Positions 1 to 64,000 of a stretch of 64,000 bases of DNA are shown here, piece by piece. The stretch's first letter is position 1. Each line of letters begins with the position of its first letter. The position numbers and the translations under genes were made by a program. Source of the DNA: Oribacterium sp. P6A1 (GTDB lineage: Bacteria; Bacillota; Clostridia; Lachnospirales; Lachnospiraceae). Where the stretch lies: positions 62,001 through 126,000 of the forward strand of contig NZ_JNKO01000008.1 of NCBI RefSeq assembly GCF_000702885.1. The letters are read 5' to 3'. The notes below the pieces were generated by a model. It was not told where the DNA came from. It saw only the letters and a list, made by a program, of their open reading frames with translations, and did no database searches.

Positions 1-1
1 A

Positions 2-2140
2 CTTACAGCATGCCAGAGTGGATTGGATATCCCGTCCCCACAGGATAACTCCGGCATTATCATGAAAAGCGAAAAAGATATAGCTGGAGATACCGGAAAT
101 ACAGAAGCTGATGCAGAAAAAAACCGGAAGGATACATCCGGAGATGACCGAAAGGATGTAAATGATAAGGATGATACCAAAGAAACAGAGCTATCCACTG
201 AAAAAGCCATAGAAATGGCAGGGAAAGCATATGACGGGTATGAAGCATCCTGGGACAAGCCTACCGTTGATTACATGCTGCTTAACCACGGAAGTTTTCT
301 CGAAGAAAGCAGTGACAGTCTTCTGGAAGCATGCGACACGGAAGAAGAAAGGGAGGCTGCCAGGGAGTATCAGAAAATTTCAGAATCCCTCAGAGGATAT
401 TTCAGAAGGGTCAAATATTACGAACCAAAAGATGGCATCACGATAGGGATAGCCAACAAGAAGCTATACGAATACAAGATATCCGATACTGAAGAAATAC
501 TGAAACTCTATAAAAAAATGCTGGAACTCATGTATAGTCTCCCGGGATACGGCATGACATATGATGATGACATGAGTGCAGGGACATGGCTTAAGGGCAG
601 CATGAATATGACAGGCTCTCTAGGAGCAATGAACAACTATATAATGGAGGCTGACGGTTTTACTGCTGAAGCTGCATCTGCCGCAGAAGAGGCTCCGTTA
701 CCTATGCCGACATTGGCAGAAAAAGAATCCTTTGACTGGAATACGGAAGAATACAGGAGTTTTTCCGAGAACAGATTCATGTCAGCCAAGGCAAGCCCGT
801 TCTCTACCTTCGGTATGGATATAGACACTGCATCCTACGGGAACCTCAGAAAGAAGGTTTTCAACGGAAGGGATATCCCCATCGATTCAGTCCGTACCGA
901 GGAGATGCTCAACTACTTTGATTATGACTATGTGAAACCGGAAGGTGATGATAAATTCGGAGTAACCGTCGAGATGGCGGATACCCCATGGAATGAAGAT
1001 ACTAAGCTCCTAAGGATAGGTGTTAAGGCAGAAGAAGCCGTTACCGGTAACATTAGTTCAAATGTGGTATTCCTCATAGACACATCAGGTTCCATGTTCG
1101 ACCCTGACAAGCTGCCTCTTGTCCAAAAATCCTTCCTCATGCTTCTCGACGGGCTTGATGAGGACGACAAAATATCAATCGTGACATATGCCGGAGGTGA
1201 CACTGTAATATGTGAAGGTGTGACATGCAACAGGAAGGAAGAGATAACCGAGGACATACTCTCCCTTGAAGCATGGGGCGGCACAAACGGCGCGGCAGGG
1301 ATAAAGACAGCATACGAGCTGGCAAGAGATAACTACATTGAAGGCGGCAACAACAGAGTCATACTCGCCACAGACGGGGACCTTAACATTGGCGCATCAA
1401 GTGAGAGTGAACTTGTGGAAATTATAAAGAAAGAAAAGGAGTGTAATGTGTTCCTGTCCGTACTCGGAGTAGGAACGGGAAACTATAAAGATTCCAAGAT
1501 GAAGGCACTTGCGGACAACGGGAACGGCAATTTCGCATACATCGATTCCACATCAGCTGCGGACAAAGCACTCAGAAAAGATTTCTACTCCCTTATGTAC
1601 ACTGTGGCAGAGGATGCGAAGATGCAGGTGGAATTTAACCCCGATAAGATCAAAGGCTACAGGCAGATAGGCTACGAACTGAGGCAGCTCGATGTTGAAG
1701 ATTTTGCGGACGATACTAGGGATGGCAGCGAGATCGGCTCAGGACAATGCGTAACTGTTCTTTATGAAATAGTGCCTGTGGATTCATCAATGGAGATACC
1801 CGATGTAAAAACCAAATACGGGAATGACCGTGGGAACGTTACCGACACCGATGAACTCCTTACCGTGAGCATACGGTACAAGCAGCCGGGAAGCAGAGAA
1901 AGCATTCTGATGGAAGTACCGGTGACAGGAGACTCTTACAATGAAAAAATGAGTAACGACATGTCATGGGCTGCCGGCGTTGCCCAGACAGCCATGCTCC
2001 TGAAGGATTCGGAATACAAAGGAGACTCATCATACAGTGAGATATATGAGAGAATGATAAAGAATCCGGACATCAAAAATGACACCACCAAAGCACAGTT
2101 CCTCTATATGCTGAAGGAGCTCAGGGATAAATCTTCATAA
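2..2140 (+). CDS. YfbK-type von Willebrand factor A lipoprotein, 5'-truncated by window edge
   Basis: The reading frame is open to the left edge. A TTG at 23 could be taken as a start, but the codons before it read L-T-A-C-Q-S-G, which is a lipobox with the lipidated Cys at bases 11-13. I therefore infer a surface lipoprotein whose signal peptide lies outside the window. An acidic low-complexity linker follows. Around residues 255-310 (counted from codon 23) is the block FSTFGMDIDTASYGNLR, typical of the YfbK N-terminal domain. The VWA domain follows, with an intact MIDAS motif DTSGS at about 353-357, then the YfbK/DUF3520-like C-terminal region to residue 705. VWA domains bind metal and protein ligands; the partner here is unknown. 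A strong hairpin terminator follows directly. Family assignment is firm, cellular role is not. Confidence 0.85.
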   Translation, partial: LTACQSGLDIPSPQDNSGIIMKSEKDIAGDTGNTEADAEKNRKDTSGDDRKDVNDKDDTKETELSTEKAIEMAGKAYDGYEASWDKPTVDYMLLNHGSFLEESSDSLLEACDTEEEREAAREYQKISESLRGYFRRVKYYEPKDGITIGIANKKLYEYKISDTEEILKLYKKMLELMYSLPGYGMTYDDDMSAGTWLKGSMNMTGSLGAMNNYIMEADGFTAEAASAAEEAPLPMPTLAEKESFDWNTEEYRSFSENRFMSAKASPFSTFGMDIDTASYGNLRKKVFNGRDIPIDSVRTEEMLNYFDYDYVKPEGDDKFGVTVEMADTPWNEDTKLLRIGVKAEEAVTGNISSNVVFLIDTSGSMFDPDKLPLVQKSFLMLLDGLDEDDKISIVTYAGGDTVICEGVTCNRKEEITEDILSLEAWGGTNGAAGIKTAYELARDNYIEGGNNRVILATDGDLNIGASSESELVEIIKKEKECNVFLSVLGVGTGNYKDSKMKALADNGNGNFAYIDSTSAADKALRKDFYSLMYTVAEDAKMQVEFNPDKIKGYRQIGYELRQLDVEDFADDTRDGSEIGSGQCVTVLYEIVPVDSSMEIPDVKTKYGNDRGNVTDTDELLTVSIRYKQPGSRESILMEVPVTGDSYNEKMSNDMSWAAGVAQTAMLLKDSEYKGDSSYSEIYERMIKNPDIKNDTTKAQFLYMLKELRDKSS

Positions 2141-2202
2141 GATTATTCTCTCACAAAGTTTGAAAATCTCATAATCCTGGTTTAATTCAGATATAGCTCA
2201 AA

Positions 2203-2247
2203 AAAAGTACTTCAAAGATACCTGACAGATACCTTTGAAGTACTTTT
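2203..2247. terminator. Bidirectional hairpin terminator after the VWA gene
   Basis: Perfect 15-bp arms at 2203-2217 and 2233-2247 (AAAAGTACTTCAAAG and its complement) flank a 15-base loop, with A and T runs at both feet. It serves the plus-strand VWA gene. The right arm lies inside the segment duplicated from the end of the rRNA methyltransferase locus (compare 4718-4762). Confidence 0.75.
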
Positions 2248-2280
2248 AGTTCACTTTATGGTCTCAAAACCCACGCAATT

Positions 2281-2366
2281 TCAAGCTTTCTTCTCGAAAT
2301 CATGCGGCTTATTCTGGTTCTGCATCCTGCCTGTGTATGAATAGAAGTAGGTTTTCATCAGACCGT
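2281..2366 (-). pseudogene. Orphan copy of the 3' end of the RlmL-like methyltransferase gene
   Basis: Read on the minus strand, this stretch encodes the last residues of the methyltransferase at 4796-5992: a 25-residue tail from MKTYFYSY to EKKA with 100% amino-acid identity, followed by the same TGA stop. Four of those codons differ only silently (bases 2290, 2305, 2347, 2353). Homology continues past the stop codon into the terminator, so the whole similar block is 2227-2366 against 4742-4881 at an offset of exactly 2515 bases, with 8 mismatches in 140. There is no start or upstream coding part, so it is a gene remnant. Silent-only divergence suggests that the copy came from a functional allele in a related strain and did not decay here. 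Confidence 0.85.
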
Positions 2367-2507
2367 ATTTAAAGTGAATAAACCCTTGAAATTACGTGCC
2401 TTTCAGCACTTCAATTTTTTTCCGGCCAATTATTTCTGACTATCCGGCCAATTTTGGAATTCACAACAAATTGTCTTTTTTTTGTATTTCTCTGAAACTG
2501 AATATAT

Positions 2508-2549
2508 CAGACATTACGCAACATTACTCAGACATTACTCAACATTACT
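2508..2549. repeat. Two tandem 21-bp units at the end of the AAA-ATPase gene
   Basis: Units 2508-2528 and 2529-2549 (CAGACATTACKCAACATTAC plus T) differ at one base (G at 2518, T at 2539). The stop codon of the minus-strand ATPase gene lies in the second unit, so the duplicated unit repeats the last sense codons and the stop outside the gene. Just outside, TCCGGCCAATT occurs twice between about 2418 and 2455. The function is unknown; the repeat probably arose by replication slippage. Confidence 0.75.
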
Positions 2550-4214
2550 TTTCTTTATCAGAAGTTCCTTTCCTTCAAAAGCAAACGCAAGCTTTATTAT
2601 CCTGTCTTTGCTATATCCCGCTTCAAGAAGCTCGGTTTCATACTTCTTATCTTCGATCTGTTTCAGCGCTATATCGCAAAGCTCATCAAGGGTCCTGCCA
2701 TTATCGCTCCGACGCTTGGACTTAAACTCGATGATAACAGCATTATCCTTTTTATCCTTCGGACGGAGCATGACATCATAACGGCCCAGTCCGCTTTCGC
2801 GGTTTGACTTTATCTCGTATCTGCCACGAAGTTCCACAAGAAGCCCGATCACAAGACCGTGATAGAAGTTTTCCGGAGCTGCTTTACCACTTCCGTCAAA
2901 AGTACTGATCATACTTTCGCAGATTTCTGATAAGGTATCTGTCATGTCATCTATGTTGCCTTCCAGGAGTGCTTTAACAAAATAACTGTAATTTTCTCCT
3001 GCATTCTCAAACCATCTCTCTACAAGCAGACTAAAGCTGTCTTTGACTTCGTGATTTGTGAGTTTAAGGCTATACACCGCCATGTTTCCTTCGCCTTCTA
3101 TAGAAACCGGCTTTAGATATCCGGCTGAGAACAAAAGACTCCATATAGCGTTCTTATTACCGGTTATCTCTCCGTAGACAAGCTGTTCATCAATCTTTGT
3201 TTGTATCACGCCATCATTAAGCAGATCCTCAAAAGCCTTCTTTATCTCAACGCTCCCTTCTCTTACGAGCTTTGACACAAGTGAATTAGAGCTTGTATTA
3301 GCCCAATACGGTTCATATTTACCTTCTTGAAGGAAAGAAATGATGGACCATGGATTATAGATATCTTCAGTATTTCCAAACTTAAACCCATCGTACCATT
3401 CTTTTACCTTTTTCTTTTCAGAACTGTATCCGTAAGCTTCCAATGCCTCGAATACTTCCTTCTCAGTAAATCCAAAACAGTCAGCATACTTATCAGATGA
3501 AATAGTTACAATTTTCAAATTGTTAAGATCTGAAAACAATGACTCCCTGCTTACGCGTGTAATACCGGTCAAAAGGGCTTTCTGAAGGTTTGGATTGGTT
3601 TTTAAAGTGGAATTAAACATATTCCGCATGTAACCTGAGATTTCATCCCAATAGCCATTTACATAAGCCTCCTGCATTGGAGTGTCATATTCATCTATCA
3701 GAATAATGACTTTCTTATTATAGAAATCCGAGAGCCATCTGCAAAAAGTATTTAGGCATTGGCACGCGGTTTTCTCATCCATGTCGTAACTTACTTTTTT
3801 GTAGAATTCCAGATCTTTATCACCCATTTTATCTGTGAGCCAGGTATTCTGTGCGATCCACTCAGTGAAAAGCCAATTAAACTGTTGTAAAGCACCTTTA
3901 TATGTCTCTGCTTTTACACTGGCAAAGGAAACAAAGAGTACCGGCCACTTTCCACACTCTTTCATCATTTCAGTATCCTGTGAAATACTTAATCCATCAA
4001 AGAGCTCCTCATTGTTTCCCTGTCTTTCAGAAAAGAATTTCTCAACAGTGCTCAGCATCAGAGTTTTTCCGAAACGACGCGGACGGGTGATCAATGTAAT
4101 ATCATCCTTACTTTGCCACCATTCATTTATAAAATAAGTTTTATCTACGTAAAAAGCATTTTCTGTTATAACCTTTTCGTAATCTTGTAAACCCAGTCCA
4201 ACCGTCTTTAGCAT
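2535..4214 (-). CDS. AAA-ATPase-like protein with C-terminal PD-(D/E)XK nuclease-type domain
   Basis: The 559-residue protein belongs to the widespread anaerobe family usually annotated AAA-ATPase-like (PF09820) plus DUF1703. A P-loop variant RPRRFGKT lies at residues 44-51. IILIDEYD is the Walker B. The C-terminal part carries YDVML followed by VIIEFK, the D...ExK core of a PD-(D/E)XK nuclease fold. I start it at 4214, not at the longer ORF start 4262, because AAAGAGGTG sits 7 bases before this ATG. Members are often multicopy and patchily distributed; their function is not established. It lies with a structured RNA between two copies of the methyltransferase gene end, which suggests an acquired segment. 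Calling it a defence gene would be speculation. Confidence 0.9.
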   Translation of the reverse strand: MLKTVGLGLQDYEKVITENAFYVDKTYFINEWWQSKDDITLITRPRRFGKTLMLSTVEKFFSERQGNNEELFDGLSISQDTEMMKECGKWPVLFVSFASVKAETYKGALQQFNWLFTEWIAQNTWLTDKMGDKDLEFYKKVSYDMDEKTACQCLNTFCRWLSDFYNKKVIILIDEYDTPMQEAYVNGYWDEISGYMRNMFNSTLKTNPNLQKALLTGITRVSRESLFSDLNNLKIVTISSDKYADCFGFTEKEVFEALEAYGYSSEKKKVKEWYDGFKFGNTEDIYNPWSIISFLQEGKYEPYWANTSSNSLVSKLVREGSVEIKKAFEDLLNDGVIQTKIDEQLVYGEITGNKNAIWSLLFSAGYLKPVSIEGEGNMAVYSLKLTNHEVKDSFSLLVERWFENAGENYSYFVKALLEGNIDDMTDTLSEICESMISTFDGSGKAAPENFYHGLVIGLLVELRGRYEIKSNRESGLGRYDVMLRPKDKKDNAVIIEFKSKRRSDNGRTLDELCDIALKQIEDKKYETELLEAGYSKDRIIKLAFAFEGKELLIKKSNVE

Positions 4215-4323
4215 GTGAACACACCTCTTTCCACTACGTCCATATATGCCTAATAGTAGCATAATTCCGGCTGTCTCTCAAATAAGATGGACTCGATAGT
4301 TTTCAGGTGAAATCATAATACTC

Positions 4324-4357
4324 CAAAAAAAATGACCGTGAATATCTCCACGGTCAT
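4324..4357 (-). terminator. Intrinsic terminator of the structured RNA
   Basis: Arms ATGACCGTG (plus 4332-4340) and CACGGTCAT (4349-4357) form a perfect 9-bp stem. On the minus strand a run of eight or nine T follows (plus A run 4324-4332). It also separates the RNA from the ATPase gene starting at 4214. Confidence 0.85.
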
Positions 4358-4567
4358 GATCAACTAAAAGTATCTGGTTAATATGTTGCTATCCCAACAT
4401 GGTAAGCCTTTCACTTACCTGGCATATACGACCACCGATAGTTCGATGTCCGTCGGGTGCTTCCGTTAGTGATAGTTGTTCTCGATGCCAGAGCACCGCC
4501 ATACCGCTCCTTAGTATGGATGTCCATCATACGACGTGAAAGAGAATACTCTTTCGGCGATTAAATT
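4324..4567 (-). ncRNA. Structured non-coding RNA with intrinsic terminator (raiA-type motif is my best guess)
   Basis: No ORF fits here, but the minus-strand transcript folds richly. The elements are: a hairpin GAAAGAG/CTCTTTC (plus 4538-4555); a GTATG/CATAC hairpin; a long-range stem GGTGCT/AGCACC (4456-4461 with 4492-4497); GGTAAG/CTTACC (4401-4419); ATGTTG/CAACAT (4383-4400); and a strong terminator. The loop of the GGTAAG hairpin can pair over 7 bases (plus CTTTCAC 4408-4414 with GTGAAAG 4536-4542) with the 5' hairpin, which makes a pseudoknot that competes with that hairpin. Its own promoter precedes it and a terminator ends it, so it looks like a free-standing RNA about 240 nt long. Size, compact multi-helix fold and taxonomy recall the Clostridia/Actinobacteria raiA RNA motif, but I cannot confirm the family. 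Confidence 0.6.
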
Positions 4568-4572
4568 ATTTC

Positions 4573-4600
4573 ATATTAGAATATCATTTTCAATAGTAAA
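4573..4600 (-). promoter_or_regulatory. Candidate promoter of the structured RNA
   Basis: Minus-strand -35 TTTACT (plus 4595-4600) and -10 TAATAT (plus 4573-4578) are separated by 16 bases, placing a start near 4566, just before the first hairpin. The -35 box is weak, so this is moderate evidence only. Confidence 0.4.
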
Positions 4601-4717
4601 CTATAGTTACATTGCCCTCGCTCAATTGTAGTTAATTGTTCTGTTTTATAAAAATGTGATTATTTCTTTTTATATTGCGATAAAAAATGAGGCTTCGGGC
4701 AATTTTCCGGCCAAAAT

Positions 4718-4762
4718 AAAAGTACTTCTCCGGTATCTTATAGATACTTTTGAAGTACTTTT
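4718..4762. terminator. Terminator after the RlmL-like gene
   Basis: Arms AAAAGTACTTC (4718-4728) and GAAGTACTTTT (4752-4762), with an inner GTATC/GATAC pairing. T runs are present in both directions. It is homologous in its right half to the terminator at 2203-2247. Confidence 0.7.
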
Positions 4763-4881
4763 AGTTCACTTTATGGTCTCAAAACCCACGTAATTTCAAG
4801 CTTTTTTCTCGAAATCATGAGGCTTATTCTGGTTCTGCATCCTGCCTGTGTATGAATAGAAATAGGTCTTCATCATACCAT
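4742..4881. repeat. Native copy of the 140-bp direct repeat flanking the ATPase/RNA segment
   Basis: It matches 2227-2366 with 8 differences and covers the methyltransferase stop codon, its last ~27 codons and the terminator arm. The two direct copies bracket 2367-4741, which holds only the AAA-ATPase gene and the structured RNA. This is the arrangement left by site-specific or homologous integration at a gene 3' end, although no integrase is present. Confidence 0.8.
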
Positions 4882-5992
4882 TATAGATCTTACGGTTCTT
4901 ATCGGCCTTGCCGAGATACTTCTGTGAATCCTCCCAGGCCGTGATGACATGCATAGCCCAGCTGTCGAGACCCTGATATGCCTCCTTAAGCTCTGTATAG
5001 AGCATAGGAAGATTTCTCTTGTCCTCGATACGCTCGCCGTAAGGCGGGTTACTGATGATGTAACCGAACTTACCGCTGTGGGAGAAGTTGGCAACATCCC
5101 TGACCTGAAGGTGGATGATCTTGTCTACGCCTGCACGCTCGGCATTCTCTCTTGCCACCGGAATAACGTCAGGGTTAATGTCATAGCCCTGAATGTCTAT
5201 CTTTTTTCCGGACTTTGTTACACCTGTCTCAAGAAGCTCGGTGTCAACCATCTCATTTGCTTCGTCGAGGGCATTGTACCATACCTTCTTGTCAATGAAG
5301 TTAGTCCAGGTCTCTGAAACGAAAGCTCTGTCCATACCTGGTGCGATATTGGCTGCCATCATGGCTGCCTCGATGATAAATGTTCCTGATCCGCACATAG
5401 GATCAACAAGAGCATGCTCCTTTGTCCAGCCTGACTGCATGATGAGGGCTGCCGCCAGGGTCTCTGTAATAGGTGCGAGACCCTGCTTCAGACGATAGCC
5501 TCTCTTATGGAGAGACTCTCCCGAAGTATCAAGACATACCGTGAACTCATCCTTATAGGCAAATACTCTTACCGGATACTTTGCACCGTGTTCCTCGAAC
5601 TGCTGAATGCCGAAGAAATCGCCGAGTCTTGCAACCATAGCCTTCTTCATGATGGACTGAATGTCTCTGGTTGAGAAAAGCTTTGATTTAACCGAGCTTG
5701 CCTTGGTTACCCAGAAGCTTCCGTCCTTTGGAATATACTCTTCCCAGGGAAGCTTCTTTGTTGCCTGGAACAGTTCCTCCCAGGTCTCAGCCTTGAAGGA
5801 GCCGACCTTAAGAAGGATACGCTCAGGTGTACGCATGAAGATATTGGCACGGGCAATGGCGTCTGCGTCACCGATAAAACCTACACGTCCGTCTGTAACT
5901 GTTGTAATGTCATATCCTAAATCTATAACTTCCTTTTTGGTCACTGCCTCAAGTCCAAAATGACATGGCGCAACAAGTTCAAATGTTTTCAT
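4796..5992 (-). CDS. THUMP-domain class I rRNA N2-guanine methyltransferase (RlmL N-domain/YpsC type)
   Basis: The 398-residue protein is the usual length for Firmicute YpsC/RlmL-like enzymes, which methylate N2 of a guanine in 23S rRNA using S-adenosylmethionine. A ferredoxin-like/THUMP N-terminus is followed by SAM motif I DPMCGSGT (197-204) and the catalytic NPPYGER (315-321), the N2-guanine or N6-adenine methylase signature. I chose the ATG at 5992, preceded by TGGAG 7-8 bases upstream, over the longer ORF start at 6019. The gene's 3' end is duplicated at 2281-2366. The exact target nucleotide is inferred from the family only. Confidence 0.92.
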   Translation of the reverse strand: MKTFELVAPCHFGLEAVTKKEVIDLGYDITTVTDGRVGFIGDADAIARANIFMRTPERILLKVGSFKAETWEELFQATKKLPWEEYIPKDGSFWVTKASSVKSKLFSTRDIQSIMKKAMVARLGDFFGIQQFEEHGAKYPVRVFAYKDEFTVCLDTSGESLHKRGYRLKQGLAPITETLAAALIMQSGWTKEHALVDPMCGSGTFIIEAAMMAANIAPGMDRAFVSETWTNFIDKKVWYNALDEANEMVDTELLETGVTKSGKKIDIQGYDINPDVIPVARENAERAGVDKIIHLQVRDVANFSHSGKFGYIISNPPYGERIEDKRNLPMLYTELKEAYQGLDSWAMHVITAWEDSQKYLGKADKNRKIYNGMMKTYFYSYTGRMQNQNKPHDFEKKA

Positions 5993-6023
5993 ATTAATCT
6001 CCATTCTATGTTGAATCAAATAA

Positions 6024-6075
6024 ATAAAAAACGGATCTGAAGGCGCGGATTAAATCCTCAGCACTTCAGATCCGT
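6024..6075 (-). terminator. Intrinsic terminator after the DUF1700 gene
   Basis: A perfect 12-bp stem ACGGATCTGAAG (6031-6042) with CTTCAGATCCGT (6064-6075) is followed on the minus strand by TTTTTTATT. It lies between the DUF1700 gene and the downstream methyltransferase gene and should insulate them. Confidence 0.85.
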
Positions 6076-6083
6076 ATCCTTCA

Positions 6084-6755
6084 CTAACTCATAAAACGGT
6101 ATAGTACCCAGGCAACAACCGCTGCTATCATCATCGGACCAAGGTATGGTGCGAGGAGATAAAGTATTCCACCTATAATATTTACAAGTAATTCAAGAAT
6201 CAGGAAGAAGATGATCATAGCTATGAGACAGCCCCAACCGCTTGTGGTGAAGACATGCCCATAATTCTTTTTGCCATCCTGTGTGCGAGAACTATTATCG
6301 CCAAAAAAGCTGTTAAATGCGGAACGTCCGTTGTCATTTCTGACTCCCTCTTCCGAAAAGCTTTCCTGTTCATGACGACTTTCATTTTCATAATTCTGAC
6401 CCGGTGTTTCCGAATCTGTCTGTGTTTCGTATGCTCTGTCCTGAGCATTTCCGTATGCACCGCGAGAACGTTCATAGTCAAATGCATCGGAATAGGGTTC
6501 TGTGTCTATAGTTCCTCTGATTTCTTCGTCCTGACTGGCTACAGGATCTCCGGCAGCTTCAGCTGTATCGATAATAGTCTTAGCAAGAAGTCTCGGTGAA
6601 CCGAGCTCTGCCACAACTTCGGCTTCGCTTCTGCCCTTCTGAACCTCATTGCTTATATAGTTGTCATAATAAGCAAGCTGATCAAATATCACCTGATCCG
6701 AAACCATGAGCTTCAGTTGTACGGTTAAATCGTGGAGGAATTGTTCCTTTGTCAC
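6084..6755 (-). CDS. DUF1700/HAAS-domain membrane protein
   Basis: The N-terminal ~75 residues (MTKEQFLHDL to LLAKTIIDT, with YYDNYISNEVQKGRSEAEVVAELGSP-like features) are the alpha-helical HAAS/DUF1700 domain, which often occurs beside PadR regulators. A long Glu/Ser/Asn/Arg-rich, low-complexity linker follows, then two hydrophobic segments at the C-terminus, so the protein is probably anchored with the N-domain in the cytosol. I start it at the GTG at 6755 because AGAGAGGTG lies 5 bases upstream; the ATG at 6785 lacks such a site. No PadR gene is adjacent. The function is not established. Confidence 0.8.
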   Translation of the reverse strand: MTKEQFLHDLTVQLKLMVSDQVIFDQLAYYDNYISNEVQKGRSEAEVVAELGSPRLLAKTIIDTAEAAGDPVASQDEEIRGTIDTEPYSDAFDYERSRGAYGNAQDRAYETQTDSETPGQNYENESRHEQESFSEEGVRNDNGRSAFNSFFGDNSSRTQDGKKNYGHVFTTSGWGCLIAMIIFFLILELLVNIIGGILYLLAPYLGPMMIAAVVAWVLYRFMS

Positions 6756-6798
6756 GTAAGCACCTCTCTCTCGAGTATTAATCACTAGATAGAATAAA

Positions 6799-6827
6799 CC
6801 GAGACCTGCATACTATGCAAGTCTCGG
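6799..6827 (-). terminator. Probable terminator after aspS
   Basis: CCGAGAC (6799-6805) pairs with GTCTCGG (6821-6827), with an inner GCAT/ATGC pairing. On the minus strand TTTATTCTAT follows, a broken U tract, so termination may be partial. Confidence 0.55.
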
Positions 6828-6915
6828 CGGCAAAATTCAGATAAAATTCACAATGAATTACGGAAACTCAAAGATGCGGATCCGGAAACATTGGCATAAT
6901 ACGGATGGAACTGCC

Positions 6916-8730
6916 TTAGTTCTCCCCGGCTGCAGGCTCCTCATCAGGAACTACTGCGATACCAAGGTCAACAAGCTGCTGCTCGTCAAATACAGGAGCA
7001 GGTGCCTCCATCATAGGATCTGAACCATCCTTAACCTTAGGGAAGGCGATAACATCACGGATAGTATCTGATCCAACCATCCACATGGCAAGACGGTCAA
7101 GACCGTAAGCAAGACCTGCGTGAGGCGGAACACCGTACTTAAATGCCTGCATAAGGAATCCGAACTGCTCACTGGCCTTCTCTGGAGTAAAACCAAGCTT
7201 CTCCAGCATCTTCTCCTGAACGTCTGCCTGGTGGATACGAACTGAACCACCACCAAGCTCTGTACCGTTAAGAACGATATCGTAAGCCTTTGCGCGTACT
7301 GCACCCTGGTCTGTATCAACAAGTGGAAGATCCTCGTCCATAGGCATAGTGAACGGATGGTGCATAGCCTGGAATCTGTCAAGCTCCTCTGACCACTCGA
7401 ACATAGGGAACTCTGTAACCCAGAGGAACTTCCATGCTGTACGATCGATAAGGTCGAGATCTGAACCAAGCTCGAGACGAAGTGCACCGAGAGAATTCCA
7501 TACGGTTGTCTTCTTTGTATCTGATACGAACATAAGAAGGTCGCCTGCCTGTCCGCCCATTGCATCAACAAGAGCCTTAAGCTCCTCTTCTGTCATGAAC
7601 TTTGCGAATGATGACTTGTATGTGCCGTCCTCATTGATTGCGAGGTAAGCAAGACCCTTTGAACCGTAGCCCTTAACGAACTCGGTGTACTTGTCGATCT
7701 GCTTACGAGGCATCTTGGCCTGTCCCTTGACATTGAGACCCTTGATGACACCGCCATCATGAGCGCAGTTTGCAAATACTGAGAATCCGCAATCCTTTAC
7801 AACCTCGGTCACATCCTGAAGGAGCATGTCAAAACGCATATCAGGCTTATCTGAACCGTAGTTGTTCATGGCATCTATCCACTTCATGCGACGGATAGGA
7901 AGCTCAATGTCTACATTACAGATCTCCTTAAATACATACTTAAGAAGTCTCTCATTAACTTCGATAACATCATCAACATCAACGAAAGAAAGTTCCATAT
8001 CCACCTGTGTGAACTCAGGCTGACGGTCAGCACGAAGATCCTCATCACGGTAGCATCTTGCAAGCTGGAAGTAACGGTCGAAACCGGATACCATAAGAAG
8101 CTGCTTAAGAAGCTGCGGTGACTGTGGAAGGGCATAGAATGAACCATGGTGCATACGTGAAGGTACAAGGAAGTCTCTTGCGCCCTCAGGTGTTGACTTG
8201 ATAAGTGTAGGAGTTTCGATCTCAAGGAAACCGTTATCCATCATGAACTTACGGATAAGGAAAGCGAGCTTTGCCCTGGTCATGATGCGCTGTGCAAGTT
8301 CAGGACGACGAAGGTCCAGATATCTGTACTTGAGACGAACATTCTCATTGGTTGCGATTCCATCCTCAATCGGGAATGGCGGAGTCTCTGACTCGGAAAG
8401 GATACGAAGTGATCTTGCTGAAAGCTCGATGGAACCGGTCTTCATGTCCTTGTTGGCATCCTTACCACGGGAACGAAGTATACCTGTAACTGCGATAACG
8501 AACTCTGAACGAAGCTTTGCAGCCTTCTCAAAAACCTCAGATCCGCAATCAGCCTCTTCGAAGATTATCTGTAAAATACCGGAACGGTCACGGAGATCTG
8601 TAAAAATAAGACCACCCTTGTTTCTGGACTTCTGAACCCAGCCCATCATGGTGACTTCTTTTCCGATAAATGATTCATCAAGTTCTGTACATCTGCACGT
8701 TCTGTGCAGACCTTTCATTGACTCTGCCAT
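6916..8730 (-). CDS. aspS: Aspartyl-tRNA synthetase
   Basis: The 604-residue protein has the bacterial-type AspRS layout: an N-terminal OB-fold anticodon domain (residues 1-110), a class II catalytic core with RYRDEDLRADRQPEF (motif 2), a GAD insertion domain around 290-420, and the motif 3 block GLAYGLDRLAMWMVG near the C-terminus. It charges tRNA-Asp with aspartate in the cytosol. AGAGG lies 8 bases before the ATG. It sits 94 bases downstream of hisS on the same strand, the common hisS-aspS pairing in Firmicutes, and probably shares the hisS promoter. Whether it also charges tRNA-Asn cannot be judged from the window. Confidence 0.97.
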   Translation of the reverse strand: MAESMKGLHRTCRCTELDESFIGKEVTMMGWVQKSRNKGGLIFTDLRDRSGILQIIFEEADCGSEVFEKAAKLRSEFVIAVTGILRSRGKDANKDMKTGSIELSARSLRILSESETPPFPIEDGIATNENVRLKYRYLDLRRPELAQRIMTRAKLAFLIRKFMMDNGFLEIETPTLIKSTPEGARDFLVPSRMHHGSFYALPQSPQLLKQLLMVSGFDRYFQLARCYRDEDLRADRQPEFTQVDMELSFVDVDDVIEVNERLLKYVFKEICNVDIELPIRRMKWIDAMNNYGSDKPDMRFDMLLQDVTEVVKDCGFSVFANCAHDGGVIKGLNVKGQAKMPRKQIDKYTEFVKGYGSKGLAYLAINEDGTYKSSFAKFMTEEELKALVDAMGGQAGDLLMFVSDTKKTTVWNSLGALRLELGSDLDLIDRTAWKFLWVTEFPMFEWSEELDRFQAMHHPFTMPMDEDLPLVDTDQGAVRAKAYDIVLNGTELGGGSVRIHQADVQEKMLEKLGFTPEKASEQFGFLMQAFKYGVPPHAGLAYGLDRLAMWMVGSDTIRDVIAFPKVKDGSDPMMEAPAPVFDEQQLVDLGIAVVPDEEPAAGEN

Positions 8731-8824
8731 AAGAATACCTCTGTTTTATATTTCTACGATGAGTTATCCAATGTTTAGATATCTCATCTATGTAAAAGCC
8801 GTCATGTTTAGACGACTGATTTCC

Positions 8825-10096
8825 TTAGTTCAGTGAATCCTGATAGAATTCCTTAAACTCTGTGTAGCCTTCTGCTGTGAGCTGCTCCTTCTGGAACTTC
8901 TTGTTCTTGTTCATGCGGGATACGAGAACAGTCTCACCTTTGAGACGAAGTGCCATAGCCTCGTTAAGAGCCTCCGATGTCTTTTCAGCATCCAGATTCT
9001 TATCAAGAAGGAATGCTATCTTCTTTCCTTCACCCGGAACCTTTTCGTCCGCATCAAGCATGATGGTAATGATACGCTCAAAACCGATGGAGAAACCAAC
9101 TGCAGGTGTATCCTGTCCTGTGAACTTTCCTACCATCTTATCGTATCTTCCGCCGCCGCCTACAGAACCGCTGAAGCCCTCGGCACGTATCTCGAAAATA
9201 GGACCTGTGTAGTAGCCCATACCACGTACGAGAGTAGGATCGAACTCTACCTTCACCTTTACACTGTCAACCTTTGCAACAGCTTCTACGATCTCTGCAA
9301 GGTTAGCTGTAACTCTTTCGGGAAGAACTTCCTTCAGCTTATCTCCCAGACTGCGAATATCCTGAGACTCTGTTCCGATGCTTGCAAGAAGCTCCTGGTA
9401 TCTGTCGATAACAGCCTCTTCATAGCCAAGTGAAAGGAGCTCTTCCTTTACACCCTCGTTTCCGATCTTGTCTGCCTTATCAAGGCTTATACATACCTTC
9501 TCGAAATCCTCCTCAGGGAAGCCTGCGTAGGCCTGCATGCCGCGAAGGATTTCTCTATCGTTGATAACGATCTTGAAGTTATACTTCTCACCGAAACCTA
9601 TGCGGTTCAGCAGTGTTGAGATGGCAAGAATAAGCTCAATCTCGGAAACATTGGAACCATCACCGAAGATATCTATATCACACTGCACGAACTCTCTGAA
9701 ACGGCCCTTCTGTGGACGGTCTGCTCTGAATACAGGTCCGATCTGAAGTGCCTTGAAAGGGCTTGGGAGCTGTGCCTGATTCTGGGAATAAAAACGGCTT
9801 AAAGGTAATGTGAGGTCATATCTCAGTCCTGAATCACTGAGGTCATCAAGGCTGCCGTTCTGATATGCAGATTCCAGCTTATCACCGCGCTTCATAACCT
9901 TGAATATAAGCTTCTCATTATCACCGCCCTGCTTGCTGAGGAGGTTCTCGATATGCTCAACAACCGGAGTCTCTATCTCTGTAAAACCAAATTCCTTATA
10001 TGTTCTTCTGATTTCCGAAAGAACATACTGGCGAAGCTCCATCTCACGGGGAAGGATATCCTTCATGCCTGTAACAGGCTTTTTCTTTAATGCCAT
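8825..10096 (-). CDS. hisS: Histidyl-tRNA synthetase
   Basis: This class II synthetase charges tRNA-His. Motif 2 (PVFRADRPQKGRFREFVQCD), the histidine-specific YDLTLPLSRF block and motif 3 (VGFSIGFERI) are present, followed by a C-terminal HGTP-like anticodon-binding domain; the length of 423 residues is usual. Of two in-frame ATGs, I pick the second (10096), because GAGGT touches the first (10102) with no spacing and lies six bases from the second. It is the first gene of hisS-aspS, behind a good promoter. I see no T-box in the short leader. Confidence 0.96.
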   Translation of the reverse strand: MALKKKPVTGMKDILPREMELRQYVLSEIRRTYKEFGFTEIETPVVEHIENLLSKQGGDNEKLIFKVMKRGDKLESAYQNGSLDDLSDSGLRYDLTLPLSRFYSQNQAQLPSPFKALQIGPVFRADRPQKGRFREFVQCDIDIFGDGSNVSEIELILAISTLLNRIGFGEKYNFKIVINDREILRGMQAYAGFPEEDFEKVCISLDKADKIGNEGVKEELLSLGYEEAVIDRYQELLASIGTESQDIRSLGDKLKEVLPERVTANLAEIVEAVAKVDSVKVKVEFDPTLVRGMGYYTGPIFEIRAEGFSGSVGGGGRYDKMVGKFTGQDTPAVGFSIGFERIITIMLDADEKVPGEGKKIAFLLDKNLDAEKTSEALNEAMALRLKGETVLVSRMNKNKKFQKEQLTAEGYTEFKEFYQDSLN

Positions 10097-10133
10097 TTCC
10101 ATACCTCAATATCAATAAATTTCACGGTCAATA

Positions 10134-10162
10134 ATTATAACAATATTCCATAACTACCGCAA
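10134..10162 (-). promoter_or_regulatory. hisS-aspS promoter
   Basis: On the minus strand TTGCGG (plus 10157-10162), 17 bases, then a perfect TATAAT (plus 10134-10139). The start would lie near 10127, about 30 bases before hisS, which leaves no room for a T-box leader. Confidence 0.7.
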
Positions 10163-10192
10163 GACCTCCGCCCATATTTGAGCGGAGGTCTT
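10161..10192. terminator. Strong hairpin between lysA and hisS
   Basis: AAGACCTCCGC (10161-10171) pairs perfectly with GCGGAGGTCTT (10182-10192). The good T run (TTTTCT) is on the plus side, where no gene needs it; on the minus strand only TCTTG follows and overlaps the hisS -35 box. It probably ends lysA transcripts imperfectly. Confidence 0.5.
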
Positions 10193-10263
10193 TTCTAATA
10201 ACAGATGTAATAATTCAGCCCTGACAGGAACCGGGACGAGCCAAAGGGGATCCATAAGGTTCT

Positions 10264-11529
10264 TTAAAGATACTTCTTCATTGTGTCGTCTATATCAAGG
10301 GTTGCAAAGTAGTCTGCCGGAGTCTGGGCACGACGGATAAGCTTTACAGAACCGTCCTCCTTAAGAAGAAGCTCACTGGACCAGAGCTTTCCGTTGTAGT
10401 TATAACCCATGGCAAATCCATGAGCACCTGCATCATGGATGAAGAGATAATCCCCCTTCTTGAGCTCTGGAAGCTCACGGTCAATGGCAAACTTATCATT
10501 GTTCTCACAAAGCGAGCCAACTACATCGTAAGTCTTGTCACAAGGAGCATTTTCCTTTCCGAGGACTGTGATGTGATGATATGCTCCGTACATTGCAGGT
10601 CTCATGAGGTTTACTGCACAGGCATCAACACCCGCATACTCCTTGTAGGTGTGCTTGAAGTGAATGACCTTTGTGATGAGGGCACCGAAAGGACCGGTCA
10701 TAAATCTGCCCATCTCTGTAAAAATGCTTATGTCTCCGAGTCCGTTGGGAACCAGAACCTCATCAAACACCTTATGTACGCCTTCACCGATCTCCAGAAT
10801 ATCATTTCCCTCCTGGTCAGGCTTGTAAGGGATGCCCACACCACCGGAAAGATTGATAAAGTCAAGCTCTACGCCTGTTTCTTCCTTGATCCTTACTGCA
10901 AGCTCAAAAAGCTGCTTTGCAAGTGTAGGATAATAATCATTGGTAACTGTATTTGATGCAAGGAAGGAATGCATACCGAAATGCTTTACACCCTTTTCCT
11001 TAAGTATGCGGTAACCCTCTATGATCTGATCTGTGGTGAGACCGTACTTGGCATCCTGAGGATTGTCCATGATGGTATTGGAAATCTTGAAATATCCGCC
11101 CGGATTGTAACGAAGTGAAAGAGTCTCAGGTAAGTATCCGAGAGTTTCCTCCAGTTCCTCTATGTTTGTGAAATCATCAAGATTTATGATTCCACCAAGC
11201 TTTTCACAGAACTTATACTCACTGAGAGGTGTTTCGTTGGAGGAAAACATGATCTCATGTCCGGAAAAACCACATGCATCGGACATCTGAAGCTCTGTAA
11301 GGGAACTGCAGTCTGTTCCGCAGCCCTCTTCCCTGAGTATCTTGAGTATGGAAGGATTGGGACATGCCTTTACTGCGAAATATTCTTTAAAGCCCTTGTT
11401 CCAGCTGAAGGCCTTATATACTTTTCTGGCATTCTCCCTGATTCCCTTCTCATCATAGAGATAGAAAGGGGTGTCGTAGGTCTCATTTATTTTCTGAACC
11501 TGCTCAAGTGTTGCATATGGTGTTTTCAT
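10264..11529 (-). CDS. lysA: Diaminopimelate decarboxylase-family enzyme
   Basis: This fold-type III PLP decarboxylase has 421 residues. K54 in EYFAVKACPNP is the PLP lysine. HFGMHSFLASN, the glycine loop LSGGVGIPY, EMGRFMTGPFG (in place of the usual EPGR) and the Cys of GSLCENNDKF complete the site. It converts meso-diaminopimelate to lysine plus CO2; dapF at 43924-44760 makes the substrate. The start at 11529 has AGGAGG close upstream; the longer ORF begins inside the leader. Because EPGR and other motifs deviate, carboxynorspermidine decarboxylase is the main alternative. A terminator hairpin directly ahead suggests attenuation. Confidence 0.85.
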   Translation of the reverse strand: MKTPYATLEQVQKINETYDTPFYLYDEKGIRENARKVYKAFSWNKGFKEYFAVKACPNPSILKILREEGCGTDCSSLTELQMSDACGFSGHEIMFSSNETPLSEYKFCEKLGGIINLDDFTNIEELEETLGYLPETLSLRYNPGGYFKISNTIMDNPQDAKYGLTTDQIIEGYRILKEKGVKHFGMHSFLASNTVTNDYYPTLAKQLFELAVRIKEETGVELDFINLSGGVGIPYKPDQEGNDILEIGEGVHKVFDEVLVPNGLGDISIFTEMGRFMTGPFGALITKVIHFKHTYKEYAGVDACAVNLMRPAMYGAYHHITVLGKENAPCDKTYDVVGSLCENNDKFAIDRELPELKKGDYLFIHDAGAHGFAMGYNYNGKLWSSELLLKEDGSVKLIRRAQTPADYFATLDIDDTMKKYL

Positions 11530-11551
11530 TGGTTTCCTCCTCAACTTTTTT

Positions 11552-11587
11552 AAAAACAAGACCCCACAAATAAGACTATTTGTGAGG
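11552..11587 (-). terminator. Terminator in the lysA leader (candidate attenuator)
   Basis: CCCCACAAATA (plus 11562-11572) pairs with TATTTGTGAGG (11577-11587) with one mismatch, and on the minus strand TCTTGTTTTT follows. It lies between pyk and lysA, ending about 22 bases before the lysA start. It could be the pyk terminator, or an attenuator that is opened when lysA is needed. Confidence 0.65.
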
Positions 11588-11739
11588 TTCTTATCCTCAT
11601 CATGATGAAATATCATCCGTAAAGATGTAGATGCAGCCAACTGCCTCTCACTGATAATACACCGCACTCTCATTGTGTGCAATGAATTTCATCTTTACAT
11701 AATATAACATTACGATGAAATTGAGAAATAATTTTTAGT
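11588..11739 (-). promoter_or_regulatory. lysA upstream leader, family not recognised
   Basis: About 150 bases between the pyk stop and the terminator hairpin contain several short hairpins on the minus strand, for example GCAG-TTGG-CTGC and CATC-N6-GATG, and a GATGAGGATAAGAACCTCAC segment that could pair with the terminator's left arm. I looked for lysine-riboswitch (L-box) and T-box signatures and did not find convincing ones. An unassigned regulatory leader is possible. Confidence 0.35.
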
Positions 11740-13170
11740 TTATGCTCCCATTACTCGCATGATGTTTGTTGCGGTAACAGGCTGGTTGCGGGTCATTCTT
11801 GAAAGAATACCTGCTGTGATAACGCAAAGGTCACCCTTTTCTACGATTCCGCGGTTACGAAGCTCGTCCATGGAATTCTCAAAAAGCTCATCGGTTGTAT
11901 CTGATCTTCTTGCCCAGATAGGTGTTACTCCCCAGAGGAGCATCATCTGACGAACTGTTGCCTGGCTTGGTGACATAGCATAGATAGGTGTTGCAGGACG
12001 ATACTTTGAAATAAGTCTTGCTGTTGAACCTGTAAGTGAAGGAACGATAAGTGCCTTTGCCTGAAGCTCTGATGCAGTTGTAACGGATGCGGCACAAACT
12101 GCGTTTGAGATATTGGCATAAGTATTCTCATCAACCTTACGCTTCTTGTACATGTTGTAATCAAGGAACTGCTCTGTATACTCAACAATGGAAGCCATCA
12201 TCTCAAGTGCTTCTACAGGATACTTACCTGCTGCTGTCTCACCTGAAAGCATAACCGCATCTGTTCCGTTGTATACTGCATTGGCAACATCAGTAACCTC
12301 GGCTCTTGTAGGACGTGGATTACGGATCATGGAATCAAGCATCTGTGTTGCTGTGATTACAAGCTTACCGGCATAATTTGCCTTCTTGATCATTTCCTTC
12401 TGAAGCTGAGGAAGACGCTTTGCCTCGATCTCTACACCGAGATCACCACGGGCAACCATGATACCGTCAGCTGCATCAATAATAGCATCAAGATTATCAA
12501 GACCTTCCTGAGACTCGATCTTTGCGATGATCTTCATTGTAGAACCTGCATTATCAATGATCTCACGGATCTGACGGATAGTCTCTGCATTACGAACAAA
12601 TGAAGCTGCAACGAAATCGAAACCTACCTCTATACCGAACTTGATATCCTCGATATCCTTCTCTGTAAGGCCCGGAAGGCGAATGCTTACATTAGGAACA
12701 TTAACACCCTTCTTCTCCCCCAGCTCACCGCCGTTGGTAACTTCACAGAGAATATCGGTTCCGTCAACCTTCTTTACTTTAAGACCGATGAGACCGTCAT
12801 CGATAAGGATAACGCTTCCCTCAGAAACATCCTGATTAAGTCCGTCATAGTTGATATATACCTTATCCTTATTACCTATGCACTCTTCTGTTGTAAGAAT
12901 GATCTCTGCTCCTGCCTCAAGAGTTACCTTCTTGTGATCTTCAAGCTCACCTGTACGGATCTCAGGTCCCTTTGTATCAAGGAGTGCTGCAATCTCACGT
13001 CCGCTGTCCTTACGAGCTTCCTTCAGAAGCGCAAGTCTGTCAAGGTGCTCCTGGTGACTTCCGTGAGAGAAGTTGAAACGGGCAACGTCCATATTGTCAG
13101 CGAGCTTTCTCATAATTGTATAATCATTTTCATTAGGTCCAAGTGTACATACGATTTTAGTTTTTCTCAT
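11740..13170 (-). CDS. pyk: Pyruvate kinase (short form)
   Basis: The last step of glycolysis: phosphoenolpyruvate plus ADP to pyruvate plus ATP. The N-terminus KIVCTLGPNENDY is typical, IIAKIESQEG carries the catalytic lysine, and the signature ITATQMLDSMIRNPRPTRAE is followed by the TDVANAVYNGTDAVMLSGET-type block. At 476 residues it lacks the C-terminal PEP-utiliser domain found in Bacillus-type enzymes. AGGAGG precedes the ATG at normal distance. It stands upstream of lysA on the same strand. With pflB and malic enzyme in the same window it supplies the pyruvate node. Confidence 0.97.
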   Translation of the reverse strand: MRKTKIVCTLGPNENDYTIMRKLADNMDVARFNFSHGSHQEHLDRLALLKEARKDSGREIAALLDTKGPEIRTGELEDHKKVTLEAGAEIILTTEECIGNKDKVYINYDGLNQDVSEGSVILIDDGLIGLKVKKVDGTDILCEVTNGGELGEKKGVNVPNVSIRLPGLTEKDIEDIKFGIEVGFDFVAASFVRNAETIRQIREIIDNAGSTMKIIAKIESQEGLDNLDAIIDAADGIMVARGDLGVEIEAKRLPQLQKEMIKKANYAGKLVITATQMLDSMIRNPRPTRAEVTDVANAVYNGTDAVMLSGETAAGKYPVEALEMMASIVEYTEQFLDYNMYKKRKVDENTYANISNAVCAASVTTASELQAKALIVPSLTGSTARLISKYRPATPIYAMSPSQATVRQMMLLWGVTPIWARRSDTTDELFENSMDELRNRGIVEKGDLCVITAGILSRMTRNQPVTATNIMRVMGA

Positions 13171-13276
13171 TAATAAAGCCTCCTGTAATAATTGTGTTTA
13201 GTCAGTTTCATGTCATATGACCGGCCTCCCTGTACTCTGTATCGGAAAGCCAGTTCATATACTGATGTGTTTCACA

Positions 13277-13924
13277 TCATCTGAAATCATTAATATGGAA
13301 AACATTGCCCCTCTTAGGCTTCTGATTTGAAAGATAGAAGAACAATGCCACATTTAAAAGTGAAAGGGCGATAGCGACTTTGGTGCCGATATCAGGTGTC
13401 CCCAGGAATATGAAGACATACAGAACCACTTCTGCGATTGCAAGCCACTTTGCCTTTATCGGTATGATAAAGTAAAGCATAAAGGTCGCATCCGGAAAAG
13501 TAAGGGCGTAAGCAAGGAAAATACTGAAGGTCATGTACGTCGGGTACAGCTGCAGTGACACTCCTGTTACTATATATATAAGAAGTGCTGACAGAACCAG
13601 CATGATGGCACCTGAAAAGAAAAAGAAATTATATTTAAAGGTACCCCAAAGCTGCTCCAATGTCATGCCCAGACTGTAGTAAACAAATACGGCGATCACC
13701 ATCCATATAACACTTGTGGACGGCGGATAAAAAAGAAAAGTAACGATACGCCATATATGCCCATGCAGTATAGCCTCAGGATCAAGATCCAGATAAAAAA
13801 AGTAAAGCATGGGGTTGAACATCTGGATAAGAAAACCCACAACATAGATAACACAAATGTATTTCATAAGATCCGGGATGGCATATCGTCCGAATTTCCG
13901 TTCAAGCTTTTGAAATAAAGTCAA
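13277..13924 (-). CDS. Rhomboid-like multi-pass membrane protein without visible catalytic residues
   Basis: The 215-residue protein has about six hydrophobic segments. The block ILHGHIWRIVTFLFYPPS resembles the WR-containing L1 region of rhomboid/Derlin folds. However, the GxSG serine motif and the conserved His of active rhomboid proteases are absent, so I infer a rhomboid-like pseudoprotease or an unrelated membrane protein. I start it at a TTG (13924): AAGGAG lies exactly 7 bases upstream, whereas the ATG-initiated ORF from 14029 has no site and an un-membrane-like, AT-rich N-terminus. The substrate or partner is unknown. Confidence 0.65.
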   Translation of the reverse strand: MTLFQKLERKFGRYAIPDLMKYICVIYVVGFLIQMFNPMLYFFYLDLDPEAILHGHIWRIVTFLFYPPSTSVIWMVIAVFVYYSLGMTLEQLWGTFKYNFFFFSGAIMLVLSALLIYIVTGVSLQLYPTYMTFSIFLAYALTFPDATFMLYFIIPIKAKWLAIAEVVLYVFIFLGTPDIGTKVAIALSLLNVALFFYLSNQKPKRGNVFHINDFR

Positions 13925-14421
13925 ATCAAATCTCCTTAAATTAGTTTTTGTTGTACTAATATAAAAGGACCAAAATTCCCCTTTATAAAAATTTTTATAG
14001 AGTATATATTCAGAAAACTTCTTTTTCAAGGCAAAATGTGCTGAAAAAAATACATTTCATTCAATTTTCATAATTTTAAAATGTATACAGTTTTTATCAT
14101 CTTTCTGTCCATCCGTTATCTCTCAAACCGGATAGAATCTCATAAAAATTTGTGGAATTTTGCCATTTAAAACAGAAAAGTCCGTTTTAACAAACAATGA
14201 TTATCGCCCTTAAACCCCGGTTTTATTAACAAAAGTTTAACATTATAACGGTTGAACCACTTCTGCCAAAATGATAATATTACATTTCGGTTATATTTCT
14301 TAATAGGAAATAACCGCATTATTTTATCAGCATTAATCATGCTTACTATCTCATTTTCGACAGGAATATTTTCAACAATAATCATCCTTCGAAAAGTAAA
14401 TTCACATAAATGGGGATTATT
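13925..14421. other. AT-rich divergent intergenic region
   Basis: About 500 bases separate the rhomboid-like gene from the activase fusion. I see no convincing gene; a 119-codon minus ORF here overlaps the activase start and lacks a ribosome binding site. It contains the plus promoter at 14252-14280 and, at the predicted transcript start, a hairpin CGGTTAT/ATAACCG (14288-14316). Confidence 0.6.
14252..14280 (+). promoter_or_regulatory. Promoter of the activase/dehydratase fusion gene
   Basis: TTGAAC (14252-14257), a 17-base spacer, then TAATAT (14275-14280) preceded by TGA, an extended -10. The start near 14287 gives a 5' leader of about 135 bases that begins with a 7-bp hairpin. Confidence 0.6.
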
Positions 14422-17400
14422 ATGCAGCAATACAGACTTGGAATTGATATAGGTTCGACTACTGTCAAGATCGCGATTCTGGATCCTGAAAAGCATCTTA
14501 TGTTCTCTGATTACCGGAGACACCATGCTGATATCCAGGGAACTCTCGCGGATATTCTTGAAGAAGCAAAGGATGGTCTTGGGGAAATCAGCCTTTCTGT
14601 GGTCATCACAGGCTCAGGCGGACTTACTCTCAGTAAGCATATGGACGCTTTCTTCTGTCAGGAGGTCGTTGCGGTGGCAACAGCACTTAAGAACTATCGT
14701 CCTGACACCGATGTTGCTATCGAGCTTGGCGGAGAAGATGCAAAGATCATATATTTTAAAGGTGGTATCGATCAGCGAATGAACGGTATCTGTGCCGGAG
14801 GTACAGGATCCTTCATCGATCAGATGGCTTCTCTTCTTCATACCGACGCAGCCGGACTCAATATACTTGCAAAGGACTATCAGATGATCTATCCGATAGC
14901 AGCCCGCTGCGGAGTATTTGCAAAAACAGATATACAGCCTTTGATCAACGAAGGTGCGGCAAGGGAGGATCTTGCGGCATCCATTTTCCAGGCTGTTGTA
15001 AATCAGACTATATCGGGACTTGCACAGGGTAAGCCTATCAGAGGACACGTGGCTTTTCTCGGAGGTCCTCTGCACTTCATGCCTGAGTTGCGTAAGGCAT
15101 TCATCCGCACCCTGAATCTTCAGGGGGACGAAATCATCGAGCCTGAAAACAGCCACCTTTTCGCAGCCATAGGTTCCTGCTTAAACTGCCCGGAGGATGC
15201 AAAGCTTTCTTCCATCAGTGCACTCATCGACCTCCTGAGAAACGGAATCAAGATGGATGCGGAGCTTAAGCGTATGGAACCTCTCTTTGAGAATGAGGCC
15301 CAGTACAGGGAGTTTACAGACCGTCACAACAGGGCAAAGGTAAAGACCGGCAGTCTTTCCGACTATCATGGTAATGTCTACCTCGGTATCGATGCAGGTT
15401 CAACCACAACAAAGCTTGCCCTTGTGTCCGAGGAGGGGGAACTGCTTTACAAATTCTATAAGAACAACAACGGTTCTCCTATAGCCACCTCCATTGAGTC
15501 CATGAAAGAGATCAGGTCTCTTCTGCCCTCTGACGCCCGTATAGCTTATGCATGCTCAACAGGTTACGGAGAAGCTCTCCTGAAATCCGCATTTCAGCTT
15601 GATGAAGGAGAGGTTGAAACCATCTCCCACTACTATGCGGCATCTTTCTTTGATCCTGAGGTTGATTGTATTCTCGACATCGGCGGTCAGGACATGAAGT
15701 GTATCCGTATAAAGGACGGCACTGTTGATTCCGTTCAGCTCAATGAAGCATGTTCCAGCGGATGCGGTTCATTCCTGGAAACATTTGCAAAATCACTGGA
15801 CTATTCGGTTATAGATTTTGCAAAGGAAGCACTTTACGCAGAAAATCCTACAGATCTCGGTTCACGCTGTACTGTTTTCATGAATTCCAATGTTAAACAG
15901 GCACAAAAAGAGGGTGCTACCGTATCAGATATTTCTGCCGGACTTGCATATTCTGTTATCAAGAACGCTCTTTTCAAGGTAATAAAGGTAACAGATGCAA
16001 AAGAACTCGGAAAACATATCGTTGTACAGGGCGGAACCTTTTACAACGATGCCGTTCTTCGTGCCTTTGAGAATCTTCTCGGAGCTCATGTTGTGCGTCC
16101 GGACATCGCCGGTATAATGGGTGCTTTCGGTGCCGCTCTCATCGCAAGAGAACGATATCATCTCGCAAACGAAAAACTGAAGAATATGAAGCCCACAGAG
16201 GAAGTCAAGGTGCCCCGTACCGCATACGGACGTATTCAGACCACCATGCTTCCCATCGACGACATCATAAATCTTAAATACACAACAAAGATGACCCGTT
16301 GTCAGGGCTGCAACAACCACTGTGTACTGACTATCAACCTGTTCGGTGCCGGAAGAAACTTCATTTCCGGAAACCGATGCGAACGCGGCCTCGGCAAAAC
16401 AAAAATAAAGAGAGACATTCCTAATCTTTATGCTTACAAGCTTCAGAGAATGTTCGACTATGAGCCGCTCCCTCAGGATATAGCGGAGCGTGGTGAAGTC
16501 GGTATCCCAAGAGTTCTCAATATGTATGAGAATTATCCTTTCTGGGCCACCTTCTTCCGTGAGCTTAAGTTCCGTACTGTTCTTTCTCCCGCAAGTACCA
16601 GAAAGATCTACGAGCTGGGAATAGAAACCATCCCCTCCGAGTCGGAGTGTTATCCGGCAAAGATTGCTCACGGACATGTTGAATGGCTCATAAGAAACGG
16701 ACAGAAGTTCATTTTCTACCCCTGCATACCTTATGAGCGTAATGAGACACCTGATGCAGGAAATCATTACAACTGTCCTATGGTCACCTCTTATGCAGAG
16801 AACATCAAGAATAATGTAGAGGGTCTTGAAGACAACTCTATCATGTTCATGAAGCCGTTTTTGGCTTTTACCAATGAGAAGATCTGCACTGACCAGCTGG
16901 TAAAGATATTTGCACATCCCGAAGATGGCGAGCATTCCATCCGTCCTGTGGGAGATTTGACCGAAGATAAGATTGCCGAGCAATTTAAAAAGTGGAATTT
17001 TACCGAGGAGGAGATACGTTCCGCTGCCCACGAGGCATGGACTGAGCTCACTCAGGCTCACCTGGATATGCAGAAGAAGGGCGAGGAAACCCTAAGATGG
17101 ATGAAGGAGACAGGCCATAGAGGAATAGTTCTTGCGGGCCGTCCTTATCATGTTGATCCGGAGATCAACCATGGTATACCGGAGCTTATTACGAGCTACG
17201 ATTTCGCCATCCTCACAGAGGATTCCATCTCACACCTTGCTAAGGTGGAGCGTCCCATCATCGTAACGGACCAGTGGATGTATCACACGAGACTCTATCG
17301 TGCGGCAGAATATGTAAAGACCAGAGAAGATCTGGATCTCATACAGCTTAACTCCTTCGGATGCGGTCTCGATGCAGTTACCATCGATCAGGTCAGAGAC

Positions 17401-18804
17401 ATTCTCACAGGCTCTGACAAGATCTACACTGTTCTTAAGATTGATGAGGTGAATAACCTGGGAGCTGCGAGAATCCGTGTCCGTTCACTGATCGCTGCTA
17501 TCCGGGTACGTGATGAGAAGCATTATGTACGCACCATGCGTTCAGCAAGCTATGAAAGACGTCTGTTCACCAAGAGCATGAAGGCTGAGAACTATACCAT
17601 CCTCTGCCCTCAGATGTCACCTATCCATTTCGAAATGGTGGAGACTGCCATCAGAGCATCCGGTTACAACCTGGTGGTTCTTGATAACGCAAATCGTACT
17701 GCCATCGATACCGGACTTAAATATGTAAACAATGATGCCTGCTATCCGTCCATCATCGTTGTGGGACAGATCATGGATGCCCTTAATTCAGGAAAGTACG
17801 ATCTCAACCGGACAGCGGTCATCATGTCACAGACCGGAGGAGGATGCCGTGCTTCCAATTACATCGGCTTCATACGCCGTGCCCTTGAGCATGCAGGCAT
17901 GTCACAGATTCCTGTTATTTCGCTCAATGCAAACGGCATGGAGTCAACACCCGGTTTCAAGCTTACACTTCCGCTTCTTACCAGAGCCATGCAGGCCATA
18001 GTATACGGCGATGTGTTCATGCGTGCCCTGTATGCAACACGTCCTTATGAGCTGGTTCCCGGTTCCGCTGAAGAGCTTCATCAGAAATGGCTTAAAGTAT
18101 GTATCAAAGCCCTTTCCAAGAAGACACCTTCCATGAATCAGTTCTCAAGGAATGTCCGGGGCATCATCAGGGACTTTGATGAGCTTCCTGTCAGAGAGGG
18201 TCTTGTCAAGCCAAAAGTCGGTATAGTAGGTGAGATACTTGTCAAGTTCTCTCCTCTTGCAAACAACCATATTGTTGAGCTTCTTGAAAAAGAAGGCGCA
18301 GAGGCCGTTGTTCCGGATCTTATGGACTTCCTGCTCTACTGTTTCTATAACCAGAACTTCAAGTACGAAAATCTGGGTGCCCGCTGGAAGGGCAAAGCTC
18401 TGTGCAACTGCGTAATCAATCTTTTGGAATACTTCCGGAAGACTGCACGTAAGGAATTCGCGAAGTCCAGGCGTTTTACTCCTCCGGGAGATATCAAAGA
18501 GCTTGCAAAGATGGCCAAGGAGTATGTTTCCATCGGAAACCAGACCGGTGAAGGATGGTTCCTCACCGGCGAGATGCTTGAGCTCATGGATGAGGGTGTT
18601 TACAACATAGTTTGCACACAGCCTTTTGGCTGTCTTCCCAACCACATCGTGGGCAAGGGTGTCATAAAGGAGCTGAAGCGTCACAATCCAGAGGCGAACA
18701 TTATTGCCGTGGACTACGATGCAGGTGCTTCCGAAGTAAACCAGCTTAACCGTATCAAGCTGATGCTGACTGTAGCCCAGAATAAGCTGAAGGAGCAGGC
18801 TTAA
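14422..18804 (+). CDS. Giant 2-hydroxyacyl-CoA dehydratase activase/dehydratase-like fusion
   Basis: The 1460-residue protein fuses two BadF/BcrA-type ASKHA ATPase domains and a dehydratase-like part. The first ATPase opens with [10 protein letters not shown] (residues ~7-16), the second with [10 protein letters not shown] (~322). The second has [11 protein letters not shown] and GSRCTVFMN, whose cysteines match the [4Fe-4S] ligands of HgdC-type activases. The corresponding positions of the first are GAGGTGSF and ARCGVF, so only one of these Cys motifs is kept. A CQGCNNHC motif follows near 628, then a DUF2229/HgdB-like region with several conserved Cys. Activases use ATP to fire one electron into a dehydratase; the substrate here is unknown. 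The start at 14422 has GGGGAT upstream. The gene is monocistronic. Confidence 0.88.
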
Positions 18805-18820
18805 GTTTACTTTAGCCTGC

Positions 18821-18976
18821 AGAATTTGGCACCCGGTGCGGCGGCTCACGGTGTTGAAAGTACATCTCATACGAAAAAATCCTCCCGGCTCGTACGCATA
18901 CGCGTTCGCTCCGGGAGGATTTTTCTATTCGATGTTCTTTCAAACAGCAAGCCTTGCCGCATCCGGGCACCAAATT
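18821..18976. repeat. Long palindromic element A with terminator core
   Basis: Roughly 70-base imperfect arms surround a terminator stem (AAAAAATCCTCCCGG 18874-18888 with CCGGGAGGATTTTT 18911-18924). The left arm contains GGCTCACGGTGTTGAAAG then TACAT (18843-18865). The right arm, read in reverse, contains AGGCTTGCTGTTTGAAAG then AACAT. The outermost ends AGAATTTGG and CCAAATTCT pair. The same two distinguishable arm cores occur, swapped, in element B at 19079-19236. It ends the activase transcript, but terminators do not need arms this long. Confidence 0.75.
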
Positions 18977-19078
18977 CTTCACATTGTTAAAGTATACCTA
19001 TTACTCGATTTTAATAGCTGCTGTTCTCTGCTTACATTCCGATATATTTGTACTAATAAATTCAAAGCCAAACCCCAG

Positions 19079-19236
19079 TGAAAACGGTCATTCAGGTGTG
19101 CCTAAGCTTGCTGCTTGAAAGAACATGAAGTGAAAAAGTCCATCAGCGATGAACACTCTGGTGTTCAATCACTGATGGACTTTTGAACGTAATGTACTTT
19201 CAACGCCGTGAGCTGGCACACTGGATACCGTTTTCA
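19079..19236. repeat. Long palindromic element B, inverted relative to A
   Basis: Outer arms TGAAAACGGT (19079-19088) and ACCGTTTTCA (19227-19236), then AAGCTTGCTGCTTGAAAG plus AACAT on the left. The right arm in reverse reads AGCTCACGGCGTTGAAAG plus TACAT. The core is a terminator, AAAAAGTCCATCAG (19133-19146) with CTGATGGACTTTT (19172-19184), which serves minus-strand glyA. Arm cores match element A with the sides exchanged, while terminator cores and outer flanks differ. The bases between the two elements (18977-19078) show no gene. Confidence 0.75.
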
Positions 19237-19261
19237 CGTCCGTTTTGAATATATGTATCTA

Positions 19262-20515
19262 TCAGCCCTCGTAAATCGGGTACTTCTTCACAAGCTCAGC
19301 GACCTTGGCATTGATCTCATCCTTAGAATTCTCGAAATCAGTAGCCGCCTTCCAGATACACTCGGCAATAGGAGCCATATCCTCCTCCTTGAAGCCACGA
19401 GCGGTTACAGCTGCTGTACCGATACGCACACCGGAAGTAACAAACGGAGAACGAGGATCATTAGGGATGGCATTACGGTTCAAAGTGATATGAACCTCAT
19501 CACAGTTGTTCTGAAGAGCCTTACCTGTAAGCTCAGGAATATTGGTGAGATCCACAAGCATCAGGTGATTGTCTGTACCACCTGAAACAAGCTTGAATCC
19601 CTGCGCTGTCATAGCATCCGCAAGAGCCTTACAGTTCTTGACAAGCTGAGTCTGATACTCCCTGAACTCCGGCTTCAGTGCCTCACCGAAGCAGACAGCC
19701 TTGGCAGCGATAACATGCTCAAGAGGACCGCCCTGACATCCCGGGAAAACAGCCTTATTGAAATTATACTTCTTTGCGATCTCCTCACTTGAAAGGATAA
19801 GACCTCCCCTTGGACCGCGCAAAGTCTTATGAGTAGTAGTGGTAACAACATGAGCATAAGGAATAGGTGACGGATGAAGTCCTGCTGCAACAAGACCTGC
19901 AATATGAGCCATATCAACCCAGAGAACCGCATCAACCTTGTCTGCTATCTCACGGAATCTCTTGAAATCAATGATTCTCGGATATGCAGAAGCACCTGCG
20001 ATGATCATCTTGGGCCTGTGCTCCACTGCCAGAGCCTCAACCTCGTCATAATCTATATATCCGTCAGCATTGACACCGTAGGGAACGATGTTAAAGAAGC
20101 TTCCGGAGAAATTGGCAGGTGAACCATGAGTAAGATGTCCGCCGGCATCAAGAGACATTCCGAGGATGGTATCTCCCGGCTTGCAGATAGCCATAGTCAC
20201 GGCCATGTTTGCCTGAGCGCCGGAATGTGGCTGAACATTGGCATATTCACAATTAAAGAGCTTCTTGGCTCTCTCAATAGCGATAGTCTCGATATCGTCC
20301 ACATGAACACATCCGCCATAGTAACGCTTGCCCGGATAGCCTTCAGCATACTTGTTGGTAAGTACGGTTCCCATGGTAAGCATCGACACATCGGATAAAA
20401 TATTCTCTGATGCGATAAGCTCGATGTTGTTCTGCTGACGTTCATACTCTTTGATGACTAACTGTCCTACCTCAGGATCAGCCTGAGATATATAGTCCAT
20501 CACTTCCTTGATCAT
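19262..20515 (-). CDS. glyA: Serine hydroxymethyltransferase
   Basis: This PLP enzyme interconverts serine and glycine while loading tetrahydrofolate with a one-carbon unit. [20 protein letters not shown], the cofactor region [15 protein letters not shown] with the PLP lysine, and the C-terminal [16 protein letters not shown] are all present; at 417 residues it has the normal length. GGAGG is 5 bases before the ATG at 20515, so the upstream ATG at 20527 is not used. It follows recJ by 26 bases on the same strand, so the two are probably cotranscribed. Transcription ends in palindrome B. Confidence 0.97.
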
Positions 20516-20541
20516 AGTTACCTCCATTTTTAAAACAAATT

Positions 20542-22293
20542 TTAAGGCTTCAGCTGGTAATCATCGATCACTATCTGAAGGCTTTGAGTCCCATTATATT
20601 CATTAATTTGAGGATAGTAAACTACATCTATTTTGGAAGACGCCCCTTTTTGTCTTAAAAACTCATCTCCATTGGTAAAAATTAATCCATCCATGAGACA
20701 TCCTCCGTCTGAAAGAAGCTTCATTTTTACCACGTTCCTGTTCTTTCCAAGCACTCTGCACTCAGTAATTCCGAGATTTTTCGTCGCAAAGCTTGGTTTT
20801 TCATTTCCTTTTCCGAAGGGCTCCAGTTTTTCAAAATCATGAATCAGGTTATGCGAAATATAATCAATCGGCATAGGCACATCGATCCAGAGCTTGTCCA
20901 CCAGCTGGTCCCCGGTAAGCTCACATCTTCTGTTAAGCTCCGCTCTGAACATGTCAATATTTTTCTCCTGCAGAGTGAACCCTGCCGCCATGGGATGACC
21001 GCCCCACTTTGTGAGAAGCTTATCCACTTCCTGAAGACGTTCAGACATGGAATATCCGTCAATGCTTCTTCCTGAACCCTTAGCCAGTTTCTCGCCCTCT
21101 TCATCTCCCTCAGCCCGGGTGATGACAAAGGATGGCTTATAGAACCTCTCTCTCAGCCTTCCTGCAACGATTCCCGCAAGACTCTCATGAAGTTCCGGAA
21201 GATAAACCACCAGTACCCTGTCATTCATGAAGTGCCTTTCTACAGTTTCGATAGCCTGATTGGTGGCTGAGATGGTCATGGTCTTTCTTGAATCATTAAG
21301 CTCTTTAAGTCTGGCGGCCTTCATGAGGGCCTCCTCTCTTTCATCAGTCAGGAAAAGGTCCAAAGCGATTTCGGCACTTCTAAGCCTTCCCCCGGCATTG
21401 ATGCAGGGCCCTATGACATAGCCTATGTGGTAGGCGCTTATATGGTCCTGAGTAAGAAGGTCCTGGAGCTCTAAAAGTGCCCTGAGTCCCTGATTTTTTG
21501 TCTGCTTTATCTGCTGAAGACCGAACTTTACTATGGTTCTGTTCTCATCCCTGAGCTCCATAACATCACATATGGTAGCAATAGCGGCAAACTCGAGAAA
21601 ATCGTAGAACTCCTCCTCCGGAATAGTATGATTCTGATACATCATTATGATGATCTTCCATGCCACTACAGCCCCGCAGATCTCAGGGAATGGATATCTG
21701 TTATCCTCTCTCTTCGGGTCCACAACAGCATTTGCAGGCGGAAGGATATCCCTTGACTCACATCCGTAATCCTCATCCTGATTCTGACGGACATCATGGT
21801 GATCAGTAACAAGAACTGTGATTCCCAGATCCCTTGCATGTTTGAGTTCTTCGATAGCTGCGATACCATTGTCACAGGTGAGTATGACCTGAACCCCGTC
21901 TTCTTTGGCCTTGTCTATGATGCCCACATTTATTCCGTATCCGTCTTTGATCCTGTCCGGAAGCACATAATCCACCACGGCTCCAAGACGTCTCAGGCCC
22001 TTTACGAGTATGTATGTGGCACAGACTCCGTCCACATCATAGTCTCCCACTACACGTATATGTTTTTTCTCATTTATGGCACGATTAAGCTGATTCATGC
22101 ACTTGATGGCATCAGGCAGATATAAAGGCGAATGAAGATCATCCTCCAGTGATCCGTGAAGAAACTGCTCAATCTGTTTTTCGGAGTTAATGTCTCTGTT
22201 CCTGAGTATTCTGGCAGTTACCTGATCTATATGATACTTGTCCGCTATAGCCTTAAAGTCAGCTTTTTTATTGTATAGAAACCACTTTTTCAT
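20542..22293 (-). CDS. recJ: Single-stranded-DNA-specific exonuclease RecJ
   Basis: This 5'-3' ssDNA exonuclease of recombination and mismatch repair is a DHH-family phosphoesterase. [19 protein letters not shown] and [10 protein letters not shown] give the metal-binding Asp and DHH motifs; [17 protein letters not shown] and the DHHA1 block with [16 protein letters not shown] and [11 protein letters not shown] follow; a C-terminal OB-like domain ends it. The 583-residue length is normal. Start 22293 is preceded by AAAGG eight bases upstream; the longer ORF from 22350 lacks a site. A divergent CPBP protease gene starts 105 bases away. glyA follows. Confidence 0.95.
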
Positions 22294-22331
22294 AGAACAA
22301 CCTTTATCAAATGATGTATAATGTAACTTCA

Positions 22332-22348
22332 GCGCAAAACTGTTGCGC
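22332..22348. promoter_or_regulatory. Perfect inverted repeat in the recJ/CPBP divergent region
   Basis: GCGCAA (22332-22337) and TTGCGC (22343-22348) flank 5 bases. It lies 39-55 bases upstream of the recJ start and about 50 before the divergent gene. It could be an operator or a leader hairpin; it does not match the Firmicute LexA box. Confidence 0.35.
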
Positions 22349-22398
22349 AAATATGCAAAAGTATATCACATTACCGGGTTTTGGGAGAAAGTAATTTA

Positions 22399-23271
22399 AT
22401 GAATAATTCCATAAAACACTCATTTGCACTTATAGCAATGGTAACCCTAAGCTTTGAGATCATTTTTCAGCTTGGCGCAAATCTGTTTATACTGTATGGA
22501 TCTGATCTGTATAAAAATGAATCATTTTCCATGATTGTTGCAGGATTTCTCGCTCTGCTGGCCGGATTTCTAATTCTGGGATACTATGATGCAAATGAAA
22601 GAAAGCATTATAAAAAATTCAGCATACTGAAGTTCCTTTGGCTCATACTTCTTTTACGGGGTCTGCAATTTGTCACATCCATACTTGATTATCCTGTCAT
22701 AAACTGGCTCTATAATCTGGGATTTTCTCTCGATTCGGCACGTGCAGATGCAACCGGCGCAGACATAACCGGAACATGGGACATAATTTATGCATTGATC
22801 TGTGCTCCTGTCATAGAAGAATGTTTTTTCCGCGGCATTCTTTTCAACAGATTAAGAAAATACGGCACCATATTTGCCATTACCATCACAGCCTTTCTTT
22901 TCGGTCTCATGCACGGCAATATCTTTCAGCTCATTGTGGGATTTGTTATGGGAATCCTTTTTGCTTATGTGCGTGCCGCTTACGGGCTTCGTTTTTCCAT
23001 TCTCATTCATGCGAGCAACAACCTGCTGGCCCTTCTGATGAACGACTTTACATTCCTTCCTCTCTGGAAGGAGGTGCTCCTTAACTTTTTATTCTACGGA
23101 GGAGTAATTGCAATTATTGTAACTATAGTTACGAATTATAAAAAACTGTCTGCAGCCATAAAAAAGGAGAGCTCCCTACCGAGGATGTATATGCTTTGGT
23201 TCACAACGATTCCCGTGATCCTGGTTACCCTGTTCTATGTTCTCCTGACCATACTGAGCCTGTTTGCTTGA
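22399..23271 (+). CDS. CPBP-family intramembrane metalloprotease
   Basis: The 290-residue protein has about eight hydrophobic segments. The CPBP/Abi (CAAX protease and bacteriocin-processing) motifs are intact: EECFFRGILFNRLRKYG at about residue 141 (EExxxR), a His in LMHGNIFQ, and HASNN near 205. These Glu and His residues bind the catalytic metal in the membrane. Family members process prenylated or peptide substrates, or provide bacteriocin immunity; no peptide or bacteriocin gene is nearby. Start 22399 has GGGAGAAAG upstream and a more hydrophobic N-terminus than the ORF start at 22381. It is a monocistronic gene ended by a strong terminator. Confidence 0.9.
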   Translation: MNNSIKHSFALIAMVTLSFEIIFQLGANLFILYGSDLYKNESFSMIVAGFLALLAGFLILGYYDANERKHYKKFSILKFLWLILLLRGLQFVTSILDYPVINWLYNLGFSLDSARADATGADITGTWDIIYALICAPVIEECFFRGILFNRLRKYGTIFAITITAFLFGLMHGNIFQLIVGFVMGILFAYVRAAYGLRFSILIHASNNLLALLMNDFTFLPLWKEVLLNFLFYGGVIAIIVTIVTNYKKLSAAIKKESSLPRMYMLWFTTIPVILVTLFYVLLTILSLFA

Positions 23272-23357
23272 AGCCCAACGCAAAATCCCACATCAAAGAT
23301 GGTCGATTAAATTTCAGCCTGTGCCGGCACAGCCTCCGCTTTAAGCTCCTATCTGAA

Positions 23358-23394
23358 AAAAGACCATTGTGCACGTTCTGCACAATGGTCTTTT
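23358..23394. terminator. Bidirectional terminator between the CPBP and HerA-like genes
   Basis: Perfect 15-bp arms AAAAGACCATTGTGC (23358-23372) and GCACAATGGTCTTTT (23380-23394) with a 7-base loop serve two convergent genes. Confidence 0.85.
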
Positions 23395-23431
23395 GATTTA
23401 TACATGATCACGCCATGACCTTAGGTTTATG

Positions 23432-24991
23432 TCATTTATTAAACAGAGTGTCAAGAATTCCTCTTCCGAGGGCCGCGCCAATGTTTCCGCCCACACGTTT
23501 TCCGAAGCTTCCCAGGAAAGTCTTTCCGATGGCTCCTCCCGCCTCCCGGCCCAGTGTTCCGGCCGTGGAGCGTCCCACTGACTTGACTGCATTTCTGGTG
23601 CCTCTGGATGCCTTCTCTTCAGCCTTTGCCTTCTCAAGGGCTTCCTTCTCTGCCTGCTTCTGTGCCTCCAGCTTTGCAGCTTCAGCTGTAGCCTCATCCG
23701 TAAGTCTCTTGAAAAACTCGTAAGCCGAATCTCTGTCTATGGTTTCGCTGTATTTTCCCGAAAGATCCGAAGCTATCATGGCAGCAAGTCTTGATGTATC
23801 ATCCACCGGGCCCATTTTTGACTGAGGCGGAAGAACACGGCATCGTCTCACCATTTCAGGTTTACCCGTTTCATCAAGGAAAGAGATGAGAGCCTCACCT
23901 GTTCCGAGATTCTGAAGCACCTCCGCTGTATCAAAGCTCTTATTCACTCTGAAGGATGCGGCTGCCGACTTAATCTTCTTTTCCTCTGCCGGAGTGTATG
24001 CATGAAGCGCATGCTGCACCTTGTTTCCAAGCTGGGCCAGAACACCGTCGGGAACATCACCCGGGTTCTGGGTAATGAAATAAACACCTATGCCCTTTGA
24101 ACGAATAAGCTTCACTACCTGCTCTATCTTATCAAGAAGGGCCTTTGGAGCTCCGTTAAACAGCAAATGGGCTTCGTCAAAGAAAAATACCATCTTTGGC
24201 TTATCAAGATCACCCACCTCAGGCATCTGTTCAAAAAGCTCCGAAAGCATATAGAGCATAAAGGTGGAATAGATCAACGGGCTCTGAATGGTAGTCTCTG
24301 CATCCAGAATATTGATCATGCCCTTTCCCGCATTGTCGGTTCTGAAGAAATCCCGGATATCTATGGCCGGTTCTCCGAAGAATCGGTCGCCTCCCGCTGT
24401 CTCAAGAGCCACAACAGAACGAAGGATGGCATTGAGAGAAGCTGTAGTCATGTTGCCGTATTCTGCGCTGTACTTCTTATTGTTCTGGGCTACGTACTGC
24501 ACCATGGAACGAAGATCCTTGGTATCAAGAAGCAAAAGATTCTCTTCATCCGCTATTCTGAAAATGATGGTAAGGATGTTTGCCTGCAGATCCGTAAGAC
24601 CAAGAACCCTGGAAAGAAGAGTAGGTCCAAACTCACTTACTGTTGTTCTGAGAGGCATTCCCTTTTTACCATCAATATCCCAGAACTGGGTGGGAAAAGG
24701 TCTGTAAGTAAAGCCGGCGGTTGCGAGCCCAAAGCGCTCAATTCGTTTCCTCATATCATCGCTGTCAGCTCCGGGACTTATCATCCCCGCCAGGTCTCCC
24801 TTGACATCCGAAAGAAATACCGGAACTCCCATATCGCTGAATGACTCTGCAAGCACCTTTAATGTTATGGTCTTACCTGTTCCGGTAGCCCCGGCAATAA
24901 GTCCGTGCCTGTTTGCCATATGAGGCAGTATGCAGACCTTTTCATCCGTATCCATATCAAGTCCGGCCCAAATAGCATTGTTATATAACAT
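23432..24991 (-). CDS. HerA-like ATPase (DUF853 family)
   Basis: The 519-residue protein carries Walker A GATGTGKT (34-41) and Walker B MVFFFDEAHLL. FITQNPGDVPDGVLAQLGNKVQHALHA-type sequence and the LGTGEALIS motif are typical of the DUF853/YjgR family of HerA/FtsK-related ATPases. The C-terminus changes character: an Ala/Lys/Glu coiled-coil stretch and a Gly/Arg-rich tail (VGGNIGAALGRG). Start 24991 is set by GGAGG five bases upstream. HerA proteins translocate DNA with NurA nuclease, but no NurA gene is adjacent, and DUF853 proteins lack a proven role. Confidence 0.9.
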   Translation of the reverse strand: MLYNNAIWAGLDMDTDEKVCILPHMANRHGLIAGATGTGKTITLKVLAESFSDMGVPVFLSDVKGDLAGMISPGADSDDMRKRIERFGLATAGFTYRPFPTQFWDIDGKKGMPLRTTVSEFGPTLLSRVLGLTDLQANILTIIFRIADEENLLLLDTKDLRSMVQYVAQNNKKYSAEYGNMTTASLNAILRSVVALETAGGDRFFGEPAIDIRDFFRTDNAGKGMINILDAETTIQSPLIYSTFMLYMLSELFEQMPEVGDLDKPKMVFFFDEAHLLFNGAPKALLDKIEQVVKLIRSKGIGVYFITQNPGDVPDGVLAQLGNKVQHALHAYTPAEEKKIKSAAASFRVNKSFDTAEVLQNLGTGEALISFLDETGKPEMVRRCRVLPPQSKMGPVDDTSRLAAMIASDLSGKYSETIDRDSAYEFFKRLTDEATAEAAKLEAQKQAEKEALEKAKAEEKASRGTRNAVKSVGRSTAGTLGREAGGAIGKTFLGSFGKRVGGNIGAALGRGILDTLFNK

Positions 24992-25165
24992 ATGTTCCTC
25001 CATCCCTAATGTTTCACAAACCATCCGTACAAACATGACCCTCATTTAATGTGTCTTTTGCACGTCTCTATAAATGCTATTTTAACATACTCCGGTTTGT
25101 GTTTACAGCTTTCACTTGATCATAAACAGGGATTGTGGAATGGGCCGGTGCCTTAGGGTATATCT

Positions 25166-26338
25166 TTAAATCCTTGCAACCCCTGACTTTCTTGCAGCTT
25201 CTGCCGTAGCCTTTGCAACCGCATCCTTTACACGCGGATCAAATGCCTTTGGAAGAATGTAATCGGCATTGAGTTCCTCATCGGAAACCAGACCTGCGAT
25301 AGCCTTTGCTGCCGCAATCTTCATCTCATCGTTGATATCAGATGCGCGGACATCAAGAGCTCCACGGAAGATTCCCGGGAAGCAGAGAACATTGTTTATC
25401 TGGTTAGGGAAGTCTGAACGTCCGGTTGATACTACCGCTGCTCCTGCCTCCTTTGCCTCATCAGGGAATATCTCCGGTGTAGGATTTGCACAGGCAAAAA
25501 TGATAGGATCCTTGGCCATGGTGCGAACCATTTCCTTTGTGAGTGTTCCCGGTGCTGATACACCTATGAAGCAGTCAGCTCCCCTGATAACCTCTGCAAG
25601 TGTTCCCTTCTCATGATTAAAGTTTGTGATCTTTGCCATCTCCTGCTTGATGGGATTTAAGTCCTCTCTTCCTTCGTAGATAGCACCCTTACGGTCTGTC
25701 ATGATTACGTTTTTGAGTCCCATGGCCATGAGAAGCTTAATTATGGCGATTCCCGCAGCGCCTGCCCCTGAGGTTACGATCTTTATATCTTCAATCTTCT
25801 TTCCCACTACCTTAAGGGCATTCATAAGACCTGCCAGAGTTATAACCGCTGTACCGTGCTGGTCATCATGGAAGATAGGAATGTCCGAAACCTCCTTAAG
25901 CTTCTTCTCGATTTCAAAACATCTGGGAGCTGAGATATCCTCAAGATTGATTCCTCCGAAAGAGCCCAGGAGCATCTGTATGGTATGAACGATTTCATCA
26001 GGATCCTTGGAACGTACACAGAGAGGAATAGCATCAACATCACCGAAGGCCTTGAAAAGAACGCATTTTCCTTCCATAACAGGCATACCTGCCTCAGGTC
26101 CGATATCTCCTAAGCCAAGAACTGCAGTGCCGTCTGTCACAACTGCAACAGTGTTCCATCTTCTGGTAAGCTCGTAAGACTTGTTCACATCCTTCTGGAT
26201 TTCAAGACAAGGCTGCGCAACTCCGGGGGTATATGCGATAGAAAGGGCTTCGGAAGAGTCAACCGCTGCTCTTGAAACAACCTCTATCTTACCTTTCCAC
26301 TCATAATGCTTCTCCAATGATACCTTTGCATAATCCAT
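25166..26338 (-). CDS. Malic enzyme, short NAD(P)-dependent form
   Basis: This enzyme decarboxylates malate to pyruvate with reduction of NAD(P). The 390-residue protein has the N-terminal malic domain (YTPGVAQPC, VVTDGTAVLGLGDIGPEAGMPVMEGK, FHDDQHGTAVITLA) and a Rossmann domain with GAGAAGIAI; it lacks the C-terminal phosphotransacetylase-like domain of MaeB. AAAGGAG precedes the ATG. A 26-codon ORF ends just before that site. pflA and pflB lie upstream on the same strand, so this is the third pyruvate-node gene nearby. Cofactor preference cannot be read safely. Confidence 0.95.
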   Translation of the reverse strand: MDYAKVSLEKHYEWKGKIEVVSRAAVDSSEALSIAYTPGVAQPCLEIQKDVNKSYELTRRWNTVAVVTDGTAVLGLGDIGPEAGMPVMEGKCVLFKAFGDVDAIPLCVRSKDPDEIVHTIQMLLGSFGGINLEDISAPRCFEIEKKLKEVSDIPIFHDDQHGTAVITLAGLMNALKVVGKKIEDIKIVTSGAGAAGIAIIKLLMAMGLKNVIMTDRKGAIYEGREDLNPIKQEMAKITNFNHEKGTLAEVIRGADCFIGVSAPGTLTKEMVRTMAKDPIIFACANPTPEIFPDEAKEAGAAVVSTGRSDFPNQINNVLCFPGIFRGALDVRASDINDEMKIAAAKAIAGLVSDEELNADYILPKAFDPRVKDAVAKATAEAARKSGVARI

Positions 26339-26350
26339 AACTTTTCTCCT

Positions 26351-26431
26351 TTATTTATGATTTGAATAGTCCGCTTCTATGGCAGACCATGCCTTCTCAA
26401 CTAATTCGGGAAGCAACTCATACATTACCAT
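26351..26431 (-). CDS. Possible 26-residue small protein, or remnant of a decayed gene
   Basis: ATG at 26431 with GAGGG five bases upstream begins MVMYELLPELVEKAWSAIEA and continues six more residues to a TAA that touches the malic enzyme ribosome binding site. In the overlapping frame just upstream (about 26425-26565) another open stretch without a start codon reads KGLFIPGGFIIEYG... and ends in YGNV-stop as this ORF begins. Both stretches have protein-like composition, so a frameshifted, degraded small gene is as likely as a real leader peptide. Confidence 0.25.
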   Translation of the reverse strand: MVMYELLPELVEKAWSAIEADYSNHK

Positions 26432-26617
26432 AAAATCCCTCTTTTTCATAGATAAGGTCTCTTCTGGTTCGTATCCATTCACTTACGGTTCCGTACTCTA
26501 TAATGAAACCGCCCGGTATAAAAAGGCCCTTGCTATGATAAAAATCAGGTTTGGTGAAAAACTATATGGATTATAAAACAGGCTGGAGGCCTTCCATAAT
26601 CTGTCAGTCTCTGTGGA

Positions 26618-27355
26618 TCATCTTATTCCGAGAAGCTTTTCCGCGTGTTCTACCAGTTCACGGCTTGGTGCAGGTACATCGCTTAAAGTGTATTTAATGC
26701 CCATCTTCTCGTATTTATAAATACCGAGACTGTGATAGGGAAGTATCTCCACCTTCTTAACAGTTTTAAGGGTATCAATGAACTTTTTGGTTTCTATGAG
26801 TTCCTCATCAGAATCCGTAAGTCCCGGTACAAGAACATGACGTATCCACATATCAACTCCCTGCTCGCTTAAATAGGAACAGCAGTCAAGAATATTTTTA
26901 TTTGTCTGACCGGTTAATTTTTTATGCTTTTCGTCATCAATTTCCTTAATGTCAAACAACACAGTGTCAGTGACCTTTATCAGACGGTTGAACTTACTGA
27001 AGAAGGGTTCCTCTCTTGTAAAAGGCTGGGCAGAAGTATCAAGACATGTGCTGATCCCCATTGCTTTTGCCTTTTCAAAAAGGTCGATAACAAAATCTAT
27101 CTGAATGAGAGGATCTCCTCCGCTCACTGTGATTCCGCCCTCTTCTCCCCAGTATTCACGATATCTTACTGCATTCTGCAAAATTTCATCCGCAGTACGC
27201 ATATCCTCACTGTGAAAATCCCATGTATCAGGATTATGGCAGTAACGGCAGCGCATATTGCAGCCTTTAAGGAATACGATATATCTTACTCCCGGTCCGT
27301 CAACGGATCCGAATGTTTCAATGCTGTGGATTGCACCTTTGATTGCTTCAGCCAT
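26618..27355 (-). CDS. pflA: Pyruvate formate-lyase activating enzyme
   Basis: This radical SAM enzyme installs the glycyl radical on PflB. The cluster motif CX3CX2C is C32, C36, C39 in GCNMRCRYCHNPDTW; GGITVSGGDPLIQ supports SAM binding; the 245-residue length is standard. AAAGGAGG lies upstream of the ATG. It follows pflB after a 196-base gap holding a hairpin, which fits lower expression than its substrate. It acts in the cytosol and needs strict anaerobiosis. Confidence 0.97.
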   Translation of the reverse strand: MAEAIKGAIHSIETFGSVDGPGVRYIVFLKGCNMRCRYCHNPDTWDFHSEDMRTADEILQNAVRYREYWGEEGGITVSGGDPLIQIDFVIDLFEKAKAMGISTCLDTSAQPFTREEPFFSKFNRLIKVTDTVLFDIKEIDDEKHKKLTGQTNKNILDCCSYLSEQGVDMWIRHVLVPGLTDSDEELIETKKFIDTLKTVKKVEILPYHSLGIYKYEKMGIKYTLSDVPAPSRELVEHAEKLLGIR

Positions 27356-27437
27356 AATTTTTTCCTCCTTTGTATTATCCGTTTAATAGAAACGGCCTGC
27401 CGGAAAGCTATTTAGTCAGCTTCCTGCATATAGTCAA

Positions 27438-27475
27438 AATAAGCCGTCACTCTCTTACGAAAGCGGCGGCTTATT
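27438..27475 (-). terminator. Hairpin between pflB and pflA
   Basis: AATAAGCCG (27438-27446) pairs with CGGCTTATT (27467-27475), followed on the minus strand by TTATTTTGAC. It is probably a partial terminator that sets the pflB:pflA ratio. Confidence 0.6.
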
Positions 27476-27551
27476 ATCAAGGCTCAGAAAATGATACAAA
27501 GATTTTGGTCACGCACTGGAAAGAATATGTATCATTTAATCCGGTTTTAAA

Positions 27552-29798
27552 TCAGAGTGCCTTATGCTCAGTTCTTGAAATTACATCAAGCTGCTGCTCT
27601 CTTGTAAGATCAATGAACTTAACTGCATATCCTGATACACGGATAGTGAAGTTAGCATACTCAGGCTTCTCAGGGTGCTCCATAGCATCCTTAAGCTTCT
27701 CAACACCGAAAACGTTAACGTTTACGTGGTGTGCACCCTTTGAGAAATAACCATCCATAACTCTTACAAGAGTTGTTGACTGCTCATCCTCTGTGTGTCC
27801 AAGAGCTGCAGGATTGATTGTCTGAGTATTTGAAATACCGTCAAGTGCATACTCGTATGGAAGCTTAGCCACTGAGTTAAGAGATGCAAGAAGACCTGAA
27901 GTCTCGGCACCGTAGCTTGGGTTTGCTCCCGGTGAAAGAGGAGCGCCTGCAGGACGTCCGTCAGGCATAGCACCTGTAGCCTTACCGTATACTACGTTTG
28001 AAGTAATTGTAAGGATAGATGTTGTAGGCTCTGAATCTCTGTATGTATGATGCTTCTTGATCTTGTTAAGGAATGTCTTGAGAAGCTCAACAGCGATCTC
28101 ATCAGCACGGTCATCATCATTACCATACTTAGGGAAATCACCCTCAACCTGATAATCAACTACGAGACCGTCCTCATCACGAACAGTCTTAACCTTCGCA
28201 TACTTGATAGCGGAAAGTGAATCAACTACGTGTGAGAAACCTGCGATACCTGTAGCGAATGTACGGCGTACATCTGTATCGATAAGAGCCATCTCGGCAG
28301 CCTCATAGAAATACTTGTCGTGCATGTACTGGATAAGGTTAAGTACGTTTACATAAACGCCTGCAAGCCAGTCCATCATCTGATCGTACTTATGGCAAAC
28401 CTCATCATAATCAAGATACTCTGATGTGATAGGCTTGTACTCAGGTCCGATCTGCTCCTTTAACTTCTCATCAACACCGCCGTTGATAGCGTAAAGAAGG
28501 CACTTTGCAAGGTTTGCACGGGCACCGAAGAACTGCATCTCCTTACCTGTCTGTGTTGCGGATACGCAGCAGCAGATTGAGTAATCATCGCCCCATACAG
28601 GTCTCATAACATCATCGTTCTCATACTGGATTGATGATGTTGTTACAGAGATCTTTGCAGCGTACTTCTTGAAGTTCTCAGGAAGTCTCTTTGTGTAAAG
28701 AACTGTAAGGTTTGGCTCCGGTGCAGGTCCCATGTTCTCAAGAGTGTGGAGGAAACGGTAGTCGTTCTTTGTAACCATTGAACGTCCGTCCTGACCCATA
28801 CCTGCAACCTCAAGTGTAGCCCATACAGGGTCTCCTGAGAAGAGCTGGTTGTATGAAGGGATTCTTGCGAACTTAACCATACGAAGCTTCATTACGAAGT
28901 GATCGATAAGCTCCTGAGCCTCAGCCTCAGTAAGAGTACCCTCAGCGATATCTCTGTTGATATAGATATCAAGGAATGTAGAAACACGGCCTACTGACAT
29001 AGCAGCACCGTTCTGTGTCTTGATAGCGGAAAGGTATCCGAAGTAGAGCCACTGAACAGCCTCTCTTGCATTCTTTGCAGGAGCTGAAATATCGAAGCCG
29101 TAAGATGCAGCCATCTCCTTCATCTGACGGAGAGCTCTCATCTGATCTGCGATCTCTTCTCTCTTACGTACGATGTCATCTGTCATTGTTCCGTCGCCGC
29201 AGTTGTCGAAATCCTTCTTCTTCTCTTCAATGAGGAAATCGATACCGTAAAGAGCGATTCTTCTGTAATCGCCTACGATACGTCCACGGCCATATGTATC
29301 AGGAAGACCTGTAAGAATATGAGCGTGACGAACCTTCTTCATCTCCGGTGTGTAAGCATCAAATACACCCTGGTTGTGTGTCTTGTGATACTCTGTGAAG
29401 ATCTTGTGAAGAAGTGGATCAGGTGTGTAGCCGTAAGTTGTACAAGCCTGCTCTGCCATCTTGATTCCGCCATAAGGCATGAATGCTCTCTTAAGAGGCT
29501 TATCAGTCTGAAGACCAACAACCTTTTCCTTATCCTTAGAATCGGCTGTTATATAAGCTGCGTCGTAAGCTGTGATACCGGAAACGATCTTGGTCTCCAT
29601 ATCAAGAACTCCGCCCTTAGCTCTTTCTTCCTTCTGTAATCCCTGAACCTCATCCCAGAGCTCCTTTGTAGCATCTGTAGGTCCCTGCAGGAAGCTGGCG
29701 TCACCATCGTATGGTGTGTAGTTATTCTGAATGAATGAACGTACATTTACGTCGCTTGTCCAATGTCCGGCATTAAAGCCTCTCCATTCCTCTCTCAT
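27552..29798 (-). CDS. pflB: Formate C-acetyltransferase (pyruvate formate-lyase)
   Basis: The enzyme splits pyruvate with CoA into acetyl-CoA and formate, the main anaerobic pyruvate exit. The 748-residue protein has the adjacent active-site cysteines in [12 protein letters not shown] (about residue 410) and the glycyl-radical loop RVSGYAVKF near 725. TGGAGG precedes the ATG. A consensus promoter lies about 180 bases upstream, with a palindrome over its -35 box. The 5' leader holds a short ORF. The divergent Rrf2-family gene is the obvious candidate regulator. pflA follows. Confidence 0.98.
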
Positions 29799-29865
29799 TT
29801 CTTTTCCTCCAATAAAACCATTGTCTTATCTGTATAACATCAGAATCCCGGCACATGCAGTATCT

Positions 29866-29907
29866 TCACTGTTTTGTCTTACTTCTGATGCTCTGATAAT
29901 AAACCAT
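29866..29907 (-). CDS. Possible 13-residue leader ORF in the pflB 5' UTR
   Basis: A GGAGG four bases before an ATG starts MVYYQSIRSKTKQ-stop, ending 67 bases before pflB. No amino acid is clearly over-represented, so classical attenuation is not indicated. It may simply be a chance ORF with a good ribosome binding site. Just upstream is the hairpin TGTTGC-ACGC-GCAACA. Confidence 0.3.
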   Translation of the reverse strand: MVYYQSIRSKTKQ

Positions 29908-29977
29908 TGCCTCCATTAATTCTGTTGCACGCGCAACAAAGATGCGAAGCGTGTATACAATTTATGGAAGCATTGGA

Positions 29978-30006
29978 AGTATATTATCTTGACAATAATC
30001 TGTCAA
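29978..30006 (-). promoter_or_regulatory. pflB promoter with overlapping palindromic operator
   Basis: Minus-strand TTGACA (plus 30001-30006), 17 bases, TATACT (plus 29978-29983): a near-consensus promoter. The palindrome TTGACAATAATCTGTCAA (29989-30006) has arms TTGACA/TGTCAA and covers the -35 box, so a bound repressor would block RNA polymerase. The adjacent Rrf2 gene is the likely source of that protein, by inference. Confidence 0.75.
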
Positions 30007-30165
30007 TACACATAAAGGCTTAATAATATATGTTTCTCTTTAAAAACAATAGTATTTATTAATTATGTATTGTCAGCAAAACTGTAGTCGTATTAATATT
30101 GTATAAACTCTAGTGATATGGTAGGATTACCGATATCTCTACGCTTTTTTAGGAGGTTGTTTTTT

Positions 30166-30576
30166 ATGATGATTTCAACAAAAGGACGTTATGCCCTTTC
30201 GACGCTTATAGACATTGCACAGCACTATGACGGAGTAAATCCCGTATGTATTAAGGAAATATCAGAGCGGCAGGGCATATCCCTCAAGTATCTGGAGCAG
30301 ATCATTTCCTTGATGGTCAAGGGCGGGTTTCTGAAATCCGTACGCGGCGCCAAAGGAGGTTATCTTTTCACCCGTCCGACAGAAGAAATAAAAGTCGGGG
30401 ATATTCTTAATGCAGCTGAGGGCAGTCTTGCTCCGGTTGAATGTGTAAGCGGCAATTCCGTGTGCCACAAGTCGGCAAGCTGTCCTTCTTTTTCTTTATA
30501 TAAGGAGATTGATGATGCTATTTATAATGTGGTAAACAAATACACACTATATGATCTTGCCAATCAAAAAAAATAA
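30166..30576 (+). CDS. Rrf2-family transcriptional regulator with Fe-S-type cysteines
   Basis: The 136-residue protein is a winged-helix regulator. STKGRYALSTLIDIAQHY opens the DNA-binding domain and ISLKYLEQIISLMVKGGFLKSVRGAKGGY gives the recognition helix and wing. C93, C100 and C106 in ECVSGNSVCHKSASCPSF match in order and spacing the three cluster-binding Cys of IscR-type proteins, so I infer an iron-sulfur sensor. AGGAGG sits nine bases before the ATG at 30166. It is divergent from pflB. No isc/suf or cysteine genes are adjacent, so control of the pfl region is the simplest reading. Confidence 0.9.
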   Translation: MMISTKGRYALSTLIDIAQHYDGVNPVCIKEISERQGISLKYLEQIISLMVKGGFLKSVRGAKGGYLFTRPTEEIKVGDILNAAEGSLAPVECVSGNSVCHKSASCPSFSLYKEIDDAIYNVVNKYTLYDLANQKK

Positions 30577-30595
30577 AAAAAATTTCAAAATATTG

Positions 30596-30624
30596 TTGAC
30601 ATTCGTTTTGGTATTCGCTAATAT
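30596..30624 (+). promoter_or_regulatory. tRNA-Arg promoter
   Basis: TTGACA (30596-30601), 17-base spacer, TAATAT (30619-30624), placing the start about 35 bases before the mature tRNA. Confidence 0.8.
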
Positions 30625-30664
30625 AACTGAGTCGCTTGAAGAGAGCGGCACAAAACAAAAAGAT

Positions 30665-30738
30665 GCGTGCGTAGCTCAGCTGGATAGAGCGTCTGGCTAC
30701 GGACCAGAAGGTCGTGGGTTCGAATCCTGTCGCACGCA
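30665..30738 (+). tRNA. tRNA-Arg (anticodon ACG)
   Basis: The cloverleaf has acceptor GCGTGCG/CGCACGC, D stem GCTC/GAGC, anticodon stem TCTGG/CCAGA with loop CTACGGA (anticodon ACG, read after A34-to-inosine editing), and T loop TTCGAAT. CCA is not encoded. It has its own promoter and terminator. Confidence 0.95.
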
Positions 30739-30744
30739 TTATTT

Positions 30745-30780
30745 AACCGGATTGCTTCTGCAATCCGGTTTTTTCTTTTT
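30745..30780 (+). terminator. tRNA-Arg terminator
   Basis: AACCGGATTG (30745-30754) pairs with CAATCCGGTT (30761-30770), followed by TTTTTTCTTTTT. Confidence 0.9.
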
Positions 30781-30784
30781 CAAA

Positions 30785-30818
30785 AAAAGAACGCGGTCAG
30801 AAATGATCGCGTTCTTTT
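30785..30818 (-). terminator. Terminator overlapping the end of the DUF5662 gene
   Basis: AAAAGAACGCG (30785-30795) pairs with CGCGTTCTTTT (30808-30818), with T-rich sequence after it on the minus strand. The right arm lies within the last codons of the gene, which ends at 30797. Confidence 0.7.
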
Positions 30819-31360
30819 CTCCTTCTTTTCACTTCTTCCCTGAGATACGAAAAGGCCTTCTCCTCCCCTTCTGTTTTCAGCATCAGAAGAAGCTTTGTAA
30901 TTTCTTTTTTTGTTTCCGGCTCCAAAAGCAAGGTATCCTTTGTAGGCTCAAAGTACTCCCATGCAACACCGTCATGATAGTCTTTCCCTTTATATACTTT
31001 TGCAGCCGCTACCCTGTCACAAAACATCTCGGCCACATATCTGTAGGGCATCCTGCAGCCAACCATGATTCCCTTTTTCTCCAGATCATAGTCACACCAG
31101 TATTCAAAATGGTGTTTATTACGTCCTTTGTGATGGAGCCAGGCGGCGGATACTCCCGTCTTCAGACGTTCCTCGGTATTGGGACTTTTATTGCCCTGGT
31201 AATACTTGATTCCCGTCTTAAACTCCACCCAGGAATACTTTGAAAGGTCATGCATGATTCCCTGTCTGTAAAGTCCCACTCTGAAACAATTCTTCAAAAC
31301 CTCCCATTTATGCCTGTTTATGGTTTTAAAATGTTTCACAGCATTAATTAGATAGTTCAT
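30797..31360 (-). CDS. DUF5662-family protein
   Basis: The 187-residue soluble protein is His-rich and keeps features I associate with DUF5662: GIMHDLSKYSWVEF, a YYQGNKSPN segment, WLHHKGRNKHHFEYW, and MPYRYVAEMFCDRVAAAKVY. The HD and HH pairs and spacing hint at a metal-dependent HD-like fold, but no activity is known to me. It is followed by a terminator inside its 3' end. Its upstream neighbour (31395-31718) lies only 34 bases away on the same strand, so the two may be cotranscribed. Confidence 0.75.
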   Translation of the reverse strand: MNYLINAVKHFKTINRHKWEVLKNCFRVGLYRQGIMHDLSKYSWVEFKTGIKYYQGNKSPNTEERLKTGVSAAWLHHKGRNKHHFEYWCDYDLEKKGIMVGCRMPYRYVAEMFCDRVAAAKVYKGKDYHDGVAWEYFEPTKDTLLLEPETKKEITKLLLMLKTEGEEKAFSYLREEVKRRRKERDHF

Positions 31361-31394
31361 ATTATGTTAATGTTTAACTTCCTTATTTCTACAA

Positions 31395-31718
31395 TCAGAA
31401 TTCGCTCAGCAGCATCTGATTTGCTTTTTTGTGATCTCCCAGGTCTATAAAATAACCGTAAAGAAAATCTCTCTGCCTGGATGTCAATGGGCGGATATGC
31501 GTAGCAGATATATTATTCTTCCCGGGATTATGCAATAAACAATACCCCTTATCGCACAAAAAGTCACGCTCATTTGCGCAGTACCTCTCGCAGAACTCAT
31601 GGTACCATCCGTTTTTGCTGATTATCTCAACGGCTCCTTCTGTGTGTTCACCCCACTCATAAGGAGTAAAAGTACCATCCGGTGAAATCCATCCAAGAAC
31701 AGCTCTCGCATCGTCCAT
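31395..31718 (-). CDS. Hypothetical protein, 107 residues
   Basis: I do not recognise the family. The protein is soluble, with no signal peptide or membrane segment, rich in aromatic residues and cysteine (CERYC, CDKGYC), with a C-terminal helical part HIRPLTSRQRDFLYGYFIDL. A GGAGG lies upstream of the ATG. The Cys pairs might bind metal, but no complete zinc motif is obvious. It may share a transcript with the DUF5662 gene. Confidence 0.6.
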   Translation of the reverse strand: MDDARAVLGWISPDGTFTPYEWGEHTEGAVEIISKNGWYHEFCERYCANERDFLCDKGYCLLHNPGKNNISATHIRPLTSRQRDFLYGYFIDLGDHKKANQMLLSEF

Positions 31719-31857
31719 AACACGCCCTCCTTTTTAGGTAATCCGGGAAATATTTATCATTTTCATCATAACAAAAACATAAGTTGTACTTTATTAATTT
31801 TCACTTAAATCTGCCGGCCCCGTATGTAAAATTATATCCCTTTAAAAACAGCTTATA

Positions 31858-31945
31858 TGACGCAAGTGTCTAAACCCGACATCGGAACCCTTCCGGCATT
31901 CGGCTCCTGTATATTTGAAGACATCTAAAATACAGTGCTGCGTCA
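31858..31945. other. Multi-branched inverted-repeat region of unknown function
   Basis: The 337-base gap 31719-32055 has no gene. Its centre is closed by TGACGCA (31858-31864) and TGCGTCA (31939-31945) and contains further arms, for example CTGTAT/ATACAG. It could be a small RNA or a palindromic remnant. I see no clear promoter or U-tract attached. Confidence 0.3.
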
Positions 31946-31983
31946 GGCTGAATATCAAATTAATGTTCTTTTCTGTATAGCGA

Positions 31984-32037
31984 AAAAGAAGCTTTTCATC
32001 GACTTCAATTAATTGAAACCAATGAAAAGCTTCTTTT
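31984..32037. terminator. Bidirectional terminator after the 65-residue gene
   Basis: A 16-bp perfect stem, AAAAGAAGCTTTTCAT (31984-31999) with ATGAAAAGCTTCTTTT (32022-32037), holds an inner TTCAATTAATTGAA palindrome. Confidence 0.8.
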
Positions 32038-32055
32038 ATTACTTTACATTTCGAT

Positions 32056-32253
32056 TTATTTAGAAACCTCGGACCAGGCCCCCTTCATACCTACGCTTCC
32101 AAACTGACAAGGATTAACCTTTGAATAAAAGTGCTGCATTCCGCTGTCATCGATAACAGATACGCAGAACTGGTTTACATCCTCTACCTCATACATCTTT
32201 CCGTTTGTGAGTCCGTTTGCAAAGCTTGACCCTTTGTACACTAATCTTGTCAT
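32056..32253 (-). CDS. Hypothetical 65-residue protein
   Basis: MTRLVYKGSSFANGLTNGKM begins a small soluble protein that looks like a compact beta-barrel (KGSSFANGLTNGKMYEVEDV, SVIDDSGMQHFYSKV). I recall similar short proteins in Firmicutes but no assigned function. AAGGAG lies upstream of the ATG, and a strong terminator follows, which supports a real, monocistronic gene. Confidence 0.7.
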   Translation of the reverse strand: MTRLVYKGSSFANGLTNGKMYEVEDVNQFCVSVIDDSGMQHFYSKVNPCQFGSVGMKGAWSEVSK

Positions 32254-32472
32254 TATTCTCTACTCTCCTTAAAGCATTATATTGTTTTTCCCCAAAAACA
32301 TCGTAGATTATAGCATTTATATTTGTTAATGCAACTATAAAATTAATTAAATGCCTTTTTGATATACCATACATTCACAGCCTTTACATTTTCAATCCTT
32401 CCAATACCTTATTCCGGCCATAACTCTTCTTCGAAATTCCACATTGCAAAAATATTTTCCACCTTTAAATAT

Positions 32473-32556
32473 CAATATCGTTCATAATCGGGCACTAATA
32501 TTCAATGTAAAGCGCTTTCTCAATGATATTTTCGGTTTACATATTGACCGATATTG
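32473..32556. other. Nested inverted repeats in a 470-base gene-free gap
   Basis: The gap 32254-32724 has no gene. CAATATCG (32473-32480) is complementary to CGATATTG (32549-32556), and inside, TTCAATGTAAA (32501-32511) pairs with most of TTTACATATTGA (32536-32547). There is no U tract, so it is not a terminator for the downstream EAL gene. It might be operators or a structured 3' region. Confidence 0.3.
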
Positions 32557-32724
32557 AATAGTTAAATTTTATTAAATATCATCGAAGCTTTGATCACTCA
32601 TCATTGTCCTTAATCTGTATACAAAAATGATAAACCGGTTTGATAACTATTTGTCATAACACAGCCTCCTCTTTCCGTTTATTTTCCCTTTTTTAATAGT
32701 TTTTTACGGATAATTATCATCTTA

Positions 32725-35700
32725 CTATTCCTTTTGTCCCCGCATCTCTTCGTCTACCACATCACAGATAACAAAGCATGCATTCGGTTCCTCTGTCGGT
32801 GAAGCGGTAAATTTGAGCCAGTGGTGTGTGGCGCCGTCATAAAGAGTCGCCTTTACATATTCACCCTTACAAGCCTTATATGTCATGTCTATCCAGCTCT
32901 TATCAGTCTGGGGGAACGTCTCAAGGTAACCATGTCCCAAAAGCTCATTACGGGACTTTCCGGTCATCTCACAGTAAGCATTGTTGACGAAAATAAATAC
33001 CATATCCATAGGTTTATTATCAGTCTTATCCAGGCGCGGTCTCACCATGACTCCCGGAAGCGGTATGTCGGTGTATGGGTCAGGAATAGTCTCATCCATT
33101 AGAACAACTCCGGTTCCAACGAAACGACGGGCCTTTCGTATACGATTATTTGCAAGTTCTATAATACTCTGAAAATTTGTTGCCTCCGAACCGCTTGCTG
33201 CGCCAAATCTTGCCACCAGGCGGCATTCTCTTCCGTCCGCCTCATTTATATCATTAACCTCCGCCATGCACTCACTTATACAGCCGAATACCACATCTAT
33301 GGGACGTCCTCTTTCACATATTCCGAAATGAGCTCCCTCATTTCTTGAAATAACGGCCGTGCTGCTGAAACTGTTCTTTATTACGTCAGCCATCTTCTTC
33401 AGCAGTTTCATGGCTACTTCTCCGCCATAATCCACCAGCACATCACTGTAGCCTTCGATATTCAGAGCTATATAGATATAGTTCTCACCATTTGTTCTGT
33501 AATTGTTATCAAGCTCAGACAACGCAGTCATCAGTCCCTGTACATTCATAAGACCGGTAACCGGGTCAAGATACCGATTGTCTCTGTTAGGGCCGTCGGC
33601 TATTACGTCATAATCAGCGTCAACCATATAACCCACAAGTCCTATGATTTGATTATCCTTATATACGGGGATCTTAGAAGCAATAATATGATGTGTCACT
33701 CCATCCACCACATTTATTGTGGTGGCATTTAGAATTGATTCTCCCTTTGTAAGAATCCGGATCTCATCTGATTCAAAAGGAGCATCATTCAGATGCCATC
33801 CGATTTCCTCATCAGTCTTTCCCAGAATCTCTTCTCCGCTCTTGTAACCATAATAATTGTAGAATGCTCTTGTAGCACCCAGAAATCTCCTGTTGGTATC
33901 CTTCCAGAACATCTTCAGATTACTTTCATCCAAAATGGATTTCCAGATGAATGATTCCATAGTTTCTATTTCATCAAGTTCAAGATACCCGTACTCAAGA
34001 ACCCGTTTCACAAAAGTCTTCTTACCTTCGGAATCCAGATTTTCAATAGCCGCAGGCTTTATGCAGAAAACAAGCTTATCCTCGTCGGTCTTATTGTCAA
34101 ACAGAAACATAAGCTCCATCCATAAATAGTTTCCGTTATTCCGCTTCATAAGGAAATAATCAGAAAAGAATCCTCGTCCGGATTTTTTTATCCTGTCAAT
34201 GATGTAATCCTTATTCGCAAATTCATTCCATTTTTCTTCCTCTTTATCATACAGTCTGCTCTGAATGGGCACATTACAGAAAATATCATCTCCGCTTATT
34301 ACATCACCTTCCGACTCACATTCCACATTACTTACCACAACCAATCTCAGTTTGTTTTTCAGGTCAAGCACATAAATGCATTCGTATACGGAACTAAGAT
34401 TCCGGATGATATTATCAGTTGCTTCAGTGGCTCTTATCCTGTTATATATCTTTCCATCCAGCACCGCTGAAAGTACAACTCCGTTTCTGGACTTGGCCAC
34501 CAGCTTGAACGAAAAATGCAGATATCTTCCGCGAAACAGAAAAGTCATAAACTCTCCTTTTTCGCTAAGTACAGCCTTATCTGCCAGACTTCTGAATCTG
34601 GGGCTGTAGGTACTCTGCTCAGAATTCATGATGTCATCTATATATTTATCCAGATACTCATCGTCGCCCTCTTTCGGAAGTTCATCAAGGTAACTTACGT
34701 TCCTGAATATCATGTCAAATCTGTTTCCATCATAAAAGAACAGAGCAAGGGGATTATCCGTAACCACATCAATAAGCCCTATCTTCTGATACAGTGTATA
34801 CTCTTCTCTTGATTCGCCAATAATTCCATTGGCACTGAGATGTTCTATGGAATCCGCAAGAGAAAGCGGCTTTCCGTAGAAGTAACCCTGAATTCGTTCA
34901 CAGCCTATCTCCTTAAGAAACTCCACGTGCTCCCTGGTCTCAACACCTTCTGCCAATGTATGAATCCCCAGGCTTTTAGCCATCCTTACCGCCATAGTAA
35001 CGATAGTCTTAGATTTTTCATCAAAGTTTCTGAGGAATCCCATGTCGATCTTTATTTCATCAAAATCAAAATCCTTCAGAATGTTCAGAGAAGAATATCC
35101 GCTTCCGAAATCATCCATCAGAACTTCAAAGCCGGCCTTATGAAAACGGTTTATGGCATCCTTCATCACCTGACTGTCGGAAATAACCGCTGTTTCAGTT
35201 ATCTCAATAGCTATGAGACTTCGTCTCACGCCATGAGCATCACAGGCCGCGGCTATGAACCCTACGGGATCGCAATATTCAAAATCAGAACGGGATATAT
35301 TTATAGATACCTGAACCGAAGTTAAATTCTGTCTTGTTCGCTGCTGAAGCATGGAGATAACTCTTTGGGCAATATACATATCCAGCTTGTAGGAAAGTCC
35401 ATTCTCTTCCAGTACAGGGATAAACTTTCCCGGAGATATCATTCCAAGCTCAGGATCATCCCACCTGGCCAAAGCTTCAACGCTGCAGAGTTTTCCCGAA
35501 AATGTTCTGATTATCGGCTGATAGTAAGGCTCGATCCACCCTTCGGATATAGCCCTGTCTATATTCGATAAAATGTAGCTTTGTTCTGATTCCGGTTTTT
35601 CTGTTATGGGCACAGGAAAAGAAAGGAACACATTGAAAAGAGGTCCTTCAGCCGGACTAAGATAATATCGTCCGAAAGCCTCAACCTGCTTTGTAGTTCC

Positions 35701-36015
35701 TTTTTTTGTTATGATTCTAAATTCTATCTGGGAATACTCGTCTCCGGTATTGGAAATATGTTTACGTATACTCTTTTTTACCGATTCATAGTCTTCAGGA
35801 TGTATCACACCCTTAAAAGTGCCTCCGGTATATTCCAGAAACTCTTCCTTACTTTCACAATCAAATTCATCTATCAGGATATCATTGGCAAAGAGTATCT
35901 CTTCTTTACTCCAATCCGCCTTATGGATAAGGAGACCGCCCGGAATTGCCTTGATAGCATCAAACATATACGATTTTGAGTATTCTCTTTGTGATACTAT
36001 ATTTTCAGCCCGCAT
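32725..36015 (-). CDS. PAS-EAL-PAS-GGDEF(degenerate)-PAS signalling protein
   Basis: The 1096-residue cytosolic protein controls cyclic-di-GMP. An N-terminal PAS domain (1-135) leads into an EAL phosphodiesterase domain: EAL at 180-182, then NISRSDFE, the ITET block, MDDFGSGYSSL, IKIDMGFLRN, AEGVETREH and ERIQGYFYGKP, so the catalytic metal ligands and general base look intact. A middle region holds two PAS-like segments. The GGDEF domain opens with LDPVTGLMN, but its active loop reads SRNEGAHFG instead of GGDEF, so cyclase activity is unlikely. A last PAS occupies about 975-1090. I infer a sensor-controlled phosphodiesterase. No transmembrane helix is visible. The ribosome binding site (GGAG, 11 bases away) is poor. 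Confidence 0.92.
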   Translation of the reverse strand: MRAENIVSQREYSKSYMFDAIKAIPGGLLIHKADWSKEEILFANDILIDEFDCESKEEFLEYTGGTFKGVIHPEDYESVKKSIRKHISNTGDEYSQIEFRIITKKGTTKQVEAFGRYYLSPAEGPLFNVFLSFPVPITEKPESEQSYILSNIDRAISEGWIEPYYQPIIRTFSGKLCSVEALARWDDPELGMISPGKFIPVLEENGLSYKLDMYIAQRVISMLQQRTRQNLTSVQVSINISRSDFEYCDPVGFIAAACDAHGVRRSLIAIEITETAVISDSQVMKDAINRFHKAGFEVLMDDFGSGYSSLNILKDFDFDEIKIDMGFLRNFDEKSKTIVTMAVRMAKSLGIHTLAEGVETREHVEFLKEIGCERIQGYFYGKPLSLADSIEHLSANGIIGESREEYTLYQKIGLIDVVTDNPLALFFYDGNRFDMIFRNVSYLDELPKEGDDEYLDKYIDDIMNSEQSTYSPRFRSLADKAVLSEKGEFMTFLFRGRYLHFSFKLVAKSRNGVVLSAVLDGKIYNRIRATEATDNIIRNLSSVYECIYVLDLKNKLRLVVVSNVECESEGDVISGDDIFCNVPIQSRLYDKEEEKWNEFANKDYIIDRIKKSGRGFFSDYFLMKRNNGNYLWMELMFLFDNKTDEDKLVFCIKPAAIENLDSEGKKTFVKRVLEYGYLELDEIETMESFIWKSILDESNLKMFWKDTNRRFLGATRAFYNYYGYKSGEEILGKTDEEIGWHLNDAPFESDEIRILTKGESILNATTINVVDGVTHHIIASKIPVYKDNQIIGLVGYMVDADYDVIADGPNRDNRYLDPVTGLMNVQGLMTALSELDNNYRTNGENYIYIALNIEGYSDVLVDYGGEVAMKLLKKMADVIKNSFSSTAVISRNEGAHFGICERGRPIDVVFGCISECMAEVNDINEADGRECRLVARFGAASGSEATNFQSIIELANNRIRKARRFVGTGVVLMDETIPDPYTDIPLPGVMVRPRLDKTDNKPMDMVFIFVNNAYCEMTGKSRNELLGHGYLETFPQTDKSWIDMTYKACKGEYVKATLYDGATHHWLKFTASPTEEPNACFVICDVVDEEMRGQKE

Positions 36016-36185
36016 ACCGATAACAACTCCATAGTAGATTTTTTATGCACATAAAATCTTCGCATCTCATGCTGCATCGTAAAGGAATTCCATTCCCTAT
36101 CTCTAAAGCCCACTGATAAAGTCTGAACTCTTTACCTAATCATAGTTTCTAATGTTCTATCGGCAGTATTTTCATAATAAATAAC

Positions 36186-36213
36186 AAAAAAAGCTTGTGT
36201 TTAAAACACAAGC
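36186..36213 (-). terminator. tRNA-Ser terminator
   Basis: GCTTGTGTTT (36193-36202) pairs with AAACACAAGC (36204-36213), and on the minus strand seven T follow. Confidence 0.8.
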
Positions 36214-36222
36214 CCTTACTCG

Positions 36223-36308
36223 CGCAGAGGGTGGGGTTCGAACCCACGTGCCCTTGCGGACAAACGGTTTTCAAGACCGCCTCGTTATGACCACTTCGAT
36301 ACCTCTGC
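36223..36308 (-). tRNA. tRNA-Ser (anticodon TGA)
   Basis: A class II tRNA of 86 nt with a long variable arm. The acceptor is GCAGAGG/CCTCTGC with discriminator G, the anticodon loop CTTGAAA gives TGA, and the T loop is GTTCGAACC. It is the last gene of the tRNA cluster and has its own promoter upstream. Confidence 0.95.
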
Positions 36309-36341
36309 ATATTCAGTTCATTCGCTCTCAGCGACCTGTAT

Positions 36342-36370
36342 AATATACTCATTTTGTCGCACTTAGTCAA
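36342..36370 (-). promoter_or_regulatory. tRNA-Ser promoter
   Basis: Minus-strand TTGACT (plus 36365-36370), 17 bases, TATATT (plus 36342-36347), start near 36335. Confidence 0.65.
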
Positions 36371-36509
36371 TAGCTTTTTGATTTTTATTTTTTCGGTCCT
36401 CGCTCACCTTCCTCTCTCAGGATTCTTATCTCCCTCCCGGATCCGTATATGCTTTTTCTCAGCCGAACCGTTAAAGATCATCCTTTTGTGCCGCCCGGGT
36501 TATGTTTTC

Positions 36510-36542
36510 AAAAAAAGAGAACGTTGAATATTCAACGTTCTC
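36510..36542 (-). terminator. Terminator of the tRNA-Val/Met transcript
   Basis: GAGAACGTTGAA (36517-36528) pairs perfectly with TTCAACGTTCTC (36531-36542), and on the minus strand seven T follow. Confidence 0.85.
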
Positions 36543-36555
36543 AAGAGCCCTTTAA

Positions 36556-36629
36556 TAGCGAGAGGGGGACTTGAACCCTCGACACCGCGGGTATGAACCG
36601 CGTGCTCTAGCCAACTGAGCTATCTCGCC
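36556..36629 (-). tRNA. tRNA-Met-type (anticodon CAT)
   Basis: 74 nt, acceptor GGCGAGA, D stem GCTC/GAGC, anticodon loop TTCATAC (CAT). The acceptor closes with a G-T pair. The G10-type elongator pattern and lack of an initiator C1-A72 mismatch argue for an elongator Met; Ile2 (lysidine-modified CAT) is not excluded. Confidence 0.9.
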
Positions 36630-36684
36630 ATATTTGATTTTCTCGACCCAGGCCGCGCATAAAGCGCAGTCCAGACCGAAGACG

Positions 36685-36757
36685 TGGGGCCTACAGGGCT
36701 CGAACCTGTGACCCCCTGCTTGTAAGGCAGATGCTCTCCCAGCTGAGCTAAGACCCC
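36685..36757 (-). tRNA. tRNA-Val (anticodon TAC)
   Basis: 73 nt, acceptor GGGGTCT/AGGCCCC with discriminator A, anticodon loop CTTACAA (TAC), T loop GTTCGAG. First gene of the tRNA transcript, behind a consensus promoter. Confidence 0.95.
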
Positions 36758-36817
36758 GTCTATCGCTTTCGTTTCAGTGCTTTTTGTTTTTTAGCTCTGT
36801 CTCTTGGCGACTCGTAT

Positions 36818-36846
36818 ATATTACTAAATGGATTCATCTTTGTCAA
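36818..36846 (-). promoter_or_regulatory. tRNA-Val/Met promoter
   Basis: Minus-strand TTGACA (plus 36841-36846), 17 bases, TAATAT (plus 36818-36823). Near-identical in layout to the tRNA-Arg promoter at 30596-30624. Confidence 0.85.
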
Positions 36847-37018
36847 TAAACATTTTAAACTTTTTTGATTATTTTGATTCAGACGCCAAAAACCGCGATA
36901 TTACGTGGGTTTTAAGCCATCGAACAGGCCAGAAACCCCTATTCGATGAACCGGGCTGTCAAATATATATTCTTGCGAAAAGATACTTGCATTTCACAGC
37001 CATATAGCAAAAGTAATC

Positions 37019-37036
37019 CCCCGCCGTAAAGCGGGG
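37019..37036 (-). terminator. Short GC-rich hairpin after the glycosyltransferase gene
   Basis: CCCCGC (37019-37024) pairs with GCGGGG (37031-37036). On the minus strand GGATTACTTTTGC follows, a poor U tract. Confidence 0.5.
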
Positions 37037-37044
37037 AATATAAA

Positions 37045-38064
37045 TCAGTTGAATCCGTAGAACTTCTGGGCAAGCTTATAGCACATGATAGTGAGCTTGT
37101 TTCCGGCCTTTGTATTGAAGTTCATGCCCTGTCCAAGGAAAGATGCTCTCATACGAAGCCATACAGAGAAATTTGTCTCTCTTATATGATTCCAAAGTTC
37201 CTTTTTCTTTTCCATGTTTTCAGGAAGACCTGACTTTATGGCAAGAACAGAAGAAATGGTCGTAATGATCTGAAGATAGCTGAACATGTACTTACGAAGC
37301 TTTCTTGAGCTCAGCTTGTTGATATCACAGCATTCAAGCATGATGCGGTTGACCTTAAGCTGCTGGTCTATACGCCCTATCATGACCGTCTCATTGACAG
37401 ACTGGTCATCGCGTCCGATAAAGTAATGATAAAGGTTGATGTTCATGTAGTACATGGACTTAACGGATGGCAGAGGCTGATATACGAAGATATTGTCCAC
37501 ATAAAATGTATGCTTGGGAAGCTCCAGCTTACAGTCTCTGAGCATCTGTGTACGATAGATGACAGAATGCATCAGTATGTACTGTCCGATATGGAAATGC
37601 TTAACATCCTTCCATGAAAATACCTTATCCTGAGGAAGGGCTGTGGTATATTTCATCACCTTCTTATGTGCCTGTCCCACCTTATCATAGATGAAGTTGC
37701 AGACGAACATATCAACCGAATTTCCCTCCATGACCAGAGAACGCAGCTGTGAAAGGACTTTAGGAAGCGCCTCCTCATCAAGCCAGTCATCAGAGTCTAC
37801 AACTTTGAAATAAAGCCCTGTGGCATTTTTAAGGCCCGTATTTACGGCCTCTCCATGTCCGCCATTCTCCTGATGAACAGCCTTCACGATTCCAGGATAC
37901 TTAGCTTCATATTCCCTGGCTATTTCAAAGGTGTTGTCCTTCTGAGAACCATCGTCCACAACTATGATCTCAACTTCATCTCCTCCCACAAGTATGGACT
38001 CAATACACTTCCCCATATATGCCGCAGAATTGTAGCATGGGATTGCAAAACTAACTAATTTCAT
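37045..38064 (-). CDS. Family 2 glycosyltransferase
   Basis: The 339-residue protein has a GT-A fold N-terminus: VSFAIPCYNSAAYMGKCIES, EIIVVDDGSQKDNT, NGGHGEAVNTGLKNA and the metal-binding DSDDWLD. It should transfer an activated sugar to a cell-surface glycan or lipid. The C-terminal third is helical and basic, without an obvious membrane helix. GAGG sits before the ATG. It stands alone between the tRNA cluster and the carAB operon, so no capsule cluster gives it a substrate. Confidence 0.9.
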   Translation of the reverse strand: MKLVSFAIPCYNSAAYMGKCIESILVGGDEVEIIVVDDGSQKDNTFEIAREYEAKYPGIVKAVHQENGGHGEAVNTGLKNATGLYFKVVDSDDWLDEEALPKVLSQLRSLVMEGNSVDMFVCNFIYDKVGQAHKKVMKYTTALPQDKVFSWKDVKHFHIGQYILMHSVIYRTQMLRDCKLELPKHTFYVDNIFVYQPLPSVKSMYYMNINLYHYFIGRDDQSVNETVMIGRIDQQLKVNRIMLECCDINKLSSRKLRKYMFSYLQIITTISSVLAIKSGLPENMEKKKELWNHIRETNFSVWLRMRASFLGQGMNFNTKAGNKLTIMCYKLAQKFYGFN

Positions 38065-38192
38065 GATATTTCCTCAAAATAAAAGCAGTTCATCTCATTC
38101 TCATGGATATTCGGGAAGGGAAAACTGCTTTCTCATATACATATTTTTGTGATGAAGTCTTAATTTTCCAACAATCACAAACCATAAAAAAT

Positions 38193-38231
38193 AAAAAGCT
38201 ACGTGGAAATTTTAACCCCACATAGCTTTTT
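38193..38231 (-). terminator. Terminator of the carAB-carbamate kinase operon
   Basis: AAAAAGCTACGTGG (38193-38206) pairs with CCACATAGCTTTTT (38218-38231) with one mismatch, with T run on the minus strand. Confidence 0.8.
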
Positions 38232-38297
38232 ATTCAAGTAGATATATAGTTTGAAGAACTCCTCTTACGATAATCCGGAAAGAGTCTGCATAGACTG

Positions 38298-39233
38298 TCA
38301 GGCGATGGTGGTACCTGCAAGTCCGGCTACCGCCTTCTCTGCAAGCTCCATTGAAGTAATGATGGCGCGTCTTCCGTTTCCTGCCTCTACGAATTCGATT
38401 CCTGCCTCTACCTTTGGCTGCATGGACTTGAACTCAAAATGACCGTCCTTTATATACTGCTTTGCCTCTTCTATGGACATCTTGCCGAGAGGCTTCTCAT
38501 CAGGCTGTCCGAAATTAAGAGAAACCTGATCCACTGCCGTTGTGATAAGAAGAACATCCGCATCTATCTCCTTTGCAAGAAGAGCTGCCGTTCTGTCCTT
38601 CTCAATAACTGCTGCAGCACCTTTAAGATTGTTGCCCTGTCTAAGCACGGGAATTCCACCGCCTCCGCAGGCTATGACAACCTGATCCGCATCAAGCAGA
38701 GCCTTTATGGCGTCTATCTCAACTATGGACTTAGGTACAGGAGCCGGAACAATACGCTGGAACTTTCCATCGGAGATCATAACAACATGATTTCCATTGT
38801 CCTCTTCTCTCTTTGCCTCCTCAGCAGTCATGATCTTTCCGACTTTTTTGATAGGATTGTAGAAGCTCTCATCATAAGGATCAACAAGCACCTGTGTAAG
38901 CACTGTAGAAGCAGACTTGTATATTCCTCTCTTAACGAGCTCGGCTCTTACCGAATTCTGAAGATCATATCCTATCATACCCTGGCTCATGGCAGAGCAG
39001 ACACTAAGAGGTGTAGTCACGTACTGCTCAGGAAACTCATCAGAGAGATTCTTCATTGCGGTATGTATCATACCTACCTGAGGTGCATTTGAGAAAACCA
39101 ATGCCACCTGATATCCGTTTTCAACAAAGTCGGCGATCATAACCGCTGTTTTCTCTGTTGCAGCCTTTAACTCAGGAAGTGTAAAGCCCAGATCCTTGTG
39201 ACCCAGGGCGATAACCATACGCTTCTTACTCAT
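38298..39233 (-). CDS. Carbamate kinase-like protein with altered active-site motifs
   Basis: The 311-residue protein is clearly of the carbamate kinase branch of the amino-acid kinase fold: VVIACGGGGIPVL, AAVIEKDRTAALLA and SLNFGQPDEKPLG match. But the substrate loop ALGGNAL of true carbamate kinases reads ALGHKDLG, HGNGPQVG reads FSNAPQVG, and TDVD reads TAVD. Start 39233 has AAAGGAGG upstream; the ORF from 39350 is too long. It follows carB by 13 bases, so it is translated with carA-carB and shares their terminator. It could consume or adjust carbamoyl phosphate, or act on another acid. Confidence 0.85.
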   Translation of the reverse strand: MSKKRMVIALGHKDLGFTLPELKAATEKTAVMIADFVENGYQVALVFSNAPQVGMIHTAMKNLSDEFPEQYVTTPLSVCSAMSQGMIGYDLQNSVRAELVKRGIYKSASTVLTQVLVDPYDESFYNPIKKVGKIMTAEEAKREEDNGNHVVMISDGKFQRIVPAPVPKSIVEIDAIKALLDADQVVIACGGGGIPVLRQGNNLKGAAAVIEKDRTAALLAKEIDADVLLITTAVDQVSLNFGQPDEKPLGKMSIEEAKQYIKDGHFEFKSMQPKVEAGIEFVEAGNGRRAIITSMELAEKAVAGLAGTTIA

Positions 39234-39246
39234 GTTTGTCCTCCTT

Positions 39247-42200
39247 TTAATCCAACTGAGCGATATCGATAAGATGAAGCTCTGATGATTTATTTTCAAG
39301 TGAAGTAGCAAGAGCCTTTGCAGTATCAATGGCGGTAAGAACATTGACACCTGTCTCTACCGCATTTCTTCTGATAACGAAGCCATCCTTGCCTGCCTCT
39401 GCACCTTCCTTAGGAATATCTATAACTATGTCAAGCTCGTGTCCGAGAACAAGATCCAGAATGTTAGGAGACTCCTGCTCTACCTTGCGAACCTGATAGC
39501 ACTTTACACCGCCATCGGAAAGAGCCTTGAAGGTACCATGAGTTGCAAAGATACGATATCCAAGATCCTCAAAACGCTTTGCAATCGGAACTATCTCAGC
39601 CTTGTCCTCATCCTTAACTGTGATTACCATATTCTTGTACTTGGGAAGCTGTATTCCGGCTCCCTGGAATGCCTTGTAAAGAGCCTCATTAAAGGACTTG
39701 GCGATACCGAGACACTCACCTGTGGACTTCATCTCAGGTCCCAGGCTGATGTCTGCTCCCTTGATCTTTTCAAAGGAGAATACAGGCATCTTGATGGCAT
39801 AGTAATCAGCTTCCTTCTGAAGCCCCGGCTCATAACCAAGCTCTCTTATGGTATGTCCGCAGATTATCTGTGTTGCAAGAGGCACGATAGGTATACCTGT
39901 CACCTTGCTGATATATGGCACTGTTCTTGAAGAACGGGGGTTTACCTCGATGATATACACATCATCTCCGTCAGCTATGAACTGAACATTTACCATACCT
40001 ATTACATGAAGTGCCTTTGCAAGACGCTCTGTATAATCGATGACTCTCTGCTTTGCAGCGGCACTCAACGAACGCTGCGGATAGATAGATATGGAGTCTC
40101 CGGAGTGGATACCTGTACGCTCAATATGCTCCATGATTCCCGGAATGAGAATGTCATGTCCGTCACAGATCGCATCTACCTCCAGCTCTGTTCCCCTGAT
40201 GTACTTATCAACAAGTATAGGATGCTCCTGGGCGATCTGGTTGATCTCTCCGATGTACTCGTCTATATCCTCGTCGCTGATAGCGATACGCATGCCGGCT
40301 CCGCCAAGTACGTATGACGGACGTACAAGCACCGGATAACCAAGCTCTGCTGCAGCCTTCTTTGCTTCCTCTTCGGTAAATACTGTCTGACCTGCGGCAC
40401 GCTGGCAGCCTGTTTCCTGAAGAATGGCATCAAATCTCTCACGGTCTTCTGCAGCATCCACGTCATCCTGCTGTGTTCCGAGGATAGGAACTCCCATCTT
40501 CTCAAGTGCATCCGCAAGCTTGATGGCTGTCTGTCCTCCGAACTGAACCACCGCTCCGTCCGGCTTCTCCACATCAACAACATTCTTTACATCCTCCGGT
40601 GTAAGAGGCTCGAAATAAAGCTTGTCTGCGATATCGAAGTCTGTGGAAACAGTCTCCGGGTTGTTATTAATAATTATAGTCTCATAACCTTCTTTTTTGA
40701 ACTGCCATGTACAGTGTACGGAACAGAAGTCGAACTCGATACCCTGACCGATACGGATAGGTCCGGAACCAAGTACCAGCACCTTTTTCTTCTTTTCCGG
40801 ATCACGGAAAGCTCCTGTAGATTCATTCTCAGAGCCGAATACACTGTAGTAATAAGGTGTCTCCGCCTCAAACTCAGCCGCGCAGGTATCAACCATCTTG
40901 AAAGCAGCCTTGATATCCCACTTATCACGCATTTCTGCAATCTCTGACTCCTCATAGCCTGTGAGACGGGCGATGACATTGTCAGGGAACTCTATTCTCT
41001 TTGCCTCACGAAGCAGAGTCTCGTTCATGGACTCACCCTTTAAACGGTTCTCCATGTCTACAAGAATCTTTATCTTATCTATGAACCACTCATCGATCTT
41101 TGTGATGTTGTGGATCTCCTCATAGCTGTAGCCTCTTCTTAATGCCTCAGCGATTACCCAGATACGGCGGTCATCCACTCTGTGAAGAAGCTTGTGAAGA
41201 TCATGATCGTCAAGGTCTGAGAAGTCATAGGACATGAGCGAGTCCACATGCTGCTCAAGGGAACGGATGGCCTTCATGAGACCTCCCTCGAAGTTGTTGG
41301 CTATGGCCATAACCTCTCCGGTAGCCTTCATCTGTGTTCCCAGAGTGTGCTCTGCGGTTATGAACTTATCAAACGGAAGGCGTGGCATCTTTACTACCAC
41401 ATAGTCAAGCATAGGCTCGAAGGATGCATAGGTCTTTCCTGTTACCGCATTCTTGATCTCATCAAGTGTGTATCCGAGAGCGATCTTAGCTGCCACCTTT
41501 GCGATAGGGTATCCTGTTGCCTTTGAAGCCAGGGCCGAAGAACGGGACACACGTGGATTTACCTCGATTACACAGTACTCCATGCTTTCAGGATGAAGTG
41601 CGTACTGTACGTTACATCCTCCGGTGATACCGAGCTCTGTTATGATATTGAGAGCCGAGGTACGGAGCATCTGATATTCCTTGTCTCCGAGAGTCTGGGA
41701 AGGTGCAACTACGATTGAGTCACCTGTATGGACACCTACAGGATCGATGTTTTCCATATTACATACGGTGATAACATTACCCGCTGAATCTCGGATTACC
41801 TCATACTCGACTTCCTTCCAACCGGCGATACACTTCTCTACCAGAACCTCATGAACTCGTGAAAGTCTGAGACCGTTCTCAAGGATCTCTGTACACTGCT
41901 CACGGTTTTCTGCGATTCCGCCGCCTGAACCTCCGAGGGTGTAGGCAGGACGCAGTACTACAGGATAACCGATCTCCTCTGCCACTCTTAAACCGTCTTC
42001 AACAGAATTTACCACCTCTGAAGGAGCCACAGGCTCATGGATCTTTTCCATGGTCTCCTTAAACATGAGACGGTCCTCTGCCTTCTTGATGGTGAGGGCT
42101 GTGGTTCCGATGAGTCTTACATTGTGCGACTTGAGGAATCCTGACTCGTCAAGGGCCATGGCAAGGTTAAGTCCCGCCTGACCTCCGAGAGTAGGAAGGA

Positions 42201-42453
42201 TGGAATCCGGCTTTTCCTTCTCTATAAGTCTTTCCAGAACATCTATGGTAAGGGGCTCGATATAAACGTGATCCGCGATGTCCTTATCTGTCATGATTGT
42301 GGCCGGGTTTGAGTTGAGGAGAACTACCTCAACTCCCTCTTCCTTAAGTGAACGGCAGGCCTGGGTTCCCGCATAGTCGAACTCTGCAGCCTGACCGATA
42401 ACTATAGGTCCGGAACCGATCATCAATACTTTTTTAATGCTTGTGTCTCTCAT
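39247..42453 (-). CDS. carB: Carbamoyl-phosphate synthase large subunit
   Basis: The 1068-residue enzyme makes carbamoyl phosphate from bicarbonate, ammonia and two ATP, feeding pyrimidine and arginine synthesis. Both duplicated ATP-grasp halves are complete, each opening with the GSGPI[VR]IGQ block (residues ~12 and ~560), with EVNPR motifs in each, and a C-terminal MGS-like allosteric domain from ~930. The start lies four bases after the carA stop, with GGAGGG within the carA end, a sign of coupled translation. The glutamine-derived ammonia comes from CarA. Confidence 0.98.
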   Translation of the reverse strand: MRDTSIKKVLMIGSGPIVIGQAAEFDYAGTQACRSLKEEGVEVVLLNSNPATIMTDKDIADHVYIEPLTIDVLERLIEKEKPDSILPTLGGQAGLNLAMALDESGFLKSHNVRLIGTTALTIKKAEDRLMFKETMEKIHEPVAPSEVVNSVEDGLRVAEEIGYPVVLRPAYTLGGSGGGIAENREQCTEILENGLRLSRVHEVLVEKCIAGWKEVEYEVIRDSAGNVITVCNMENIDPVGVHTGDSIVVAPSQTLGDKEYQMLRTSALNIITELGITGGCNVQYALHPESMEYCVIEVNPRVSRSSALASKATGYPIAKVAAKIALGYTLDEIKNAVTGKTYASFEPMLDYVVVKMPRLPFDKFITAEHTLGTQMKATGEVMAIANNFEGGLMKAIRSLEQHVDSLMSYDFSDLDDHDLHKLLHRVDDRRIWVIAEALRRGYSYEEIHNITKIDEWFIDKIKILVDMENRLKGESMNETLLREAKRIEFPDNVIARLTGYEESEIAEMRDKWDIKAAFKMVDTCAAEFEAETPYYYSVFGSENESTGAFRDPEKKKKVLVLGSGPIRIGQGIEFDFCSVHCTWQFKKEGYETIIINNNPETVSTDFDIADKLYFEPLTPEDVKNVVDVEKPDGAVVQFGGQTAIKLADALEKMGVPILGTQQDDVDAAEDRERFDAILQETGCQRAAGQTVFTEEEAKKAAAELGYPVLVRPSYVLGGAGMRIAISDEDIDEYIGEINQIAQEHPILVDKYIRGTELEVDAICDGHDILIPGIMEHIERTGIHSGDSISIYPQRSLSAAAKQRVIDYTERLAKALHVIGMVNVQFIADGDDVYIIEVNPRSSRTVPYISKVTGIPIVPLATQIICGHTIRELGYEPGLQKEADYYAIKMPVFSFEKIKGADISLGPEMKSTGECLGIAKSFNEALYKAFQGAGIQLPKYKNMVITVKDEDKAEIVPIAKRFEDLGYRIFATHGTFKALSDGGVKCYQVRKVEQESPNILDLVLGHELDIVIDIPKEGAEAGKDGFVIRRNAVETGVNVLTAIDTAKALATSLENKSSELHLIDIAQLD

Positions 42454-42457
42454 CTTT

Positions 42458-43567
42458 TCAGCCCTCCATCATCTTCATAAAACGCTCAAACAGGTATGCA
42501 CTGTCTCTCGGACCGGGGCAGGCCTCCGGATGATACTGTACAGTTACGATATTCTTTCCTATATATTTAAGACCTTCATTTGTTCCGTCATTTACATTGA
42601 CAAAGGCCTCCTCACATACCTTGGGATCCAGTGACTTCGGATCAACCGCATAACCGTGGTTCTGGGATGTGATGTAAACTCTTCCGTTCCCGAGATCCTT
42701 TACAGGATGGTTGCCTCCGCGGTGGCCGTACTTAAGCTTGAAAGTATCGGCGCCTGTTGCAAGAGCCATGAGCTGGTGTCCGAGACAGATCGCAAAAATA
42801 GGGACCTCTGAATCATAGAGTTTCTTAATCTCCCTGATGATGGAAACGTTCTCCTTTGGATCTCCGGGACCGTTTGAGATCATGATTCCGTCGGGATTCT
42901 GACTGAGGATAGTCGAGGCTTCCGTATCCGCAGGGTAAACGGTCACATCACAGCCCTGTCTCTGAAGAGATCTGATAATGTTTCTCTTTGCACCAACATC
43001 CAGGAATGCAACTCTCTTAGGATCCTTATTTCCGGTGTAACGTGTTCCGTCAGGATTCTGAGCCTTTGCAACAAAAACTCCCTTTGTGGTTGTCTTTGCC
43101 ACAACGCCTGTGACAGAGTATTCCTTTATCTTTGAAAGGACATCCTTAAGAGCTTCACCGTTATAACGTCTGGTAGTAACCATACCGTTCATGGTTCCCT
43201 TGTCACGAAGGATCTTTGTAAGGGCTCTTGTATCGATTCCGGCGATACCCGGTATATCATTTTTCTTTAAAAAATTCTGGATTGTGTTCTCAGATCTGAA
43301 ATTGGACGGCATACGTGAAAGCTCACGAACTATAAATGCGTCCAGCCATGGGCGTTCCGACTCCATATCGTCGTAACATATACCATAATTACCGATTAAC
43401 GGGTAAGTCATGACAGTTGCCTGTCCGGCATAAGAAGGGTCGGTCAAGACCTCAAGATAACCGGTCATGGAAGTATTGAATACTACTTCGGAAATGACCT
43501 CTTTCTCAGCGCCGATTGATGTTCCTTTGAAAACAGTTCCATCTTCCAGAATCAGAAATGCGTCCAT
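42458..43567 (-). CDS. carA: Carbamoyl-phosphate synthase small (glutaminase) subunit
   Basis: The 369-residue protein has an N-terminal CPSase_sm domain (FLILEDGTVFKGTSIGA) and a class I glutamine amidotransferase domain: GPGDP, the catalytic Cys in FAICLGHQLM, and VQYHPEACPGP with the His-Glu pair. It hydrolyses glutamine and passes ammonia to CarB. AAGGAG precedes the ATG. It is the first gene of carA-carB-kinase; a hairpin with U tract lies 84 bases upstream, which suggests attenuation. Confidence 0.98.
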   Translation of the reverse strand: MDAFLILEDGTVFKGTSIGAEKEVISEVVFNTSMTGYLEVLTDPSYAGQATVMTYPLIGNYGICYDDMESERPWLDAFIVRELSRMPSNFRSENTIQNFLKKNDIPGIAGIDTRALTKILRDKGTMNGMVTTRRYNGEALKDVLSKIKEYSVTGVVAKTTTKGVFVAKAQNPDGTRYTGNKDPKRVAFLDVGAKRNIIRSLQRQGCDVTVYPADTEASTILSQNPDGIMISNGPGDPKENVSIIREIKKLYDSEVPIFAICLGHQLMALATGADTFKLKYGHRGGNHPVKDLGNGRVYITSQNHGYAVDPKSLDPKVCEEAFVNVNDGTNEGLKYIGKNIVTVQYHPEACPGPRDSAYLFERFMKMMEG

Positions 43568-43650
43568 TGTTTCTCCTTCATTTTGTAAAAACTTATTGCC
43601 ATGCCGGATTGATACGTACTGTACGTGAAACGAAATGTTCCGGTACTCTC

Positions 43651-43679
43651 AAAAAAATAGAGATGTATAAATGCATCTC
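43651..43679 (-). terminator. Terminator-like hairpin in the carA leader
   Basis: GAGATG (43660-43665) pairs with CATCTC (43674-43679). On the minus strand TATTTTTTTGAG follows. It lies 84 bases before the carA start, where an attenuator would be expected. No classical PyrR-binding sequence is evident. Confidence 0.55.
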
Positions 43680-43923
43680 CATTTTTTGTCTTTTATCAAA
43701 GCCCCATAAGCTACTACCGTAAGGTCACTCGCGATAATAGCAGAAGCAGCATGACGTATATCTTAATATCACAGAAAAAAATGATATTAAAAGCTGCAAC
43801 TATGACATCCACGCCATTCCTTCCGGTACGAATGCTGCCGGTGATTTAAAAACCTCTTTTAGGAAATCTTATAAATCACCTTGATTAGTACCAGGCACCT
43901 GAATATCGCTTTTGTCACTCAAA
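43680..43923 (-). promoter_or_regulatory. carA upstream region, possible regulatory leader
   Basis: This gene-free stretch between dapF and the carA hairpin contains TTAATATCA/TGATATTAA inside a GCAGC/GCTGC pairing (minus strand, about 43750-43795) and a hairpin GGTGATTTA/TAAATCACC near 43842-43882. The latter may belong to the 3' end of dapF transcripts. I cannot name a riboswitch family. Confidence 0.3.
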
Positions 43924-44760
43924 CTATACCGGGAAATCTCCGCTGAAGACCTCCACCGCAGGTCCTGTCATGAAGCAGCGGCCTGTGGCAGATTCATATT
44001 TAATTTTCAAATCTCCACCGATAAGGTGAACCGTTACTTCTGTGTCAGCTTTAAGCTTTCCTGCCATGCATCCCGCCGCAACAGATGCTGTTGCTCCGGT
44101 TCCGCAGGCAAGGGTTTCTCCAGAGCCTCTCTCCCACACCCTGAAGTCAATCTCAGTAGGAGAAATGATCCTGATAAACTCTGAATTTACCTTCTCGGGA
44201 AAACGTTCATGAGTCTCAAAATCATGTCCATATAAAAGAAAATCCAAATCAGAGACTAAAGAAACATTAAGCTCAGGATTATCAGACAGGAAATAAACTG
44301 CATGAGGATTACCGACATCAATGCCGATGAAATGTAAATGCATCCCATGAACAGTGATATCTTCGGGAAGCTCTGAAGTTAATTTCGCAATTCCCATATC
44401 AACCGTTGCGTGGGTCATTTTTCCATTGTCTGTATAAAGCTTAATTTTCTTAAGTCCCGATTTGGTATCGATGACTGCTTCATCACGGTCACTTCCGATA
44501 ATGCCGTGATCATATATGTATTTAGCTACACAACGTATGCCGTTTCCGCACATATTGCCTTCGGATCCGTCCAGATTGAACATATGCATGTATGCATCTG
44601 CCTTATCGGATGGCTCGATGAGGATAAGTCCGTCGCCGCCGACACCGAAGTGCCTGTCAGCAATCTTCACCGCAAGGGATGAGGGATCCCCGACCTTCTC
44701 CGAAAAGCAATTTACATATACATAGTCGTTTCCGCAACCCTGCATCTTAGTAAATTTCAT
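43924..44760 (-). CDS. dapF: Diaminopimelate epimerase
   Basis: The 278-residue enzyme converts LL- to meso-diaminopimelate for peptidoglycan and lysine. Both catalytic cysteines are present: MCGNGIRCVAKY and ACGTGATASVAAG; KMQGCGNDYVYV opens the protein as usual. AAGGA precedes the ATG. It lies between the liv operon and carA, transcribed on its own as far as I can see. Its product is the substrate expected for LysA at 10264-11529. Confidence 0.97.
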   Translation of the reverse strand: MKFTKMQGCGNDYVYVNCFSEKVGDPSSLAVKIADRHFGVGGDGLILIEPSDKADAYMHMFNLDGSEGNMCGNGIRCVAKYIYDHGIIGSDRDEAVIDTKSGLKKIKLYTDNGKMTHATVDMGIAKLTSELPEDITVHGMHLHFIGIDVGNPHAVYFLSDNPELNVSLVSDLDFLLYGHDFETHERFPEKVNSEFIRIISPTEIDFRVWERGSGETLACGTGATASVAAGCMAGKLKADTEVTVHLIGGDLKIKYESATGRCFMTGPAVEVFSGDFPV

Positions 44761-44903
44761 AGGCTTTCCTTTTTATTTCAAATTTTCAATATAATATCAA
44801 AATTAGCTTTCCAGCACAATATAAATAATTTACATAATATGATTTTTTGTTCAAACAAGATTTATCCATATTTTAGCAAAGCAAAGCGCTGAAGTAAAAG
44901 CAT

Positions 44904-44932
44904 GGCAGGGGTACTGGTCATCTACCCCTGCC
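44904..44932 (-). terminator. Terminator of the liv operon
   Basis: A perfect 10-bp stem GGCAGGGGTA (44904-44913) with TACCCCTGCC (44923-44932), followed on the minus strand by ATGCTTTTAC. Confidence 0.7.
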
Positions 44933-44955
44933 GTATTCATGTCATTTTATATTTT

Positions 44956-45663
44956 TCACTTTTTCTTGCCAAGATATGCAGACTTGATATCATCATTTGC
45001 AAGAAGCTCTGCACCGGTGCCGGAAAGAGTTATACGTCCTGTTTCCATGACGTAAGCCTTGTCCGCAACCTTCAGTGCCATATTCGCATTCTGTTCAATA
45101 AGAAGGATGGTTGTTCCTCTCTCCTTGTTGATCTTCTTTATGATGGAGAAAATCTCCTGCACAACGATAGGAGCAAGACCGAGGGATGGCTCATCCAGCA
45201 TCATGATCTCAGGATTGGACATAAGGGATCTTGCCACAGCCAGCATCTGCTGCTCTCCGCCGGAAAGTGTACCGGCAAGCTGCCAGTTGCGCTCTTTAAG
45301 TCTCGGGAACAGATTGTAAACATTTTCTATATCTTCAGTGAGATCGTCGTTTCTGAGATATGCACCGATCTTGATGTTCTCAAGAACAGTCATATCGGGG
45401 AAAACTCTTCTTCCCTCAGGACAGAGAACGATGCCCTTTCCCACTCTCTTTGCAGACGGCATATTGGTAATGTCTTCGCCGTCAAGACTTATAGTTCCGT
45501 CACTTGCCTTTACAAGTCCGGCTATGGTACGAAGTGTCGAAGACTTTCCGGCACCGTTTGCACCTATAAGTGTAACTATGGAGTGATCCGGAACCTCAAA
45601 GCTGATTCCCTTAACAGCTTCGATTCCGCCATAGTGGATTTTAAGATTGTCAACTTTAAGCAT
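44956..45663 (-). CDS. livF: Branched-chain amino acid ABC transporter ATPase LivF
   Basis: The 235-residue ATPase has Walker A GANGAGKSS, signature LSGGEQQMLA and Walker B IMMLDEPSLGL. It pairs with LivG on the inner face of the membrane and powers uptake by the LivH-LivM channel. Its start overlaps the livG end by 8 bases, so translation is coupled. It is the last gene of the operon, with a terminator 24 bases after its stop. Confidence 0.95.
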   Translation of the reverse strand: MLKVDNLKIHYGGIEAVKGISFEVPDHSIVTLIGANGAGKSSTLRTIAGLVKASDGTISLDGEDITNMPSAKRVGKGIVLCPEGRRVFPDMTVLENIKIGAYLRNDDLTEDIENVYNLFPRLKERNWQLAGTLSGGEQQMLAVARSLMSNPEIMMLDEPSLGLAPIVVQEIFSIIKKINKERGTTILLIEQNANMALKVADKAYVMETGRITLSGTGAELLANDDIKSAYLGKKK

Positions 45664-46435
45664 CTTCAGAACCTCCCAGATATGCTTCTATAACTTCAGG
45701 ATTGCTTTGTATCTCCAGAGGTGTACCCTGTGCTATCAGCTTACCAAAGTTAAGAACGTAGATACGCTCTGAAATCTGCATTACCAGATCCATATGATGC
45801 TCTATCATGAAGATACTGAGCTTGTACTGATCACGGATCTTTACGATAAAATCTGTAAGTTCCTGCGTTTCCTGTGGGTTCATGCCCGCTGCAGGCTCAT
45901 CAAGAAGAAGGAGCTCCGGCTGTGTTGCAAGGGCTCTCGCTATCTCAAGATGTCTCTGAAGACCATAGGGAAGTGATGAGGCAATCTCGTCCTTAAGCTC
46001 ATATAATCCCTGTTCCTTGAGAAGCTGTGCTGTTTCCTCTCTCATACGCTTTTCTTCTGCACGGTTAAGTCTCAGTGTTGCGGTGAAGATATTATCCTTT
46101 GCCCTAAGATGCTTTGCTATCAAAACATTATCAAAAACAGTAAGATTCGAAAAAAGTCTGATGTTCTGGAAAGTTCTGGCGATACCAAGTTTTGTTATCT
46201 CATCCGGCGAATTGCCCTTTAAGTTCTTTCCGTTGAAAGAAACCTCACCGGAGGTCGGAGTATAAATACCTGTGATACAGTTAAATGCTGTTGTCTTTCC
46301 TGCACCGTTAGGACCGATAAGTGCTACGATCTCTCCCTTGTTTACATCAAGTGAAAGCTCATCTATGGCTCTTACTCCGCCAAACTGCATAACAACATTC
46401 TGCATGCTGAGGACATTCTGTCTGTTTTCACTCAT
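45656..46435 (-). CDS. livG: Branched-chain amino acid ABC transporter ATPase LivG
   Basis: The 259-residue ATPase has Walker A GPNGAGKTTAF and Walker B LLLLDEPAAGMNPQE. The signature is LPYGLQRHLEIA, the deviating form usual for LivG, and the C-terminal BCA_ABC_TP_C tail (IQSNPEVIEAYLGG) is present. Its start codon overlaps the livM stop by one base (TAATG). It acts as the second ATPase of the LivFGHMK transporter. Confidence 0.96.
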   Translation of the reverse strand: MSENRQNVLSMQNVVMQFGGVRAIDELSLDVNKGEIVALIGPNGAGKTTAFNCITGIYTPTSGEVSFNGKNLKGNSPDEITKLGIARTFQNIRLFSNLTVFDNVLIAKHLRAKDNIFTATLRLNRAEEKRMREETAQLLKEQGLYELKDEIASSLPYGLQRHLEIARALATQPELLLLDEPAAGMNPQETQELTDFIVKIRDQYKLSIFMIEHHMDLVMQISERIYVLNFGKLIAQGTPLEIQSNPEVIEAYLGGSEDA

Positions 46436-47541
46436 TATGCCTTGCCCTCCATCTTTTTACTTTTCTTTTTGCCCGGATTTTTGAAAAATGCAAATATTCC
46501 GTTCCAGCTGAATTCATTTGTACCCATAAGTCCCTTTCTGTAGAAAAGAACCACGATCATGAGAAGTATGGAGAAAATAACCATACGGAATCCCGGTCTG
46601 AACAGAGGTACTTCAAAGCTTCCGATAAAAAGCGGCTCATCAAAGAATCTGAGTATCTCTCTTCCTGCTGTAACGATAAATGCTCCGATAACGGAACCCG
46701 TCACTGAACCTATACCTCCGATAACAACGATAAGTAGGATGTCATAGGTAAGAGCAACCTGGAAGGTTTTACTGTCAATTGATCTCATGAACATTGCCAG
46801 CATTCCGCCGCTGACTCCTGCAAAGAATGAAGAGATCACAAAGGAAAGCTCCTTGGTCTTGAACAGGTTGATTCCCATGGCCTCTGCAGCAATTTCATCC
46901 TCACGTACCGCCTTGAACATACGGCCGTATGATGAATTGATAATAAGCACCATAAGTCCGATACAGACTGCCGACAGTGCCAACGGCTGGAAAATATTGG
47001 TAAATCCCGGAATTGACTTAAGACCATAGGATCCGTTTGTAATGGTATCAAACTGAGGCGCAGCGATACACGCACGGATGATCTCCGCAAATCCAAGTGT
47101 GGCGATGGCAAGATAGTCCGACTTGAGTCTGAGAACCGGGAATCCGATGAGCGCAGCAACTCCTGCGGCCACAAGGCCTCCGAGTATCAGCGCCAGTATG
47201 ATAGGGAGCTGAACATTGGCAATAACAGGATTAATTCCCGAAATATAATATACGGAAGCTCTCTGATTTACCGGAATGGTAAATATAGCCGTAACATAAG
47301 CCCCCAATGCCATAAAGCCCGCCTGTCCCAGCGAGAACAGTCCCGTGAAACCATTTACCAGGTTCATGGAAACCGCAACCACCGCATAAACCATGGATCT
47401 TTCAATAATGGATATCGCATAGCTGTAACTGTATTTATTTGCCTCAAGATAACCGCATACACCAAGCACCAGCGCTATCAGTATAAGGGTACATATGCAG
47501 TTCCTTCTTTTTTCTGTATTAATCATTCTATTCGCACTCAT
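46435..47541 (-). CDS. livM: Branched-chain amino acid ABC transporter permease LivM
   Basis: The 368-residue integral membrane protein has about ten hydrophobic segments and the LivM hallmarks GLFSLGQAGFMALGAY, LKSDYLAIATLGFAEI and the ATPase-contact loop AVREDEIAAEAMGIN. It forms the membrane channel with LivH. AAGGAGG lies before the ATG, and livH ends 11 bases upstream. The C-terminal Lys-rich tail is ordinary for the family. Confidence 0.95.
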   Translation of the reverse strand: MSANRMINTEKRRNCICTLILIALVLGVCGYLEANKYSYSYAISIIERSMVYAVVAVSMNLVNGFTGLFSLGQAGFMALGAYVTAIFTIPVNQRASVYYISGINPVIANVQLPIILALILGGLVAAGVAALIGFPVLRLKSDYLAIATLGFAEIIRACIAAPQFDTITNGSYGLKSIPGFTNIFQPLALSAVCIGLMVLIINSSYGRMFKAVREDEIAAEAMGINLFKTKELSFVISSFFAGVSGGMLAMFMRSIDSKTFQVALTYDILLIVVIGGIGSVTGSVIGAFIVTAGREILRFFDEPLFIGSFEVPLFRPGFRMVIFSILLMIVVLFYRKGLMGTNEFSWNGIFAFFKNPGKKKSKKMEGKA

Positions 47542-47552
47542 CCCTTTCCTCC

Positions 47553-48434
47553 TTAGACCTTGTTTGTGGTCTTCTCACCAAAAAGTCCGGTAGGACGAAC
47601 GAGAAGAATTACAATCAGGATTACAAAGGTAAAAGCATCAGAAAAAGTAGAGTGACCCGCTGCAACAAGTGCTGTTTCACCTATTCCGATGAGGAAACCT
47701 CCTACTACTGCACCCGGAATGGATCCGATTCCTCCGAAAACCGCCGCAACGAAGCACTTCATTCCCGGAAGTGAACCTGAAAACGGGAAAACCGTCATAC
47801 GGTCTGTAAAGTAAAGGATGGAACCTACTGCAGCAAGTATGGAACCTATGGCAAATGTTATGGAAATGGTACGGTTAATGTCTATACCCATAAGAGAAGC
47901 CGTCTCATAGTCCTTGGATACCGCTCTCATGGCCATACCCATCTTGGTGTGCTGTATCAGTGTAATAAGAAGATACACAAGAATCAGTGTAAGGACAGGT
48001 GTAAGGAATGTAACAAAAGATGCAGAAAGACCGCCCAACTGATATACCTTCTTAAGGCCGGGTATCTCAGGATAGCCCATAGGAAGTGCTGTAAAAAGAT
48101 ATGTGGCAAGATTCTGAAGCAGGTATGAAACACCGATTGCAGAAATCATGACAGACATCCTTGGTGCGGATCTTAAGGGCTTGTAGGCAACTCGCTCAAT
48201 ACCCACACCGAGAGCAGTAGTAACGATCAGCACTACAGGTAATGCAATGAACCATGGAAGTGATGCCATAGCAAAGATCATGAAGTATCCTGCCATCATG
48301 AAGATATCACCATGTGCGAAATTGATCAGTCGGAGAATACCATACACCATGGTGTATCCGATGGCGATAAGTGCGTAAGCACCACCGAGTGAAATACCTG
48401 TCAGACACTGCTGCAGGAACGTTGTAAGAGACAT
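47553..48434 (-). CDS. livH: Branched-chain amino acid ABC transporter permease LivH
   Basis: The 293-residue membrane protein has LivH signatures LINFAHGDIFMMAGYF, RAVSKDYETASLMGIDINR (ATPase contact loop) and VFGGIGSIPGAVVGGFLIG. The start at 48434 (MSLTTFLQQC) is favoured by AAGGGG upstream; the ORF start at 48509 would add a non-membrane-like extension across the intercistronic hairpin. It lies 88 bases after the binding protein gene, with a hairpin in the gap. Confidence 0.95.
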   Translation of the reverse strand: MSLTTFLQQCLTGISLGGAYALIAIGYTMVYGILRLINFAHGDIFMMAGYFMIFAMASLPWFIALPVVLIVTTALGVGIERVAYKPLRSAPRMSVMISAIGVSYLLQNLATYLFTALPMGYPEIPGLKKVYQLGGLSASFVTFLTPVLTLILVYLLITLIQHTKMGMAMRAVSKDYETASLMGIDINRTISITFAIGSILAAVGSILYFTDRMTVFPFSGSLPGMKCFVAAVFGGIGSIPGAVVGGFLIGIGETALVAAGHSTFSDAFTFVILIVILLVRPTGLFGEKTTNKV

Positions 48435-48474
48435 AAGACTTTTCCCCTTAAAAATAGAATATCCTAAACATGGA

Positions 48475-48504
48475 ATCGAGTAGAGGAGATTCCCTCTACT
48501 CGAT
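48475..48504. other. Intercistronic hairpin between binding protein and permease genes
   Basis: ATCGAGTAGAGG (48475-48486) pairs perfectly with CCTCTACTCGAT (48493-48504). No U tract follows on the minus strand, so it probably protects the abundant binding-protein mRNA or weakly terminates, as is common after such genes. A related ATCGAG...CTCGAT hairpin occurs at 49918-49944, upstream of the operon. Confidence 0.55.
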
Positions 48505-48522
48505 TTCATAATTTTTTAAAAA

Positions 48523-49716
48523 TCAGCCGCTGATAGTTGTTGTTGTAAGGAACTGGAATGCACCATCCTTAACTGTCTTGATGAATGCCATATCCTTATT
48601 GGCATCACCTTCACCGTTAAATGAAACTGCTCCTGTTACACCGTCATAGGAAACTCCCTTAAGTGCTTCCTTGATAGCCTCACCGTCTGTTGACTGTGCC
48701 TTCTCGATAGCATTGTAAGCTGCGAGGTATGCATCATAGCCAAGAGCGGAAACTGCAGGAATGATATCTGACTGGTCGTTCTTCTTTAAATACTCCTTGA
48801 AGCCCTTGATAAATGACTCTGCTTCAGCATTGGCAGGCTCAGCCTCATCAAAGAAGGTTGAAAGAACGATACCCTCTGCATCGTTACCTGCATTTTCAAT
48901 GATGGTTGAGTTCTCCCAGGTATCACCTGCAGAAATAAGAGCCTCGATTCCGAGCTCTCTGGCCTGCTTGATGATAAGAGGAGCAGTTGTGATAGATGAA
49001 GGAGCAAAGATCACATCAGGATTTGCAGCCTTGATATTTGTAAGAACAGCCTTGAAATCTGTCTGATTTGTCTGGAACTGCTCTTCGTCAACTACTGTGC
49101 CCCCAAGCTCCTCAAAAGCTGTCTTGAAGTATGAACCAAGGCCTGATGAATAGTCATCACCGAGCTGTGTAAGAATGGCAGCACTCTTGTAACCGTTCTG
49201 CATAGCGTAGTTTGCCATAACCGTACCCTGGAACGGATCAAGGAAACATACTCTGAAGTAGTACTCATTTCCCTGTGTTACCTGAGGGTTTGTGCAGGAA
49301 CATCCTATAGCAGGTACCTTTGCATCTGCAAAGATCTGTCCGGCTGCTATGGAAACACCTGAACCATAGGAACCGAGAACCACTGAAACCTTTTCTCCCA
49401 TGAGCTTATTGGCAGCATTTACAGCCTCTGTCTTATCGGACTTGTTATCTACCTCAACCAGCTCGATAGTGTACTCTGTATCTCCGATCTTCACTGTCTT
49501 GTGAGTTTCATTTGCATAACGGATACCGAGAACCTCCTGATATCCGCCGCCGCCGTTCTCTCCGGTAGTCGGCTCGAAAACACCGATCTTGATCACGTTT
49601 CCACCGGAACTGGATGATCCGCCGCCGGCAGCTGCTCCGGAAGAGCTTCCGCAAGCCGCAAGTGAAGCTGCACATGTTACTGCAAGACCAAAAGATAAGA
49701 TTTTCTTCAGTTTCAT
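48523..49716 (-). CDS. Branched-chain amino acid ABC transporter substrate-binding lipoprotein
   Basis: The 397-residue protein begins with a lipoprotein signal peptide (MKLKKILSFGLAVTCAASLAACG, lipobox LAAC with Cys 22) and a Gly/Ser spacer. A periplasmic-binding type 1 domain (Peripla_BP_6) follows with KIGVFEPTTGENGGGG, VLGSYGSGVSIA and LTQLGDDYSSGLG. It captures amino acids, probably Leu/Ile/Val, at the outer membrane face and hands them to LivHM. Specificity is inferred from operon context only. AGGAGGG precedes the ATG, next to a hairpin. First gene of livKHMGF-type operon. Confidence 0.95.
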   Translation of the reverse strand: MKLKKILSFGLAVTCAASLAACGSSSGAAAGGGSSSSGGNVIKIGVFEPTTGENGGGGYQEVLGIRYANETHKTVKIGDTEYTIELVEVDNKSDKTEAVNAANKLMGEKVSVVLGSYGSGVSIAAGQIFADAKVPAIGCSCTNPQVTQGNEYYFRVCFLDPFQGTVMANYAMQNGYKSAAILTQLGDDYSSGLGSYFKTAFEELGGTVVDEEQFQTNQTDFKAVLTNIKAANPDVIFAPSSITTAPLIIKQARELGIEALISAGDTWENSTIIENAGNDAEGIVLSTFFDEAEPANAEAESFIKGFKEYLKKNDQSDIIPAVSALGYDAYLAAYNAIEKAQSTDGEAIKEALKGVSYDGVTGAVSFNGEGDANKDMAFIKTVKDGAFQFLTTTTISG

Positions 49717-49729
49717 ATTCCCTCCTATA

Positions 49730-49752
49730 GAATGTAATCCTATCGTACATTC
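49730..49752 (-). promoter_or_regulatory. Hairpin abutting the binding-protein ribosome binding site
   Basis: GAATGTA (49730-49736) pairs with TACATTC (49746-49752). On the mRNA it ends immediately before TAGGAGGG, so it may tune translation or protect the 5' end. Confidence 0.4.
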
Positions 49753-49775
49753 TCATTTAAAATGTCCGTCTGCGT

Positions 49776-49789
49776 AATACAATTGTATT
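49776..49789. promoter_or_regulatory. Perfect 14-bp palindrome downstream of the liv promoter
   Basis: AATACAATTGTATT is fully self-complementary and lies about 17-30 bases into the predicted transcript, a position suited to an operator. The binding protein for it is unknown. Confidence 0.4.
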
Positions 49790-49812
49790 TGTATCGCAAA
49801 CACTTTTGCTTT

Positions 49813-49840
49813 ATTCTATCACTTTTAGCAATAATTTCAA
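49813..49840 (-). promoter_or_regulatory. liv operon promoter
   Basis: Minus-strand TTGAAA (plus 49835-49840), 16 bases, TAGAAT (plus 49813-49818) with a TGA extended -10. Start near 49806, giving a leader of about 90 bases. Confidence 0.6.
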
Positions 49841-49917
49841 TATATTTAAGGCCCAATTATTACCTAAAGTTTGATAGAAAAAAAATACAAGAACAACGGG
49901 TTATATCATATATAACA

Positions 49918-49944
49918 ATCGAGCAGGAAAAAATCCTACTCGAT
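49918..49944. other. Hairpin ATCGAG...CTCGAT upstream of the liv promoter
   Basis: ATCGAGCAGGA pairs with TCCTACTCGAT (one mismatch). Directly after it, CGCGTTGGGTTTCAA (from about 49947) and TTGAAACCCATATCGC (to about 50006) form another inverted repeat. Together they fill the gap between the liv promoter and the carboxypeptidase terminator; function unknown. Confidence 0.4.
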
Positions 49945-50006
49945 TTCGCGTTGGGTTTCAAATGTCCTCTCGTGCAGGCACAGAGTCCGCTTGAAACCCA
50001 TATCGC

Positions 50007-50040
50007 AAAAAAAGGAAGCTGCCGCTTTCGCGACAGCTCC
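50007..50040 (-). terminator. Terminator of the six-gene operon ending in the D,D-carboxypeptidase
   Basis: GGAAGCTG (50014-50021) pairs with CAGCTCC (50034-50040), with a GCG/CGC extension inside; on the minus strand seven T follow. Confidence 0.8.
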
Positions 50041-50129
50041 CTTGCTGCTCTTAATTCAAAATATAATGTCTTCGTATCTGATTGTCAATGAAGCCCGATG
50101 TCGTAATAAGTTATGTCTGTCATAACACT

Positions 50130-51665
50130 TCATTGTCTCTGTTCGTGACGGCCTCTGCTCACATTCCGTCTTCCGTTAGTATATTCATAGTGGTTCTGTC
50201 TTTTTGTATGTGATGTATTATGAGTTTTCGGACGGATTTCTCTTCTGTTCGCAAGAACAGACATAAACTCTTCCTCGGATATGTTTATATCCTTGAGACG
50301 CTCTGCCCTTCTCTCTTTCATACGTCTGTCAAGTTCCCTTGAATCCCTGGCATTTTTTATGCCAATGATGATTCCGGTGCAGAGCACTCCGATCCCTAGA
50401 ATGATTCCTATGGTCTTTCCCAGGGTTTTTACATCCATAGAGGAAACCACCTTTGTCTCCTTTGTCTCTTCCGCTGCCGTTTCCTCCGGAGTGGTGGCGA
50501 CAGCCACCGTCTGTTCCTTTTCAAGATAGTATCTTCCGACAGTGATCCCGTCTGCCTGATACTCTATTTCTGCTATGGTTCCCATACCCACCGTATCCGG
50601 AAGATTATAGTTCAGCCTGTAGCCGAGTCCTTCCTGAGTGGAACCCACCGGTAAAGAAATAAACATATCCTGTTTAACAGAAAGATCTGATGCATTGCAG
50701 CTCTCATCAACTATGGTGTCCGCTATAAGACGGTTCTTTATATCCTCTGTGTTAAAAAGAGCCGGATCCAGAAGCTGTTTTTCCGTGCTGTAAAATCCCA
50801 GATCCAAAAGTGCCTTTGTATCAGTATAGTGGGAAGGATTCTTATCCTTCAGAACAACAGCCACCAGGTGTCTGTCATTTTCAGATGCCATGGTAATGAG
50901 TGTATTGCCTGAATCTCTGGTATACCCCGTCTTTCCCGCCACCACTCTCTTATCGGAATATCCGGTGTCATTTCTCAGCATCTTATGCTCCATATACACC
51001 GTATGTCCTTCAGGATTTCTGGCAGTTGGCCCCAGCTTGTATGACAAATGAGAGTCTATCTCCATAAAGGCTTCATTTTTCATGGCGGCCATTCCTATAA
51101 GTGCCATATCATAGGCACTTGTATAATGATTTTCATTAAAAAGACCGGAAGGATTCGTAAAATGACTATCAGTACATCCAAGACTCTGAGCCTTCTTGTT
51201 CATAAGTTCCGCGAAAGCTTCCCTTGATCCCGCAACATGACAGGCAAGTGCATTGGCCGCTTCGTTTGCTGATTTAAGAAGCAAAGCATGAAGGCAGTCT
51301 TCTACTGTAAGGACATCCCCCTCATCTATCTGGGCATTGGAGGAGCCGGCGTCAACATTGTATACATCATCATGTGAAAATGTAACGTTCTCCGTAAGCT
51401 CACAGTTATCGAGTACCACCAGAGCAGTGAGGACCTTCGTTATAGATGCAGGATACTCCCTGTTATGCGCATTCTTCTGGAATAACACAGCACCGGTATC
51501 CGCATCCATGACTATTCCGGCTTCGGCAACAAGTTCGGTACCCGGAAAATTCCAGGCAGCATAAGCTGTCACAGCTGTGCAGGGATTAAATATACTCAGT
51601 ATTAAAAAAGTCAGTGTGAGGACCGCAGTAACATATCGCACTCGTCCGTGATTTTCTGTAGTCAT
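50130..51665 (-). CDS. D-alanyl-D-alanine carboxypeptidase (DacF-like penicillin-binding protein)
   Basis: The 511-residue secreted protein has an N-terminal signal segment (residues ~10-37). Active-site motifs are SITK (S74-K77), SAN (132-134) and KTG (245-247) of a class A low-molecular-weight PBP, followed by a PBP5-like C-terminal domain, a Thr/Glu linker and a membrane helix near 415-435 with a basic cytosolic tail. It trims the terminal D-Ala from peptidoglycan stem peptides. The C-terminal true membrane helix is a variation on the usual amphipathic anchor. Last gene of the operon, 12 bases after the glycosylase gene. Confidence 0.93.
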   Translation of the reverse strand: MTTENHGRVRYVTAVLTLTFLILSIFNPCTAVTAYAAWNFPGTELVAEAGIVMDADTGAVLFQKNAHNREYPASITKVLTALVVLDNCELTENVTFSHDDVYNVDAGSSNAQIDEGDVLTVEDCLHALLLKSANEAANALACHVAGSREAFAELMNKKAQSLGCTDSHFTNPSGLFNENHYTSAYDMALIGMAAMKNEAFMEIDSHLSYKLGPTARNPEGHTVYMEHKMLRNDTGYSDKRVVAGKTGYTRDSGNTLITMASENDRHLVAVVLKDKNPSHYTDTKALLDLGFYSTEKQLLDPALFNTEDIKNRLIADTIVDESCNASDLSVKQDMFISLPVGSTQEGLGYRLNYNLPDTVGMGTIAEIEYQADGITVGRYYLEKEQTVAVATTPEETAAEETKETKVVSSMDVKTLGKTIGIILGIGVLCTGIIIGIKNARDSRELDRRMKERRAERLKDINISEEEFMSVLANRREIRPKTHNTSHTKRQNHYEYTNGRRNVSRGRHEQRQ

Positions 51666-51677
51666 CAGTTCTCTCTT

Positions 51678-52574
51678 TTAGTTCTTAATTTTTATTTGGT
51701 CCTTCTCATGCTCAAGTCTCGCATAATAAAACATATACTGCTGAAGCACACCAAGCACCGGCCTATAGCTCTCCGGCCACTCACCGGAGTAATGCTGCTC
51801 TTTAACCCTCTTCATCCAGACATCCTCAGGGCATAAGGAAAGTCTGTGAAATCCAAACAGAGCCGTACAGCTGGCAACCTTTATTCCCACGCCCTGCAGC
51901 TCCAGAAGTTTTTCCAGAAGTTCTTCATCGGAAAGCTTTTGAAGTCCGCAAAGACCAAGTTCACCTGTTGAGGCCTTTCTTGCTGCCTCCATGATATAGC
52001 CGGTACGATAACCCGTGCCTGTAGAATTGATTTCCTCCGGGCCGTACTTTGCCAATGTCTCCGCATCGGGGAAAGGATAATAAACTATACTTTCCGGCAG
52101 CGCAGGATTAAGTTCATGCCACACAGTGCAGTCAAGTTTTTTCTCTTCTCCTGACAGGGCGCACAGTCTTTCCACTGTTGTACGTATGGCAGGGACAGAT
52201 TTCCTCTGGGAAATAATAAAGCTTATGAGCATCTCCCATGGATCCTGATTAAGTATCCTTATGCCTTTTCCGTAATCCATGCATCTCTGAAGGAAACTGT
52301 CCTTTTCATCCGCATAATTCCTGTAAATGCTGTAGTCCCTGTTCAGGTCAAAGTAGTCTTTATAGAAATCATCCCATTCAGATTCAGTACAGCCTGCAAG
52401 AAATGAATGTTCGTCTCCCTGCGGATCTCCCGAAATAAGCAGACATCTTCCGGAAGCTATGACCTTATATACGGGATAGCCAGGTTTCAGGCTGCCCAGC
52501 TCTGTCATACGAAAGCATTGTCCGGACTCCGCAACAGCTCTCAGATCAAAATCATCTATCCTCAAGTGGAGCAT
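51678..52574 (-). CDS. OGG1-type 8-oxoguanine DNA glycosylase/AP lyase
   Basis: The 298-residue protein has the OGG N-terminal domain (ESGQCFRM) and a helix-hairpin-helix glycosylase domain. LLELQGVGIKVASCTALFGF holds the catalytic Lys (K232) and PEDVWMKRV the catalytic Asp (D251). It removes 8-oxoguanine paired with C and nicks the strand. GGAGG lies six bases before the ATG; the first 23 bases overlap the end of the M29 aminopeptidase gene, so translation is probably coupled. Why it is grouped with cell-wall and peptidase genes is not clear. Confidence 0.9.
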   Translation of the reverse strand: MLHLRIDDFDLRAVAESGQCFRMTELGSLKPGYPVYKVIASGRCLLISGDPQGDEHSFLAGCTESEWDDFYKDYFDLNRDYSIYRNYADEKDSFLQRCMDYGKGIRILNQDPWEMLISFIISQRKSVPAIRTTVERLCALSGEEKKLDCTVWHELNPALPESIVYYPFPDAETLAKYGPEEINSTGTGYRTGYIMEAARKASTGELGLCGLQKLSDEELLEKLLELQGVGIKVASCTALFGFHRLSLCPEDVWMKRVKEQHYSGEWPESYRPVLGVLQQYMFYYARLEHEKDQIKIKN

Positions 52575-54639
52575 TTAAAACCTCCGTACCTTCAAGTACA
52601 AATCTGCCGTCTGAGATGATAGAAATCTCCTGTCCCCTCTCTGTAACGGCAACTATGGAATCAAGTTCGTTGTACGGAATGGTTATATCCGTATGAACTG
52701 CAAAATAAGCCTTTTCAGGTGATGTCCTTCTCAAGGATGAGCACTCATTTTCCTTGGCTATAAGTTCCTTCCCGTCAGGATTGAACAGCTTCATATCCTC
52801 CATGAATGAGTAGCAAGTGTCCCCCACCGCAAAATGGGGGCCTGTCTTTTCAGCTATAAGTATGGGCATCTTTGAACCGAGCCTGTACTTTTCTATCATT
52901 TTATAGGCGATAGTATTGGTGCCTATGGCAAACTCACCTATGGGAAGATTCTCTTTTTCACCGAAAATGACTCTTCGTATAAGTGCCTTTGATGCTTCAG
53001 GACTTTCAAAATTGTCACAGCTGTAATCTGTAACCCGTCCGTCCCTGAACTCTAATCTCAGATTCTTAAACTGAAGTCCTTCGATAAAAACCGACTTCAC
53101 ATTAAGAACTCCCGTTGTCCCCTTAAGCACAGGCGAAGTAAAAACTTCTCCCAAAGGAATGTTCACATCAGAAAGACAGTTTTCGAAATTAGACTGCTTT
53201 TCGGGATTCTCCAGTTTGTGAAGCATAACTGTCATGTCTGTATCATTGCCTTTTCCCTTAACTCTGACGAAGCTTGCTTTGTCAAGAGCATCTATGATTT
53301 TTGACTGTACAGGCATATAAGCTTCACTGGACATGGTGTTTATCTTCACAGTCTCATGAAGTATCTTTTCAAAATCCTCTCCTATGGAAGGAAGGGGCCA
53401 TGCGATAATGGTAAAGGACCTCTCCTCCTCAAGTATGAATCTGTGAACCAAAAGCTGAAGGTCATTCCTATAGCCTCCGTACACTTCTTTCTGATGCTCT
53501 GTAAAACGGAGACGCTCCTCCTTTTCCCTGGGTTCAAAATCAGGCTCACCGAATCCTTCCATAACCACAGGTCCGGCATATCGCTTTATTTCATCTCCAA
53601 AAGAGCGGAATATCTGTTCCGTTTCCTCAATCATGCGGGATGCGATACGATCTCCCATAACAAGAGAAAGATCATAACTGTGATCATAGTCCATCTGCCT
53701 GTTGGGACTCTCATAAAGGCTTCCTGCCCCCTTGGGACTTCTTGTGATAAAGTGTCCCGATCTTCTTGGAAGGGTGAAATCATAACCGTCTTCCTTAAAG
53801 TATTCAGCAGTACGCTTCAACACACGCTCATAACCCATCTGATATCTGAATTCGATCAGGGATTTCTTTTCGTAGGGCTTTCCCTGTATCATGAATCCAT
53901 CCTTAAAGCCTTTATACCAGGTATAGGCCATGCGGTCTATCTCTGTATCCGGAAGGGAAGCAACAAATTCAGCTGTCTTTAAAGCAGTATCCGAAACATA
54001 GCATCCGAACAGATAGATATCTTCAGCAGTCTTAAAGTCATGATTAAGCAGGACGCTTCTTGTATAGGAACCATCCGGGATATACTGTCCCGTCATCTGC
54101 TGATGAATAAAATCCCATGAGTAGTCAAAAGCATAGGAATAAAGAACATCCTTCACAGCCTTAACATCAGGAAGTGACTGTTCCTGCCTTTTCCCGCAAT
54201 ACCCGCTGCAGCCTGATTCAAACATGCAGTAAATCTGAATGAATGTTTCAAGAACAGCAGTTATATCTGAAAGATTCTTTTCATACGCCGCAGGTATCAG
54301 ACATTCAATCTCCATAAGAAGCACCGAAAGCATACCGCCAAAAGGAGACAGTCTCTTTTCACTGTACTGAGGATTGAGATATGAATTCTCATAACCCTCT
54401 GCCATATCACTGTAAAGAATCCTGTTCCACTCACGAAGCCTTCCCTGCAGTCTCTTTCCTTCTTCATTTTCAGAAAACACAATAAGTGACAGATCCTTAT
54501 CCTTTGTTTCTTCAATGAAATCATTCAGTTTTAATATAAATTCAGCGCAAACCATGAAATAATCCCGGAAAGTTTCCGGCACAGCCTTTTCTTCCGGGAT
54601 TTGTCTGATGCGCTCTATAGCATCATAATATCGTTCCAT
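52552..54639 (-). CDS. M29-family aminopeptidase with a ~300-residue N-terminal extension
   Basis: The C-terminal half (about 320-690) matches the thermophilic metallo-aminopeptidase family AmpS/AmpT/PepS. All five expected metal ligands are visible: E498 in NIPLGEVFTSP, E569 in LPIGEFAIGTN, H602 in KTGPHFAVGD, and H649 and D651 in FAVHTDITIPY. Classic M29 enzymes have about 410 residues; here 695, with residues 1-300 unlike anything I recognise (helical, several Cys, a CSGYCGK segment, SYAFDYSWDFIHQQ). It should release N-terminal residues from peptides in the cytosol. The gene follows a membrane protein gene by 6 bases. Confidence 0.88.
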   Translation of the reverse strand: MERYYDAIERIRQIPEEKAVPETFRDYFMVCAEFILKLNDFIEETKDKDLSLIVFSENEEGKRLQGRLREWNRILYSDMAEGYENSYLNPQYSEKRLSPFGGMLSVLLMEIECLIPAAYEKNLSDITAVLETFIQIYCMFESGCSGYCGKRQEQSLPDVKAVKDVLYSYAFDYSWDFIHQQMTGQYIPDGSYTRSVLLNHDFKTAEDIYLFGCYVSDTALKTAEFVASLPDTEIDRMAYTWYKGFKDGFMIQGKPYEKKSLIEFRYQMGYERVLKRTAEYFKEDGYDFTLPRRSGHFITRSPKGAGSLYESPNRQMDYDHSYDLSLVMGDRIASRMIEETEQIFRSFGDEIKRYAGPVVMEGFGEPDFEPREKEERLRFTEHQKEVYGGYRNDLQLLVHRFILEEERSFTIIAWPLPSIGEDFEKILHETVKINTMSSEAYMPVQSKIIDALDKASFVRVKGKGNDTDMTVMLHKLENPEKQSNFENCLSDVNIPLGEVFTSPVLKGTTGVLNVKSVFIEGLQFKNLRLEFRDGRVTDYSCDNFESPEASKALIRRVIFGEKENLPIGEFAIGTNTIAYKMIEKYRLGSKMPILIAEKTGPHFAVGDTCYSFMEDMKLFNPDGKELIAKENECSSLRRTSPEKAYFAVHTDITIPYNELDSIVAVTERGQEISIISDGRFVLEGTEVLNAPLEDR

Positions 54640-54645
54640 AGTACC

Positions 54646-54972
54646 TCAGGATAACTTCAAAAAACCAATGACTATCAGGCATATCCATATAATCAGGATA
54701 AATCCTGATGTGAAACCGGCTATACGCGACGGAAGGTAATTTTTTTCCGGATCCCTGACACGAGGTATCATATCAAGAACCGCGTAAGCAGCATATATAA
54801 CAGACATCAGCCCGAGAGCCCCTATGTATAATGCTCCCTGCCCCTTCATCATGGTGGATGCAGTAATGCAGGAAACCAGAAGCGCAAATGATAAGATGGT
54901 GATAATGATTCTGAACCAGGTACCCTCTGCCAGCTTCCTTCTTAAATAGTTAAATCGTTTCTTCTTTGCCAC
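54646..54972 (-). CDS. Small membrane protein, three hydrophobic segments
   Basis: The 108-residue protein has a basic N-terminus (MAKKKRFNYLRRKLAEG), hydrophobic stretches at about 22-42, 48-66 and 87-105, and a PRVRDPEKNYLPSRIAG loop between the last two. I do not recognise a characterised family. The ATG overlaps the VanZ gene stop by one base. It is operonic with VanZ and the M29 peptidase, so an envelope role is plausible. Confidence 0.7.
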   Translation of the reverse strand: MAKKKRFNYLRRKLAEGTWFRIIITILSFALLVSCITASTMMKGQGALYIGALGLMSVIYAAYAVLDMIPRVRDPEKNYLPSRIAGFTSGFILIIWICLIVIGFLKLS

Positions 54973-55472
54973 TAAAAACCTCTGTATCTTTGTCTTTTCT
55001 CAGCAAAACGCACATATCTCATGGTCCTTTTATGAAGGACATACCTGAAAACAAGATACCCCAGTGCTCCGCCCAGAGTATTCAGGATGATATCATCCAC
55101 ATCACAGCTCCCGGCTCTGGTTATAAGCTGCACCATCTCTATGCCATAGCTTAAAAGATATGTACAGATCACAGCATTGTACCAGTGAGCCCTGCACCTT
55201 AGGCTGATAACTCCCAGTATAAAGCCAAAGGGCATAAAACCGATGATATTGCCGTATAAGTTCAGCAGCACGCCTCTTAAGCCTATCTGTTTTCCAAAAA
55301 ACAAATACCTTCTTATTTCCAAAAAAGGTTTGAGATTGTAGGTATAGTCTGATTTTGCACCAAATCCTCTCTGCTCCATCTCGGAGAAGAACATGAGATA
55401 AAGAAGTGCCATCAGATATAGTACAAACAGCACCCAACCTATCTTCTGGTTCCTCGTCCTTAGTTTAGCCAT
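54972..55472 (-). CDS. VanZ-family membrane protein
   Basis: The 166-residue protein has four or five membrane segments. The VanZ signature is seen in NLKPFLEIRRYL, NLYGNIIGFMPFGFILGV, YGIEMVQLITRAGSCDVDDIILNTLGG. VanZ proteins are linked to teicoplanin and other cell-envelope resistance phenotypes by unknown means; no van cluster is present here. The gene starts one base after the preceding small gene's stop and overlaps the next by one base, so it sits in a tight operon. Confidence 0.92.
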   Translation of the reverse strand: MAKLRTRNQKIGWVLFVLYLMALLYLMFFSEMEQRGFGAKSDYTYNLKPFLEIRRYLFFGKQIGLRGVLLNLYGNIIGFMPFGFILGVISLRCRAHWYNAVICTYLLSYGIEMVQLITRAGSCDVDDIILNTLGGALGYLVFRYVLHKRTMRYVRFAEKRQRYRGF

Positions 55473-55473
55473 C

Positions 55474-55623
55474 TCAGAATGTCAGTTCATTCTTTCTCTT
55501 TAAAAGAAGGGTTCCGTTTACAATGGAGATTACTCCCACCACAATTCCGGTCACAAGTAAAATGACTCCAACAGCAATGGATCCTGCTCCTGTATAACGC
55601 ATAGTTTTATAAATCTTTTCCAT
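55474..55623 (-). CDS. Small 49-residue membrane protein
   Basis: MEKIYKTMRYTGAGSIAVGV starts a single long hydrophobic segment (about 14-40), followed by LLLKRKNELTF. GGAGATA sits seven bases before the ATG at 55623; the ORF from 55719 adds residues without a ribosome binding site. It is the first gene of a six-gene operon with VanZ next. The family is not recognised; a small envelope or regulatory peptide. Confidence 0.65.
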   Translation of the reverse strand: MEKIYKTMRYTGAGSIAVGVILLVTGIVVGVISIVNGTLLLKRKNELTF

Positions 55624-55754
55624 ATTATCTCCTGTCATAATTATCTGAATTCCTCTATAATCAACAGTCTGATCTGTCAAATTCCAAAAAAATAAAATCA
55701 TTATCACATATTGATTCAATGTATTTTAACATAATGGTATTTTGATAGCAAGTT

Positions 55755-55763
55755 TGATATAAT
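55755..55763 (+). promoter_or_regulatory. Extended -10 promoter directly ahead of the GNAT gene
   Basis: TGATATAAT (extended -10, TG at 55755-55756, TATAAT at 55758-55763) ends seven bases before the ATG at 55771, so transcription should begin at or next to the start codon. No -35 box of quality is visible, consistent with an extended -10 promoter. Confidence 0.6.
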
Positions 55764-55770
55764 CACTGCC

Positions 55771-56640
55771 ATGGAAGCAGAATTATATAAAGAATTAAGT
55801 GAAAATGACCGTTCCGCAGTAAGGGAACTGGTAGAGGAATGTAACCATGCAGATCATACCAACTACGATACCGACCTGGATGGGGATTTTTATTACATTA
55901 TAAGAAACGATGACAAGGAAGAAAGCGGTCTTAACTCCGAACTCTTTGCTGTTCTCTCAGGTTATCTTCTGGGAGAGACCATAGATGGAAAGCAGGTCCT
56001 GGAAGTGGAGGCCTTTACACATCCCGCAATGAGAAGGATAGGATTTTTTTCAACCTGTTATAACAGTCTGAAGGATGACTTCCGTAATTATCGAATCAGA
56101 TTCATGATCAAAAGCCCATTGTACGGCTTTGATGATCCTGAGTATGAACACATCTCTTTTGAATCAGACTCCGGGGATCACGATATTTGCCTGGGCCATG
56201 AGGCAGCTGCCGGGGAAACTGACTATGGCAGGGCTCCTGACGAACAAATGATCAAGTCAGCTGTCCCTTTTATTTTCCCTGATACCTATGAAACCCTGTG
56301 CGCTATTAGTGCTGTTCACCTTTACGATGAACTTTTCATGGAAAAAGAACTGGCCCGTTCCATTGCGGATCCCGGTGACAGCTTGTGCAACCGTTTCGGG
56401 GAAGTATATCTCTCCGGGTACAACAGCGATACTCTTTATCTTTACGGTCTTCTGGTATATGACAAGTATCTGGGCCGGGGACACGGCCGGAAACTTATGG
56501 AATCGGTAGAAAACTATGAGAAGAAAGGCCCCTATAAGAAGATACTTCTTCAGGTTTCCGACAGTAATCATATAGCTTACAGGCTCTATCAGCATCTCGG
56601 ATATAAGGAGAGGGAACGTATAATCTATTTTCTGGTCTGA
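55771..56640 (+). CDS. GNAT-family acetyltransferase, tandem domain, probably from a leaderless mRNA
   Basis: The 289-residue protein has an N-terminal GNAT-like half (VEAFTHPAMRRIGFFSTCYNSL, the motif A position) and a C-terminal GNAT with LYGLLVYDKYLGRGHGRKLME (acetyl-CoA loop RGHGR) and NHIAYRLYQHLGYKERE (motif B). It should acetylate an amine from acetyl-CoA; the substrate is unknown. There is no ribosome binding site in ATCACTGCC before the ATG, and the -10 box ends 7 bases upstream, which makes a leaderless transcript likely. It is divergent from the VanZ operon and ends in a strong terminator. Confidence 0.85.
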   Translation: MEAELYKELSENDRSAVRELVEECNHADHTNYDTDLDGDFYYIIRNDDKEESGLNSELFAVLSGYLLGETIDGKQVLEVEAFTHPAMRRIGFFSTCYNSLKDDFRNYRIRFMIKSPLYGFDDPEYEHISFESDSGDHDICLGHEAAAGETDYGRAPDEQMIKSAVPFIFPDTYETLCAISAVHLYDELFMEKELARSIADPGDSLCNRFGEVYLSGYNSDTLYLYGLLVYDKYLGRGHGRKLMESVENYEKKGPYKKILLQVSDSNHIAYRLYQHLGYKERERIIYFLV

Positions 56641-56734
56641 ATTTTCCTGCCGGCATGGTCCCTTTATCTGAATCATAAAATTACAAATCGCATTTTTTAG
56701 CAGGCATCATAACCGGGTCACGATACTTCAAGGC

Positions 56735-56776
56735 AAAAAACGAGGAACACATTCGGAATGTGTTCCTCGCTTTTTT
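56735..56776. terminator. Bidirectional terminator between the GNAT gene and glgP
   Basis: A perfect 13-bp stem CGAGGAACACATT (56741-56753) with AATGTGTTCCTCG (56757-56769), loop CGG, A run before and T run after. Confidence 0.9.
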
Positions 56777-56817
56777 CATTTATATCTTTTCTGTCTCATG
56801 TGCAAAATCAGCTGACT

Positions 56818-59274
56818 TTACACCTTAACCTTGATTTTCTCAAGTCCCCATATTTCCTTAACGTACTCTTCGATGGTACGGTCTGAAGAGAATTTTCCGG
56901 CATGAGCAGTATTCAGGATACCTGCCTTTGCCCACCAGGATTCATCCTCATACTTTTCACATGCCCTTCTCTGAGCTTCGTCATAAGAAGCAAAATCCTT
57001 CAGGATGAAATAGCGGTCCGCAACATCCGACTCTATTGTATTAAGGAGTGAATTATAAAGCGGGCGGAACAGCTCAGGGTTATCAGGGCTGTAGAAGCCG
57101 TTAACAAGCTGCATAAGGACTCTTCTGATCTCCTGATTGTTGTTGAAGAATTCCATAGGATTGTACTGACGGCTATGCTCAAGGGCGATAACCTCATCAG
57201 AGCTCATACCAAAGGTAAATGCATGCTCCTCTCCTACTTCCTTCACTATCTCAACATTGGCACCATCCATAGTTCCGAGAGTCAGAGCACCATTCAGCAT
57301 AAGCTTCATATTGGATGTTCCTGAAGCCTCCTTGGATGCAGTTGAGATCTGCTCGGAAATATCTGCCGCAGGAATGATGATCTCTGCATTGGATACTCTG
57401 TAGTCTTCTATGAATACTACCTTGATCTTTCCGTTTATTGACTCATCGTTGTTGATGACCTTGGCCACATTGTTGATGAGCTTTATGGTAAGCTTTGCAG
57501 TCTTATAACCTGCCGCAGCCTTGGCGCCGAAGATGTATACGTGAGGATGGAACTCCATATTCGGATGATCCTTCAGCTGATTGTAAACATACATAACATG
57601 AAGTATGTTCATGAGCTGTCTCTTGTACTCGTGCAGTCTCTTGACCATGACATCAAAGATGGCATCCGTTGATACCTCTATACCGTTATGCTCAAGTATA
57701 TACTTTGCAAGACGCTCCTTGTTATGACGTTTGATAGCCATAAACTCAGCCTGACACTTTTCATCGTCTGCATATACCGCAAGCTTACTGATCTTAGTAA
57801 GGTCTGTTATCCAGCCGTCGCCGATTTTGTCGGAAATCCATGCAGCCAGCTCAGGGTTTGCATGAAGCAGCCATCTTCTCTGTGTGATACCGTTGGTCTT
57901 GCTTGAGAACTTTTCCGGATACATCTCATAGAAATCCCTGAGAGTCTCCTTCTTCAGAATCTCTGTGTGAAGCTGTGCAACACCGTTTACCGCATGTCCG
58001 CCAACGATGGCAAGGTGAGCCATCTTTACCTGACCGTCATAAATGATAGCCATCTTGGAAATCTTGTATTCTGCATTGTCCGGATATTTATGCCGTATTT
58101 CCTCACAGAATCTGCGGTTGATTTCTTCAACTATCTGATAAATACGCGGGAGAAGCTTTGAGAAGAGCTCAATAGGCCATTTCTCAAGAGCCTCAGCCAT
58201 AATTGTGTGGTTTGTATATGCACAGGTCTTAACAGTTATATCCCATGCCTCATCCCATGAAAGATCATAATCATCCATAAGGACTCTCATAAGCTCTGCC
58301 ACTGCAACTGTAGGATGTGTATCATTAAGCTGGAAAGCAACCTTCTCATAAAGATGCTTAACATCGCCGTCATGCTTATCAGCATATTCCTTAACCGCAG
58401 TCTGTACAGATGCGGAAATGAAGAAATACTGCTGACGGAGACGAAGCTCCTTACCTGCATAGTGGTTGTCGTTCGGATAAAGAACTTCAACTATGTTTCT
58501 GGCCATGTTCTCATTTTCAACAGCAGCCTCGTAATTACCCTTGTCAAACTCGTCAAGGCGGAATGTATCCTTCGCCTTTGCATCCCATACACGAAGTGTA
58601 TCAACAACATGATTGTTGTAGCCCACTACAGGTGTGTCGTAAGGAATGGCGATCACAGACTGATATCCCTTCTGAACGAAACGAAGCTTGCCGTTTTCAT
58701 TAACGGATTCTACCCATCCGCCGAATTTAACTTCTTTGGAAAGCTCTGCACGACGAAGCTCAAAGGGGTTTCCATCCTTTAACCAGTCATCAGGAACTTC
58801 CTTCTGGTAACCGTCAACGATCTGCTGCTTGAACATACCGTACTTATAACGAATGCCGCAGCCGCATGCCCAATATCCCAGAGTAGCAAGGGAATCAAGG
58901 AAACATGCTGCAAGTCTTCCCAAACCACCGTTACCGAGAGCCCAGTCAGGCTCCTCATTCTCGATAGCGTTAAGATCAAGCTTTAACTCTTTAAGAGCTT
59001 CCTGTATACCTTCACGGCAGCTTAAATTGATAATGTTGTTTCCAAGAGCTCTTCCCATCAGGAATTCCATGGAAAGATAATAAACTCTCTTTGTGTCTTT
59101 TTTCTCAGTCGTTTTCTGTGTTGCCATCCAGTCATCGATGATGGTGTCCTGAACAGCATAGGCAACCGCAAAAAAAGCTTCCTTGGTGCTGAGATCCTTC
59201 AGGGATCTTCGATACAGCTTACGGGCACTGCTTTCAACTTCTTTTTTGAATAATTCCTTATCAAACTTCTCCAC
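56818..59274 (-). CDS. glgP: Glycogen/starch/maltodextrin phosphorylase
   Basis: This GT35 enzyme releases glucose-1-phosphate from alpha-1,4-glucan. Features: NGGLGRLAACFLDSLATLG, the glucan-site KTNGITQRRWL, KRLHEYKRQLMN, and the PLP site EASGTSNMKLMLNGALTLGT with its lysine. About 818 residues, normal. I place the start at a GTG (59274), preceded by AAGGA seven bases away and reading MEKFDKELF; another GTG at 59301 with AGGAG is a real alternative and adds nine residues. It follows ileS by 90 bases on the same strand. Confidence 0.95.
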   Translation of the reverse strand: MEKFDKELFKKEVESSARKLYRRSLKDLSTKEAFFAVAYAVQDTIIDDWMATQKTTEKKDTKRVYYLSMEFLMGRALGNNIINLSCREGIQEALKELKLDLNAIENEEPDWALGNGGLGRLAACFLDSLATLGYWACGCGIRYKYGMFKQQIVDGYQKEVPDDWLKDGNPFELRRAELSKEVKFGGWVESVNENGKLRFVQKGYQSVIAIPYDTPVVGYNNHVVDTLRVWDAKAKDTFRLDEFDKGNYEAAVENENMARNIVEVLYPNDNHYAGKELRLRQQYFFISASVQTAVKEYADKHDGDVKHLYEKVAFQLNDTHPTVAVAELMRVLMDDYDLSWDEAWDITVKTCAYTNHTIMAEALEKWPIELFSKLLPRIYQIVEEINRRFCEEIRHKYPDNAEYKISKMAIIYDGQVKMAHLAIVGGHAVNGVAQLHTEILKKETLRDFYEMYPEKFSSKTNGITQRRWLLHANPELAAWISDKIGDGWITDLTKISKLAVYADDEKCQAEFMAIKRHNKERLAKYILEHNGIEVSTDAIFDVMVKRLHEYKRQLMNILHVMYVYNQLKDHPNMEFHPHVYIFGAKAAAGYKTAKLTIKLINNVAKVINNDESINGKIKVVFIEDYRVSNAEIIIPAADISEQISTASKEASGTSNMKLMLNGALTLGTMDGANVEIVKEVGEEHAFTFGMSSDEVIALEHSRQYNPMEFFNNNQEIRRVLMQLVNGFYSPDNPELFRPLYNSLLNTIESDVADRYFILKDFASYDEAQRRACEKYEDESWWAKAGILNTAHAGKFSSDRTIEEYVKEIWGLEKIKVKV

Positions 59275-59364
59275 TACTCTATCCTTTTCCTTTCTTATCA
59301 CTAAGGCAGCTCCTGCAGCCTTTCAGCTGCAGGGTGACTGCATATTGGAACCGAATGTAACAGG

Positions 59365-62300
59365 TCAGACTTTTTCAACAGCAAGAGTAAGATTCTCACC
59401 GTTGATGTCCCATGCCTTTTCATAGCCCTGAGACATATTGTAAACAATAGTATCAGCCATAACTATACGAATGATCTCTTCCTCATTGTTTCTCATGAGG
59501 TCGGCCATCTTGTTATTATCCTTTACATACACCTTGATATGATCCATAACTTCGAATCCGGCCTCTTTACGCATGGTCTGAATCTTGGAAATGATCTCTC
59601 TTACAAATCCCTCTTCTATAAGCTCAGGTGTAAGGTTTGTGTCGAGCACTACAGTAAGCGCATTGTCTTCTTCTGTAACAAATCCGTCCTTCTCTGCCAC
59701 ATCGATGAGAAGGTCATCCTTTGTAAGCTCTACCTCTGTATCACCGTCTACATTGAACTTGAGTACTCCCTCTGTTTCAAGTTCATCCATAGCTGTAGAT
59801 CCGTCTACCTCTGTAAGATATGTACGGATAGCATTGAGATGCTTTCCGTATTTAGGTCCCACAGTCTTGAGCTGTGGCTTGAATGTATATGAAGTGAACT
59901 TTCTGAGATCATCCTGGAAGTTCACGTTCTTAACATTGAGCTCGTCCTCAATGATGCTTACGAAATACCTGTCAAGTTCTGTCTCAGACTTGACATACAT
60001 ATTTCCGATAGGCTGACGATTCTTTACAGCTGCAGTATTTCTTGCTGCACGACCGAGAATAACTATCTTAAGAACCTTATCCATGCTTGACTCAAGTGAA
60101 AGATCGATCATTGATTCATCGGCTGACGGGAAATCACACAGATGAACTGACTTCTTTGCAGCCGGATCCACTGAGCAAACAAGATTACGATAGATGGACT
60201 CTGTGATGAAAGGTACCATCGGAGCCGCAGCCTTAGAGAAGGTAACAAGAGTTGTATATAAGGTCATATATGCATTGATCTTGTCCTGCTCCATTCCCTT
60301 TGCCCAGAAACGCTCTCTTGAACGGCGAACGTACCAGTTAGACATATCATCGGCAAATTCCTGCATGGCATTAGCAGCCTCAGGAATTCTGAAGTTTGAA
60401 AGGTTTTCATCAACAGCCTTTACAACAGAATTCAGCTTGCTGAGGAGCCACTTATCCATAACTCCCAGTTTGTCATACTCAAGTGAATACTTAGTCGGGT
60501 CAAAATTGTCAATGTTCGCATAAAGTACGAAGAACGCGTATGTATTCCACAATGTAGAAAGGAACTTACGCTGTCCCTCAACAACTGCCTTGTCATGGAA
60601 TCTGTTGGGAAGCCATGGTGCAGAGTTTGTATAGAAGAACCAGCGGATAGCGTCGGCGCCGTGTTTCTTAAGGGCATCCATAGGATCAACTGCATTGCCC
60701 TTTGACTTACTCATCTTCTGTCCGTTCTCATCCTGAACATGTCCGAGGACAAGTACGTTCTCATAAGGAGCCTTGTTAAAGAGGATAGTGCTCTCTGCAA
60801 GCAGTGAATAGAACCAGCCTCTTGTCTGATCCACGGCCTCACAAATGAACTGAGCCGGGAACTGAGCCTCGAAAAGCTCCTTGTTCTCAAACGGATAATG
60901 ATGCTGAGCGTACGGCATAGCTCCTGAATCGAACCAGCAGTCGATAACCTCAGGCACTCTCTTCATGTCGCCGCCGCACTTAGGACACTTACATGTGAGC
61001 TTGTCCACATAAGGCTTATGAAGCTCTATATGCTCATATCCAACATAATCCGAGCTGTAGCCTTCCTTACCTGAAGCCTTTAACTCAGCGAGAACATCCT
61101 CATAGTTGTATGCCATCTCTCTGAGTTCCTGAATAGAACCGATTGCATGCTTCTCACCGCAGTCCTTACATACCCAGATATTGAGAGGAGTACCCCAGTA
61201 ACGGTTACGTGAGAGGCCCCAGTCCTGAACATTCTCAATCCATGCACCGAAACGGCCTGAACCGATGGTCTCGGGATACCACTTGACTGTGGCATTATTC
61301 TTTACGAGGTCATCCTTAACGGCGCTCATCTTGATGAACCATGATTCTCTTGCGTAATAAATGAGCGGTGTGTCACATCTCCAGCAGTGGGGATATGAGT
61401 GAGTGAACTTAGGCGCATCGAAAAGAAGCTTTCTTGCGGAAAGATCCTTCAGTACCTCAGGATCACAGCTCACAGCACCTGCAGCGATTTCCTTCTCTGT
61501 AGGCTTGCAGCGCATTCCTGCAAAAGGAGTCTCTGCTGTCATACATCCGCTCTCATCAACAAACTTTACGAGAGGCATATCATGCTCACGGCCTACACGG
61601 GCGTCATCCTCACCGAAGGCAGGAGCCTGGTGAACGATACCTGTACCATCTTCAGCGGTTACGTATGCATCAGATACTACGTAGTGAGCTCTCTTGTGCT
61701 GCTTTGCGGCCACATCAGCTGCGCACTGATACAGCGGCTCGTAATCGATTCCCTCAAGGTCAGTTCCCTTATAGGTCTCAAGAACCTCATAAGCCTTCTC
61801 ACCTTCTTTTGCAAGAGGAGAAAGAACCTTATCAAGCAGTGATGATGCCATGATATAAGTATATCCGTCCGCAGCCTTAACCTTTGAGTACTCAAGATCA
61901 GGGTTTACGCAGAGTGCGGTATTGGATGGAAGTGTCCATGGTGTAGTTGTCCATGCAAGGAAATAGAAATCCTTATCCTTTGCCTTGAAACGTACTATGG
62001 CAGAACGCTCATTGAGCTCCTTATAGCCCTGTGCTACTTCGTGGCTGGAAAGAGGTGTTCCGCATCTGGGGCAGTAAGGTACTACCTTGAAGCCCTCATA
62101 GAGAAGGCCCTTCTTCCAGATCTCCTTAAGGGCCCACCACTCTGACTCGATAAAATCATCATGATAGGTAACATACGGGTCATCCATATCTGCCCAGAAG
62201 CCTACCTTATAGGAGAAATCCTCCCACATACCCTTGTACTTCCAGACGTTCTCTTTACATAAATCAATAAAAGGCGCAACTCCATACTTTTCAATCTGTT

Positions 62301-62616
62301 CCTTACCATTGATTCCGATTGATTTCTCAACCTCAAGCTCTACAGGAAGACCGTGGGTATCCCAGCCGGCCTTTCTCGGAACCATGGCACCTTTCATAGC
62401 ATGAAATCTTGGGATCATGTCCTTGAAAGCACGGGTCTCAACATGTCCGATGTGAGGTTTTCCATTTGCGGTTGGAGGACCGTCGTAGAATACGTAAGAA
62501 GGATCTCCCTCATGCTCCTTGATGGAGTCTTCAAAGATATGATTCTGTCTCCAGAACTCCTCAACCTCATTCTCGCGCTCTACGAAGTTCATGTTTGTAT
62601 CAACTTTTTTAAACAT
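59365..62616 (-). CDS. ileS: Isoleucyl-tRNA synthetase, long (eukaryote-like, type 2) form
   Basis: The 1083-residue class I synthetase has HIGH in GKPHIGHVETRAFKD, KMSKS in NGQKMSKSKGNAVDP, an inserted editing domain, and Cys pairs (CPRCGTP, CWRCDTP, CKDCGEKH, CKCPKCGG). Length and blocks such as GSGRFGAWIENVQDWGLSR-type sequence place it in the long IleRS2 branch rather than the ~930-residue bacterial form; that branch is associated with lower mupirocin sensitivity. GGAGAAAAG precedes the ATG. The leader is only about 60 bases with no T-box, unusual for Firmicute ileS. Confidence 0.95.
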   Translation of the reverse strand: MFKKVDTNMNFVERENEVEEFWRQNHIFEDSIKEHEGDPSYVFYDGPPTANGKPHIGHVETRAFKDMIPRFHAMKGAMVPRKAGWDTHGLPVELEVEKSIGINGKEQIEKYGVAPFIDLCKENVWKYKGMWEDFSYKVGFWADMDDPYVTYHDDFIESEWWALKEIWKKGLLYEGFKVVPYCPRCGTPLSSHEVAQGYKELNERSAIVRFKAKDKDFYFLAWTTTPWTLPSNTALCVNPDLEYSKVKAADGYTYIMASSLLDKVLSPLAKEGEKAYEVLETYKGTDLEGIDYEPLYQCAADVAAKQHKRAHYVVSDAYVTAEDGTGIVHQAPAFGEDDARVGREHDMPLVKFVDESGCMTAETPFAGMRCKPTEKEIAAGAVSCDPEVLKDLSARKLLFDAPKFTHSYPHCWRCDTPLIYYARESWFIKMSAVKDDLVKNNATVKWYPETIGSGRFGAWIENVQDWGLSRNRYWGTPLNIWVCKDCGEKHAIGSIQELREMAYNYEDVLAELKASGKEGYSSDYVGYEHIELHKPYVDKLTCKCPKCGGDMKRVPEVIDCWFDSGAMPYAQHHYPFENKELFEAQFPAQFICEAVDQTRGWFYSLLAESTILFNKAPYENVLVLGHVQDENGQKMSKSKGNAVDPMDALKKHGADAIRWFFYTNSAPWLPNRFHDKAVVEGQRKFLSTLWNTYAFFVLYANIDNFDPTKYSLEYDKLGVMDKWLLSKLNSVVKAVDENLSNFRIPEAANAMQEFADDMSNWYVRRSRERFWAKGMEQDKINAYMTLYTTLVTFSKAAAPMVPFITESIYRNLVCSVDPAAKKSVHLCDFPSADESMIDLSLESSMDKVLKIVILGRAARNTAAVKNRQPIGNMYVKSETELDRYFVSIIEDELNVKNVNFQDDLRKFTSYTFKPQLKTVGPKYGKHLNAIRTYLTEVDGSTAMDELETEGVLKFNVDGDTEVELTKDDLLIDVAEKDGFVTEEDNALTVVLDTNLTPELIEEGFVREIISKIQTMRKEAGFEVMDHIKVYVKDNNKMADLMRNNEEEIIRIVMADTIVYNMSQGYEKAWDINGENLTLAVEKV

Positions 62617-62684
62617 CAGCGCCTTTTCTCCTTAAACATTTATTAAAACCGAAAAATGGGTAGACTTCGGTCTTTAGCGTACTA

Positions 62685-62713
62685 ATTATATAAAACTCAC
62701 CCTATAAAATCAA
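62685..62713 (-). promoter_or_regulatory. ileS promoter
   Basis: Minus-strand TTGATT (plus 62708-62713), 17 bases, perfect TATAAT (plus 62685-62690). Start near 62678. The short leader contains a weak ACCGAA/TTCGGT hairpin followed by TTTTAAT, possibly a minor attenuator. Confidence 0.75.
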
Positions 62714-62771
62714 GCAACCAGGGGGATTAAATGGTCGTTGAATAACCTGTGGTTATGTCTTATAAAACAAT

Positions 62772-62816
62772 AAAAAAGCCCGAAGTTTTCATGATATTCC
62801 GAAAACTACAGGCTTT
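62772..62816 (-). terminator. Terminator after the EIIB-like gene
   Basis: AAAGCC/GGCTTT (62775-62780, 62811-62816) and inner GTTTTC/GAAAAC (62785-62790, 62801-62806) form a two-part stem, followed on the minus strand by TTTTTTATTG. Confidence 0.8.
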
Positions 62817-62862
62817 AAATTCACATATATTCTGTTTATCCCTTGAAGCGGATACTTCTCTG

Positions 62863-63276
62863 TCAGGCCACCGGATTCATCAGCTTTTTAAGCTCAGCCT
62901 CTACAGGCAGAACCTCAGAGCCGATGATGATATGAACAGCTGTCTTACTCGGTCTCAGAACTCCGCCTACCTTGGCAGATCTGATTTTCTTCTCATCCAC
63001 AGCCCCGTACTCATTTATCTGTATCTTGAGACGGGCACCGTCGTGATCAACACTCTGTACATTTTCGCTGCCTCCAAGACCTGCCAAAATGATCCGGGCC
63101 ACCTCTTCCATATCAGCCTTGTTATCCAGAGTGATATGAAGCTTGTCATCCTCGGCAATCTTCATGGAAAGCTTGTCAGCATTTTTACGCTTGATGGATC
63201 TGTAAATGCTGTAACCGATTATTACAGCCACTACCGCAGAAACAGCGGCAATGATCATTATCATATCTCTATCCAT
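62863..63276 (-). CDS. Membrane-anchored PTS EIIB-like domain lacking the phosphorylated cysteine
   Basis: The 137-residue protein has one N-terminal membrane helix (about 6-27), a basic cytosolic flank, and a domain (about 50-135) resembling glucose-type EIIB. The block around residue 77 reads VDHDGARLKIQI where EIIB proteins have D-A-C-[IVT]-T-R-L; the phospho-acceptor Cys is therefore Asp79. VDEKKIRSAKVGGVL and VHIIIGSEVLPVEAEL match the rest of the fold. It cannot carry phosphate by the usual chemistry, so a regulatory or scaffold role is inferred. GGAGA lies before the ATG. It is 13 bases downstream of the LysR gene, probably cotranscribed. Confidence 0.75.
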   Translation of the reverse strand: MDRDMIMIIAAVSAVVAVIIGYSIYRSIKRKNADKLSMKIAEDDKLHITLDNKADMEEVARIILAGLGGSENVQSVDHDGARLKIQINEYGAVDEKKIRSAKVGGVLRPSKTAVHIIIGSEVLPVEAELKKLMNPVA

Positions 63277-63289
63277 AATGGTCTCCTAC

Positions 63290-64000
63290 CTATACTGCAT
63301 GAGCCTCATACTTTTTCAGCTCCGCAACATAACGCTCTCCCAGTTCACTGAGAGGAATCTTCTTTTTCTTAATATAGCCTATGGTCATCTTCTCTGATGT
63401 ATCAAGCTTAACTGTGGTGTATTCAAGACCGTTAAGCTCCTGACAGATGATACCGGAGCAAAGAGTGTATCCATTCAATCCCACCATGAGATTGAGAGCC
63501 GTAGCCCTGTCATCGCACTTTATGATCTGTTTGTAATCATAGGTACTGAGAACCTCTTCGGCAAAATAGAAAGAATTATGTTCCCCCTGATAGAAGCTTA
63601 GGCAGGGATAATGTCTCAGATCCTCCATGGTGATGAGATCCTTCTTCGCCATAGGATTGCTCTTGCTCATAAATACATAAATATTACAGTCGAACAGCGG
63701 AACAAATTCAAGAGAATCTTCTCTTAATATTTTGCCGATGACCTTACTGTTAAAATCATTCATGTATATTACACCCACCTCCGAAGTCTGATTCTTCACG
63801 TCGTTTATAACTTCGATGGTCTTTGTTTCCTTCACCGCAAACTCGTAAGTATCCATTCCGAATTCTCTGGCAAGGTGAATAAACGCCTCAACAGCAAATG
63901 TATAGTGCTGCATGGAAACCGCAAACTTCTTTTTACGGGTTCCCACATTAACATATTTATCCTCCATGAGCTGATACTGCTCAACGATCTGTCTTGCATA
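63290..64000 (-). CDS. LysR-family transcriptional regulator, N-terminus cut by the window edge
   Basis: The frame is open to base 64000 and the first visible residues, YARQIVEQYQLMEDKYVNVG, are the linker helix that joins a LysR HTH to its effector domain. The ATG at 63967 is therefore internal. The remaining ~225 residues form the LysR substrate-binding fold (AVSMQHYTFAVEAFIHL, VGVIYMNDF, FVPLFDCNIYVFMSKSNPMAK, GLNGYTLCSGII). The DNA-binding domain lies outside the window. The effector is unknown; the tightly linked EIIB-like gene may be part of the same response. Confidence 0.85.
   Translation of the reverse strand, partial: YARQIVEQYQLMEDKYVNVGTRKKKFAVSMQHYTFAVEAFIHLAREFGMDTYEFAVKETKTIEVINDVKNQTSEVGVIYMNDFNSKVIGKILREDSLEFVPLFDCNIYVFMSKSNPMAKKDLITMEDLRHYPCLSFYQGEHNSFYFAEEVLSTYDYKQIIKCDDRATALNLMVGLNGYTLCSGIICQELNGLEYTTVKLDTSEKMTIGYIKKKKIPLSELGERYVAELKKYEAHAV

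Follow-up and report, generated by a model that had tools for sequence, protein, structure and literature searches.

A pseudoknotted RNA gene of Oribacterium sp. P6A1 as a candidate orphan antitoxin in a PBECR4-associated, type III-like family

The analysed stretch of DNA (64,000 nt of Oribacterium sp. P6A1, contig NZ_JNKO01000008.1, positions 62,001 to 126,000; hereafter the window) contains a structured RNA of ~234 nt on the minus strand (4325–4558), located between an annotated rlmL-like methyltransferase gene (4796–6019) and an annotated AAA-ATPase gene (2535–4262). Its 5′ end was placed ~7 nt past the −10 box, the RNA body reaches ~4370, and an intrinsic terminator follows at 4357–4325 on the minus strand (11-pair stem, 4-nt loop and T-run, from the terminator scan). 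A sigma-70-type promoter, TTGAAA-17-AATAAT with TG ahead of the −10 box, was located on the same strand (4565–4593; 10 of 12 matches) and is in register, by eye, with TATAAT and TAAAAT of two further copies of the RNA (L010 and L011). The promoter by itself is weak evidence, because the 501-nt region holds four promoter-like sites where shuffled sequences hold 2.0 on average; terminators in the same region numbered one against 0.3 in shuffles. The minimum free energy of the RNA was −80.6 kcal/mol (z = −4.24, none of 200 shuffles being as low), and two relatives gave z values of −4.48 and −4.30. By these measures the window RNA is a real, conserved, structured RNA gene with predicted transcription. 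A sequence-only reading had placed a ~240-nt minus-strand transcript between the methyltransferase and AAA-ATPase genes, which agrees with the gene coordinates and with the length predicted from promoter to terminator.

Positions 4250–4750 were scanned against 4227 Rfam families to E 10, and only two microRNA models were returned, both on the terminator hairpin and far under their cut-offs; the scan of the whole window gave tRNAs only. The window RNA class is absent from Rfam 15. The same reading had guessed at raiA (RF03072) and had proposed an Rfam search, in which neither RF03072 nor any other known family matched the window RNA. Although raiA is likewise ~200 nt long (model of 209 positions) and free-standing, a sequence-structure match to the window RNA is lacking. 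A search of the own genome for RF03072 (gathering cut-off 101.3 bits) gave no match, and the control genomes gave none either, so that the Rfam scan to E 10 is the better test of raiA. Direct repeats of at least 15 nt were not found inside the window RNA.

Nine copies of the window RNA class were counted in eight genomes (the own genome and seven others), L010/L033 and L011/L038 each being taken as one genome in two collections with agreeing sequences. Within the genus, blastn gave a 98% identical copy in Oribacterium sp. WCC10 (Lachnospiraceae), together with an 85-nt 3′ fragment there. Among 397 Lachnospiraceae genomes it gave one 82% copy and one copy with an internal deletion; three of the 24 genomes matched (G000, G226 and G190) carried the RNA and the other 21 showed matches of 20–40 nt. 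A pattern of 18 fixed bases, applied to the genome collection, marked true copies at four of eight loci and added Lachnospiraceae UBA1778, the remaining pattern matches (L034, L036, L037 and L039) being unrelated sequence. With the covariance model R1, matches were obtained in three of the 17 genomes searched within the genus, with a diverged copy in G004 at 66 bits, and in 3 of 392 genomes of the order, including the own genome (G625 at 101 bits, G321 at 45 bits). The sole R1 match among the 21 short-match loci (L018, E 0.0032) was rejected as a coding stretch with a chance 21-nt identity. With the window RNA as query, one 31-nt match at E 0.9 was obtained in phage DNA and none in plasmid DNA, and exact RNA motifs were found in viral contigs 0 and 0 times. 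The copy with an internal deletion at L011:1510–1642 (also L038), in which TGGC is joined to CCAGAT, lies behind an ORF that by eye is integrase-like.

The fitted alignment comprised eight copies, of which seven rows are distinct; its cells were paired to 95.7%, and both sides had changed at 21 of 38 pairs, compared with a mean of 7.3 after shuffling and 3–6 for slid structures; the covariation score was 0.421 against at most 0.100 with slid structure, the alignment being fitted to the covariance model and hence leaning towards its own structure. For the cell counts of individual helices and knots, the pairing arms of seven sequences were chosen manually, the overlapping P0 arms of G004 being excluded. 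All elements are given on the minus strand. The 5′ hairpin P0 (GAAAGAG/CTCTTTC, 4538–4555) was paired in 24 of 25 cells from five lineages, with compensated stem changes. Hairpin P2 (CCATAC/GTATGG with loop TAAGGAGCG, 4499–4519) showed double compensatory changes at all 6 of 6 positions and, as helix 1 of the fitted alignment, changes on both sides in six of seven pairs. P3 (CGGTG/CATCG with loop CTCTGG, 4483–4498) was paired in 30/30 cells; as helix 2 it was 100% paired with two of six pairs changed on both sides. The two-part hairpin P5 (ACGG-CATCGA/TCGGTG-TCGT, 4428–4453; helix 4) had changed on both sides in 8 of 10 pairs, P6 (GTAAGT/GCTTAC, 4402–4418; helix 5), which bears the GTGAAAG loop, was paired in 36/36 cells, and P7 (ATGTTG/CAACAT with loop GGATAG, 4383–4400) was paired in 24/24 cells for its inner four pairs and to 90.5% as helix 6.

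Two long-range pairings join these hairpins. In PK-A, the 3′ strand CCAG (4374–4377) has its partner CTGG (4491–4488) in the P3 loop; it was paired in 20/20 cells yet is invariant within the window RNA class, and it is absent from G004. In PK-B, the 5′ strand CTATC (4471–4475) has its partner GATAG (4393–4389) in the P7 loop; 28 of 30 cells were paired, three of five positions showed a double change (CTATC/GATAG, CTGCC/GGCAG), and G321 and G004 each retain four of the five pairs. As judged from these predicted pairings, PK-B is a covarying long-range pseudoknot in the window RNA class. The free-standing, compact and conserved RNA with promoter and terminator of its own, as described in the sequence-only reading, is thus borne out by the fold energy, the copies in relatives and the double changes. 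Its two-state switch fared differently: GTGAAAG and CTTTCAC are both present and perfectly complementary in the window, but in the WCC10 copy CTTTCAC has become CTTTCCC with the loop unchanged, and in six lineages the mean Watson–Crick run was 3.83 for matched and 3.53 for swapped partners. The switch is therefore unsupported as a conserved feature, and other pseudoknots are conserved instead.

At the UBA1778 locus (L035), RNA and terminator are followed by an open PBECR4 ORF (PF18813, E 5.8e-11, profile positions 2–184 of 188; 43.5 bits against a Pfam cut-off of 27), which lacks its own stop codon and reads through, in the same frame, into a glycosyl hydrolase ORF. The window has at this place only a 12-codon ORF, MISPENYRVHLI and a stop (4278–4316, minus strand), which was also found in WCC10, and the Merdinaster copy (L033) carries a 22-codon ORF at the same spot. 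The ORFs begin at equal position with MISQGSYE (L035), MISKSNYE (L033) and MISPENYR (window and WCC10), longer reads being MISKSNYELVE... for L033 and MISQGSYEAVK... for the PBECR4 ORF of L035; the window ORF and L033 are identical at 22 of 35 nt, and tblastn with the short 12-codon query gave no match. From these starts we infer that the 12-codon ORF is the cut-off beginning of a PBECR4 gene. A full PBECR4 ORF is located downstream in only one of the nine copies of the class (L035). The ORF lists behind the RNA at L131, L134, L011 and L038 held nothing PBECR4-like, L133 (the G625 copy) showed a PDDEXK_2 transposase fragment instead, and L033 ends ~100 nt after the RNA, so that it cannot tell which gene follows. 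PBECR4 (PF18813) gave 0 matches in the own genome (95 contigs, 97.6% complete). In L133, the transposase gene fragment occupies ~1–1660 of its own strand, where the terminator would be expected, and G625 is thereby the second instance of a PD-(D/E)XK gene behind the window RNA class.

PBECR4 was found in 71 of the 397 Lachnospiraceae genomes sampled and in 2 of 249 genomes drawn from the phylum. Seventy PBECR4 loci were read, the matches left aside being mostly weaker or fragmentary, and an RNA stands directly upstream of PBECR4 in L035 and in most of these 70. A strict terminator was present at most 130 nt upstream of the PBECR4 start at 64 of the 70 loci, compared with 122 of the 495 control pieces on the same strand and 115 of the 495 on the opposite strand. 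Upstream fold energy gave a mean z of −1.56 at PBECR4 loci (n = 69), many single loci being unremarkable, and of −0.60 in the control (n = 82); promoters were seen by eye and not counted. Four RNA classes take up 58 of the 70 loci, namely drum (25), class A (21), a tandem-pseudoknot class (7) and a large class (5), drum being assigned by the Rfam cut-off on the strand of the gene and the other three by regex and eye; no class fits the other 12, and at L110, L112 and L128 no RNA was visible by eye. Class A RNAs are made of hairpins with A-rich linkers between them and loops that pair at a distance, and the class of tandem H-type pseudoknots held a mean of 2.0 knots, compared with 0.67 at the remaining loci and 0.3 within gene bodies. 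The larger RNA class stands ahead of the PBECR4 genes of L090, L091, L106, L107 and L109. When 200 genomes were searched for drum (RF02958), 15 of the 18 matches were located directly ahead of PBECR4 and one ahead of a C-terminal remnant, with no PBECR4 in view near the remaining two. A class A RNA (R2, E 6e-12) was also found in an Erysipelothrix phage, ahead of a PBECR4-like gene with an in-frame stop. In Oribacterium sp. WCC10, contig C37 (L144) holds an RNA that by eye is drum-like, together with a PBECR4 gene broken by a stop.

Proteins of the BECR fold are predicted metal-independent RNases, and PBECR domains have been treated in general (PMC5512222). His51 is invariant in 46 PBECR4 proteins, which is fitting for the predicted BECR-fold RNase activity. 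The predicted PBECR4 structure had a pLDDT of 85; compared with solved structures, its best Z was 2.2 (VIA), to a RelE chain, which is unconvincing, and Foldseek with the model gave nothing at E 0.001, chains of ToxN and CptN, for which structures exist (PMC4627078), not being among the matches listed. The profile of the 46 proteins, run against PDB sequences to E 10, matched three nitrophorin sequences only, at E of at least 0.4, and no type III toxin, and sequence searches of the PDB with PBECR4 queries gave chance matches only. The L035 protein was not found in phages, plasmids or viral contigs, the L062 protein not in phages and the L049 protein not in plasmids; three PBECR4 proteins and the ATPase gave no match in NCBIfam and PADLOC.

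For the PBECR4 alignment and a quick tree, 45 of 54 intact proteins and L035 were used, the other nine intact and 16 not-intact proteins being left out. The tree splits into two halves, one with drum partners and one with class A partners, separated by a single change, and the six RNA labels required 8 changes on this quick tree, compared with 23.1 on shuffling (0 of 200 as low). RNA class co-segregates with PBECR4 protein clade. The L035 protein falls into the class A half (99), but on a long branch, its placement being unsure. Class A and the window class have a topology of two long-range knots in common, in which the loop of the first hairpin pairs with the 3′ end and the loop of the last hairpin with the stretch that follows the first; class A is built of small hairpin and A-rich units, whereas the window class has the extra hairpins P0, P5 and P6. 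The class A equivalent of PK-A varies, with 13 variants and a mean run of 5.0 for matched against 3.38 for mismatched arms (0 of 20000 permutations), and the test of PK-B in class A covered 22 variants, of which L093 was wrongly extracted (0 of 5000 permutations as good); these permutations ignore relatedness and use hand-picked letters. When R1 was run against 74 loci, its best two matches were class A RNAs (L143, E 0.0018; L043, E 0.028) and the third, at E 1.8, lay elsewhere, only 2 of the 22 class A RNAs offered being recovered. The L143 locus belongs to a genome of the window's genus and has an intact PBECR4 gene. The class A model R2 recovered one of seven full window-class copies (L134, E 0.0024), not the window RNA. 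Scores of 13–17 bits are not decisive, because the chance coding stretch L018 reaches 15.3 bits with R1. The window RNA class is probably related to class A, the links by covariance model being weak.

The gene behind the 12-codon ORF (2535–4262, minus strand) is annotated as AAA-ATPase_like with PDDEXK_9. Homology of the window to an ATPase copy without RNA (L006) starts at ~4285, close to where the 12-codon ORF ends, and the ATPase unit therefore probably took the place of the PBECR4 toxin gene by insertion. RNA and ATPase together form a unit (2417–4578, minus strand) that is 99.3% identical at another locus of WCC10 (L004:6667–8827), and this identity at a different locus suggests recent movement of the unit.

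In type III toxin-antitoxin systems, one promoter serves an RNA and the toxin gene directly behind it, with an intrinsic terminator between the two, and the RNA is pseudoknotted and made of tandem repeats; the toxin, of the ToxN, CptN or TenpN family, arrests cells, cleaves its RNA and is neutralised by it (PMC5086642). In their mode of action the pseudoknotted RNA is abundant, read-through of the terminator is rare and the protein is held by the RNA (PMC5086642, PMC4627078). PBECR4 modules resemble the type III systems ToxIN, CptIN and TenpIN, in sequence terms, in upstream RNA, terminator and pseudoknots, and several of their RNA classes (class A, tandem-pseudoknot) hold repeated units. The window RNA is in contrast one large branched pseudoknotted unit and not a row of 36–45 nt repeats, and its locus is without an intact toxin gene; since tandem repeats and an intact toxin are lacking, we do not count it among the type III systems and liken it to them only in its presumed working.

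We consider it rather probable that the window RNA is an orphan RNA antitoxin belonging to a type III-like family whose toxins would be PBECR4 proteins. This reading builds on four computational results, namely the conserved RNA with its fold, the covarying long-range pairing, the gene order with PBECR4, and the co-segregation of RNA class and protein clade. In an intact module, one promoter would yield a pseudoknotted RNA, the intrinsic terminator would halt most transcripts, and occasional read-through would yield the predicted RNase PBECR4, whose activity the bound RNA would block; toxicity of PBECR4 and its neutralisation by the RNA are thus parts of the proposed model. In the window, the PBECR4 gene was apparently cut after ~12 codons and the AAA-ATPase/PDDEXK gene now stands in its place, which would leave an orphan RNA of antitoxin type that has kept its promoter, fold and terminator and is presumably still produced.

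The order of structured RNA, terminator and gene equals that of a transcription-terminating riboswitch, and the RNA might accordingly be a cis-acting leader or attenuator that senses something while the terminator decides on reading of the downstream gene. We regard this as unlikely: at least four different-looking RNA classes go with one protein family and follow its phylogeny, which is the reverse of a riboswitch with one aptamer and many genes, the RNA persists without a PBECR4 gene in L131 and L134, and terminator and body do not overlap in the predicted folds. A trans-acting small RNA, with an incidental adjacency to PBECR4 in L035 and to the ATPase in the window, would suit the fact that most window-class copies lack an adjoining PBECR4 ORF, as well as the weak covariance-model links to class A. 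It is slightly less probable again, given that a like ORF start follows just past the terminator in three lineages and that the knot topology is common to class A RNAs ahead of PBECR4 genes.

The RNA and the AAA-ATPase/PDDEXK gene might together make up a mobile element, with a role of the RNA in transposition or in control of the ATPase, as could be read from the joint occurrence of both at the second WCC10 locus and from the other PD-(D/E)XK gene behind the RNA in L133. The close ATPase copy in L006 (87%) is nevertheless without RNA, and in L035, L131 and L134 the RNA is not followed by this ATPase, so that a mobile element of this kind is quite improbable. Membership of the RNA in raiA or in some other Rfam family already described, favoured by size and compactness only, is next to impossible after the scan to E 10.

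The orphan-antitoxin reading also touches drum, a curated Rfam family that, like the window RNA class of L035, stands ahead of PBECR4 genes and is separated from them by a terminator. The window RNA differs from drum in sequence and fold, with no drum match at E 10; drum partner proteins make up the opposite half of the PBECR4 tree, and drum (RF02958) gave 0 matches in the own genome. In the literature searched, PBECR4 and PF18813 were not named, RF02958 appeared only in papers on RNA methods and Rfam, and no PBECR4-RNA link was found, although the original drum description may note the gene context; the excerpts of PMC8191799, PMC7657543 and PMC7779021 give no function or partner of drum. The pairing of PBECR4 with an upstream RNA is apparently undescribed so far, and the comparison points, for drum and the window RNA, to a specific partner protein and to a role that can be tested. 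The wider proposal, to which we give a nearly even chance, is that Lachnospiraceae have another family of RNA-protein toxin-antitoxin systems, one that diversifies fast and consists of PBECR4 genes, encoding BECR-type RNase toxins, and the RNAs upstream of them, drum included; the window RNA would be a stand-alone member kept after toxin loss, perhaps for continued protection against PBECR4 toxins that arrive with mobile elements. If true, this would add an RNA-protein toxin-antitoxin family with a type of toxin unreported for type III in the literature searched, and would provide a set of co-varying RNA-toxin pairs for the study of how RNA specificity evolves.

Further repeats and ATPase copies were also observed. 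Four other ATPase matches are present in the own genome: a full-length one (87%) without RNA, a part with a stop, one of 36%, and a short C-terminal piece. In WCC10 the unit stands directly behind an ORF named dhaM-like by eye, and TTGGCCGG motifs are found close to the end of the unit. In the window, RNA and ATPase are flanked by a direct repeat of 165 bp with 91% identity (2200–2364 and 4715–4879), which covers the 3′-terminal part of the rlmL-like gene together with the hairpin that follows; an 86% copy of the repeat is located on contig C52 of the own genome, and one copy in WCC10 (L004:10097–10269).
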